Assembly (NCBI GenBank): GCA_016934215.1
Contig: JAFGTE010000006.1
Location: forward strand, 1 to 34,881
Direction: 5' to 3'
Length of the DNA: 34,881 nucleotides
Source: Candidatus Peregrinibacteria bacterium
GTDB lineage: Bacteria; Patescibacteriota; Gracilibacteria; UM-FILTER-43-11
A program made the position numbers and the translations under genes. Below are positions 1-34,881 of this stretch, piece after piece (the first letter of the stretch is position 1; each line of letters begins with the position of its first letter). The notes below the pieces were generated by a model that worked only from the letters and a program-made list of their open reading frames with translations, made no database searches and had not been told where the DNA came from.

Positions 1-131
1 AGGCCGGGCAGAATGAGCAGAAAAAGAAAGAAGGCAATAAGTTCCGGCGGAATCCAGGTAATATTGAACGCGTACAGAAGTACGATAATCAGAATGCCAA
101 CCGTGACGATAAAAATCATTGCCTCAGCCAT
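1..131 (-). CDS. Membrane protein of unknown function, N-terminal part only
   Basis: A reading frame starts with ATG at 131 and runs off the left edge after 43 codons. The visible part is almost entirely hydrophobic: a segment at about residues 5-23 and a second from about 33 on, joined by a short NITWIPPE stretch, so it is very probably an integral membrane protein. It begins 9 bases after the stop of the glycosyltransferase gene upstream, on the same strand, so the two are probably cotranscribed, and a role in glycan or envelope assembly is possible by context only. No clear Shine-Dalgarno sequence precedes it. The family cannot be named from 43 residues. Confidence 0.55.
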   Translation of the reverse strand, partial: MAEAMIFIVTVGILIIVLLYAFNITWIPPELIAFFLFLLILPG

Positions 132-140
132 GCGTTTACG

Positions 141-1223
141 TTACCAGACTTTTTTATAAACCGCTAAAGTGCCCTCAGCCATTTTTTCAGCCGTAAAGTT
201 TTCTTTAACAGAATTCAGGGCCGCTTTTTCAATGTCGTGCCTCTGTTCGGGGTTTTTAAGAATAGTAATCAGTTTTTCTGCCAGCGCTTCGCTACTGGCC
301 GGCGGCACTAAGTAACCGGTCAGACCATTTTTAATGATATCCACCGGGCCACCATTATTAGTAGCCACTGTTACGACATTACTGACCATGGCCTCTAAAA
401 TGACTTGTCCGAAGGCTTCTTTAAGAGATGGCAAAACCAGCACATCAGAGGCCCGGAGGATCTGAGGGATATCGTCACGCCAACCGAGAAAGTGTACATT
501 GGGAATTTGGGAGTACTGATCTTTCAGCTCTGATTCAGCAGGGCCCGTACCAACCAAAATGAGGCTGGTCAGGGGCAAATGCGCCTGAATTTTTCTAAAG
601 GCCTCCAAAAGATAACGATGCCCTTTGCGATGATGAAGTTCGGCGACGCAGGTAATGATCTGAGTGCCTTTTTGGACAGGCAGATCAGCTTGGTCATGAT
701 TGTCCAGGAATTTGTCGATTTCAATGCCGTTGTGCACTAATTCAAGCCTTTCTGCAGGAAATTCATAATACTCGTCAAGCAGTCGAAAATTGTCTGAACT
801 AATGACAATGGTACGCATGGTTTTTTTCAGGCATTTTTTCTTTAAAAACCTCTTCATTCCCCTTAATTCGAAAGGATCATGTTCGGTGGTGACGATGGGC
901 AGACCTTTGGGGGCGGCAAAAAAAGCGTAACGGCAGGCGCCCGGATTCCAGAGATGAAGATGGATCAGATCGAACTTATGTTTGGAGAGGATTTTTTTAA
1001 GCCGGGTGTAATGACGGGGGTCGTGTTTATGAAGTGTGTCGAGCATATAAACTGAACCACCGCATTTGGTGAATTCGTCGTGCAGTTTACGGAGCGTGCT
1101 GTAACGTCCGTACGCCAGAGAAACCCCGACTCCCTTTTGATGCAAATGTTTTGCCAAAAGAAGCATGTGCTTTTCAGCGCCGCCAAGGTTGGGCGTGTCG
1201 GTGTAAAAAAGGACGTGTTTCAT
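141..1223 (-). CDS. Glycosyltransferase, GT4 family (GT-B fold)
   Basis: A 360-residue protein with the usual length and plan of GT4 retaining glycosyltransferases, which move sugar from a nucleotide sugar to a lipid or glycan acceptor at the cytoplasmic face of the membrane. The N-terminal Rossmann half carries the glycine-rich acceptor motif GGAEKH (residues 14-19). The C-terminal half carries VHNGIEIDKF (about 163-172) and the E-x7-E signature, E269 to E277 in EAFGQVILE, which contacts the donor. The donor and acceptor cannot be told. The ATG at 1223 is preceded by a TAGAAT box (1235-1230) with exactly 6 bases between, so the message may be leaderless. It also lies only 18 bases after tRNA-Lys and could be cotranscribed with it. 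Confidence 0.9.
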   Translation of the reverse strand: MKHVLFYTDTPNLGGAEKHMLLLAKHLHQKGVGVSLAYGRYSTLRKLHDEFTKCGGSVYMLDTLHKHDPRHYTRLKKILSKHKFDLIHLHLWNPGACRYAFFAAPKGLPIVTTEHDPFELRGMKRFLKKKCLKKTMRTIVISSDNFRLLDEYYEFPAERLELVHNGIEIDKFLDNHDQADLPVQKGTQIITCVAELHHRKGHRYLLEAFRKIQAHLPLTSLILVGTGPAESELKDQYSQIPNVHFLGWRDDIPQILRASDVLVLPSLKEAFGQVILEAMVSNVVTVATNNGGPVDIIKNGLTGYLVPPASSEALAEKLITILKNPEQRHDIEKAALNSVKENFTAEKMAEGTLAVYKKVW

Positions 1224-1229
1224 GCGTCC

Positions 1230-1235
1230 ATTCTA
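1230..1235 (-). promoter_or_regulatory. Candidate -10 box placing transcription start on the glycosyltransferase ATG
   Basis: TAGAAT, preceded by TGT (extended -10), ends 6 bases before the ATG at 1223, so the expected first transcribed base is the A of the start codon. No good -35 is visible because tRNA-Lys lies just upstream. Confidence 0.4.
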
Positions 1236-1241
1236 ACAGAT

Positions 1242-1317
1242 TGGTGGGTCAGCTGGGACTCGAACCCAGGACCAATAGGTTAAGAGCCTACTGCTCTACC
1301 AACTGAGCTACTGACCC
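1242..1317 (-). tRNA. tRNA-Lys (anticodon CTT)
   Basis: The minus strand folds into a complete cloverleaf. The acceptor stem is GGGTCAG paired with CTGACCC. The D arm is GCTC-AGTTGGTA-GAGC. The anticodon stem is GTAGG/CCTAT (one G-U pair) with loop CTCTTAA, giving anticodon CTT for Lys. There is a five-base variable region, T stem CTGGG/CCCAG and loop TTCGAGT. The discriminator A and the CCA end (1244-1242) are encoded in the DNA. Confidence 0.95.
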
Positions 1318-1338
1318 ACAGATATTGGTGAAATAATG

Positions 1339-1410
1339 ATGTGATCGTGGACTTAAGCCCAGGACCAGTCCGCCCGAGGCGAACTGCTCTACCAACTGAG
1401 CTAAACACTC
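1339..1410 (-). pseudogene. Decayed tRNA-Arg(TCG)-like sequence
   Basis: Just upstream of tRNA-Lys on the same strand there is a perfect D arm (TAGCTCAGTTGGTAGAGC) and an anticodon arm GTTCG/CGGAC with loop CCTCGGG, reading anticodon TCG for Arg. The rest is degenerate. The T arm reads CTGGG-CTTAAGT-CCACG and pairs at only 3 of 5 positions, its loop lacks TTC, and the acceptor halves pair poorly in any register. No CCA follows, although an ATCA sits near where ACCA would be expected. It is most likely a pseudogene. A divergent functional tRNA cannot be fully excluded. Confidence 0.6.
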
Positions 1411-1466
1411 ACGGTCAGTAAAAAAGCTTACCCACCTTAGCACAAGAGCAGGACTGAGTTCAATAT

Positions 1467-1646
1467 TTACTTCTCAGTATCCGTAACGTTCATCACTGTG
1501 CCGACAGCTTTACGGATGTCTGAAAAAATACCTAGTGAATAAGAAAGGTTTTCTCTAAAACCTACGGGATGTCGATGCTGCAAACCGAGATAATCTCGTA
1601 CTCTTTCCCATGGCGGAGGACCATTAAAGATGGGTTTTTCGGGCAT
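1467..1646 (-). CDS. Small protein of unknown function (59 residues)
   Basis: An open frame of 59 codons runs from ATG at 1646 to TAA at 1467. Its start reads MPEKPIFNGPPPWERVRDYL and its end reads MNVTDTEK. Composition is balanced and protein-like, with a proline-rich head (about residues 8-12) and no membrane segment or signal peptide. I recognise no family. Support for it being real comes from a good minus-strand promoter upstream (TTGACA at 1722-1717, 17-base spacer, TAAAAT at 1699-1694), giving a leader of about 40 bases. No clear Shine-Dalgarno sequence is present. It lies upstream of the tRNA pair on the same strand. Confidence 0.5.
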   Translation of the reverse strand: MPEKPIFNGPPPWERVRDYLGLQHRHPVGFRENLSYSLGIFSDIRKAVGTVMNVTDTEK

Positions 1647-1693
1647 GACTTTATTAAGTTAGAGAGCTATTTTTATTTTTTTAAATCGCAAGA

Positions 1694-1722
1694 ATTTTAT
1701 AGACTAAACAATCTGGTGTCAA
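1694..1722 (-). promoter_or_regulatory. Promoter for the 59-residue gene
   Basis: On the minus strand TTGACA (1722-1717), a 17-base spacer and TAAAAT (1699-1694) match the sigma-70 type consensus closely. The expected transcript start is near 1687, about 40 bases before the ATG at 1646. Confidence 0.55.
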
Positions 1723-1746
1723 GGAGCTTAGAGTGGGTAAATTTGA

Positions 1747-1752
1747 TATAAT
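1747..1752 (+). promoter_or_regulatory. -10 box for the arfB-like gene
   Basis: A perfect TATAAT lies 25 bases before the ATG at 1778, giving a leader of about 19 A/T-rich bases without a Shine-Dalgarno sequence. No convincing -35 is seen. The TTGACA nearby (1722-1717) faces the other way. Confidence 0.4.
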
Positions 1753-1777
1753 TATATTATAAATTTTTCAATTTTTT

Positions 1778-2200
1778 ATGGATCAGGAATGGTTTGAGTA
1801 TGATCGGGAAAATCACCGGATTACAGTGAGACAAGGTGAAAAGGGTGAATTTATCATTACTCCTGAGGATGTTTCAGTGTCTTATTTTTCGGGTGGTCCC
1901 GGCGGCCAGAATGTGAATCGAAACATCAATGGCGTTCAGCTGATTTATCGTATTCCGGAAGATCGTATCAATAGCTTTCAAAAGACGCAGCAGCTCGTCA
2001 GCAGGTCAATCAGTCAGCGGAGTAAAGCGCAAAATATGAAACAGGCTTTTGACCAACTGGCAGATAAGGTCAGGCGTTATTTTTATATTCTTCCGGAAAG
2101 AAAAAAGACCAAAGTTCCGAAACGGAGCAAGGAAAAAAGATTGCAAAGCAAAAAGATGCGAGGCAAGCTAAAGCAAGACCGACACAAGGTTGATTTCTAA
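1778..2200 (+). CDS. arfB: GGQ-domain ribosome-rescue peptidyl-tRNA hydrolase (ArfB/YaeJ-like)
   Basis: A 140-residue protein containing the release-factor catalytic loop, SGGPGGQNVNR, with GGQ at residues 42-44, but no codon-recognition domain. Family members bind ribosomes stalled at the 3' end of a message and hydrolyse the peptidyl-tRNA. The length is that of ArfB. The C-terminal third is a strongly basic tail (many Lys/Arg from about residue 105), as in ArfB, where the tail fills the empty mRNA channel. tmRNA, which does the same rescue job by another route, lies 2.2 kb away. A TATAAT lies upstream and no Shine-Dalgarno sequence is visible. The exonuclease gene follows after 23 bases. 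Confidence 0.85.
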   Translation: MDQEWFEYDRENHRITVRQGEKGEFIITPEDVSVSYFSGGPGGQNVNRNINGVQLIYRIPEDRINSFQKTQQLVSRSISQRSKAQNMKQAFDQLADKVRRYFYILPERKKTKVPKRSKEKRLQSKKMRGKLKQDRHKVDF

Positions 2201-2223
2201 TTGTCACATTTTTTCAGCCCTTT

Positions 2224-2808
2224 ATGGAGATTATTCCGTTCCAGGATTTTATCAGGCGTTATCATTCCGGAGAAGATTTTATTGTTTTTGATACAGAAAC
2301 AACCGGTTTAAACACTTTTCATGACGACATCATTGAGGTAGGGGCTCGCCAATGGAACAAGCATGGGCCGGGCACGTCTTTCGAGGAACTTATTTGGGTC
2401 AATCCCAATAAAATAACTCAGGCGGCCTGGGAAATTCATAAAATTCCTATGGAAGAAGTGGAAAAAGCCCGTAAACCAGAAGAAGTGCTGAGTGATTTCA
2501 TCAGGTTTTGCGGCAATAAACCCCTCGTGGCTCATAACATCAAATTTGATTTTCCGATGCTCAATTCTAATTTAGTACGCAGTGGTCTCAAACCTTATCA
2601 GAATGATCAGGTGGTTTGCAGCCTTATTTATGCCAAGGAACAGATGCTGCCAATGAAACTGGAAGAACTGGCTAAGCATTATAAAGTCAAAACAAAACCT
2701 GAAGCTTTGCATCGGGCCATGTACGATGTTGATCTTCTGATTGAAATTTTAAATACGGTGATGAAAGAAAATGAGCCTGAGGAAATGCAGTACTCTCTTG
2801 TTTTGTAG
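2224..2808 (+). CDS. DnaQ-type 3'-5' exonuclease (DEDDh family)
   Basis: A 194-residue single-domain exonuclease. All catalytic residues of the DEDDh family can be placed: D23 and E25 in VFDTETTGL, D109 in AHNIKFDF, H163 and D168 in HRAMYDVD. Such proteins remove 3' nucleotides, either as the proofreading epsilon subunit of DNA polymerase III or in repair or RNA trimming. Without the C-terminal polymerase-binding peptide being recognisable, the proofreading role is not proven, and the DnaE in this window keeps its own PHP site. The gene follows arfB by 23 bases and probably shares its transcript. No Shine-Dalgarno sequence is seen at the ATG. Confidence 0.85.
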   Translation: MEIIPFQDFIRRYHSGEDFIVFDTETTGLNTFHDDIIEVGARQWNKHGPGTSFEELIWVNPNKITQAAWEIHKIPMEEVEKARKPEEVLSDFIRFCGNKPLVAHNIKFDFPMLNSNLVRSGLKPYQNDQVVCSLIYAKEQMLPMKLEELAKHYKVKTKPEALHRAMYDVDLLIEILNTVMKENEPEEMQYSLVL

Positions 2809-2831
2809 GTAATAGAACGAAAAAAATCCTC

Positions 2832-2859
2832 TTGCATAATTTTATTTCATGTGTAATAA
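2832..2859 (+). promoter_or_regulatory. Candidate promoter for the histidine kinase
   Basis: TTGCAT (2832-2837), a 16-base spacer and TAATAA (2854-2859). It would give a leader of roughly 108 bases that includes the direct repeats at 2905-2941. Confidence 0.35.
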
Positions 2860-2904
2860 TATTTTCTAAATTTTCTTTTTTATACCTATTTTAGTCACGG
2901 CAGT

Positions 2905-2941
2905 AAGGATTTCCTGAGGTAGGATTTAAGGATTTGCTGAG
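2905..2941 (+). repeat. Two 14-base direct repeats before the kinase gene
   Basis: AAGGATTTCCTGAG (2905-2918) and AAGGATTTGCTGAG (2928-2941) match at 13 of 14 positions and start 23 bases apart. A further AGGATTT lies between them (2921-2927). A spacing near two helical turns suggests a protein-binding site on one DNA face, but the site also lies in the transcript leader. Confidence 0.5.
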
Positions 2942-2974
2942 AAATTCTGGAGGTGTTAATCAAACACTAGAACT

Positions 2975-3937
2975 ATGAAAAGCAAAGTCCTCCTTACGTC
3001 TGAATTTCCTCAGTCTGAGTCTCCTGTTTTGGCAACTATTTTACATGATGCCAACAATATTCTTATTCCTATAATGCTGGGCATTACAGAGCGAAAAGAA
3101 AATTTGGATGAAGCTGATTACGCGGCCAGGATGCAGGTGGCTGAAGACATCAGGAAAAGGGCTTTTGAATTATGTTGCGGAGCTAAAAATGGAAAAATTG
3201 ATCCCGATCAGTTTTCTCAGTTTTTTCAGGAAACCCATACGAAACTTAAACAGTTCTTACACAGTTTTCCACCTAACGGAACACACGAATATCATATTGA
3301 ATATGCGGAGATGAAGCGGCAACTGGAAGAATTTTGCTGTCTTATGGAACAAGGAGAGCAATATCTGAATACCCATTCAATTGAGGAAAATTCTGAACTG
3401 GGAGATTTTTCCGCCCTGGTGGAAGAAATTGTGACTTCTTACGAACGCCGCTATCCTCATGTTCGTTTTGAATCACATATTGATTGTGATGACTGCATTG
3501 CCAATTTCCGTCCCACCTGCATACGAAGGGCTCTTGAAAATCTTATGACCAATGCTGTTCAGGCACTCCCAGAAACAGGGGGTGCCGTTACAGTCAGTCT
3601 TCACTTGACTGCTTACGGTCCTGATGACCGGCCTTTTGTTGAGATTGAAGAAGGAACCTATATCAGCCTGGAAATCGAGGATAATGGAAGCGGTATTCCT
3701 GAACATATTATGGGCTCCCTTCCAAAACGCATGTTTTCCACAAAAAAGGGAGGGCAGGGGCTGGGCTTGGCCAGCGCGAGAGACAGTCTTTTAAGTCACA
3801 AGGGCCACCTGCTGGTTGAAAGTGAATTCGGAAAAGGCACCCGAATCACAGCGCTCTTTCCCAGCAGTTTTCCGCCACCTCCGCCCGAATCTGATCCCGG
3901 TTTGTCTGTAGGCGGAGATCGTCCGAGTGCTTATTAG
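2975..3937 (+). CDS. Orphan cytoplasmic histidine kinase
   Basis: A 320-residue sensor kinase without transmembrane segment, signal peptide or receiver domain. The phosphoacceptor is probably H24 in ILHDANNIL, which resembles the H-D-x-N-N H-box of HDFNNLL-type kinases. The ATPase domain shows the N box (NLMTNAVQAL, N193), the G1 box (EDNGSGIP, about 235-242) and the G2 box (GGQGLGLA, about 259-266). Between H-box and ATPase domain is a helical region (about 40-140). The tail is proline-rich (FPPPPPESDPG). No response regulator lies next to it, so its partner is unknown. A GGAGGTG lies 21 bases before the ATG, too far for a normal ribosome site. Confidence 0.85.
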   Translation: MKSKVLLTSEFPQSESPVLATILHDANNILIPIMLGITERKENLDEADYAARMQVAEDIRKRAFELCCGAKNGKIDPDQFSQFFQETHTKLKQFLHSFPPNGTHEYHIEYAEMKRQLEEFCCLMEQGEQYLNTHSIEENSELGDFSALVEEIVTSYERRYPHVRFESHIDCDDCIANFRPTCIRRALENLMTNAVQALPETGGAVTVSLHLTAYGPDDRPFVEIEEGTYISLEIEDNGSGIPEHIMGSLPKRMFSTKKGGQGLGLASARDSLLSHKGHLLVESEFGKGTRITALFPSSFPPPPPESDPGLSVGGDRPSAY

Positions 3938-3942
3938 TAAAC

Positions 3943-4422
3943 TCACTTTTCCCCAGTCTTTTTACGTTTCAGTCGTGCCAGAATGGCACGATATTTTTCG
4001 ACTTCCTTCCTTCTTTGAACGGCTTCCGGACTATTATATTCCCGTTCTCTTCTTTCCCATTCTGCTCTTTGTCTTTTTGCAAAAGCTTGACTGTATGCTT
4101 CCATATCCTCCGGATCACCGCGACGCCAGCGATCGGGGTGCATGCGAGGCTGAAGCGGGGGGATAGATCGTTCTCCGCCCACCGTGATGCCTCTTTCATG
4201 GTCTATTTCAGCCATGTGATTTCTTACCCTTGTCAGCGCTTCGTCCACCGTGGACGGCCTGTATTTCTTCAATATTTCTTCTTCTTCAAGTTCTTCGGGT
4301 ATTGCCAGCCTGCCTTCAATTTTTCGCCTTGTCTTACGAGCTTTTAACTCGCGATCAACCAGCTCTCTTTCTTCCGTCGCCTCCTGCTGAATACGTGCGT
4401 GCATTGAAAATATGCCTCCCAT
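3943..4422 (-). CDS. Highly charged protein of unknown function
   Basis: A 159-residue protein made mostly of Arg, Lys and Glu, for example ERRERE and LKRKKTGEK near the end and LEEEE near residue 47. It has no membrane segment or signal peptide and is probably largely helical or coiled coil. A His/Asp/Arg/Trp patch (MHPDRWRRGDPEDMEAY, about 93-109) is the most distinctive part. I recognise no family. Its ATG lies 24 bases after the 3' end of tmRNA on the same strand, so read-through from ssrA may express it. Its stop faces that of the histidine kinase with 5 bases between. Another in-frame ATG at residue 7 is possible. Confidence 0.65.
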   Translation of the reverse strand: MGGIFSMHARIQQEATEERELVDRELKARKTRRKIEGRLAIPEELEEEEILKKYRPSTVDEALTRVRNHMAEIDHERGITVGGERSIPPLQPRMHPDRWRRGDPEDMEAYSQAFAKRQRAEWERREREYNSPEAVQRRKEVEKYRAILARLKRKKTGEK

Positions 4423-4446
4423 GTTTTACAGTTAGAAAAAATAAAT

Positions 4447-4873
4447 TGGTGGAGATGCCCGGAGTCGAACCGGGGTCCGAAAATGAAGTCATAAAACTTC
4501 TACAATCTTAGTTTGTTTGAAATTTTCGTCTAGGTCATTAAAACAAACAAAAGCAACCATAGCTTATCCGGGTTGATTTTTCGTCGTGTCATCCTACGGA
4601 GGCGTATGACACGCTTATCCTGCTAAATAACGCCTCACCAGCTCAGCAGGTGTCGGCAGGTGAGACGAGGTCACGAATTGGTGACCGTATTAGATGCTTA
4701 AGCGTAAGCAAATGCTGGGACCGGAGTCTTAGCAAGACGCTTAGCTGAAGCAGCTAAAGATCTATAAGTATTAGCACTTATAATGCGCTGGACGAGTTAG
4801 CAGGCAGACAGCGCGATGCCTGGATTGCGATTTAATGGCTTGAACCATTTTCGTCAAAACCAAATACATCCCC
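4447..4873 (-). ncRNA. ssrA: tmRNA (transfer-messenger RNA)
   Basis: The minus strand begins GGGGATGTATTTGGTTTTGA and ends with a tRNA-like half: T stem CCCCGG/CCGGGC region with loop TTCGACT, acceptor ATCTCC, then ACCA. The ends GGGGAT and ATCTCC pair (one G-U), forming the alanine-tRNA-like domain. In between lie the tag reading frame (4775-4698) and pseudoknot-like stems such as GTGTCATACG...GTAGGATGACAC. The molecule loads stalled ribosomes, adds a degradation tag and frees them. CCA is encoded. A T-rich stretch follows the CCA end, so the T arm plus T run may end transcription. Confidence 0.95.
4698..4775 (-). other. tmRNA tag-peptide reading frame (25 codons)
   Basis: Reading from a likely resume codon GCT at 4775 gives Ala-Asn-Thr-Tyr-Arg-Ser-Leu-Ala-Ala-Ser and, after further basic residues, ends PVPAFAYA followed by TAA at 4700-4698. 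The 25-residue length is at the long end for tags and the composition is basic rather than acidic. The resume position is inferred from the Ala-Asn start and the stop; it is not proven. Confidence 0.6.
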
Positions 4874-4893
4874 ACTTGTCAAAGAGCGTGATT

Positions 4894-4923
4894 ATTATAC
4901 TCCTCTATAGTCGTCTGCTTCAA
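4894..4923 (-). promoter_or_regulatory. Promoter for tmRNA
   Basis: On the minus strand TTGAAG (4923-4918), an 18-base spacer and a perfect TATAAT (4899-4894). The expected start near 4887 gives a 14-base 5' leader for RNase P to remove. The -10 box overlaps the stop codon of the holin-like gene. Confidence 0.55.
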
Positions 4924-5179
4924 GATTGGAATAATCAGTCTTTTTACTAAAAGGTGAAAGCATGCCGCGGCCAACGCGTTTGGTCACGGCGTAGCCTCCT
5001 GTTACCGTAGCACCAAGGATGACCCCTTCGATGATTCCCTGAGCATCGGGCTTTTCCGAATATCCCAGAAGGGCGCCGATGATAATAGCCAGTGTGGGAC
5101 AGAAAACGGAAGGCAGGCCGTACTGTTTAACGGCTTCAGTGATACCCACGATGGCAATTATTTTTTCATTGGTTTCCAT
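4895..5179 (-). CDS. Small two-span membrane protein, holin-like
   Basis: A 94-residue protein with two hydrophobic segments (about residues 22-42 and 50-68) separated by a short polar turn (SEKPDAQG) and a charged C-terminal tail (KKTDYSNLEADDYRGV). The start ATG at 5179 lies inside the end of the amidase gene (14-base overlap), so the two are translationally coupled. A small membrane protein paired with a peptidoglycan amidase is the classic lysis arrangement of phages, where the holin lets the enzyme reach the wall. Sequence alone does not prove holin function; the call rests on size, topology and context. Confidence 0.6.
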   Translation of the reverse strand: METNEKIIAIVGITEAVKQYGLPSVFCPTLAIIIGALLGYSEKPDAQGIIEGVILGATVTGGYAVTKRVGRGMLSPFSKKTDYSNLEADDYRGV

Positions 5180-5897
5180 TGGCCTTGATTAATTTATAAA
5201 AGCGATAAAATTTTACCGCATCACGGACATCTTCTTCGTTATGAATTTCAAATAACTGGTGCCGATGGACCCAGGCCACCGCTTCAGCCGCCCAAACCGG
5301 AATCATAAATTCATCATCAAGAGAGGTGAGGCCGGGGATATATGCTGAGACACTGGCCACTCCTTCTATGGCTTTAGTTTTACCCGGTAAACGGGGGAGA
5401 ATCCGGAAATCATCCAACTCGCTAAAAAGCCAGTCTTTTGTGATAGCAGTTCCGGGACAGGTTTTCGAAGATACTTCACGATGGAAAAAAACATTTTGCC
5501 GGTCGATCTTTAGCTGAAGCATCAATAATTTTATGACACCAAGTGCATGATATTTGGTTTGTCCGGCCCATTTTTCATTGTCATAATCCCCCACGACTTC
5601 GATGCCGATAGAGCGATGATTGAGTTTGCTGGTGTGAATTCCGTCTTTGTTCATGGGTGAAAAGAGCCAGATGCCGTCATCCGCCACAAAAAGATGCGGA
5701 CCTGCCGGCCAACCTTTGCCATCGTAATATCTTTTAAGTCCTTCGATGGAGCGAGCACCCGCCCATTTGTCCTTAACGGGCCTCCAGGTATGATGGATAA
5801 CCAATTTATCGGGAGGCTGCACGCCAAAATCATAAGAGGCGATGTAGTCTCTGAATTCGTGTAAATCCAGCCGGCGATTGATGATTTGAATCGGCAT
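5166..5897 (-). CDS. N-acetylmuramoyl-L-alanine amidase (Amidase_2/PGRP type)
   Basis: A 243-residue protein that should cut the amide bond between muramic acid and the stem peptide of peptidoglycan. Expected zinc-site elements are visible: the first His in VIHHTW, the His of HREVSSKTCPGT and the Cys in the same segment. GIEVVGDYDNEKW and HLFVADDGIW are typical of the fold. The frame extends to a GTG at 5906, but the ATG at 5897 is preferred because AAGGTGG sits just before it. No signal peptide is seen, consistent with an endolysin exported through its holin-like partner. About 80 residues follow the amidase domain and may bind the wall. It could be phage-derived or a domesticated lysis cassette. 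Confidence 0.85.
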   Translation of the reverse strand: MPIQIINRRLDLHEFRDYIASYDFGVQPPDKLVIHHTWRPVKDKWAGARSIEGLKRYYDGKGWPAGPHLFVADDGIWLFSPMNKDGIHTSKLNHRSIGIEVVGDYDNEKWAGQTKYHALGVIKLLMLQLKIDRQNVFFHREVSSKTCPGTAITKDWLFSELDDFRILPRLPGKTKAIEGVASVSAYIPGLTSLDDEFMIPVWAAEAVAWVHRHQLFEIHNEEDVRDAVKFYRFYKLIKANGNQ

Positions 5898-5925
5898 TAA
5901 TTCCACCTTAAAAAGGGATTTATAG

Positions 5926-5932
5926 TATTATA
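5926..5932. promoter_or_regulatory. Overlapping divergent -10 boxes
   Basis: The same seven bases read TATTAT on the plus strand (5926-5931) and TATAAT on the minus strand (5932-5927). The minus box serves the amidase (start 5897, leader about 23 bases with a Shine-Dalgarno sequence). The plus box serves the methyltransferase (ATG 5945, 13 bases away, leader about 6 bases). No clear -35 elements are visible, so simultaneous use is unlikely. Confidence 0.45.
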
Positions 5933-5944
5933 TTTTGTGTAATT

Positions 5945-6628
5945 ATGCAAAAAAAAGTCAAAATCTTCGGCAAGTCTTTAATTCTCAATATGCGCAATGA
6001 CGGGGATTATGCGATTGCCCATGAGCTTTTTCTGGATCACCAGTATAAATACTGTGATGAGGTGATTCGGAAGGCAGAAGAGGCAGTGATTGATATCGGA
6101 GGACATCTGGGATTTTTTTCTTTGTACGCGAACTTGCTGAATCCCGGAGTACCGATTTACAGCTTTGAGCCCCACAACGGGAATTTTGAGCTTCTGAAAA
6201 AGAACCTGAAAGACAATCGGGTAAAGAATGTAGTTCCCAGGAATTTAGCAGTAAGCAATAAGGAAGGTTCCATCAGCTTGCTACTAAGTAAGGAGGACCT
6301 TAATCACTCGACTGTGAAGGCCATTGAGCCGACTGGAGAGGTGCAGAAGGTGCAGGCGACCACGCTGGAGAAGATCTTTGACCGACATCAAATTGGACAC
6401 TGTGACTTACTGAAGATCGATTGTGAGGGAGCCGAATTCGCGATTTTGGAAGACATGCCGAAATCTGTCTATGATCGGGTGTCGAATATCTTTCTGGAGT
6501 ATCATGACTGGGTACCTGGCAAGAATCACCGGGGACTAAAAACCCTTCTGGAATCGAAGGGCTTTAAGGTTGAGGATTATCCGAATTCGAGGATGCAGGA
6601 GTTAGGGTTTTTGATTTGTAAAAAATAA
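5945..6628 (+). CDS. FkbM-family SAM-dependent methyltransferase
   Basis: A 227-residue protein of the FkbM family, whose members methylate hydroxyl groups on sugars or secondary metabolites. The SAM-binding glycine loop is VIDIGGHLGFFS (about residues 48-59), followed by the acidic end of strand 2 in SFEPHNGNF (E75). The family hallmark KIDCEGAEF lies near residues 157-165. The length is typical. The target is unknown; a cell-surface glycan is a reasonable guess. Only a very short leader separates it from its -10 box and there is no Shine-Dalgarno sequence. It is divergent from the amidase gene. Confidence 0.85.
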   Translation: MQKKVKIFGKSLILNMRNDGDYAIAHELFLDHQYKYCDEVIRKAEEAVIDIGGHLGFFSLYANLLNPGVPIYSFEPHNGNFELLKKNLKDNRVKNVVPRNLAVSNKEGSISLLLSKEDLNHSTVKAIEPTGEVQKVQATTLEKIFDRHQIGHCDLLKIDCEGAEFAILEDMPKSVYDRVSNIFLEYHDWVPGKNHRGLKTLLESKGFKVEDYPNSRMQELGFLICKK

Positions 6629-6804
6629 AGAGTGCTTCTTTTTTGCTTCTGGGCATATATCAGATTTGCTATTGTAAAGTGATTTACATCTCCGGTTAAT
6701 GGGCGGTGTCAAAATGGTATAAAGTAAGCACATCAAAATTTCACTCCTATAAGAGGATACCCGGAGGTCTATCAGAAAATAGTGTATCACCTTACTTTTT
6801 CACT

Positions 6805-6810
6805 TATAAT
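6805..6810 (+). promoter_or_regulatory. -10 box for polX implying a leaderless message
   Basis: A perfect TATAAT ends exactly 6 bases before the ATG at 6817 (spacer TGCCTC), so transcription would begin at the A of the start codon. No convincing -35 is visible. An inverted repeat TGTAAA-gtga-TTTACA (6673-6688) lies further upstream in the same 188-base gap. Confidence 0.5.
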
Positions 6811-6816
6811 TGCCTC

Positions 6817-7773
6817 ATGAAAACCTATAATGAAGACTTTTACCGGCTTTTCCACGAAATTGCCGATCTGATGGCGATTTTGAGTGAAAACGGGTTTAAA
6901 ATCCGGGCGTATCGGGAGGCGGCCAGACGGATCAAGGAAGACATTCATCCGATTATCAAGAAGACGGCGTCCGCACAGGAGTTCATGAAGCTTCCCGGCA
7001 TTGGCGAAGCGATTGCCAAGAAGATGATGGAATATATTGAAACGGGCCAGATTGCTTTTTTGGAGAAGTTGCGAAAAAAGGTACCTAAGCCAGTGCGTGA
7101 ACTTTTGGCCCTTCCTCATCTGGGGCCGATTCGGGTGCGGGATCTTTATATCAATCTGGGGGTTAAGAATAAAAAAGATTTAATTAAAGCGGCAAAAAGC
7201 GGTGAAATCGATAAGCTTCCTGGTTTTGGAAAAAAATTGGTGGAATCGATTTTAGAAGCCATTGAAAAGGGGCAAAAAAAGAAAAAAAGACATGAACGGA
7301 GCGAAGTCGAACCCATTGCGAAGCAGCTCATCGGTATTTTAAAAAAAATGAAATCCGTAGAGACAGCTGAAGTCGCTGGCAGTTATCGGCGTGGCGCGCC
7401 CACCGTGGGTGATCTGGATATTCTGGTTATAGGCGATCTAAATAATGAAATATTTGAAAAAGCCGTACGTAAGGTGTTTCCTGATATCGCGATTCTGGGC
7501 AGTGGCGAAACAAAGATTTCTTTTGTCATCTTCCCAAATAACCTTCAAGTTGATATCCGGTTCCTGCCTAAAGAGAGCTATGGAGCCGCCCTGCTCTATT
7601 TCACCGGCAGTAAGGATTACAATGTGATGATGCGAAAAAAAGCGATTGAACTCGGTTATCTGCTCAATGAATATGCGCTTTTTAAAGACGGAGAATACTA
7701 TAAAGGTGCCACCGAGCAAGAGGTTTTTGAAGCGCTTGGCATGAAATATGTGGAACCGGCCAAAAGAAAGTAA
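6817..7773 (+). CDS. polX: Family X DNA polymerase lacking the PHP domain
   Basis: A 318-residue polymerase of the beta-like family, which fills short gaps in base-excision repair or end joining. Helix-hairpin-helix motifs are at LPGIGEA (59-65) and LPGFGKK (134-140). The nucleotidyl-transfer motif GSYRRGAPTVGDLDILV holds metal-binding D199 and D201; the third acidic residue is D246 in VDIRFL. GSKDYNVMMR (264-273) is the thumb-region substrate motif. Most bacterial PolX proteins carry a C-terminal PHP nuclease domain and reach about 570 residues; this one stops after the polymerase core. A 37-residue extension to a GTG at 6706 exists, but it lacks conserved features and the -10 box favours the ATG at 6817. 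Confidence 0.92.
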   Translation: MKTYNEDFYRLFHEIADLMAILSENGFKIRAYREAARRIKEDIHPIIKKTASAQEFMKLPGIGEAIAKKMMEYIETGQIAFLEKLRKKVPKPVRELLALPHLGPIRVRDLYINLGVKNKKDLIKAAKSGEIDKLPGFGKKLVESILEAIEKGQKKKKRHERSEVEPIAKQLIGILKKMKSVETAEVAGSYRRGAPTVGDLDILVIGDLNNEIFEKAVRKVFPDIAILGSGETKISFVIFPNNLQVDIRFLPKESYGAALLYFTGSKDYNVMMRKKAIELGYLLNEYALFKDGEYYKGATEQEVFEALGMKYVEPAKRK

Positions 7774-7822
7774 TAAGATAAAAATGCTGGAATACACGCT
7801 TTCTTGGCAGTCACTTTTTTTC

Positions 7823-7950
7823 TTAACAGCTTACATTAAGGGAGTCTTATATTTGTTCGGGTCGTGATCCGGACCTGCGGACACCCACCTGGTGACCAGG
7901 GGAATAATGTGGGCCAAGGGCGGTATTTTGGCTTGAAAGCTTGTTTTTTG
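7823..7950 (+). ncRNA. Possible structured RNA or leader
   Basis: The gap after polX holds three consecutive hairpins: TCCG-gacctg-CGGA (7868-7881), CCTGG-tga-CCAGG (7888-7900) and GGGCCAA-(10 bases)-TTGGCTT (7911-7934), followed by a T6 run (7944-7949). TTAACA (7823) and TATATT (7848-7853), 19 bases apart, could be a weak promoter. There is no plausible coding frame and it is more G/C-rich than its flanks. It does not match SRP RNA or another family I know. It might be a small RNA or only a terminated leader. Confidence 0.3.
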
Positions 7951-7969
7951 GCAAATTTTGGAGTATAAT
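7941..7969 (+). promoter_or_regulatory. Promoter of the FecR-cyclase operon
   Basis: TTGTTT (7941-7946), a 17-base spacer and a perfect TATAAT (7964-7969). The expected start near 7976 leaves about 12 leader bases before the ATG at 7988, with AGAAGG (7974-7979) at its edge. Confidence 0.5.
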
Positions 7970-7987
7970 TATAAGAAGGTCAATGAA

Positions 7988-8305
7988 ATGACTAACGACG
8001 AATTCAAAGATCATCTCAGGCAGTTTAAAAATTATTTAAAACCCGCGCTTTTTACGGTTCTGACAGAAAACGCGGATATTTTTTCAGAGGTAACGAAGCA
8101 GGAAATTGTCGATAAATTAACGGAGGCGGATAATCAGGTTAAGGAACTCCATGATTATCAGGAAAAAAGAAATAGTATTCTGCGAACCGGTCTCGAGACA
8201 ATTGACGGTATTTATTCAAAAGCTAAAATTCATTTTCAAAGTGTCATCAGCAAGCATAAAAAAGAAGAGTCGGCCAAGGCCGACCGTTTAATTTCTAATC
8301 TTTAA
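7988..8305 (+). CDS. Helical protein of unknown function, first gene of the FecR-cyclase operon
   Basis: A 105-residue soluble protein, predicted nearly all alpha-helical and rich in Glu and Lys, without membrane segment, signal peptide or Cys. The ATG at 7988 is chosen over the upstream in-frame TTG (7958) because AGAAGG lies 8 bases before it and the TTG would lie before the transcript start. The C-terminal half (about 45-100) looks like one long amphipathic helix or coiled coil. I recognise no family. The next gene follows its stop after 2 bases, so it shares an operon with the FecR and CHASE2-cyclase genes and may be part of that signalling module. Confidence 0.7.
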   Translation: MTNDEFKDHLRQFKNYLKPALFTVLTENADIFSEVTKQEIVDKLTEADNQVKELHDYQEKRNSILRTGLETIDGIYSKAKIHFQSVISKHKKEESAKADRLISNL

Positions 8306-8307
8306 AC

Positions 8308-8652
8308 ATGGCGTTTCGGGAAACTTTCAAAGCAACATCAGAGGGAGTGGAATTGAATCAGGACATCTTCGCAGAAGGTAAAAAACTGGAAGATTCATTG
8401 AGTTCAAAAGTAAATGAGGCAAAAAAGCGGCTGGCTGAAATGAGTGATGCCATAAAGGAAGAGGTGGGCAGCAATGAACTGAAAGCTGCCAGTGAGGCCG
8501 TATCACAGGAATTGAACGACAGCATACCACCTCAGTTCCGGGCTGAATATGAAGCGGCTGCAAACGGCGCCGAAGCAGCCGAACTGATTCAGAAACATAT
8601 TCTTGAAAAAGCCAATAACTTTATTGCTCAAAAAATGGAGGGCATTGTATAA
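8308..8652 (+). CDS. Small Ala/Glu-rich helical protein of unknown function
   Basis: A 114-residue soluble protein, strongly helical and rich in Ala and Glu (for example NGAEAAELIQKHI), with no membrane segment or Cys. It begins 2 bases after the preceding stop and lacks its own Shine-Dalgarno sequence, so translation is probably coupled. I recognise no family. Its position between another small helical protein and the FecR protein suggests a shared function, but the sequence does not reveal one. A TATAAT (8648-8653) overlaps its stop codon and could give the FecR gene an internal promoter. Confidence 0.65.
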   Translation: MAFRETFKATSEGVELNQDIFAEGKKLEDSLSSKVNEAKKRLAEMSDAIKEEVGSNELKAASEAVSQELNDSIPPQFRAEYEAAANGAEAAELIQKHILEKANNFIAQKMEGIV

Positions 8653-8676
8653 TGTGTGCACAATTTTAATGTGCAT
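8648..8676 (+). promoter_or_regulatory. Possible internal promoter and operator before the FecR gene
   Basis: TATAAT (8648-8653) overlaps the previous stop codon. It is followed by the perfect palindrome TGTGCACA (8655-8662) and the near-palindrome AATGTGCATATT, giving two TGTGCA sites 15 bases apart. The arrangement resembles a repressor site over a transcript start, but is only suggestive. Confidence 0.3.
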
Positions 8677-8679
8677 ATT

Positions 8680-10035
8680 ATGATGAAAAAGAAGGTGCTT
8701 ATTCCTGTCATTGCTTTAGCGGTGCTTGCGGCAGGAGCTATCGTTTATTTTTCAGTGGCAGGTCCTGGCGGTACAGGAAGTGATAATTTACTGGTGCCAA
8801 CAGCGGCCGCGGATGTTTATGAAGAAAACAATCGCCTGGAAGTCATACAGGGAACGGTTACTATTACAAGAGTATCCGGTGATGAGGAAGAAGTAACCAC
8901 TGAAACCACCGTGGACGTGGGAGATACTATTAAAGTAAGTTCTGATGGCAGAGCCACGCTTTACTGGTTTGATCATTCCATCAGCCGATTAGCCGGTGAC
9001 ACCAAGCTGACGATTGATCAGGCGGCTTACAACCCGGAGAACATCAATGAAACCGATATCAGTTTTGAGGTGATCAGCGGAGAGGTCTGGTCAAAAGTAC
9101 AGGCAATTGTGGATGAAGATTCTGAATTTTTAAGTTATACAGGGAATGTAGTGGCCGGCGTTCGCGGTTCTGTTTATAACCATTTGGTCAACGGTGAAGT
9201 GATTAAGATTGATTCTGTTGCTCATGCGCTCAGGGTGGGTGATGAAACACTGACAGGCGGTCAGCAGGGTATTTTCAACACCAAGACTGGCGAGCTTTCT
9301 GAAAAGAAAGAAATTCCTGAGGATCGTAAGATGAACTCTTGGTATATGCAGAATCTGGAAGAAGATAAAATCGCTCACTATCAGATGATGGCTATGATGA
9401 TGGAACGGCTGCGGGGCGCTATGGGGGCCATGCCCGGAGAACCTGATTTTGAAGACCAACTGGCTAAATTGGATGCATTCATGAATTCGGATGCTAGTCC
9501 TGCTGAAAAAGCAGCTGTCCGGGCTAAGATTGTAGCTCTGGTCAGAGCACTTGATGTAGCCCCTGATGACAAACTATTCCGTTTCCGGGAAATATTACAA
9601 AAGAAACTGATCGACTGGGAACCTAATCAGCACAGAAAGCAATTTTTGATGAAAAAACAAATTGAAGGAAGGCTTTTTGCACTTTATGACTGGGTCAGCA
9701 ATAACGACCCTTCTTCTGAGGAAGTGAAAGCATTTCTTATAAAGTTCAGAGGAATGCTTGGAGACAAAAATGAATTTTTTGAGCAAAATCCGGAACTGAT
9801 CAGACTGGTGGAAAGTATTATTGCCATTCTTGAGGAAAAGATGCCTGAGGTTATGGAGAGTATGGACTTCCTGCACAAAATCGATGCCATGAATGGGGAA
9901 GAATCTGCTGACGAGCCGGTTAATCGATCTGCGCCAATCAACAGCATTAATTTGCTTAACGTAACCCCTTCCACAGAGTCCCCGGAGGTAATTAATAAAG
10001 AGGCTCCTTTTCATCAGGGTGAATCTAACGTTTAA
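8680..10035 (+). CDS. Membrane-anchored FecR-domain protein
   Basis: A 451-residue protein with one N-terminal transmembrane segment (about residues 6-24) and the rest outside the membrane. A FecR domain follows (about 45-180): VIQGTVTITRV, a VDVGDTIKVSSDGRATLYW segment and VVAGVRGSVY, which is the typical G-x-R-G-S end of the fold. The C-terminal 230 residues are helical, charged and unassigned. FecR domains sense extracellular or periplasmic signals and pass them to partner proteins. Here the next gene, starting directly after the stop codon, encodes a CHASE2 adenylate cyclase, so signalling to the cyclase is likely. The frame extends to a GTG at 8656; ATG at 8680 (or 8683) fits the membrane segment better. 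Confidence 0.8.
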   Translation: MMKKKVLIPVIALAVLAAGAIVYFSVAGPGGTGSDNLLVPTAAADVYEENNRLEVIQGTVTITRVSGDEEEVTTETTVDVGDTIKVSSDGRATLYWFDHSISRLAGDTKLTIDQAAYNPENINETDISFEVISGEVWSKVQAIVDEDSEFLSYTGNVVAGVRGSVYNHLVNGEVIKIDSVAHALRVGDETLTGGQQGIFNTKTGELSEKKEIPEDRKMNSWYMQNLEEDKIAHYQMMAMMMERLRGAMGAMPGEPDFEDQLAKLDAFMNSDASPAEKAAVRAKIVALVRALDVAPDDKLFRFREILQKKLIDWEPNQHRKQFLMKKQIEGRLFALYDWVSNNDPSSEEVKAFLIKFRGMLGDKNEFFEQNPELIRLVESIIAILEEKMPEVMESMDFLHKIDAMNGEESADEPVNRSAPINSINLLNVTPSTESPEVINKEAPFHQGESNV

Positions 10036-12084
10036 ATGAAAAGAACTCAGCGTAATAAAATCTTATTCGGCCTTCTGGCCTCTATTGTGCTCAGCATGCT
10101 ATTTTTGGGCATGATGCAGCGCAATCTGCTTTCCACCCTGCACCTGAAAATCAGTAATTTTTTGTATTATCAGGCAGAAAATGAAACTTTGGAAGATATT
10201 GTGATTGTGGCGATTGATGATAGAGCGTTTGAGATCGTAAATGCCAGTGAGCTTGGCACGCTGCAGTTTAATAAAGCTGCTTACGCCCAAGTGATTGAAA
10301 ATCTGGAGGCGGCTGGTGCTAAAGTAATTGGAGTGGATGTGATTTTATCTGAAGCAAGCAGCGAGGAAGATGAGGCGGCTTTAATTGAAACACTCGGTAA
10401 GTATGACAATGTGATTCTGGCAGCAGAACCCAAGACTCCGTTGACCACTGGCTTGAAGCCGCTGCCTCAGTTCAGCGAAGTCCATCCGGAAAATCTGGGA
10501 GCGATTCTGTTTGAGCCCGATAAAGATAATATGGTGCGCCGGCAACATCTGTTTTTTGAAGATGAAGCAGCTTCGCAGTCTTTTGCTTTACGGATTGTTA
10601 AGAAATATTTGGATTTACTGGACGAGGATGGACAGCACATTAAAGATGGTTATCAGCTGATGCCTTTTTCTGTGCGGGTGGGAAATAAAAAATTCGATCC
10701 TATCGTGCTGCCGACCAGAGATGATCGGCTGATGATCAATTTTTTCGGGGCACCGGGCAGTTTTGATTCGATTTCATTTGCCGATGTTTATGAAAATAAT
10801 TACACGGAACGCCGATCAGGTCGCGAGCTGAACCTGCAAGATAAAATTGTCCTCATTGGGGAAATGGGAACGGGACTTCATGATGAGCAGTATGTGCCGC
10901 TTTCCTTTGGCCGTGCGATGTCAGGGGTGGAAATTCATGCCAATACGATTCAGACGATTCTGTCACAAAGATTCCTGGTGAACCAATCCGATTTGGGTAA
11001 ACAGATTATCGTGGTTGCCGCTATTTTATTGGGTATGTTGCTCTTTTTAACTTTGAGCGTGGGGCTTTCAGTATTCTTGTTTTTTGTGGGTGTGATGGCT
11101 TACCTGGTGACGACCTGGATTGTCTTTGAATATGGAATTGTTTTAAATACGTTTTATCCTTACCTGACTTTTTTTGCCACTTTAGTAGTTGCCTATTTAT
11201 ATCGTTATTTCACTGAAGCCCGCGCTCTGATAAAAACGGAACATGCTTTCGGAAGATATGTGAATGAAGATGTGGTGAAAGAGATTTTGGAGAATCCGGA
11301 GTATTTGAAATTAGGAGGTGATCAAAAAACACTCACCGTGTTCTTTTCGGATATTGTAGGTTTTACCAGTATTTCTGAAAAACTGACGCCACGGGAACTG
11401 GTGACTCGGCTCAATGAGTATTTTGACCGAATGAGTAAGGTCATTCTTGATTACCGTGGTACCCTTGATAAATTTGTGGGCGATGCGATCATCGCTTTTT
11501 GGGGCGCTCCGACCAAACAGCCCCGGCATGCTGAAAGGGCTTGTCTGGCGGCTCTGGATTATATGGAAGAACTGAAAAAGTTTAAGCATAAATGGAAAGC
11601 GCGCATCGGAATTCATACAGGCCCTATGATTGTAGGCAATGTGGGTTCGACTAAAAGATTTGATTATACGGTGATTGGAGATGTCGTAAACTTGGGGGCC
11701 CGTCTGGAAACAGCTAACAAATTCTTTGGTACCAACATTCTAATTTCAGAGGAAACTTATAAGGCTGCAAGATCAGCCATTGAAGCGCGAGAAATTGATT
11801 TTATTACAGTGAAAGGCAAAACCAAACCAGTGCGTGTTTTCGAATTGCTGGCCAAAAAGGGTAAACTCACAAAGGGCAGACAAGAACTGATAAAAATTTT
11901 TGCGGAGGGACTTAAAGCTTACCGCGCACAAAAATGGGCTGAGGCCGAAAAGTATTTTAAGGCTGTACAAAAACTCGATAAAAACGATGGTCCCAGTAAG
12001 GTTTATTTAAAGCGATGTAAAGGACTCAAGAAAATGAAACTGTCTAAAAATTGGAATGGTGTTTTTGAGCTCACCGAAAAATAG
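10036..12084 (+). CDS. CHASE2-domain class III adenylate cyclase
   Basis: A 682-residue membrane cyclase that should make cAMP in response to an external signal. It has a first transmembrane segment (about 10-27), an extracytoplasmic CHASE2 domain (about 35-315, with VIVAIDDRAF at 56-65), three further membrane segments (about 322-390) and a cyclase domain (about 430-585). Metal ligands are D439 (FSDIVGFT) and D483 (VGDAIIAFWG). The adenine-specifying pair is K479 and D543, and transition-state residues N552 and R556 are present, so it looks catalytically complete and ATP-specific. The C-terminal 90 residues resemble a TPR-like helical pair. The ATG directly follows the stop of the FecR gene. 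Confidence 0.9.
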   Translation: MKRTQRNKILFGLLASIVLSMLFLGMMQRNLLSTLHLKISNFLYYQAENETLEDIVIVAIDDRAFEIVNASELGTLQFNKAAYAQVIENLEAAGAKVIGVDVILSEASSEEDEAALIETLGKYDNVILAAEPKTPLTTGLKPLPQFSEVHPENLGAILFEPDKDNMVRRQHLFFEDEAASQSFALRIVKKYLDLLDEDGQHIKDGYQLMPFSVRVGNKKFDPIVLPTRDDRLMINFFGAPGSFDSISFADVYENNYTERRSGRELNLQDKIVLIGEMGTGLHDEQYVPLSFGRAMSGVEIHANTIQTILSQRFLVNQSDLGKQIIVVAAILLGMLLFLTLSVGLSVFLFFVGVMAYLVTTWIVFEYGIVLNTFYPYLTFFATLVVAYLYRYFTEARALIKTEHAFGRYVNEDVVKEILENPEYLKLGGDQKTLTVFFSDIVGFTSISEKLTPRELVTRLNEYFDRMSKVILDYRGTLDKFVGDAIIAFWGAPTKQPRHAERACLAALDYMEELKKFKHKWKARIGIHTGPMIVGNVGSTKRFDYTVIGDVVNLGARLETANKFFGTNILISEETYKAARSAIEAREIDFITVKGKTKPVRVFELLAKKGKLTKGRQELIKIFAEGLKAYRAQKWAEAEKYFKAVQKLDKNDGPSKVYLKRCKGLKKMKLSKNWNGVFELTEK

Positions 12085-12111
12085 AGTAAGTAATCCATAT
12101 TTCTTTTTGTT

Positions 12112-12131
12112 AACATTGTCCGGACAATGTT
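12112..12131. repeat. Perfect 20-base palindrome between convergent genes
   Basis: AACATTGTCCGGACAATGTT reads identically on both strands. A third half-site CATTGT (12136-12141) pairs with the ACAATG of the palindrome (spacer TTCCAG), and a weaker CAAT follows after TGGGG. No T run follows on either strand as in a normal terminator, so a protein site or an unusual bidirectional terminator are both possible. Confidence 0.6.
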
Positions 12132-12174
12132 CCAGCATTGTTGGGGCAATATCGTATTTTTGAACAGATGACTC

Positions 12175-13185
12175 CTAATTGAATTTCTTAATAAATTCTT
12201 CTTTTTGCTTGATTTCACCTAAAGTAACCAGGATGTCACCGGCTTCCATGGTGATTTCAGCGCGGGGGTTGCAGATGTAGTCTTCAGCGTTTTTTTTGCG
12301 GATGGCGATGACGGAAAGGCCTGTTTCTTCAGCTTCCTGAGCCTCCTGGAATTTTTTGCCGATTAGTTTGGAGTTGTCAGAAAGTGTTACCTCTTCAAAA
12401 CGCGTGGCCCCCTGACCGCGAAGCAAGGTGTCGAGGAAAGTGACCACACTGGGCCGGATCATAACTGAGGCAATGCGAAGGCCGCCGATCTGAGAAGGTG
12501 AAATAGTTTCGTCCGCACCGGCTTTGAGCATTTTTTCTTTGGCGCCAGGCCGGATAACTTTGGCGGCGATTCTGAGTTTTGAGTTCAGACCGCGGGCTGA
12601 AATAACTAAAAAAAGATTGTCCTGATCATCGGGCAGTGCCGCTACCAAGCCTTTAGCTTTTTCAATGCCCGCTTTTTTAAGCACCTTATCTAAAGTCGGG
12701 TCATCATCGATATATAAAAATTTATAATCGGCCTCAAGTTTCTGACATGCTTCTGTCGATGGCTCAATGACCACAAAAGGGGTATTCGTTTTTATAAACT
12801 CATCAATGATATGGCGGCTGACATTGTCGATACCGCAGATAATAAAGTGATCTTTCAGATCAGCGATAGATTTATCCATCTTTTTAAATTTAATGATATC
12901 TTTTAATTCACCCTCTACAAACAGGGCAGATAAAGTGGCAAAAAAGTAGCCGGCGGCTACGATTGAAAAAATATTGATCAGGGTGGCAAACAGCTTTCCC
13001 TGCGTACTTTCGGGCACGACCGTATCGAACCAGTCTCCGAAGGCGGTGCGGATAAAGGCATAATATCCCTGAAGCGGACTCCAGTTTTCGGTTAAATAAA
13101 AACCGATGATCGTAATGACCATCATGCCGATAAAGACGAGGGCCGGCCCGCTGATTTTTCGCCAAAAGTGCTGTTCGGTTCTCAT
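12175..13185 (-). CDS. Two-span ion channel with RCK (TrkA-N/TrkA-C) domains, atypical selectivity filter
   Basis: A 336-residue protein with the plan of MthK-type channels: membrane segment 1 (about 13-31), pore loop (40-58), membrane segment 2 (about 63-90), an RCK N-domain of Rossmann type (about 112-235) and a TrkA-C domain (about 250-330). Such channels gate K+ flow with a cytoplasmic ring of RCK domains. Two features are odd. The expected TVGYGD filter is replaced by RTAFGDWFD, and the Rossmann glycine loop reads CGIDNVSRH instead of GxGxxG. Ion selectivity and ligand are therefore uncertain. The frame extends to a TTG at 13239, but the ATG at 13185 lies after the promoter (TTGTCA, 17 bases, TATAAT) and has AAGG before it. 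Confidence 0.8.
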   Translation of the reverse strand: MRTEQHFWRKISGPALVFIGMMVITIIGFYLTENWSPLQGYYAFIRTAFGDWFDTVVPESTQGKLFATLINIFSIVAAGYFFATLSALFVEGELKDIIKFKKMDKSIADLKDHFIICGIDNVSRHIIDEFIKTNTPFVVIEPSTEACQKLEADYKFLYIDDDPTLDKVLKKAGIEKAKGLVAALPDDQDNLFLVISARGLNSKLRIAAKVIRPGAKEKMLKAGADETISPSQIGGLRIASVMIRPSVVTFLDTLLRGQGATRFEEVTLSDNSKLIGKKFQEAQEAEETGLSVIAIRKKNAEDYICNPRAEITMEAGDILVTLGEIKQKEEFIKKFN

Positions 13186-13210
13186 GGGCGCCTTGAATAG
13201 GAGCACAAGC

Positions 13211-13260
13211 ATTATACAGGGGGCTTCCTTTGTTGACAAACCTTAGTTTCTGTGTAGAAT
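13211..13260. promoter_or_regulatory. Back-to-back promoters sharing their -35 bases
   Basis: Plus strand: TTGACA (13233-13238), 16-base spacer, TAGAAT (13255-13260) with an upstream TGTG. Minus strand: TTGTCA (13239-13234), 17-base spacer, TATAAT (13216-13211). The two -35 hexamers overlap by five bases, so polymerase can occupy only one direction at a time. It drives the channel gene leftward and the second cyclase rightward. Confidence 0.7.
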
Positions 13261-13283
13261 AAATGGCCTTAGTCCTGATAAAA

Positions 13284-15122
13284 ATGGCCCGATCAACCCT
13301 CAGACCAAAACGGGAGCAGGAAAGCCCGGAGCAGGCGTCTGACGACCCCAAAAAATTAGGAATGACCGCGCGCGCACGACTCAAAATCGGCCAGTTGGTC
13401 GACCAGCCCTGGTTTGAAAAATTCCAGCGGGCAGCCACTTATACTTCTGTTTTTGCGGAACCGATTTATCGGGGTACTTGTGGCACTCTTGGCATGCCTG
13501 CCGATGAGCAGGTGGCTGATGTTCTGAGACTGGGACCGCTTCCTTTTTTTGCCGCCAATTTGGGGCTGAAAACGGCCGCACGCGGCATGGATCATTTTAA
13601 AACTCCTGAACCTTATATTGATGCTGTTTCAATTGCGGCAGAAGCGACGACCGGACAGTATGTCGGTAATGTGCGTTTGGCTCGTTTGGTTAAAGGTATG
13701 AAAGGTGCTCGTCAGGTGGCTAAATTCATGCGCGCGACCAAGGTGGCCGCCAGCCAGCAGTCTTTGGAAGATAAGAGCATGCAGGCTATCAGTCAGGATT
13801 TCACCTGGTATATGGTGGGTATGCTGGCCGCTATGCCGTTAGTGGCTGATTTTGAAGATCTGGATTATTCCAATCCCACTGACACACTTCGTGAACTTGG
13901 TTTTAATGTCGGTATGATTGTCGCCGCTAAAGTGTTTAACCGTCGCATTCGTAAGGTTATCAATCAAAATTATACCCGCACCCTTGACGGCAGCCGGGAC
14001 CGGGTTCATCAGATGATTGAAGAGAATCCTGAACTGGCTTTTCTGAAAAAAGAATTTGAATATTTTGACGGAAAGGCGGCGGCTGAACTGTCTAAACGAC
14101 TGGGTATAAAGGAACAAGAGGTACAAAATTTGGTAACCAAAATGCAGGAAGCTGAACAGTCCAGCACGGCTCCTTCTCTCGTCTGGAAAAAATGGGCTGC
14201 TGAGCATGGAGTTAAAGGCGCTTATGAGGATCACGCTCATTTACTCGATAAAGTGAACAAGGATGAAATTCTGGTCATTGTGGAGGGACTTTTAGAAAGT
14301 ATGGTCTCCATGAAAGACCTGATCAACCCGGTAGGAGAAGATCTGGAACTGGATGAGAATGGTGATATTAAAACGAAAGAAATTGATGCGGCCGTGATGG
14401 TGACTGATTTACGGAATTTTACGCCGCTGACTACCAGTAAGGCGATTCAGGGAAATATTTTTGCTTTTCTGAAGCTTAATTATTTTGCTTATTTAAAACA
14501 TGCCATTAAGCGCCATGGCGGAAAGATTCTGAATCACACCGGAGACGGTCTGGTTATTTATTTCACCGGCAGAGAGGGAAAGTGTAAGGAGGAATGTGCG
14601 GTGACCTGCGCAGAGGAAATTGACCGTCTGACCAATCTGATGGACGAAGTGTGGCATGAACAGGGGGTAGCTAATCCGGAGGATGATCATCGTACCGGTA
14701 TCGGTATTTCGACCGGCACACTGAGAATCGGTGACGTTCTGACCCTGTCAAAACAACGCCGTGCCCGGGCCGCTGACCCTGACGCCCCCAAAGGGAGCCC
14801 CCGTGGTATTCAGGATATCTTTGACGTTCAACGGGCTTTCGAAAAAGAGGCTATGCGTGTGTGTGACTGGATTGACGTAGTGAATGACGAAAGAAGGCAG
14901 GGGGGTATTTCACGTCTGGTAGGCATGGGGGAACCTATCAATCTGGCTGCCCGTCTGGAATCGGTAGCGAAGGCTTTTCCCGATCATACCGGTTTTATTC
15001 GTGAGTCCCATTATCAGAGCATGCCTCCTGAACTTCAGATAAAATTTCAGTCCCTGAAGGCCATTCAGCTTAAGGGAGTGAATGAAGTAGAGATGATTTA
15101 TGGAATGAAACGTATGATCTGA
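13284..15122 (+). CDS. Atypical class III nucleotide cyclase with a catalytic-domain insertion
   Basis: A 612-residue protein with a helical, partly hydrophobic N-terminal half (possible membrane-contacting segments near residues 84-98, 174-190 and 206-220) and a cyclase domain from about residue 368. Metal ligands D375 (VTDLRNFT) and D421 (HTGDGLVIYF), and N553 and R557 (GEPINLAARLE) are present. The positions that normally hold the adenine-binding Lys and Asp are N417 and R544, so substrate is uncertain. About 45 extra residues are inserted before GMGEPIN (about 485-543). A Cys triplet C434-x3-C438-x3-C442 follows the second metal site. ATG at 13284 is preferred: the ATG at 13263 lies upstream of the expected transcript start (about 13267). 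Confidence 0.8.
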   Translation: MARSTLRPKREQESPEQASDDPKKLGMTARARLKIGQLVDQPWFEKFQRAATYTSVFAEPIYRGTCGTLGMPADEQVADVLRLGPLPFFAANLGLKTAARGMDHFKTPEPYIDAVSIAAEATTGQYVGNVRLARLVKGMKGARQVAKFMRATKVAASQQSLEDKSMQAISQDFTWYMVGMLAAMPLVADFEDLDYSNPTDTLRELGFNVGMIVAAKVFNRRIRKVINQNYTRTLDGSRDRVHQMIEENPELAFLKKEFEYFDGKAAAELSKRLGIKEQEVQNLVTKMQEAEQSSTAPSLVWKKWAAEHGVKGAYEDHAHLLDKVNKDEILVIVEGLLESMVSMKDLINPVGEDLELDENGDIKTKEIDAAVMVTDLRNFTPLTTSKAIQGNIFAFLKLNYFAYLKHAIKRHGGKILNHTGDGLVIYFTGREGKCKEECAVTCAEEIDRLTNLMDEVWHEQGVANPEDDHRTGIGISTGTLRIGDVLTLSKQRRARAADPDAPKGSPRGIQDIFDVQRAFEKEAMRVCDWIDVVNDERRQGGISRLVGMGEPINLAARLESVAKAFPDHTGFIRESHYQSMPPELQIKFQSLKAIQLKGVNEVEMIYGMKRMI

Positions 15123-15124
15123 AT

Positions 15125-15153
15125 TTGATTTTAAGCCTTATTTTTGCTATAAT
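15125..15153 (+). promoter_or_regulatory. Promoter for the Lys/Ala-rich protein
   Basis: TTGATT (15125-15130), a 17-base spacer and TATAAT (15148-15153) preceded by TGC (extended -10). The expected start near 15160 gives a 22-base leader without a Shine-Dalgarno sequence before the ATG at 15182. Confidence 0.6.
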
Positions 15154-15181
15154 TTCTTAAAAGAAAAACTAATAATTTACC

Positions 15182-15661
15182 ATGGCTAATACAAAGAAGG
15201 TGGCAGTTAAAAAGACGGCGGCCGGAACTCAGGAGGGGGTTAAAAAAGCGGCTAAAACAGTCGACGATGTTTTCGGAAAACTGAAAAAGCATTTTGAACC
15301 GGTCAAAGTGGATGCCTGGCAAAAAAAGTGGCTGGAAGTGCCCGCTAATCGTAAGAAATATGAAAAGCTTTCGGACGCGCCGGAAGTGGTAGGTGAAGAA
15401 CTGACGGCTATTGTGAATGACATCATTGATTTTGCACAGGGTGAAGAAACAGGAAAATCAGGTTTTTTAAAAAAAATGAAAGGGATTTTTGGTAAAGCGG
15501 CTGAAACAGCTAAAAAGGGGGCAACACTGGCCGTCGGGCAGGCGAAGAAAGGTGCTGAAATGGCGGCCGAGCAGGCGAAAAAATCGACTGATATGGCCAA
15601 GTCTGCCACAGACAAGGTTACTAAAACAGCTGCCAAAACGGCTAAAAAAGCGAAAAAATAA
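15182..15661 (+). CDS. Lys/Ala-rich protein with 11-residue-like repeats (histone H1-like or LEA-like)
   Basis: A 159-residue basic protein. A central part (about 25-95) is mixed in composition (FGKLKKHFEPVKVDAWQKKW, then an acidic segment near EVVGEELTAIVND). The C-terminal 60 residues are Lys/Ala-rich with recurring AKKGA, AKKST and AKKAKK units spaced near 11 residues, giving an amphipathic helix. This composition is shared by bacterial histone H1-like DNA-compacting proteins, LEA-like stress proteins and phasins, which sequence inspection cannot separate. No signal peptide is present. The strong promoter upstream suggests an abundant protein. pheT follows after 58 bases. Confidence 0.6.
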   Translation: MANTKKVAVKKTAAGTQEGVKKAAKTVDDVFGKLKKHFEPVKVDAWQKKWLEVPANRKKYEKLSDAPEVVGEELTAIVNDIIDFAQGEETGKSGFLKKMKGIFGKAAETAKKGATLAVGQAKKGAEMAAEQAKKSTDMAKSATDKVTKTAAKTAKKAKK

Positions 15662-15686
15662 CTGTAAATCGGCTTAAAGATGTTGT

Positions 15687-15715
15687 ATTGTTGCTACGTT
15701 AAAACAATATTTTTT
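15687..15715 (+). terminator. Weak terminator-like hairpin before pheT
   Basis: ATTGTT (15687-15692) and AACAAT (15703-15708) form a 6-pair A/T-rich stem with a 10-base loop, followed by six T. It could end the upstream transcript but is thermodynamically weak, and it ends only 4 bases before the pheT start codon. Confidence 0.3.
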
Positions 15716-15719
15716 CATC

Positions 15720-18098
15720 ATGAAAATCAGTCTGAACTGGCTCGGTGACTTCATTGAAATTACCGAAAAAGACCATCAGAAAATCAAAGACATTATTACC
15801 GAACGTTCCGCTGAAATTGAAACCATGGAATCCCAGGGGGATCATCTGGATAATATTGTTGTAGGAAAGGTCCTTGAGATCAAAGAACATCCTAATGCTG
15901 ATGCCCTGCAGCTTTGCACGGTGAATGACGGACAGGAAAATATTCAGGTCGTCTGCGGAGGTTCGAATGTGAAGGAAGGCATGCTCTGCGCTTTTGCCAA
16001 GATCGGCGCGGTAGTGAAATGGCATGGAACGGAAGTGGTAAAGATGGAAAAAGCTAAGATCCGCGGGGAGGAGAGTTTTGGGATGATCTGCGCTTCTGAG
16101 GAAATAGGATTGGAAGATATGTTCCCGCAAAAGTCTGAAAAAGAAATCGTGGACCTCTCGCATCTGGATTTAAAGGTGGGACAGCCACTGGCCAAAGCCT
16201 TGGGGCTGGATGACGTGGTGATGGATATTGATAATCATGCCATTACGAACCGTTCGGATCTTTTTTCTCATCGCGGTTTTGCCCGGGAGTTTGTAGCTTG
16301 CGGCTTGGGTAAATGGAAAAAAAATGCCGTGTTTAAGGCGCCTGTCAGCCATTCTCCGGCACCGGTAGAGCTAAAAATTGAAGATAAAGAAGTCTGCCGT
16401 CATTACATGAGCGTTTATATGACCGGTATCGAAGTGAAAGAAAGTCCTGAGTGGATGAAAAAACGCTTGATTGCCTGTGGTGTGAATCCTATTTCGAATG
16501 TTGTAGACGTTACCAATTACGTGATGCTGGAACTGGGAATGCCTCTGCACGCTTTTGATCTGGATCAGGTGAAAGGTAAAAAGTGGATTATGCGAAAAGC
16601 CAGAAAAGGCGAAAAAATCGTAACACTGGATGAACAGCAACATGAATTATTAGGCGGTGAAATTGTGCTGGATGATGGCCATGAATTATTTGACCTTTGC
16701 GGTATTATGGGGGGGCTTTCGAGCGGTATTACGCAAAACACAAAGGCGGTTATGTTACATTCCCCTGTTTATCACCCCACGCTGATCCGGCAGGGAATGA
16801 GGGGGCTGGGCCATATCAGTGACGCGGCCATTATTTATGAGAAAGGTATTGATCCGGCCTTGGCAGCAGATGGTTTATATCGTGCCATGAAGCTGCTACT
16901 GGAACTTTGTCCCGGTGCCAAGGTGGCCAGTGACGTAACCGATATATGGAATATCCCCAAAGAAAAACGGGTGATTGATTTAAGTATCGAACGCACGAAT
17001 CTGCTGATCGGAACGGCAGTGAAAGCAAAGCAGATTGAAAAAATCCTGCATGATCTGGGTTTTGAAACTGCTCAAGCAAAAAGTGGTTACAAAGTGATGG
17101 TGCCGACTTTCCGTCATAATGATGTACATCGGGAAGCTGATTTGATTGAAGAGGTGGCCCGCATTTATGGTTTTAACAATATTCCTTATCAGACTCCGGT
17201 AAAATCTATTGCCCCCATTACCCCCAGCAAAGACCGACGCTATCTGCGGGAAGTGAAAGAGGTACTGACGGCTCAGGGTTTTGATGAGATTTACACCTTT
17301 GCCTTTATCGGCCCGGAACTTCTGCAAAAGTGCGGAATGGAGGTAACCGATGAGATGGCGGAAGTGACAAATCCTATTTCGGCTGATATGTCATTAATGA
17401 AAACAAGTTTACTGCCACGAATGCTGGAAACGATTGCTGACAATCTGCGTTATAAAAACAGTTTTGCTCTTTTTGAGCAGAATAAGGTTTATTTCCGGAA
17501 ATCAGATACAGACTGGGAAGAGCGGCCTGCACTTATTATGGCGGGGGTTAATGTGGATTTCCGGGCCGTGCAGGGTGCTGTAGAAAGTCTGAGCATTCAG
17601 GTTTTACCCGTGAAAGAGAAGACTAAAGTGGCCGCTCATCATCCCGGACGAACTGGCGAACTTGTCGTACGCGGGAAGCAAGTTGGCACTATTTATGAAG
17701 TCCACCCCCAAATTCGTAAAAACTTTGATATTAAGCCAAGAGTGGTGGTGACCGAGGTCGATCTGCAGGCTATTCTGGACATGAATATCGACACCCGTAA
17801 AAAGTATCAGGAACTGTCCAGATTCCCATCGGTTGTGCTGGACGTGAGTATGCTGATCCCCAGAAAGAATCTGGCCGGGGATTATACGAAAACAATACTT
17901 ACGACTGATCAGAAGCTGATTACCGATGTGGAGCTTATTGATGAATATACGGGTGATCAGATTGCTGAGGACAAGCGCGGCCTGACCTATTCAATCACTT
18001 ATCAGGCGCCCGACCGCACGTTAACGGATACGGAGGTTGAAGCTGTACACAAACAAGTACTTGAAAGACTTAAAAAGAACGGAGCGGAGATAAGATGA
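15720..18098 (+). CDS. pheT: Phenylalanyl-tRNA synthetase beta subunit
   Basis: A full-length 792-residue beta subunit, which pairs with PheS to charge tRNA-Phe. Seen in order: the start MKISLNWLGDFIEI; a tRNA-binding EMAP-like domain (about 40-150, with EHPNADALQLCTV); the B3/B4 editing region (about 210-380, with NPISNVVDVTNYVM and ELGMPLHAFDLD); the B5 domain (about 400-475); the catalytic-core-like domain; and a C-terminal anticodon-binding ferredoxin-like domain (about 700-790, with SRFPSVVLDVSMLIP). pheS is not adjacent, unlike the common pheS-pheT operon. No Shine-Dalgarno sequence precedes the ATG. The charging level of tRNA-Phe made by this enzyme is what the attenuator at 20878 would sense. 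Confidence 0.97.
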   Translation: MKISLNWLGDFIEITEKDHQKIKDIITERSAEIETMESQGDHLDNIVVGKVLEIKEHPNADALQLCTVNDGQENIQVVCGGSNVKEGMLCAFAKIGAVVKWHGTEVVKMEKAKIRGEESFGMICASEEIGLEDMFPQKSEKEIVDLSHLDLKVGQPLAKALGLDDVVMDIDNHAITNRSDLFSHRGFAREFVACGLGKWKKNAVFKAPVSHSPAPVELKIEDKEVCRHYMSVYMTGIEVKESPEWMKKRLIACGVNPISNVVDVTNYVMLELGMPLHAFDLDQVKGKKWIMRKARKGEKIVTLDEQQHELLGGEIVLDDGHELFDLCGIMGGLSSGITQNTKAVMLHSPVYHPTLIRQGMRGLGHISDAAIIYEKGIDPALAADGLYRAMKLLLELCPGAKVASDVTDIWNIPKEKRVIDLSIERTNLLIGTAVKAKQIEKILHDLGFETAQAKSGYKVMVPTFRHNDVHREADLIEEVARIYGFNNIPYQTPVKSIAPITPSKDRRYLREVKEVLTAQGFDEIYTFAFIGPELLQKCGMEVTDEMAEVTNPISADMSLMKTSLLPRMLETIADNLRYKNSFALFEQNKVYFRKSDTDWEERPALIMAGVNVDFRAVQGAVESLSIQVLPVKEKTKVAAHHPGRTGELVVRGKQVGTIYEVHPQIRKNFDIKPRVVVTEVDLQAILDMNIDTRKKYQELSRFPSVVLDVSMLIPRKNLAGDYTKTILTTDQKLITDVELIDEYTGDQIAEDKRGLTYSITYQAPDRTLTDTEVEAVHKQVLERLKKNGAEIR

Positions 18099-18183
18099 GG
18101 TCAGGGTATAGAGGTGTATCGTCGTCGAGGGTAATTTTTCCATTATTAACAGATTATTAATCCCTTATTTTCGAGAAGCAGTT

Positions 18184-20784
18184 TTAATTTTCGAGTTCGA
18201 TATACTTTGCTTCGTCCACGGTATCCATGGTGCTGGCTTTAACGCCACCCTGGGCAATGGAATAAAGATAGTTTCCGATGTAGATGATGCGCTGGATATT
18301 TTTTTCGTAATCGTAGGGAAAATATTCACCCAGCCCGATGACCATATCGTCATCTGTGTAATGAGTAACGCGGCCGCGTTCTTTGAAACCGTCAGTCAGA
18401 TTCAGGGTGTAGACCACGGCTCCATCAAAGGTGGTTTCATAGCGTTCCCAGTTTGGTTCCGTACAGCTTCCCAGCCCATCGCAGTCATCCGTACAAACCG
18501 AAACACCGTTTTCGAGGTGACATTCAGACGGAATACAACGCTGCAGACAGAGACTGGGGCAGGTGCTGTATAAGTATTTTCCGCATTGCAGGTCTTCGTT
18601 ATTTACCTTTTCCTGAATCCGAATGGGAAAAGCCAGCAGTTCCTTTGATTTATCGAAAAGCAGGGCTTTATGATTGTACAGAAGTTCAGAATAAGTTCCT
18701 TGGTCACCGATGTTTTCGACAAATTTCTGTTTGGGGTTATTGGGGTCGCTGACGTCAAAGAGGGCCATTTTGAAGCCATCCGTCACGGTGCCGCCCCACT
18801 GGTTTTCGGTGGTTTCCTGTCCAAAGCCGATGATGTTGTTTTCATCGTAAGGGTGGATGTATTCGCTGTAACCGGGAATCTTTAGTTCCCCGAGGACGAC
18901 CGGCTGACGAGGGTTGGAAAGGCCGATCACAAAAAGCGGATCGATTTGTTTGAAGGTAACCATATAAAGGCGGTTGCCGAGGAAGCGCGTGGAGTAAATG
19001 CGCTCACCTTTGGCCAGACCTTCCAGACTGCCAATGACTTTCATGTCTTCGTCCAGCACATAAACATTGTTACGGGCAGGATCTTCTTCGCTCCACATAT
19101 TGCCGGCGTTGGTCGCGATCCGGAAGTAGCCGCTATGTTGATCCATGGAGAACTGGTTGAGAATGACACCGGGTACTTCTCCGCGGGCTTTGAACTCAAT
19201 GTCGCCTCCATTCAGCTCAAAGCGGAAAAGGCGGGTCATGGTGCGATCACGATTCCAGTCCCAGTCTGTGTAGCGTTCGTAACCGTAATCGGTGTTGGCG
19301 GCAAAAAGGTCGGTCTGGGAAACATAAACGTTTTCGCTGCTACCGAGCATTACCTCACGATGGATTTCAGAATCTGAATCACTGATGTCAAACGAAGCGG
19401 TGATCATATAGCGGGGCATATCGTAGCCGGGGAAGTAACGGATATCTATACAGCCCACCATAGCCTCGGGGTCTCCGTCGCCATCGATCAGGGTCGGCAA
19501 AAGATCATCACCTGTTTCAATGTAATCCCAGCGCCAGACATTCGGACTGGCGTTGAGTACCAGATAAAGCTGGTTTCCGATGCGACGGGAAGTCTGATAG
19601 TAACCGTCAAAGGTCACTTTGCGTAATTTTTTCGGGTTGCTACGATCACTGATGTCATACACGTAAACTTTGGACTGGTCACTGCGGTAAGCGGGAGGGA
19701 CGATCATGGCTTGTTTCACAAGCGGCATGATATCGTAGTAATTTGATACCTGTCCGATGACGATCAGTTTGTCGTCTTCGACGTATAGTTCACGGGGGTA
19801 AAAAGAATCATCTCCAAAATCAATTTCCGCTTCTTCTTTCATCACGGATGGCGGCCAGGCTTTGATAATACGAACAGTATCGTCTTTTACCAGATAGATG
19901 TGGGAACCGTCATTTTTGATAATATCCGCTTCATCCACGCCTTCGACCTGAATGTTGGTAGAAGAATAGTCATCGGCGACAGCGGACTTTGCGGCCGTGG
20001 TCTCTGCCCCCATACCGGCCGCCATGGGTGCCATGGCCTGCGGTTCATCCGCCTCTCCTTCAACTGCTTCCTCCAGCATGATCATATCACCGCGCATGAC
20101 AGGATAGTAATACTGACGGCTTTCATATTCTTTGAACCTTTCCATCAGCGCGGGACAGGAGGCAACCGTTGGCAGAGGACTGTTCAATTCGTTGAAATGT
20201 GCGGTCACTTTATCCTGCACGTCATCTTCCAGCCGATAAACGATTTCGGACATTTCTCCGCGGGTAATTTGTTTGTCGAAGGCCTGAACGGTGATTGGAA
20301 TAGCACGAAGTGTTTCAAGCGTTTTTACATAACCCGCATACCATGCTTCATCAATATAAGTGCTGACTGAAATAACATCTTCGGCTTCGACGATGATTTT
20401 ACTGGCTTCGGCAAAGTTGATGAAACCGGCCGGCTTAAAAGTGCCATCAGGATAACCGCTGACGACGCCGTGTTTTTTAGCCATACAAACATATTTGCTG
20501 AACCACTCTCCGGCCGGCACATCAGGAAAGGAAGCTGCACTGCAGGCTTCGATTTCTTCATCGGAATAAATGGCTTCGATAATGATTTTGGTAAACTCGG
20601 CACGATTGATGCGGTTGTCCGGTTTATAAGAACCGTCGGGATACCCCTGAACGATCCCGTTATCTTTCAGAAACTGAATGGCATCCCCGTTAAAATGTTC
20701 GCCCTGAACATCCGAAAATACTTCAGCTCTGGCGTTGGGCACCAAAAATAACAGAGACAATAAAAATATGGCAGCTTTTTTCAT
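18184..20784 (-). CDS. Secreted SLH-domain beta-propeller surface protein
   Basis: An 866-residue exported protein. A signal peptide (MKKAAIFLLSLLFLVPNARA) is followed by three S-layer homology repeats (about 23-75, 82-140 and a weaker third 145-190), with the GYPDGSYKPDNRINRAEF signature, which attach proteins to the cell wall. After a low-complexity Ala/Met/Glu linker (about 240-270) comes a large beta-propeller domain like PF09826 (Beta_propel), with many blades of the type YVYDISDRSNPKKLRKV. A Cys-rich insertion with 8 Cys in 41 residues (734-774) interrupts the propeller. It is likely part of the surface layer. The ATG at 20784 lacks a Shine-Dalgarno sequence. A TATAAT lies upstream (20813-20808). 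Confidence 0.88.
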   Translation of the reverse strand: MKKAAIFLLSLLFLVPNARAEVFSDVQGEHFNGDAIQFLKDNGIVQGYPDGSYKPDNRINRAEFTKIIIEAIYSDEEIEACSAASFPDVPAGEWFSKYVCMAKKHGVVSGYPDGTFKPAGFINFAEASKIIVEAEDVISVSTYIDEAWYAGYVKTLETLRAIPITVQAFDKQITRGEMSEIVYRLEDDVQDKVTAHFNELNSPLPTVASCPALMERFKEYESRQYYYPVMRGDMIMLEEAVEGEADEPQAMAPMAAGMGAETTAAKSAVADDYSSTNIQVEGVDEADIIKNDGSHIYLVKDDTVRIIKAWPPSVMKEEAEIDFGDDSFYPRELYVEDDKLIVIGQVSNYYDIMPLVKQAMIVPPAYRSDQSKVYVYDISDRSNPKKLRKVTFDGYYQTSRRIGNQLYLVLNASPNVWRWDYIETGDDLLPTLIDGDGDPEAMVGCIDIRYFPGYDMPRYMITASFDISDSDSEIHREVMLGSSENVYVSQTDLFAANTDYGYERYTDWDWNRDRTMTRLFRFELNGGDIEFKARGEVPGVILNQFSMDQHSGYFRIATNAGNMWSEEDPARNNVYVLDEDMKVIGSLEGLAKGERIYSTRFLGNRLYMVTFKQIDPLFVIGLSNPRQPVVLGELKIPGYSEYIHPYDENNIIGFGQETTENQWGGTVTDGFKMALFDVSDPNNPKQKFVENIGDQGTYSELLYNHKALLFDKSKELLAFPIRIQEKVNNEDLQCGKYLYSTCPSLCLQRCIPSECHLENGVSVCTDDCDGLGSCTEPNWERYETTFDGAVVYTLNLTDGFKERGRVTHYTDDDMVIGLGEYFPYDYEKNIQRIIYIGNYLYSIAQGGVKASTMDTVDEAKYIELEN

Positions 20785-20807
20785 AATAATTTATTAAGGT
20801 GCCCCAA

Positions 20808-20813
20808 ATTATA
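20808..20813 (-). promoter_or_regulatory. -10 box for the SLH protein gene
   Basis: A perfect TATAAT on the minus strand, 23 bases before the ATG at 20784. No good -35 at the right distance. It is divergent from the aroF promoter at 20841. Confidence 0.4.
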
Positions 20814-20840
20814 TCATGAAAAGCATCATGGAAGTGAAAT

Positions 20841-20868
20841 TTGACAAGCCATTATCAAAAAGTATAAT
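20841..20868 (+). promoter_or_regulatory. Consensus promoter of the aroF-aroB operon
   Basis: TTGACA (20841-20846), a 16-base spacer and TATAAT (20863-20868): both hexamers match the sigma-70 consensus perfectly. The expected start is near 20875, about 3 bases before the leader-peptide ATG and 135 bases before aroF. So strong a promoter fits control downstream by attenuation. Confidence 0.8.
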
Positions 20869-20877
20869 GAATACGCT

Positions 20878-20928
20878 ATGCATTCAAGCAATTACTTCTT
20901 CTACGGTTTTTATTTTAAAGTCCGCTAA
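20878..20928 (+). CDS. Phe/Tyr-rich attenuator leader peptide
   Basis: A 16-codon frame encoding MHSSNYFFYGFYFKVR, ending in TAA at 20926-20928. Seven of eight consecutive residues (6-13) are aromatic: Tyr, Phe, Phe, Tyr, Gly, Phe, Tyr, Phe. This run of codons for the pathway's end products is the hallmark of transcription-attenuation leaders such as the pheA leader of enterobacteria. The frame lies directly after a consensus promoter, so it is almost leaderless, and its last codons form strand 1 of the attenuator. Ribosome stalling at these codons would report low charged tRNA-Phe or tRNA-Tyr. It is too short to be found by a normal gene search. Confidence 0.88.
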   Translation: MHSSNYFFYGFYFKVR

Positions 20929-20988
20929 GCGGTCGTTGTTTGATACTTATAAAAAACTAAATAACGTCCGCAGACATGCGGATTTTTT
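20920..20988 (+). promoter_or_regulatory. Transcription attenuator: alternative 1:2, 2:3 and 3:4 hairpins
   Basis: Strand 1 is GTCCGC (20920-20925), strand 2 GCGGTCGTTGTTTG (20929-20942), strand 3 TAAATAACGTCCGC (20958-20971) and strand 4 GCGGA (20978-20982). Strands 1:2 pair as CCGC/GCGG with the leader stop codon TAA as the loop. Strands 2:3 pair over 13 of 14 positions (two G-U, one U-U mismatch), the antiterminator. Strands 3:4 form the terminator. A ribosome stalled on the Phe/Tyr codons covers strand 1 and frees strand 2 to pair with 3. A ribosome reaching the stop covers 1 and 2 and lets 3:4 form. Confidence 0.82.
20966..20988 (+). terminator. Attenuator terminator hairpin upstream of aroF
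   Basis: GTCCGC (20966-20971), loop AGACAT, GCGGAT (20978-20983) and a run of six T (20983-20988). It is a classical intrinsic terminator 22 bases before the aroF start codon. Confidence 0.8.
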
Positions 20989-21009
20989 ATTACTTAATTC
21001 AAACAAATC

Positions 21010-22011
21010 ATGATTATCGTGATGCAAAATACGGCCACTCATAAAATGGTCGAACATGTGGTCAGAGTTGTCGCCGAACATGACCTGAAAACCGAAGTGA
21101 TGCACGGCGAACAGCGTGTGGCTATCGGTGTGATAGGCGACCGCACAAAACTGGACGAAGGCAATGTGATGCGTCTTCCCGGAGTGAAAGAAATTCTGCT
21201 CGTTTCAAAACCTTATAAACAGGTGAGCCGTGAGTTCAAACCCGAAAACACGATCGTAAAGATTTCTGAAGAGGTGGCTTTCGGAGCAGGAAAACCAGTT
21301 ATTATTGCCGGCCCTTGCGGCGTGGAATCGGAAGATCAAATTAATATTATTGCCAAAGGTGTGAAGAAACTGGGGGCTGGTATGCTGAGAGGCGGCGCTT
21401 TCAAGCCCCGCACCTCCCCTTATTCATTTCAGGGTATGGGAGAGGAGGGGTTAAGGCTGCTGAAAGCGGCGGGCAAGGCCAATGGTTTACCGGTTGTTAC
21501 CGAATGTGTGTCGGTCCAGGATTTACCGTTATTTGAAAAACATAAGATCGATATGATTCAGATCGGGGCCCGCAACATGCAGAATTTTGACCTTTTGATA
21601 AAGGCAGCAGAAACCGGATTACCTATTCTACTGAAACGGGGCATGTCTGCCACGGTAGAAGAGTTTTTACTGGCAGCGGAATATATTTTTAACCGAGGTA
21701 ATAAAAACGTGGTTCTCTGTGAACGTGGCATCCGCACTTTTGAACAATCCACCCGCAATATTCTGGACCTCAATTCGCTCGCTCTGATCAAAGAGATTTC
21801 TCATTTGCCTATTGTGGCTGATCCGAGTCATTCGGCCGGACGATATGATTTAGTGACGCCGCTGGCCAGAGCCGGTCTGGCCGCCGGAGCGGATGGAATT
21901 ATTGTGGAAGTTCATCATAAACCCGATGAAGCGCTTTCGGATGGTAAGCAGTCGCTGACGCTTGAATCGTTTGAAACACTTATGAATGATTGCAGAAAAT
22001 GTTATATATAG
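21010..22011 (+). CDS. aroF: 3-deoxy-7-phosphoheptulonate synthase (DAHP synthase, type I beta) with N-terminal regulatory domain
   Basis: A 333-residue enzyme that condenses phosphoenolpyruvate and erythrose 4-phosphate, the first shikimate step. Residues 1-70 form a ferredoxin-like domain as in the Thermotoga enzyme, where it mediates Tyr/Phe inhibition. The barrel follows with GPCGVESEDQ (101-110), RGGAFKPRTSPYSFQG, KRGM (209-212), CERGIRTFE and DPSHSAGR (271-278). Expected metal ligands are C103, H274, E300 and D311, all present. The ATG at 21010 lies 22 bases after the attenuator terminator, without a clear Shine-Dalgarno sequence. aroB starts 3 bases after the stop, so the attenuator controls both. 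Confidence 0.96.
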   Translation: MIIVMQNTATHKMVEHVVRVVAEHDLKTEVMHGEQRVAIGVIGDRTKLDEGNVMRLPGVKEILLVSKPYKQVSREFKPENTIVKISEEVAFGAGKPVIIAGPCGVESEDQINIIAKGVKKLGAGMLRGGAFKPRTSPYSFQGMGEEGLRLLKAAGKANGLPVVTECVSVQDLPLFEKHKIDMIQIGARNMQNFDLLIKAAETGLPILLKRGMSATVEEFLLAAEYIFNRGNKNVVLCERGIRTFEQSTRNILDLNSLALIKEISHLPIVADPSHSAGRYDLVTPLARAGLAAGADGIIVEVHHKPDEALSDGKQSLTLESFETLMNDCRKCYI

Positions 22012-22014
22012 ATC

Positions 22015-23043
22015 ATGAGTAAAATTCATTTAGAGACACCGGCAGGGAATAGTGAAATTTTAATCCAAAGAAATGGCTTGGATGAAGCCAGAGAATGGAT
22101 CGAACAAAAACACCCCGGCAGACGGCTGGCTATTATCACTGACTCAAACCTGAATGAGCATTACCGTGAAAGGCTGGCGGAGGTATTCAGAGATGCGATT
22201 GTGCTGGTTGTAGCCGCCGGTGAAGATACTAAGAATCCTTTAGATGCTGCTAATTTAGTGAAAGAACTCAGTAAGCATGAATTTGATAAAGGGGATGTAG
22301 TGACTGGCTTCGGAGGAGGGATGGTGACGGATCTGGCGGGTTTTGTGGCTTCGACTTATAAACGCGGCGCTCATTACACGGCCATTCCGACCTCATTGCT
22401 GGCGATGGTGGATGCGGCCATTGGCGGTAAAACAGGGGTCAACGTAGCCGCTAAAAATGATATGGGAACTTTTTATTTGGCTGAGCATGTGCTACTGGAT
22501 GCGGAACTTTTGAAGACGCTTCCAAAACGTGAATTTAATTCGGGCATGGCAGAAGTGATTAAATACGCGGCCACCCTGGATGCTTCTTTGGCAAAGGATC
22601 TGATGCGGGATGAACTGGACCTTGATACGATCCTTGAAAAGAGTGCCCGCGCCAAAGTAAGTGTTGTACAGCAGGATGTTAAAGAAGATAGGCTGAGGCA
22701 GGTTCTGAATTTTGGACATACCTTTGGTCATGCGATTGAATCACAATCGGATTATGCCTTGCTTCATGGGGAAGCAATTAGTATCGGCATGATACAGGCC
22801 AACAAAGTTGCACAAAAACTGGGGAAGCAACAGCCTGAAACAGACCAGATGATCAGAAGACTGCTTGAAAGATTCGAACTGCCCATCGAACTGCCGAAGG
22901 ACATGACCGTAGAGGATTTATTGCCATATATCGTTCGCGACAAAAAGAAATCCGGTAAGGAAATTTCATTTATTATTGCACCGGAGATGGGAAAATATGA
23001 GATGCTGAAGCTAACCCCGGAAGAATTGATGAAAATGGGCTAA
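22015..23043 (+). CDS. aroB: 3-dehydroquinate synthase
   Basis: A 342-residue NAD- and metal-dependent enzyme converting DAHP to 3-dehydroquinate, the second shikimate step. Seen: the NAD-binding GFGGGMVTDLAGF (98-110), the phosphate and substrate site around IPTSLLAMVDAAIGGKTGVN (124-143), and metal ligands E180 (AEVIKYA), H235 (GHTFGHAIE) and H251 (LHGEAISIG). Length is normal. It follows aroF by 3 bases in the attenuator-controlled operon. Later shikimate genes are not in the window; a foreign-looking gene follows instead. Confidence 0.96.
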   Translation: MSKIHLETPAGNSEILIQRNGLDEAREWIEQKHPGRRLAIITDSNLNEHYRERLAEVFRDAIVLVVAAGEDTKNPLDAANLVKELSKHEFDKGDVVTGFGGGMVTDLAGFVASTYKRGAHYTAIPTSLLAMVDAAIGGKTGVNVAAKNDMGTFYLAEHVLLDAELLKTLPKREFNSGMAEVIKYAATLDASLAKDLMRDELDLDTILEKSARAKVSVVQQDVKEDRLRQVLNFGHTFGHAIESQSDYALLHGEAISIGMIQANKVAQKLGKQQPETDQMIRRLLERFELPIELPKDMTVEDLLPYIVRDKKKSGKEISFIIAPEMGKYEMLKLTPEELMKMG

Positions 23044-23093
23044 TTTTTTAAGAGTGTTAACAGAGAGGTATTGAAGCAAGTTCTTTTGTTTGC

Positions 23094-23122
23094 TTGACTT
23101 TTAGTATTAATTATGTTTAAAT
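23094..23122 (+). promoter_or_regulatory. Promoter for the GC-rich gene
   Basis: TTGACT (23094-23099), a 17-base spacer and TTAAAT (23117-23122). The expected start near 23129 gives a leader of about 133 bases that contains the hairpin at 23169-23220. Confidence 0.45.
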
Positions 23123-23168
23123 ATACTCCGCTCTTTTTCATTTTCGGTGTTCACAAAAGACTCGTGGT

Positions 23169-23220
23169 CAGCACCCTGCTGCCGCATAAATGACTGATCA
23201 TTTTGTGCGGCGTGGTGCTG
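23169..23220 (+). promoter_or_regulatory. Long three-part hairpin in the 5' leader
   Basis: Three nested stems share one axis: CAGCACC (23169-23175) with GGTGCTG (23214-23220), CCGCA (23182-23186) with TGCGG (23206-23210), and AAATGA (23188-23193) with TCATTT (23198-23203) around a CTGA loop. That is 18 pairs in 52 bases. It does not match a riboswitch family known to me. Confidence 0.5.
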
Positions 23221-23261
23221 TACAGGTGATCTTTCGTGAACTAAGAGGAGAAACGAAACCG

Positions 23262-23807
23262 ATGCGTTACACATATCTCATCCTGGCCTTCGTGGCCTTC
23301 ACTCTGTTCTCCGGGCTTGCGTTCGCGCAGCCCGCCAATCCCTGGGGCGGTCCGTCCAAGCGTTCAACACCGGCGGCAGACGCCACCGATGACGCTGATG
23401 ACATCGACGTGGTCCCGGCTCCTGACTTCACCCCCCTGCCGCGCAAGGCCGTCTACCCGAAGCGCGACTGCGACTTCGGCAAGGACGACGAGGGACACTG
23501 CCGGACCTTCGAACAGGTGGTGACCGAAACGGCCGAGGCGAAGGCCAGGGCCGAGGCACTGGAGCGGGAGAATAGCCTGCTCTGGAGTCTCGTCATGGTC
23601 ATCAGCCTCATCCTGCTGGTGGGGACTGCGTACGAGTTCATCCAGAAGGAGCGGCGGCTGCGGAACGCCGAGGAACGGCGTTTCGTGCGTACTGTGAAGG
23701 GGCATCTCATCCCGAAGCGAGACGCGGACGGCAACCCCGTACGCGACGCGAACGGCTATCTCGTACCCGTGACCAAGGAAGCCACAGAGGACGGTACCGA
23801 CAAGTAG
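23262..23807 (+). CDS. GC-rich gene for an exported, membrane-anchored protein of unknown function
   Basis: A 181-residue protein with a signal peptide (about 1-22, ending GLAFAQ), an Asp/Pro-rich stretch (about 30-65), a segment with two Cys (RDCDFGKDDEGHC), a short coiled coil (about 85-105), one transmembrane segment (about 106-127) and a basic C-terminal part with a small repeat, RDADGNPV then RDANGYLV. Two sampled lines are 67-68 percent GC against about 42 percent in aroB. The ATG at 23262 is preferred over the in-frame ATG at 23190, which lies inside the leader hairpin; GAGGAG (23245-23250) precedes it. I recognise no family. Codon use points to transfer from a GC-rich donor. Confidence 0.75.
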   Translation: MRYTYLILAFVAFTLFSGLAFAQPANPWGGPSKRSTPAADATDDADDIDVVPAPDFTPLPRKAVYPKRDCDFGKDDEGHCRTFEQVVTETAEAKARAEALERENSLLWSLVMVISLILLVGTAYEFIQKERRLRNAEERRFVRTVKGHLIPKRDADGNPVRDANGYLVPVTKEATEDGTDK

Positions 23808-23848
23808 ACCTTCGGCCTCCCCACCCTGATCACCCCGACCACGAACGA

Positions 23849-23876
23849 CCCGCTGACTTCACATCGGCGGGTTTTT
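23849..23876 (+). terminator. Strong intrinsic terminator of the GC-rich gene
   Basis: CCCGCTGA (23849-23856), loop CTTCACA, TCGGCGGG (23864-23871; one G-U pair) and five T. It lies 41 bases after the stop and just before the rdgB -10 box. Confidence 0.85.
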
Positions 23877-23883
23877 CGTATGC

Positions 23884-23889
23884 TAAAAT
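23884..23889 (+). promoter_or_regulatory. Extended -10 box for rdgB implying a leaderless message
   Basis: TAAAAT preceded by TGC ends exactly 6 bases before the ATG at 23896, so transcription would start at the start codon. The -35 region falls inside the upstream terminator and has no match. Confidence 0.45.
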
Positions 23890-23895
23890 AAAGCC

Positions 23896-24510
23896 ATGCA
23901 AAAAATACTGATTGCCACGCACAACTTTGGGAAGTATAAGGAACTGATGGAGGTTTTAGAAGATCTGCCTTTTAAATTTATATCGCTGAATGATGAGAAG
24001 ATTACGGAGGATGTGGAAGAAGGCGGAGACAGTTTTGAGGCAAATGCGATTATCAAGGCTGAATTTTTCAGCCGACTGACAGGCCTGCCGGCGATTGCGG
24101 ATGATTCAGGAATTCATGTAGACGCTATTAATAATGAACTGGGGGTCAAAACCCGTCGCTGGGGGGCCGGCGTAAGTGCCAGTGACGAGGAATGGCTGGC
24201 CCACTTTCTGGACAGGATGGCCAACGAAAAAAACCGGAGGGCTGAATTTGTGGCCTGCATTGCTTTTGCGCATCCCGGAGCCGAAACTTTGACATTCATG
24301 GGGGAGTGCGTTGGACAGATTCTGGACAGTCCGAAGACAGAAATTGAACATGGGATTCCCCTTTCATCGGTCTTTTTACCCGATGGTAAAAATACAGTTT
24401 ATTCAGCCATGAGTAAAAAAGAAAAGAATGAAATTTCACACCGCGGAATTGCCATTAAAAAGTGTTACGATTACCTGCTGGAAAAATTTACAGATGAATT
24501 ACAGCGATGA
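23896..24510 (+). CDS. rdgB: Non-canonical purine NTP pyrophosphatase (RdgB/HAM1 family)
   Basis: A 204-residue enzyme that hydrolyses dITP, ITP and XTP to monophosphates and so keeps deaminated purines out of DNA and RNA. Family signatures: THNFGKYKEL near the start (the T/S-x-N-x-x-K motif), FEANAIIKAEFFSRLTGLPAIADDSGIHVDA (in full length, about 48-78, holding the catalytic DDSG) and SHRGIAIKK near the end (SHR motif). The length is typical. The start matches the family and a -10 box lies just before it. Its last 17 bases overlap the start of the Smr-domain gene, so the two are an operon. Confidence 0.95.
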   Translation: MQKILIATHNFGKYKELMEVLEDLPFKFISLNDEKITEDVEEGGDSFEANAIIKAEFFSRLTGLPAIADDSGIHVDAINNELGVKTRRWGAGVSASDEEWLAHFLDRMANEKNRRAEFVACIAFAHPGAETLTFMGECVGQILDSPKTEIEHGIPLSSVFLPDGKNTVYSAMSKKEKNEISHRGIAIKKCYDYLLEKFTDELQR

Positions 24511-24898
24511 TGACAATCAGGAAGAACTGATAGAACTTTATACTTCTAAAGAAGCTGTCAGTGAAGCTGCCCGAGAAAAAGAGGCGAGTGAGAAAGTGTT
24601 TGAGGACATTGGTGTGCAATTGAAAGATTTCCCCGGCCCTCAGCGTGAAATTGATTTACATGGATTTACCGGTTCGGAAGCTATGTTTGAACTCAGTAAT
24701 TTTTTGGATCGTGCCATTAATCAGCGCGTCAGAACCGTGCGGGTGATTACGGGGAAAGGCCTGCATTCTCAACATATGAAATCGGTTTTGCCTGAGCTGA
24801 CGGAACGAAAGTTAGGGGAATTCCGGCGTGCAGGTACAGTGCTGGCTTTTCGCCGCGAAAAAAACGGCGGCGCTTTTTTAGTATATTTAGTGTCCTAG
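24494..24898 (+). CDS. Smr-domain protein (possible nuclease)
   Basis: A 134-residue protein with an acidic, helical head (about 1-45) and an Smr domain (about 50-134). The two conserved motifs are present: DLHG at 54-57 (in EIDLHGFTGSEAM) and TGKG at 86-89 (in VRVITGKGLHS). Smr domains occur at the end of MutS2 and alone, and several are DNA- or RNA-cutting endonucleases. The ATG at 24494 lies within the end of rdgB (17-base overlap), implying coupled translation. A longer in-frame extension to 24428 lies wholly inside rdgB and is unlikely. A remnant similar to this domain occurs at 28683-28787. Confidence 0.85.
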   Translation: MNYSDDDNQEELIELYTSKEAVSEAAREKEASEKVFEDIGVQLKDFPGPQREIDLHGFTGSEAMFELSNFLDRAINQRVRTVRVITGKGLHSQHMKSVLPELTERKLGEFRRAGTVLAFRREKNGGAFLVYLVS

Positions 24899-24940
24899 AA
24901 TCTTTTTATTAGTACCTTATGAGTCCTTTTTATCAGTGTT

Positions 24941-25012
24941 ATAAAAATTAACCTGTTTATATCAGTGTTCTTTACTTCTGGAGGTAAAGAACAGGTAAAT
25001 TTTTTTGACTGT
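24941..25012 (+). repeat. 72-base hairpin element, copy A
   Basis: Matches the reverse complement of 33576-33505 at 67 of 72 positions. It folds into an outer stem AAAAATTAACCTG/CAGGTAAATTTTT (12 of 13 pairs), a 12-base 5' bulge and an inner stem CTTTACTT/AGGTAAAG (one G-U) with loop CTGG, ending in seven T. Most differences between the copies lie in the loop or keep pairing. Here it follows the rdgB-smr operon by 42 bases, so it can act as its terminator. Confidence 0.85.
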
Positions 25013-25049
25013 CCTGGAGGAGAGAGTTTGGGCAGCATTTCTGGATATT

Positions 25050-25078
25050 TTGAAACAGGTGACGGCAAGTGCTATACT
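25050..25078 (+). promoter_or_regulatory. Promoter for the RHH regulator
   Basis: TTGAAA (25050-25055), a 17-base spacer and TATACT (25073-25078) with an upstream TGC (extended -10). The expected start near 25085 gives a leader of about 29 bases. Confidence 0.6.
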
Positions 25079-25113
25079 GGCCCCCTGAGTTAATAGTATT
25101 TAATTTGAATTTT

Positions 25114-25338
25114 ATGAAGAAGATGATTTTTAATCTTTCAGATCGTCTGACAGGCGAAATTGATAAAGCGGTTGATCGCTGGGGTTTCGCCACCCGATCT
25201 GAATTTTTTCGTTATCTGGCGGTGGAATTCCTTCGTCATGATAATAACCTCATCGGCACCGATGAGGTTTTAAAAGAGCATAATAAAGAAATCAGACGTG
25301 TCAGATATGCTAAAATTACGCCTAATTGGGATTACTAG
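25114..25338 (+). CDS. Ribbon-helix-helix (CopG/ParD-like) DNA-binding protein
   Basis: A 74-residue protein with the plan of ribbon-helix-helix regulators: an N-terminal strand MKKMIFNLSDRL that would pair with its twin, a first helix (about 11-22) and a second helix beginning TRSEFFRYLAVEFL (about 27-40), the usual S/T-R-S-E-x-x-R pattern. Such proteins are repressors or toxin-antitoxin antitoxins. No toxin-like gene follows; a tyrosine recombinase does, 65 bases later, which it could control. The ATG at 25114 is chosen because the upstream TTG at 25069 lies before the promoter's -10 box. Confidence 0.75.
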   Translation: MKKMIFNLSDRLTGEIDKAVDRWGFATRSEFFRYLAVEFLRHDNNLIGTDEVLKEHNKEIRRVRYAKITPNWDY

Positions 25339-25403
25339 AAATTTCTGAAACCTCTGGAATCCAATGGGTATATCCCGTACAATATTAGGGAATTTAAAAA
25401 TGT

Positions 25404-26324
25404 ATGAAACTTTCTGAGGCTATTCGCCAATTTTTGGAACACTGCGAAATCGAAAAGAACCAATCCAAAAAAACACTGACCAATTATCAGCATTATCTGG
25501 AGCGTTTTCTGAATTTTACGAAAGACATTGAACTGGCAAAAATTGATTTGGGACTGGTTAAACGTTATCGTCTTTTTCTGAATCGTTTTGAATTCAGGCC
25601 TCATGAACCGCTGACGATAAAAACTCAGAATTATCATATCATCGCCCTGCGGGCTTTTTTGAAATACTGCGCTAAACAGGATTGGAAAACACTGGAACCG
25701 GAAAAGATTGAGCTAAGCAAGATTCCGGACCGCACGGTGGAGTATTTAACACGCGATGAACTGGAACGGCTTTTTGAAGCGGTGGACACTACTACCATTG
25801 TGGGTCTGCGGAATCGGGCGATCATGGAATTTCTGTATTCGACCGGCCTGCGTATCAGTGAACTTACCAGTTTAAACCGTGATCAGATCAATCTGGAGCG
25901 CGGGGAGTTTCAGGTGCGGGGAAAAGGCCGGAAAATGCGGATCGTTTTTCTTTCCAAGCGTGCGAAGGAGTGGATATCTGATTATCTGGAAGCCCGGGAT
26001 GACGGCTATGAGCCTCTTTTCTTAAATCATCGCCGGGCCCGTAAAAAGAAAAACGGCGCTGTGGAAATGAAAGGGGAACACCGAAGGCTGACGGAATATA
26101 CCATTCAGGAAATGGTGCGCCGTACTGCTTACGAGGCTGGGATTGTAAAGAAGGTAACGCCTCATGTACTCAGGCATTCCTTTGCCACAGAGCTTTTGAT
26201 CAATGGTGCCGATATCCGCAGTGTGCAGGACATGCTGGGCCACGCGAGTATTACCACGACCCAGATTTACACGCATCTGACGAATAAAAAACTTCGTGAG
26301 GTGCATGAGAAGTTTCATAGGTAA
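25404..26324 (+). CDS. xerC: Tyrosine recombinase (XerC/XerD-like)
   Basis: A 306-residue site-specific recombinase. An N-terminal SAM-like core-binding domain (about 1-90) and a catalytic domain (about 112-300) are present. Active-site residues: R150 (STGLRISEL), Lys within GKGRK (173-177), H254 and R257 (TPHVLRHSFATEL), H280 (LGHASITTTQ) and the nucleophile Y289 (IYTHL). The length fits the Xer enzymes that resolve chromosome dimers, and a single Xer protein is common in small genomes. Position between an RHH regulator and an AT-rich gene would also fit an integrase of a mobile island, and no att sites could be identified. TACAAT (25378-25383) is a possible -10 box. Confidence 0.88.
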   Translation: MKLSEAIRQFLEHCEIEKNQSKKTLTNYQHYLERFLNFTKDIELAKIDLGLVKRYRLFLNRFEFRPHEPLTIKTQNYHIIALRAFLKYCAKQDWKTLEPEKIELSKIPDRTVEYLTRDELERLFEAVDTTTIVGLRNRAIMEFLYSTGLRISELTSLNRDQINLERGEFQVRGKGRKMRIVFLSKRAKEWISDYLEARDDGYEPLFLNHRRARKKKNGAVEMKGEHRRLTEYTIQEMVRRTAYEAGIVKKVTPHVLRHSFATELLINGADIRSVQDMLGHASITTTQIYTHLTNKKLREVHEKFHR

Positions 26325-26343
26325 TTAAATCAGTTGTTGCACT

Positions 26344-26372
26344 TTGACAAAAAGGTGTAAATTAGGTATTTT
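26344..26372 (+). promoter_or_regulatory. Promoter for the AT-rich gene
   Basis: TTGACA (26344-26349), a 17-base spacer and TATTTT (26367-26372). The expected start near 26379 lies just after the first ATG (26376), so initiation at the ATG at 26400 is possible. Confidence 0.5.
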
Positions 26373-26375
26373 AAT

Positions 26376-28682
26376 ATGCCAAATGTGTCCAAAAGCATTA
26401 TGAAGCACATAGAAAATGAAAATGCTGGGATAGCTGAAAAATCTTATTCAAATTTCTCTGCGATAGAAGAAAAAATGAGAAGGTTTTTTAGATATGCCGT
26501 TATGGTTTCCGTGCTCGGGCACAGTCCTGCAATTATTCAGCCCACTATTCAAAATGATCGAGAAATGGGCATGCAAAGCAGTCGCCCAGGAGTCATTCTG
26601 GGGCCAGGTTTTCCATTGGTCCCAAAAGAAGGATTGATGGAATACAGTGATGTTGATACACAAAGGTATAAGAGTCAGGAAAAAGAATATTTAAATTTCC
26701 AACGTGCAGTGGAAATGCGAGAGGAGAAAAGAAAACTTAATAGGGATTCAAGAAAAGTTGATCAATTTATGAGGGAACTTAAACAAAAACTTGAGTCTGA
26801 CAACTATGTTCCATTTGCTGATTTTATATTTTCAGCTGAAGAAATTGTAGTAGGTGTCGATGGTGAAATAGTTGAAAATGCAAAACGAATTTTTTATGAA
26901 GAAATGGAGCAATTAAAAAAAGATAAGCCATCTATTCCTGATGAAAAATATTTAAAAAGAGTAGTAAGTTTTACAGAATTGGGAGACAACGAACCTTATG
27001 AGCCGTCTCAAACTCAAGTATCAGTTTACTTGGATAGAAAAGGAGAAAATTGGCGAGGAAATTGTCAGGCAAGAGCTAAATATATTGCAATGGCTTTGGA
27101 GTATCTTTATCCGGAATATAAGGGCGGTATTAAATTCCGCAGATCTCAGGAAACTGATACGGAAGGGCATTTTACAACGGTTTTCACTGTTAATGATAAA
27201 ACGTATCTAGTTGAAAAAAATAACACAGGCATACTCACTGATGAAGATAGAGGAGGCACGGCAATATTTAGCTTACGAAGGTATATTGAAGAATTTGCTG
27301 ATGTTAGTGACAAGCCTGTAAAAATTGAAAAACCCAGCAAAAAGAAACCTGATCAAAAAAGAGTACGATATAAAGATGATCAGGGTGAACGGGTATATTT
27401 TGAAGCACCGCCAGATGATAATATGTTTTTTCCAAATCCTGAATTTGAAGGTAAATTTGAAAATAAAAATAAGAAAAAAACCAACTATTACAGCGGCAGG
27501 TATACTCCGCCGGAAATTAGAGAACTAGAAGCTGAAGAAAGGCAACAAAAAAGTGAGGTAGGTAAATTGAAACGAAACAATGACCAAAATTTTGGAATAA
27601 CATCAGTTAACGGAGTTAATTTAAACGACATATCATATTTTGAAGTAAGTGCTTTTCAAATAGTACGTGACGGCAAAGGAAAAATGACTGAAGTATTACC
27701 ATGGATGCCTATTGAATATAGTTATGAACAAATGGCTGCAATGCCTCAGGATACTATGGAACTTAATACAGCAAATAAAATGAGAACGCCTACAGTTGAC
27801 ACTATAAGGCGAATAAATGGAATGAAACGTGATTCAGTAATTTACTATGAGGTTGAACACTATAGCCAGGAAGTGCTCGAAGAAATTATGAATACCAAAA
27901 GCAAAAGAGTGGTTTTTGCCCTCGATACTCCAGAATTACCAACTTCTTTAAGGTCGGCAATGGCCAGAAAGGGCAATTTCTATTCTTTTCCTGAAACAAC
28001 TACATTTGTAATAAGCAATAAAGGTGAAAATGATAATCAAGACTTATCAAAAGGTGATTTTGAACTTTTAATGCAAGGAAAGGGCAATCTACAAATTTAT
28101 TATGCTTATCCAAAAGAATTTTCGTATGAAGAATTAAAGATGATATATCAAAGCGGAAGGCCGATCATTCATTTAACTGGTTTACTTTGCGATAACAATG
28201 CAGATGCAATAATTAAAGCTCATGAATATTATGAAAAACCACAGCCCTTTTTAATTCTTGATACATACTTTTACCTTGAACTAGCTCATAAAAATCATCA
28301 TTTGCTTACAATAAATGATGTTGGCACAATGGTCGAATATCTTATGGTGGCTAAGAAATACCCAAATACTTACAAAACAGTCATGACAAAAATGCCTGGC
28401 GAATTTTATGAAAATTACAAAGAAACCATGGGCGCTAATAACAAGAATGTTTATGAATTATGGTTCAATGCATTTTTGCTCAGAGAGATAATATATGCCC
28501 AATATGGTGAGGGCGTAAAACGAACAAGGATTGACGATATTATAAATATCTTAAAGCAAATCAATTTTGAAGCAACCGATTTTGAATGGCAGGCAATTGA
28601 ATCTGATGTAAAAAAAGAATTTTCTGAAAATGGAATTAATTCCTTACCCAAAACAAGGCAAAAATTTTGTACAAACAAATGA
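26376..28682 (+). CDS. AT-rich gene: large protein with a transglutaminase-like region
   Basis: A 768-residue protein of unknown function. A hydrophobic segment (about 37-55) near the start may anchor or export it. The middle resembles a transglutaminase-like papain fold: C230 in RGNCQARAKY, H265 in EGHFTTVF and D274 in VNDKTYLVE are the right order and spacing for a Cys-His-Asp triad. A charged Lys-rich linker (about 300-410) and a C-terminal half without recognised domains follow. Two sampled lines are 32-33 percent GC, well below neighbours, and codon use is A/T-ending, so transfer is likely. Transcription may start just after the first ATG, making MKHIENENAG (from 26400) an alternative start. 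The same frame continues past its TGA into an Smr remnant. Confidence 0.65.
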   Translation: MPNVSKSIMKHIENENAGIAEKSYSNFSAIEEKMRRFFRYAVMVSVLGHSPAIIQPTIQNDREMGMQSSRPGVILGPGFPLVPKEGLMEYSDVDTQRYKSQEKEYLNFQRAVEMREEKRKLNRDSRKVDQFMRELKQKLESDNYVPFADFIFSAEEIVVGVDGEIVENAKRIFYEEMEQLKKDKPSIPDEKYLKRVVSFTELGDNEPYEPSQTQVSVYLDRKGENWRGNCQARAKYIAMALEYLYPEYKGGIKFRRSQETDTEGHFTTVFTVNDKTYLVEKNNTGILTDEDRGGTAIFSLRRYIEEFADVSDKPVKIEKPSKKKPDQKRVRYKDDQGERVYFEAPPDDNMFFPNPEFEGKFENKNKKKTNYYSGRYTPPEIRELEAEERQQKSEVGKLKRNNDQNFGITSVNGVNLNDISYFEVSAFQIVRDGKGKMTEVLPWMPIEYSYEQMAAMPQDTMELNTANKMRTPTVDTIRRINGMKRDSVIYYEVEHYSQEVLEEIMNTKSKRVVFALDTPELPTSLRSAMARKGNFYSFPETTTFVISNKGENDNQDLSKGDFELLMQGKGNLQIYYAYPKEFSYEELKMIYQSGRPIIHLTGLLCDNNADAIIKAHEYYEKPQPFLILDTYFYLELAHKNHHLLTINDVGTMVEYLMVAKKYPNTYKTVMTKMPGEFYENYKETMGANNKNVYELWFNAFLLREIIYAQYGEGVKRTRIDDIINILKQINFEATDFEWQAIESDVKKEFSENGINSLPKTRQKFCTNK

Positions 28683-28787
28683 TTGCGATCTTCAATTGAT
28701 GAGCAAATTGATTTGTATGGTATGACTGGCTCTGAAGCGATGCTTGAAGAAGTTTCATCGGTGAGCCAAGCATTTTTATGGTCCTAA
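28683..28787 (+). pseudogene. Remnant of an Smr-domain gene
   Basis: Directly after the TGA of the AT-rich gene and in the same frame, 34 codons run to TAA at 28785. They include DEQIDLYGMTGSEAMLEE, which closely resembles REIDLHGFTGSEAMFEL of the intact Smr gene at 24494; DLHG has become DLYG. Many silent differences show it is not a recent copy. The rest of the domain, including the TGKG motif, is missing. Confidence 0.6.
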
Positions 28788-28818
28788 AAAACTATTCTTT
28801 CATTTGTCAATTTATTTG

Positions 28819-28849
28819 TTTTTACAAGTGTAAAAAAAGGAGTTATAAA
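28819..28849 (+). promoter_or_regulatory. dapA promoter with palindrome over the -35
   Basis: TTTACA (28821-28826), a 17-base spacer and TATAAA (28844-28849). The -35 is part of the inverted repeat TTTTTACA-AG-TGTAAAAA (28819-28836), a possible operator. The expected start is near 28856. Confidence 0.45.
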
Positions 28850-28878
28850 AGCCACCTTTAAACAATAATTTTTGAATC

Positions 28879-29826
28879 ATGGAACGAGCCGATTTTATCC
28901 GCAGTCAACGCCTTTATACTGCGCTACCTACTTCTTTTGAGACAAGAACCGATCGATATCCGGAACCCATGAAGACTCAGATTGATATTGATACTTACCG
29001 GCAACTGGTGTGTCTTCAGTTTGATGAGGGAAATTCGGTTTTAACCAGCGGAACAACCGGAGAAAGTCCCACAACAACTCCGCAGGAAGAAGCGTATTTA
29101 CGCATGGGCGCCCTGGAAGAAAAGAAGAATCATCGGAATACGGATATCGCCGTGATCAGCGGGGTCGGAAGTAATGACACCATGCACGCTGTGGAATTTA
29201 CGGAAGCAGCTGTCCGTGGCAAAGTCGACGGAGCGCTCAGCGTAAATCCTTATTACAACAAACCGAATCAGACTGGTCTTTATTTGCATCATGCCGCTGT
29301 TGCTGAAGCAGGTAAAGGGATGCCACTCATTATTTACAATATTCCCGGCCGCACTTGTTCCAATATTGAACCTGAAACGCTTATGAGGCTTCACGAAAAA
29401 TATCCAAATGTGGTGGGTGTTAAGGAATGTAATCCCGCTCAAATGACCCCTGAGGTCATTAGTCAGTATCCTGATACTTTTAAGGTCTGGACGGGGGAGG
29501 ATGGTGTCATTGTCCCCAATATGCAGGCCGGTGCCAATGGCGCTGTTTCCGTACTGGCTAATGCCGATCCGAAGGGAACCCGGGAGATTGTGGAGTTATG
29601 TGCCCGACAGGAATATGAAAAAGCGCAGGCCATGCTGGATGAAAGGGCTCGGTTCATTAAGCTTTTGTTTGATGGAGTCAGAGGGGGTAATCCAGCCAGT
29701 ATTAAAGCGTTCTTAAAAAGACAGGGCTTTGGAAATGGTGAAGTCCGTTTGCCTGTTGTGCCAGCCACTTCTGAACTTGAGAATGAATTGTATGAAGCAG
29801 GCAAAAAACTTGGTTTCGTAGGTTAA
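28879..29826 (+). CDS. dapA: 4-hydroxy-tetrahydrodipicolinate synthase
   Basis: A 315-residue aldolase-fold enzyme that condenses pyruvate with aspartate semialdehyde in lysine and diaminopimelate synthesis. Motifs: SGTTGESPT (57-65), NPYYNKP (123-129, Tyr of the proton relay), YNIPGRT (153-159, Arg for the substrate carboxylate) and K182 in VKEC, the Schiff-base lysine. Length is slightly above the usual 290-300 because of a longer N-terminal part. Related aldolases (N-acetylneuraminate lyase, KDG aldolase) share the Lys, but the GTTGE-YYNKP-GR set favours DapA. No other lysine gene is near. Its stop codon overlaps that of dnaE on the other strand. Confidence 0.9.
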   Translation: MERADFIRSQRLYTALPTSFETRTDRYPEPMKTQIDIDTYRQLVCLQFDEGNSVLTSGTTGESPTTTPQEEAYLRMGALEEKKNHRNTDIAVISGVGSNDTMHAVEFTEAAVRGKVDGALSVNPYYNKPNQTGLYLHHAAVAEAGKGMPLIIYNIPGRTCSNIEPETLMRLHEKYPNVVGVKECNPAQMTPEVISQYPDTFKVWTGEDGVIVPNMQAGANGAVSVLANADPKGTREIVELCARQEYEKAQAMLDERARFIKLLFDGVRGGNPASIKAFLKRQGFGNGEVRLPVVPATSELENELYEAGKKLGFVG

Positions 29827-32800
29827 ACCGGTTTATCAATCATTTCATTGACCTTTCCCTGTAATTTTTCATTCCATTTCACTTTTATGGGCAGAGGCAG
29901 GACTTTGTCACCGATAACAAGTTCAATATCATCATTTCCGGGGTGATTTTCCAGAAGGGCTTTAAGATCGGTGTAGAATTTTTTTTCCATTTCTCCTGGC
30001 AAGATGATCTGATGAGCATCAGGATTATTGAAGAGAGAATCATTTTCAAGTTCTGAGACCTCGCCGTTTTCCACTTCCATCACTTCTTCAGCTTCAGCCA
30101 CCTCCTCTTCGGCGACTTCTTGTCTGGACGCTCTGGCGATCTTTTCGTTTTCTGTCCATAATCCTTCTTTTTTGGCTAACTCTTGCAACTCTTCAAGGGT
30201 CATGCCTTCCACACTTTCGACCACCACCTGCATGTCTCCCATGCGTTTTTCGAGCTTTCCGTGAACAATTAAAATACGTCCTTCGATTAGCTCACTGGCA
30301 ATTTTGGCATAAGCTTTAGGAAAAGCGACCACTTCCCCTTTACCCGTCGTATCTTCGAGCTGAATGATAGCCATCATATCCCCTTTTTTGGTAGCGATTT
30401 TTTTGAATCCCGTGATCATACCGCCTACTTTGATGGGACTGCCGATGGTTTTGATATGGGTTTTTTCAAAGGGAATCACTTTGCGCTGAAAATACTGAGA
30501 AAGACCCACGAGCGGATGGGAGGAAACATAAAGGCCAAGATATTCCTTTTCCCAAGCCAGTTTCTGGCTGTCTGTGGCGGGTTCCAGCTCTTCCAGTTTC
30601 AGATGATCGGAAGGAGCATTCGTGCCCATGGCATCAAACAGTCCGGCCTGACCGACGACGGTAGAATCATCCGCATTTTTGGCAAAATCGGCAATCGCTT
30701 CGGTGCTCAGACCGATCTGCCGGCGCTCGCCAAAGGTGTCCATGGCCCCGCCAAAAGCCAGGGCTTCGATGGTTTTTTTATTCAGGATTTTTGCCGGCAC
30801 CCGTTTAGCAAAGTCTTCCAGGTTTTCAAAGGGCCTTCCGCCCGCTTCGCGGGCATCAATGATTTTACGAACGGACCCCTCCCCGAGTCCTTTGATCGCT
30901 GAAAGTCCGAAGCGAATCTTACCGTCTTCCACTACAGTGAAATTAGAACGTGATTCGTTCACATCAGGCGGAAGGACCTGAATACCCATCTGTTCGCATT
31001 CACTAATTTCGATGACGATTCGGTCTGTATTATCAGCATCGGCAGACATGAGGGCGGTCATGAATTCCGTGGGATATCTGGCTTTTAAATAAGCGGTTTG
31101 ATAAGCTATCATGGCGTAACAGGCGGCGTGGGACTTATTGAAACCATAACCGGCGAAAGGTTCGATTACTTTTTCGAAGATCTCGATGGCCAGCCCTTTG
31201 GGGTGACCTTTTTTCATGGCTCCTTCGATAAATTTTTCTCGTTGGTCCTCCAGTTCTTTGATAATTTTTTTACCGATAGCGCGACGCAGAAGGTCAGCCT
31301 CCCCCAAACTGAAGCCCCCAAAGACCTGGGCAATCTGCAATATCTGCTCCTGATAAATGGCGATCCCGTAAGTGGTTTTTAGAATCGGTTCCAGAGAAGG
31401 GTGAGCGTACTGGGCTTTTTTACGGCCGTGTTTCCCCGCAATATAATCAGGAATCCATTCCATGGGTCCCGGCCGATAAAGGGATACCATCGCGATGATG
31501 TCCTCAAATTCAGTGGGGCGCAGTTCTTTGAGATAACGCTTCATGCCCGCGGATTCCAACTGAAAAACACCTGTCGTTTCCCCCCGGGCCATCAGGGCAT
31601 AAGCTTTTTTGTCATTGATCGGAATTTGTTTGAGATTGATGGTATCTCCTTTTGTACGTTCAATAATCTTGAGTGTGGTTTGTAAAATTGTCAGGTTCTT
31701 AAGGCCCAGAAAGTCCATTTTAAGTAGTCCCAGTGCTTCCAGCGGTTTAGCGGAATATTGTGTGATGAGTCCTTTGTCGTCTTTAGGCGGGCGCATCAGG
31801 GCGGTGTAATGCGTAAGTGGTTCGTCCGCAATCACTACGGCGCAGGCGTGCACCGAAACATGTCTGACAGCCCCTTCCAGTTTAAGGGCGCTCTGCATGA
31901 CTTCATTAAATTGTTCATCTTTTTCAATGACCGCACGAAGTTCAGGAGACCGTTCCAGCGCCTCTTCCAGGGTCGTGCCGGGTCGTTCGGGGATGAGCTT
32001 GGCAAACTCATTCATTTTGACAAAAGGAATACCCATGGTGCGTCCGACATCTTTCACGGCTGCCCGGGCAGCCAGCGTTCCGAAGGTACAGATCTGGGCC
32101 ACACGATCCCGGCCATACTTTTGGGCCACATAATCGATGACTTCATCACGGCGGTTATCGGCAAAATCCAGATCGATATCCGGCATGGAAATGCGTGCGG
32201 GGTTGAGGAAGCGTTCGAAGAGCAGATTGTATTTGAGCGGGTCGATGGTGGTGATATCGAGGCAGTATGAAACGAGGGCGCCTGCTGCCGAGCCGCGGCC
32301 CGGCCCCACGATGATTTCGTTGTCTTTGGCCCATTTCACAAAATCCCAGACAATCAGAAAGTATCCGACAAAGTCCATGTCTGAGATGATTTTGAGTTCA
32401 TATTCCAGTCGATCACTGAGTGCTTTGATATTTTCATCTTTGGATTTTAAAACGTCTTTTTCAGTTTTATAACCTTTTTCATTCAATTTGTATTTAGTGA
32501 TCAGTCCTGCGTAACAAAGTTCGCGCATGTATTCCAGATCGGATTTTCCTTCAGGCGTGGGAAAGGTAGGAATGCGGTAAGTTTCAAAGTCAAACGTGAC
32601 GTTACAGCGTTCGGCAATTTTGAGTGTGTTCTCAATGGCCTCCGGGGTGTCTTTGAAATATTCGATGATTTTTTCCGGATCGTGCATAGAGTAATCCGCG
32701 TTCATCATGCTGAAGCGTCCCGGATCATCCAGATTACGGGCTGAAGCAATACAGGTCATAATATCCTGTGCCACGTTATCTTCCGGATTTACATAGTGAA

Positions 32801-33428
32801 CATCTACCGTTGCCACTACGGGTATGTTGAGTTCTCTGGAAAGTTTGATCAGCCCTTCATTGATGGTTCGTTGTTGAGTGATAGCCGGGTGATGCATGAG
32901 TTCCAGATAGAAATTTTCTTTTCCGAAAATAGACTGAAAACGTTCGATCATTTCTTTGGCCCGACCCGTATCACCGTTCAGGATAGCCTGCGGAATATCC
33001 CCCATCATACAGCCGGAAAGGGCAATGAGTCCTTGGGAATGTTTTTTCAAGAGATCCCAGTCCACGCGGGGCTTGTAGTAAAAACCGTCCAGGCTGGCGG
33101 TGGTTGCCATCGCTAAAAGATTTTTATACCCTTCTTTGGTTTCAGCCAAGAGTGTGGCATGAGTCCGTTTGTTATCGATCTGATGACGTTTGTCGGTGAG
33201 TTTGTTGAAGGCGATGTAAACTTCGCAGCCGATAATGGGTTTGACGCCGTACTTTTCACAGGCTTTGTAAAATTCGATGGCACCATGCATGGTGCCATGA
33301 TCAGTGACGGCAATAGCCGGTGCCCCCTGTTCAACGGCTTTTTTAACGTATTCTTCCGGCGGCGAAAGACCATCCAGAATGGAATAAAAGGTGTGAACAT
33401 GCAGGTTTACAAACTTGGCTTCGGACAT
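29823..33428 (-). CDS. dnaE: DNA polymerase III alpha subunit
   Basis: The 1201-residue replicative polymerase. An N-terminal PHP domain (about 1-280) keeps all nine residues expected of an active metal site: H10, H12, D19, H44, E69, H90, C140, D209 and H211, several of which are lost in E. coli. The polymerase core follows, with GPGRGSAAG (375-383) and the catalytic aspartates in PDIDLDF (D417, D419), then the third acidic residue in KMDFLGLKNL. A tandem HhH region, an OB fold (about 990-1075) and a Glu-rich tail follow. It is DnaE-type, not PolC. The 3' end overlaps dapA by 4 bases. The repeat element copy B lies 76 bases upstream of the ATG. Confidence 0.97.
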   Translation of the reverse strand: MSEAKFVNLHVHTFYSILDGLSPPEEYVKKAVEQGAPAIAVTDHGTMHGAIEFYKACEKYGVKPIIGCEVYIAFNKLTDKRHQIDNKRTHATLLAETKEGYKNLLAMATTASLDGFYYKPRVDWDLLKKHSQGLIALSGCMMGDIPQAILNGDTGRAKEMIERFQSIFGKENFYLELMHHPAITQQRTINEGLIKLSRELNIPVVATVDVHYVNPEDNVAQDIMTCIASARNLDDPGRFSMMNADYSMHDPEKIIEYFKDTPEAIENTLKIAERCNVTFDFETYRIPTFPTPEGKSDLEYMRELCYAGLITKYKLNEKGYKTEKDVLKSKDENIKALSDRLEYELKIISDMDFVGYFLIVWDFVKWAKDNEIIVGPGRGSAAGALVSYCLDITTIDPLKYNLLFERFLNPARISMPDIDLDFADNRRDEVIDYVAQKYGRDRVAQICTFGTLAARAAVKDVGRTMGIPFVKMNEFAKLIPERPGTTLEEALERSPELRAVIEKDEQFNEVMQSALKLEGAVRHVSVHACAVVIADEPLTHYTALMRPPKDDKGLITQYSAKPLEALGLLKMDFLGLKNLTILQTTLKIIERTKGDTINLKQIPINDKKAYALMARGETTGVFQLESAGMKRYLKELRPTEFEDIIAMVSLYRPGPMEWIPDYIAGKHGRKKAQYAHPSLEPILKTTYGIAIYQEQILQIAQVFGGFSLGEADLLRRAIGKKIIKELEDQREKFIEGAMKKGHPKGLAIEIFEKVIEPFAGYGFNKSHAACYAMIAYQTAYLKARYPTEFMTALMSADADNTDRIVIEISECEQMGIQVLPPDVNESRSNFTVVEDGKIRFGLSAIKGLGEGSVRKIIDAREAGGRPFENLEDFAKRVPAKILNKKTIEALAFGGAMDTFGERRQIGLSTEAIADFAKNADDSTVVGQAGLFDAMGTNAPSDHLKLEELEPATDSQKLAWEKEYLGLYVSSHPLVGLSQYFQRKVIPFEKTHIKTIGSPIKVGGMITGFKKIATKKGDMMAIIQLEDTTGKGEVVAFPKAYAKIASELIEGRILIVHGKLEKRMGDMQVVVESVEGMTLEELQELAKKEGLWTENEKIARASRQEVAEEEVAEAEEVMEVENGEVSELENDSLFNNPDAHQIILPGEMEKKFYTDLKALLENHPGNDDIELVIGDKVLPLPIKVKWNEKLQGKVNEMIDKPV

Positions 33429-33504
33429 TAGAAAAATGCTTCAAGTGCAGATAACAGATTAGCATAATTTATCGGGGGGCGGTATTCCCGTATCTTAACT
33501 CGGA

Positions 33505-33576
33505 ACAGTCAAAAAAATTTACCTGATCTTTACCTCCGAAGGTAAAGAATACTGATATAAACAGGTTAATTTTTAT
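33505..33576 (-). repeat. 72-base hairpin element, copy B
   Basis: The inverted counterpart of 24941-25012 (67 of 72 identical). The inner stem is CTTTACCT/AGGTAAAG with loop TCGG, fully paired here where copy A has a G-U. The T run points toward dnaE, 76 bases away on the same strand. Both copies thus precede the start of a gene read in the same direction. Confidence 0.85.
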
Positions 33577-33657
33577 GACACTTATCAACGACACCCCTAT
33601 GATGCCCCAGGAATCAGATGCCGTCCTGACAAAAGACTTCTAAATTTATTGCATCTA

Positions 33658-33685
33658 TTGACAAATTTTGCTTTAGGCGTAGTAT
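33658..33685 (+). promoter_or_regulatory. Promoter for the secreted charged protein
   Basis: TTGACA (33658-33663), a 16-base spacer and TAGTAT (33680-33685). The expected start near 33692 gives a leader of about 23 bases to the ATG at 33715. Confidence 0.5.
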
Positions 33686-33714
33686 GTTAGTCCTTTATTC
33701 TTAACTTTGAGAAG

Positions 33715-34251
33715 ATGGCTAATAAACCCCCACGCCTACCGGAAGATGAGCAATTTACTCCGCAGAGACAAGAATCAAAATTAACAAGATCGATTCGTAT
33801 GTTGTTAGGTGCATCGCTGATGGCAACTGCTTGTGCCGGACAGGCCACTTCAGCTGAAGTGCCTTCTTCATCCGATGACCCTGAACAGCGCTTTATTGAC
33901 GCGAAAATCGGCGAATGCCGTGAAAAGCATCGGCATTGGACGGAGAACGAGTGTACGGTTATGGTTCTTGAAGAAGAAAGGGAAAGGGAAGCCGGGGAAA
34001 ATGATAAACCGAAGCAAACACCCAGGGAAGTTTATTATGATGATCTTGCCGACAGATGTTATGACAGAAGATATAACGAAATATATGACAAAGGCCGAGC
34101 GACTATTCAGCGGGAATGTCGTATTGAAGCTTATGAACAAGTTTACAGTGCACCACCCACTGGAACAGAAAGCAACCAGAAGGTTGAACCAAAAAAACAA
34201 GTAGAAGGTCATCCGGTTGAAGTGAGCGAACTTCCTGCTTCAGGACTTTGA
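33715..34251 (+). CDS. Exported, possibly lipid-anchored protein of unknown function
   Basis: A 178-residue protein with a long charged N-terminal region (about 1-28), a hydrophobic stretch MLLGASLMATAC (29-40) and then a polar, charged mature part. C40 in ATAC could be a lipoprotein cysteine, though the lipobox is poor; cleavage after TSA near residue 47 is the alternative. The mature part has four Cys, in GECREKHRHW, ENECTVM, ADRCYDRRY and RECRIEAY, which suggests two disulfides in a helical domain. I recognise no family. It stands alone between dnaE and the CCA enzyme gene, transcribed away from dnaE. Confidence 0.65.
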   Translation: MANKPPRLPEDEQFTPQRQESKLTRSIRMLLGASLMATACAGQATSAEVPSSSDDPEQRFIDAKIGECREKHRHWTENECTVMVLEEEREREAGENDKPKQTPREVYYDDLADRCYDRRYNEIYDKGRATIQRECRIEAYEQVYSAPPTGTESNQKVEPKKQVEGHPVEVSELPASGL

Positions 34252-34269
34252 TATCTTTTTGCCGGATTT

Positions 34270-34881
34270 TTAAGTAGTGATTTGCTTCTTTACAAATTCT
34301 TTGGCTTCTTTTTTGTTATTGACCTCGCCTTCGATCTGCGCTTCGCGAAGCGCGTGCAGCAGTTCCTGGATTTTGGGGCCGGGGGGCAGGCTGGTGAGTT
34401 TCATGATTTCATCACCGTTGAGTTTGGGTTTAAAGTGGTCTTCAAGAAGCTTCTGATCCTTAAAGTCTTCGTAGAGCTTCATGATTTTTTTGTACAGATT
34501 CAGGTTGATGGGAATACTGCCGTTTTCATCGCACCAGTGCAGGCGCATCAGGTCTTCAAACCAAGGATGAAGGAAGAGGTTGACCTGATGAACCCGTTTC
34601 ATTTTGGGAATAAAACCGACGGTCATATGATGATCGATCAGCCAGGTGATTTTATTGATCTGAGCCTTGGTGAATTTGAGACGGTTCAGTATTTCTCGTG
34701 CTATCTGAGCGGAAAGCTCAGCATGGCCATTGAAATGAATGCGGTCGGGCCTGAGTTCAAATTTACCGGGTTTGCCGATGTCGTGCAGAAAAACAGCCCA
34801 GCAGAGTTCCAGACTGGCCCACTTTTCCGGCATATCATGAAGGGATTTAAAAGAATGTGTGAGCACGTCGCCTTCCTGGTG
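34270..34881 (-). CDS. CCA-adding enzyme / poly(A) polymerase family, C-terminal part with HD domain
   Basis: The frame is open to the right edge, where it reads HQEGDVLTHSF, so the gene starts outside the window; 203 codons are visible. HQEGDVLTHS, FLHDIGKPGKF and a later HFNGHAE and DHHM make up an HD-type phosphohydrolase domain as found behind the nucleotidyltransferase head of bacterial tRNA CCA-adding enzymes. These repair or complete tRNA 3' ends. Here tRNA-Lys already encodes CCA, so a repair role is plausible. The catalytic head is out of view, so a poly(A) polymerase cannot be excluded. It ends 18 bases from the convergent secreted-protein gene. Confidence 0.8.
   Translation of the reverse strand, partial: HQEGDVLTHSFKSLHDMPEKWASLELCWAVFLHDIGKPGKFELRPDRIHFNGHAELSAQIAREILNRLKFTKAQINKITWLIDHHMTVGFIPKMKRVHQVNLFLHPWFEDLMRLHWCDENGSIPINLNLYKKIMKLYEDFKDQKLLEDHFKPKLNGDEIMKLTSLPPGPKIQELLHALREAQIEGEVNNKKEAKEFVKKQITT

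Follow-up and report, generated by a model that had tools for sequence, protein, structure and literature searches.

A predicted Phe/Tyr transcription attenuator before aroF-aroB, and aromatic leaders before aroF in related bacteria

An attenuator-like element precedes aroF-aroB

The window, that is, the whole 34,881-nt stretch of DNA analysed here, contains at positions 20841-21010 an element that is very probably a ribosome-mediated transcription attenuator of aroF-aroB. This reading, proposed in a first-pass annotation of the same DNA, is supported by the anatomy of the element, the conservation of its leader, stems and terminator, coevolution of the 1:2 stem, one compensatory change in the 3:4 stem and a modelled switch. 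The features are listed below; "family" refers to the family of the window's genome, and an asterisk marks a stop codon.

20841-20868, + strand: sigma-70-type promoter TTGACA-16-TATAAT (TTGACA at 20841-20846 and TATAAT at 20863-20868, read from the sequence); 12/12 consensus; 10 of 11 family members share the 16-nt spacer
20878-20928, + strand: leader peptide ORF MHSSNYFFYGFYFKVR*, 16 codons, ATG 9 nt past the -10 box; homologues in 11 family genomes
20884-20892, + strand: strand 1, leader start region, with partner 20935-20943; minimum-energy fold, and swap test over 11 genomes (0/20,000)
20893-20916, + strand: aromatic codon run YFFYGFYF, putative sensor; GFY in 10 of 11 leaders, third-position changes synonymous
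20922-20932, + strand: small hairpin CCGC-TAA-GCGG with the leader stop codon as its loop; present and nearly invariant
20929-20942, + strand: strand 2, antiterminator partner of strand 3; stem in 11/11 family leaders, mostly by conserved sequence
20958-20971, + strand: strand 3, common to antiterminator and terminator; from the sequence and the family alignment
20966-20988, + strand: intrinsic terminator, 3:4 stem plus T run; one stem U-A pair is A-U in three relatives
21010-22011, + strand: aroF, DAHP synthase type I-beta with an N-terminal ferredoxin-like domain; NF006421 and TIGR01361 above cut-off, PF00793, PF18152
22015-23043, + strand: aroB, 3-dehydroquinate synthase, 3 nt past aroF; TIGR01357 above cut-off

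The promoter, 16-codon frame, RNA strands and terminator described in the first-pass annotation were all recovered where it had placed them, and the ferredoxin-like domain that it had assigned to the enzyme was matched by PF18152 at the AroF N terminus. Seven aromatic residues (Phe or Tyr) fall within eight leader codons. For the pairing of strand 2 with strand 3, computation gave 12/13 pairs in the inner part, and the 14th position is a G-U pair by eye; the 13 of 14 originally counted therefore holds when G-U is included. The terminator stem lies within 20966-20983 and the T run ends at 20988, 21 nt from aroF at 21010. The leader RNA of the window folded more stably than its shuffles (z = -3.1). 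Perfect copies of the promoter pattern numbered about six per strand, 13 in total, in the 1.01 Mb genome compared with 1 in the backward control, indicating that the promoter match is meaningful. The attenuator features found were thus an end-product codon run, a terminator between leader and aroF, an exclusive antiterminator and a 1:2 stem. Chorismate synthase is encoded elsewhere in the genome, away from aroF-aroB.

The leader arrangement is conserved in the family

We then considered the regions upstream of aroF in related genomes. The gene was present in 13 of 18 family genomes, and its upstream region could be judged in 12, G008 being left out because its contig ends 195 nt upstream. The leader arrangement was kept in 11 of these 12, always directly before aroF; the exception was the congener G002, whose aroF has no such leader. 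Matches to a leader model had E values of 4e-12 to 1e-17 in the 11 family genomes and 3e-16 in the window. The model was built from the same 11 sequences and is circular for them, yet it shows one copy per genome before aroF, and its search found nothing stronger than those 11. One further match, L122 in G001, precedes a gene without a known family.

The alignment showed that the run of aromatic codons is kept, as are the alternative stems. The front of the leader peptide is variable, its ending GFYFxxR* is conserved, and third codon positions change synonymously. The 16-nt promoter spacer was found in 10 of 11 members, and in the same 10 a gap of 8-10 nt separates the -10 box from the ATG, which indicates that the leader transcript is nearly leaderless throughout the family and agrees with the early description of the leader peptide as almost leaderless.

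Coevolution of the RNA stems

The first-pass annotation had suggested looking for covariation in the 2:3 and 3:4 stems, and this was borne out for one of them. In the 3:4 stem, a U-A pair is replaced by A-U in three relatives, a compensatory change, and 98% of cells are paired. The 2:3 stem is present in every family leader, chiefly through conserved sequence, but its covariation among the 11 sequences was not beyond chance (168/500 shuffles; 2146/20000 permutations).

For the 1:2 stem, the stop-codon hairpin originally put forward does exist, but the coevolving stem lies elsewhere. When the leader start region was paired with the segment that follows the leader stop, the mean energy was -12.1 kcal/mol for each genome's own segments compared with -8.5 kcal/mol for swapped ones, and none of 20,000 permutations was as low; the sequences differ among genomes and are complementary inside each. 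These results indicate that the working, coevolving 1:2 stem is formed by the leader start region and the post-stop segment, not by the stop-codon hairpin. The CCGC-TAA-GCGG hairpin is kept but nearly invariant, so that covariation is uninformative for it, and we rejected it as evidence for the 1:2 stem. Because the 1:2 stem includes or abuts the start codon, an untranslated leader would be expected to hide its own start and to free strand 3.

A modelled switch and the proposed mechanism

The effect of a translating ribosome was modelled by constrained folding, with an E. coli-like ribosome footprint placed on each codon; the model describes equilibrium, not kinetics. In 10 of 11 genomes, the terminator was almost never predicted (probability about 0) with the A site on most of the aromatic codons and almost always (about 1) once it had reached the stop codon, and L015 showed a weaker switch in the same direction. 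In all 11, antiterminator gave way to terminator around the last codons of the aromatic run. For the window, the terminator probability was 0.00 through Phe11, 0.14 at Tyr12, 0.67 at Phe13 and 1.00 from Val15. With the spacer shuffled, 0-25% of trials still gave the switch, the figure for the window being 12%. At equilibrium, the free RNA of the window was divided between terminator (0.56) and antiterminator (0.44), and the free RNA of some relatives preferred the antiterminator; with free-RNA folding undecided in this way, the behaviour of the leader without translation is uncertain.

We infer ribosome stalling, termination in the cell, the direction of control and the identity of the tRNAs from these data, and propose the following course of events. 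Judging from the promoter spacing, the leader ATG would lie only a few nucleotides into the transcript, and a ribosome would begin there to translate the 16 codons. A shortage of charged tRNA-Phe or tRNA-Tyr would stall it on the aromatic codons, its footprint covering strand 1 and those codons and leaving strand 2 exposed, and strand 2 would then take strand 3. With 2:3 formed, the terminator would be absent and aroF-aroB would be transcribed. Under normal charging, the ribosome would reach the stop codon and mask strand 2, strands 3 and 4 would pair, and transcription would end near 20988. In an untranslated leader, the start region may pair with the post-stop segment, making strand 3 available to the terminator. 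The mixture of Phe and Tyr codons suggests that both tRNA-Phe and tRNA-Tyr may be sensed, as first proposed from the codons.

A terminator and antiterminator before an amino acid gene are also the architecture of a riboswitch, either T-box-like or of another kind, which would bind a ligand or tRNA and for which the short ORF would be incidental. We consider this explanation very improbable. No Rfam family reached its gathering score; the best cis-regulatory lead was Phe_leader (RF01859), at 19.9 bits and E 0.45 compared with a gathering score of 55 bits, so that the leader is not a sequence member of that family. Searches of the window leader with gathering and permissive thresholds yielded nothing that explains the element, Phe_leader and Trp_leader both remaining below their cut-offs, and no T-box match was found in the leader at gathering or at E 5. 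It is the amino acid sequence that is conserved, and Phe-, Tyr- or Trp-rich peptides recur with unrelated RNA in many families. Moreover, only about 3 nt of transcript would precede the ATG, leaving no room for an upstream aptamer.

A second leader in relatives is a likely translational attenuator

Seven family members (L010, L011, L013, L014, L015, L016 and L017) have a second short ORF, which lies past the first terminator and ahead of aroF. It is Tyr-rich in six of the seven (MHFNKFGYYRFY* in L010), and that of L016 has little Tyr. The start and Tyr codons of this ORF pair with a segment running into the start of an N-terminally extended aroF, for example GGATATTACAG with CTGTAATATCT and ATGCATTT with AAATGCAT. 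In a swap test, own pairs had -20.5 kcal/mol and swapped pairs -15.4 kcal/mol (6/20,000). Judging from these sequences, the second leader likely acts by translational attenuation, in which the aroF start codon would be masked and relief would come through Tyr stalling. In the Bacillus subtilis rtpLP-rtpA system, stalling at leader-peptide codons makes the downstream gene's start region accessible; this is an analogue of the relatives' second leader only, with Trp instead of Tyr and a different gene.

The second leaders, with their pairing to the aroF start region, lend some plausibility to translation-level control of the window's element as well, whereby a ribosome on the leader would gate the aroF start rather than termination. 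However, the window's own genome lacks the second leader, and its sole element ends in a terminator with a U tail, which leaves 21 nt to aroF. We therefore regard gating of translation in the window as highly unlikely, and transcription attenuation remains our preferred reading.

Aromatic leaders are widespread before aroF

A short ORF was counted as an aromatic leader when it began with ATG and 5 or more of 8 codons were aromatic; dinucleotide shuffles and the antisense strand served as controls. Among 353 genomes of the class, 98 have aroF. Outside the family, 43 of 78 class aroF upstreams had an aromatic leader, compared with an expectation of 1.1 from shuffles and a single antisense case; with at least 6 aromatics in 8, the count was 32 of 78 against 0.1 expected. 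A promoter lay within 40 nt of 34 of the 43 leaders, compared with 11% for random codons, and promoter distances in class leaders fell either at 6-13 nt (near-leaderless) or at 20-33 nt (short-leader). The peptides and terminators of these leaders are unlike those of the window, and some contain Trp. In other classes of the phylum, aromatic leaders were found in families f49 (3/3), f52 (2/3 over the threshold), f45 and f89 (one each), and in none of 4 aroF-like genes lacking the N-terminal domain. In other phyla, 15 of 78 named aroF loci had an aromatic leader, with 1.3 expected. These counts indicate that the device is common before aroF generally, and especially in this phylum. Aromatic-rich aroF leaders in Calditrichota, Deltaproteobacteria, Clostridia and Acidobacteria include L056, L069, L084, L091, L101, L102, L104, L106 and L108, along with others.

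The weakest alternative, an ordinary terminator of another transcript beside a chance aromatic ORF, can draw on the ease with which Phe and Tyr codons arise in AT-rich DNA, but has next to no probability: the upstream neighbour (18184-20784) runs divergent from the leader and aroF, so that the terminator cannot end that gene and can act only on a transcript heading towards aroF, aromatic leaders are about 40 times commoner than in dinucleotide shuffles, and the leader-model E values in the window and its relatives refute it by conservation unless the alignments are wrong.

The class to which the window belongs is part of the CPR and is probably Gracilibacteria in the broad GTDB sense. This assignment is based on the lack of uL30, the recoding of TGA and a genome of 1 Mb; the MAG contains no 16S gene. 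No uL30 match was obtained in any of 60 class genomes, with controls positive in 10 of 14, in keeping with the CPR-type genome suspected in the first-pass annotation. In family f14 (G132, G134, G143, G144, G147 and G175), thrC frames hold 9-20 in-frame TGA, and by this sequence evidence TGA is read as sense in that part of the class.

A broader proposal, to which we give slightly less than an even chance, is that leader-peptide attenuation is an ancient and major way of controlling amino acids in this CPR phylum, and that part of the window's family has two serial aroF sensors. The first would be the Phe/Tyr transcription attenuator and the second the mostly Tyr-rich leader, whose start codon would pair with the aroF start codon and on which stalling would open translation.

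Relation to known attenuators

In E. coli, pheL-pheA and trpL-trpE are attenuated by four-strand logic, with a codon run as sensor and an intrinsic terminator. The element described here resembles these systems (RF01859, RF00513; mechanism in part as given in PMC11802643) in all three respects. It differs in that it precedes a DAHP synthase gene and aroB, has mixed Phe and Tyr codons, is near-leaderless, and uses the start-codon region as strand 1.

A DAHP synthase gene is itself the target in Corynebacterium glutamicum, where, according to PMC11802643 and PMC4046766 on the work of Neshat 2014, the aroR-aroF attenuator has a Phe-Tyr-Phe leader and stalling raises transcription; the former also states that Tyr supply was reported to be without effect. 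Both systems have an aromatic leader peptide before a DAHP synthase gene. The C. glutamicum system belongs to another phylum and has Phe-Tyr-Phe rather than the longer run of 7 aromatics in 8, and the likeness described here is one of arrangement. The uORFC-13-1 motif, a computational candidate before aroF restricted to Acholeplasma and environmental sequences (PMC8632094), likewise combines a promoter, a short ORF with Phe, a terminator and then aroF; unlike that Acholeplasma-restricted motif, the leaders reported here occur in many CPR families. In A. laidlawii (L097), an aromatic ORF precedes aroF, and the leader is different. The novelty claimed at first thus holds in part: a search of one open-access collection found no earlier report of leader-peptide attenuation in the CPR, but attenuation of DAHP synthase was already known in Corynebacterium and proposed in Acholeplasma. 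The mechanism is textbook; for its apparent occurrence through much of this branch, we found no previous description.

Very little work has been done on regulation in CPR bacteria. The element indicates that coupling of transcription to translation, along with starvation-responsive control of biosynthesis, is retained in a reduced genome, and the leader sequence in turn predicts which amino acids the cell senses. The near-leaderless start offers a test case for leaderless initiation in the CPR. Since aromatic leaders precede aroF in groups that include Clostridia, Calditrichota and Deltaproteobacteria, present annotation may greatly understate how often DAHP synthase is attenuated.

Other candidate attenuators

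The window's own genome was scanned for near-leaderless ORFs followed by a terminator, with peptide content ignored. The scan gave 12 candidates compared with 4 in a reversed control, and three of the 12 combined a strong promoter with a biosynthetic gene immediately downstream: the aroF leader, MNTVSQNIISIIIQKPA and MNHFDLASKANKKSKTA. The Ile-rich MNTVSQNIISIIIQKPA* (L161, minus strand; C14, about 80.0-80.1 kb), with promoter and terminator, lies before a LeuA/CimA-like synthase gene that has no close homologue in the family. Lys-rich leaders were observed before aspartokinase, namely MNHFDLASKANKKSKTA (L166:5373-5423, own genome, C16) and MILFSQDKAGTKKTKFAHAS (L289, G012); apart from the own genome and G012, such a leader was not evident in the genomes examined. 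A Leu-rich leader, MVQNNALQLLLLLNVT (L139, minus strand), and a Val/Leu-rich leader, MNTWNVLHVVLVLNPL (L144:16258 onward), were seen in the own genome (C11 and C16, respectively); they have similar TAGTGGCG plus TCCGCC..GGCGGA elements, and the genes that follow are without a known family.

Ile-rich leaders were also found before one type of threonine synthase (L341/L127 in G314, L336 and L339). Since only these three were seen, all beside one thrC type and none at others, attenuation is not general for thrC. In G018 (L126), an aromatic leader, MMNTNRFYFYGFYFWIT*, precedes a putative archaeal-type ADH synthase, identified by eye, which would represent the alternative entry into the shikimate pathway.

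Follow-up and report, generated by a model that had tools for sequence, protein, structure and literature searches.

Why does a single gene of markedly high GC content stand between aroB and rdgB in the tiny genome of an uncultured Candidatus Peregrinibacteria, and does its composition betray a foreign origin? An earlier note, made from sequence alone, had described positions 23094-23876 of a 34,881-nucleotide stretch of DNA (hereafter the window; contig C4 of a 1.01-Mb, 34-contig genome, here G000) as a GC-rich, self-contained transcription unit, and had proposed that it was either recently acquired as a cassette or under special codon selection, with a leader hairpin that may be regulatory. 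We recomputed each of these properties and then used comparisons within and between genomes to ask whether the unit is singular. The observation itself proved to be correct. The interpretation is only partly supported: the readings as a self-contained unit, special codon selection and a possibly regulatory leader point the right way, whereas recent acquisition is not supported.

The coding sequence (23262-23807, forward strand, as are all parts of the unit) has a GC content of 0.639 and a third-position GC content (GC3) of 0.81, against 0.457 for aroB (rather than the approximately 42% given in the note) and 0.450 for rdgB, whose named relatives lie in Candidatus Peregrinibacteria, Gracilibacteria and Patescibacteria MAGs. 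Windows of 500 bases over the gene reach 0.65, compared with a genome mean of 0.451 (s.d. 0.043; 99.9th percentile 0.657). The unit begins with a sigma-70-like promoter at 23094-23122, composed of TTGACT (23094-23099), a 17-nt spacer and TTAAAT (23117-23122), in a region (23060-23129) of only 0.29 GC, with the predicted transcription start site (TSS) at about 23129-23130. A boxA-like sequence, CGCTCTTTTTCAT (23129-23141), shows three mismatches to YGYTCTTTRAMAA and is a weak, tentative match. The structured leader of about 132 nt (23130-23261; 0.48 GC) contains the hairpin described in the note (23169-23220), enclosed within a longer outer stem (23149-23241) formed by GTTCACAAAAG (23149-23159) and CTTTCGTGAAC (23231-23241). 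A Shine-Dalgarno (SD) site, AGAGGAG, lies at 23244-23250, and the unit ends in a terminator at 23849-23876, a GC-rich hairpin followed by T5; the trailer and terminator together have a GC content of 0.63. A search with Rfam covariance models recovered only chance-level matches in 22900-24100 (best E 0.8), and in the window as a whole only tmRNA and tRNA passed the gathering cut-offs, indicating that the leader matches no known RNA family.

The gene codes for a predicted exported protein of 181 residues with a signal peptide, a disordered linker, a long helix with one membrane span and a short C-terminal repeat (KRDADGNPV / RDANGYLVPV). The N-terminal signal and the single span are supported by the sequence and by an AlphaFold model computed from the single sequence (helices 2-19 and 83-147; mean pLDDT 68). 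Searches for Pfam and PHROG families returned no match, and no relatives were recovered among phages, viral contigs or the genome collection by the searches available, the sole phage hit (E 0.07) being a chance match. A stretch resembling the repeat, LVPMRDIEGNPILVNGRMQP, is however also seen in another GC-rich membrane protein with C-terminal zinc ribbons (L025 12526-13602; labels with C and L denote our contigs and stretches of sequence, followed by positions).

To determine whether the unit is unique we called genes across the entire genome using a simple codon-based procedure. Genome-wide GC3 is 0.465 (s.d. 0.078) with a clear tail of about a dozen complete genes above 0.65-0.70, and the class comprises roughly a dozen to fifteen members. 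Nearly all of these are single genes lodged between housekeeping genes and code for exported, lipoprotein-like or membrane proteins. G002, a genome of the same genus, has the same kind of set, and across the units of the two genomes membrane or exported features occur in 23 of 25 units against 317 of 861 other genes (p 2e-8). These unit lists rest on our own gene calls and GC3 cut-offs, with start codons chosen partly by the presence of an SD, and the orthologous units of G000 and G002 are not independent. Two members (L020 9705-10457 and L021 2-988) look like outer-membrane beta-barrels (for the first, PF13505 at E 9e-4, below its cut-off; a C-terminal phenylalanine in both), in a lineage thought to lack an outer membrane. 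Small single-span GC-rich genes for proteins of 58-64 residues with strong SDs and short leaders (L070 2196-2432, L194 8973-9167 and L110 4376-4561) resemble small membrane toxins in size only; those of G002 and of G001, another same-genus genome, lie about 3 kb downstream of rdgB. Contigs C1 and C2 both end inside the same GC-rich, glycine-repeat gene (L009 12888-13309 and L010 12473-13054), whose leader has a boxA-like sequence and an outer stem like that of G002 L184:11464; the repeats probably broke the assembly.

If the unit were a recent arrival, it should be absent from, or differ in composition at, the same place in relatives, a condition that the earlier note had itself set. We found that aroB and rdgB are adjacent in most of the family, with a gap of 12-31 bp in G002, G010 and G011, about 730 bp in G001 and about 855 bp in G000, whereas in G003 and G007, which represent other genera, a gap of about 710 bp holds unrelated units in the opposite orientation. 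The G001 insert is a homologous unit with elevated GC (CDS 0.58), an aligned promoter (TTGACA-17-CAAAAT), a 76%-identical leader and a similar terminator region, although the proteins are barely alignable; thus the leader is more conserved than the protein. As G001 is an independent assembly, a chimeric origin of the locus is unlikely. Other GC-rich units (C13:9705, C15:6645 and C17:2822) occupy syntenic positions in G002 and remain GC-rich at 32-50% protein identity, where flanking genes are mostly 75-90% identical and the genome-wide median orthologue identity is 79%. Hence gain and loss do occur at this site, but the composition appears to belong to a native class of transcripts rather than to a foreign donor. 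The neighboring aroB (22015-23043) is itself only 51-59% identical to copies in relatives, including those of the same genus, although rdgB is 87-90% identical within the genus, and it appears to have been displaced or to evolve unusually fast.

An alternative is that exported-protein genes from a GC-rich, SD-using donor, for instance a Myxococcota-like host, were inserted singly into intergenic sites and have not yet ameliorated. The high GC3, the SD use, codon preferences opposite to those of the genome's ribosomal proteins, lipoprotein and beta-barrel-like products unusual for CPR and the variable aroB-rdgB site are compatible with this proposal. However, we consider it unlikely given the syntenic GC-rich orthologs at low protein identity, the leader shared with G001, the native GC of both a paralog and a syntenic ortholog of one unit protein, and the absence of relatives in the phages, viral contigs and named genomes searched. 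Foreign origin alone would explain GC but not the RNA features described below. Further, the presence of a promoter and terminator within each unit is atypical of integron gene cassettes.

We next examined translation initiation. SD-like 5-mers precede 38 of 888 other genes under a relaxed start rule (about 4%, with a chance level of 3.5%) but 12 of the 15 GC-rich genes with known upstream sequence (p 9e-14), thereby confirming genome-wide the rarity of SD sites that the note gives for the window. When only the first start and 4-mers are considered, the counts are 9 of 15 against 24 of 843. In G002, SDs were found in 9 of 12 units with internal starts allowed, against 6 of 817 other genes at the first start, a comparison that uses unequal start rules. 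The 16S 3' end of G002 carries an intact anti-SD, so the SD can work. Ribosomal-protein genes prefer the opposite codons (for example, TAC 0.27 against 0.90), which led us to reject ordinary high-expression codon bias.

The transcripts differ along their whole length. Averaged over units, GC is 0.20 in the 20 nt before the TSS and 0.44-0.57 after it, stays at about 0.56 for 60 nt beyond the stop and then falls to 0.36-0.39. Comparison with shuffles that preserve the protein, codon counts and dinucleotides showed that the coding regions are more folded than expected, with a mean z of -3.0 in G000 (14 genes) and -2.5 in G002 (13 genes), against 0.04 for 24 native genes and -0.8 for 20 genes of the GC-rich phage D3112. 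The window gene is a weak member by this measure (z -1.3).

Examination of the 3' UTRs revealed that the sequence just after the stop is complementary to the leader of the same unit: AGCTCGATCAC/GTGATCGAGCT in C13:9705, ACTCGCCAACCC/GGGTTGGCGAGT in C9:25558, GTTCATAGGAGG/CCTCCTATGAAC in C17:11844 (over the SD), CCTGCTCATT/AATGAGCAGG in C14:98022 and GATTCCCCCG/CGGGGGAATC in C2:9895. With respect to the longest perfect helix, 12 of 28 units exceed the 95th and 8 the 99th percentile of swapped pairs, while native genes equal their swaps. In minimum free energy (MFE) folds of full transcripts, 73% of 26 units have at least 11 leader-trailer pairs, against 15% with swapped trailers (p 1e-8) and 20% of native genes (p 5e-6), a result that holds in each genome and for three trailer lengths. 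C13:9705 and its G002 ortholog retain the helix with changes on both arms (GCTCGATCAC/GTGATCGAGC against CCCGACCACAC/GTGTGGTCGGG), and units with the same features in G003 and G007 have 8- and 11-bp helices. A few GC-rich genes (C14:1432, C17:2822 and L183:19216) nevertheless show little end pairing, and G-U pairs are not enriched over A-C mismatches in the helices, so this line of evidence for pairing at the RNA level was negative.

In the window unit the proposed helix would join leader arm 1, TCGTGGTC (23162-23169), with GACCACGA (23837-23844), leader arm 2, GGTGATC (23225-23231), with GATCACC (23828-23834), and the SD region with CCTCCCC (23816-23822), leaving the inner leader hairpin between the two arms. 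Of these, CGTGGTC of arm 1 and GTGATC of arm 2 are identical in G001, whose trailer has the counterpart GATCACCCCAACCACG. The MFE fold with a 45-nt trailer shows 23 pairs, but the leader's own fold wins when the terminator and a longer leader are included, and the duplex is not significant alone. Thus, the window unit is a plausible rather than a proven member with regard to end pairing.

The complementary arms could also be viewed at the DNA level, as inverted repeats bounding an exchangeable or invertible coding segment. The helix cores are mostly perfect 10-12 bp inverted repeats without G-U enrichment, the insertion site is variable, and at one syntenic locus (G000 C14:98022 and G002 L167:15476) the leaders are alike while the proteins are not alignable. 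However, the repeats differ from unit to unit, so there is no shared recombinase or transposase site, the leader arms are interrupted by hairpins where the trailer arms are contiguous, and this view does not explain the folded coding regions, the SD or boxA. We accordingly regard it as very unlikely.

A further possibility is a fold-back translation switch, in which the 3' UTR sequesters the SD of the full-length message until processing releases it. Beyond the 5'-3' pairing itself, the trailer covers or abuts the SD in some units (C13:9705, C17:11844, L135:8631 and possibly the window unit), and small hairpins surround several SDs. Yet the SD is mostly paired already in the nascent leader, and its mean unpaired fraction does not change on average between nascent (0.31) and full-length RNA (0.28; p 0.49), the local value being equal to the shuffled control. 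No strong antisense promoter was found in the window unit, weak ones were found in only three units, and the proteins are mostly 110-716 residues long rather than short toxins. A switch of this kind is possible in single units but improbable as the general mechanism.

Sequences with at most one mismatch to boxA, the NusB/S10 site, precede 7 of 31 units and none of 205 native genes with long upstream gaps (p 4e-7). An exact boxA, CGCTCTTTGACAA (4876-4888), also lies directly upstream of the 5' end of the window's tmRNA (4447-4888, reverse strand). The genome codes for NusB, and an rnc-like (RNase III) gene follows nusB directly (C11 24085-25166). Rho was not found in this 96%-complete genome; hence we rejected Rho antagonism as the role of boxA, and a role in RNA folding or processing is more likely.

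One gene exists in both formats, with all features changing together. C17:11844 is GC-rich, SD-bearing, boxA-bearing and end-paired in G000, whereas its syntenic G002 ortholog (41-44% identical) has a GC3 of 0.45, no SD, a 26-nt AT-rich leader, no excess structure and no end pairing. Its G000 paralog, C21:4970, is also native in GC3 and lacks an SD. Composition thus follows the RNA format rather than gene ancestry, although replacement of the gene by a relative's copy cannot be excluded.

Taken together, the reading we favor, with only moderate confidence, is that the unit belongs to a native class of Peregrinibacterial transcripts in which an AT-rich promoter drives one GC-rich, end-closed and globally folded message, of a format like that of pre-rRNA, for a fast-evolving exported or membrane protein, translated from an SD that nearly all other genes of the genome lack. 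Our calculations, made entirely from MAG sequence, establish the class, its SD use, the GC boundaries at transcript ends, the excess coding-region structure, leader-trailer complementarity in most units, boxA in a subset, and synteny with rapid protein divergence. Message stability, the involvement of RNase III (including any cleavage of the helix) or NusB, and a function at the cell envelope are inferences. In this view, folding during transcription would close the message on itself and shield its ends from exonucleases, or offer an RNase III processing site, giving a long-lived mRNA translated through its SD; high GC and C/G-ending codons would follow from selection for RNA structure and not from foreign origin. 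A bolder and rather doubtful extension is that Peregrinibacteria keep a second format of gene expression reserved for a fast-changing secretome, with individual genes moving in and out of it by changing GC3, SD, leader and trailer together; in its strongest form, such RNAs would be built to persist outside normal mRNA turnover, for instance in dormant or host-seeking cells, or even for use in another cell.

Bacterial mRNAs closed by 5'-3' pairing are, to our knowledge, known as single cases or toxin families, and a search of open-licence literature found no report of such a class in Patescibacteria. A class-wide version in a reduced CPR genome would show that whole-message folding can be a selected expression strategy strong enough to move GC content by 15-20 points. 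It would also offer a sequence-only marker (GC3, SD and leader-trailer complementarity) for the host-facing secretome of uncultured episymbionts, and would warn that GC outliers in such genomes are not automatically horizontal transfers or assembly errors.

Among known systems, the hypervariable gene of a Gracilibacterium (BD1-5; PMC6851277) likewise concerns a diversifying protein in a related CPR lineage, but is a case of repeat hypervariation in one gene, and we saw no structured-mRNA class described there. The hok/Sok and AapA/IsoA type I toxin mRNAs (PMC6733600) share a compact mRNA with long-distance pairing between its ends, which we observe at the level of the class, as well as hydrophobic products and hairpins near the SD. 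However, they code for short hydrophobic toxins (under about 60 residues), whereas the proteins here are much larger, no antisense RNA was found, SD accessibility is not generally switched and there are many units per genome; we therefore do not assign the window unit to them. In the icaR mRNA of Staphylococcus aureus (PMC3868564) the 3' UTR pairs with its own 5' UTR, as it does here, in some units over the SD; but icaR is a single regulator mRNA, in contrast to a class of envelope genes with folded coding regions and GC enrichment. Finally, in E. coli pre-rRNA the leader-trailer helix is essential and boxA helps (PMC10250234). The units described here differ from it in being single protein-coding messages with SD sites, in having boxA in only a subset of leaders, and in that RNase III processing is merely inferred, but they resemble it in the complementary 5' and 3' flanks predicted to close a GC-rich, globally folded RNA, in the boxA of some leaders, although that of the window unit is only a weak match, and in the adjacency of nusB and an rnc-like gene in this genome.
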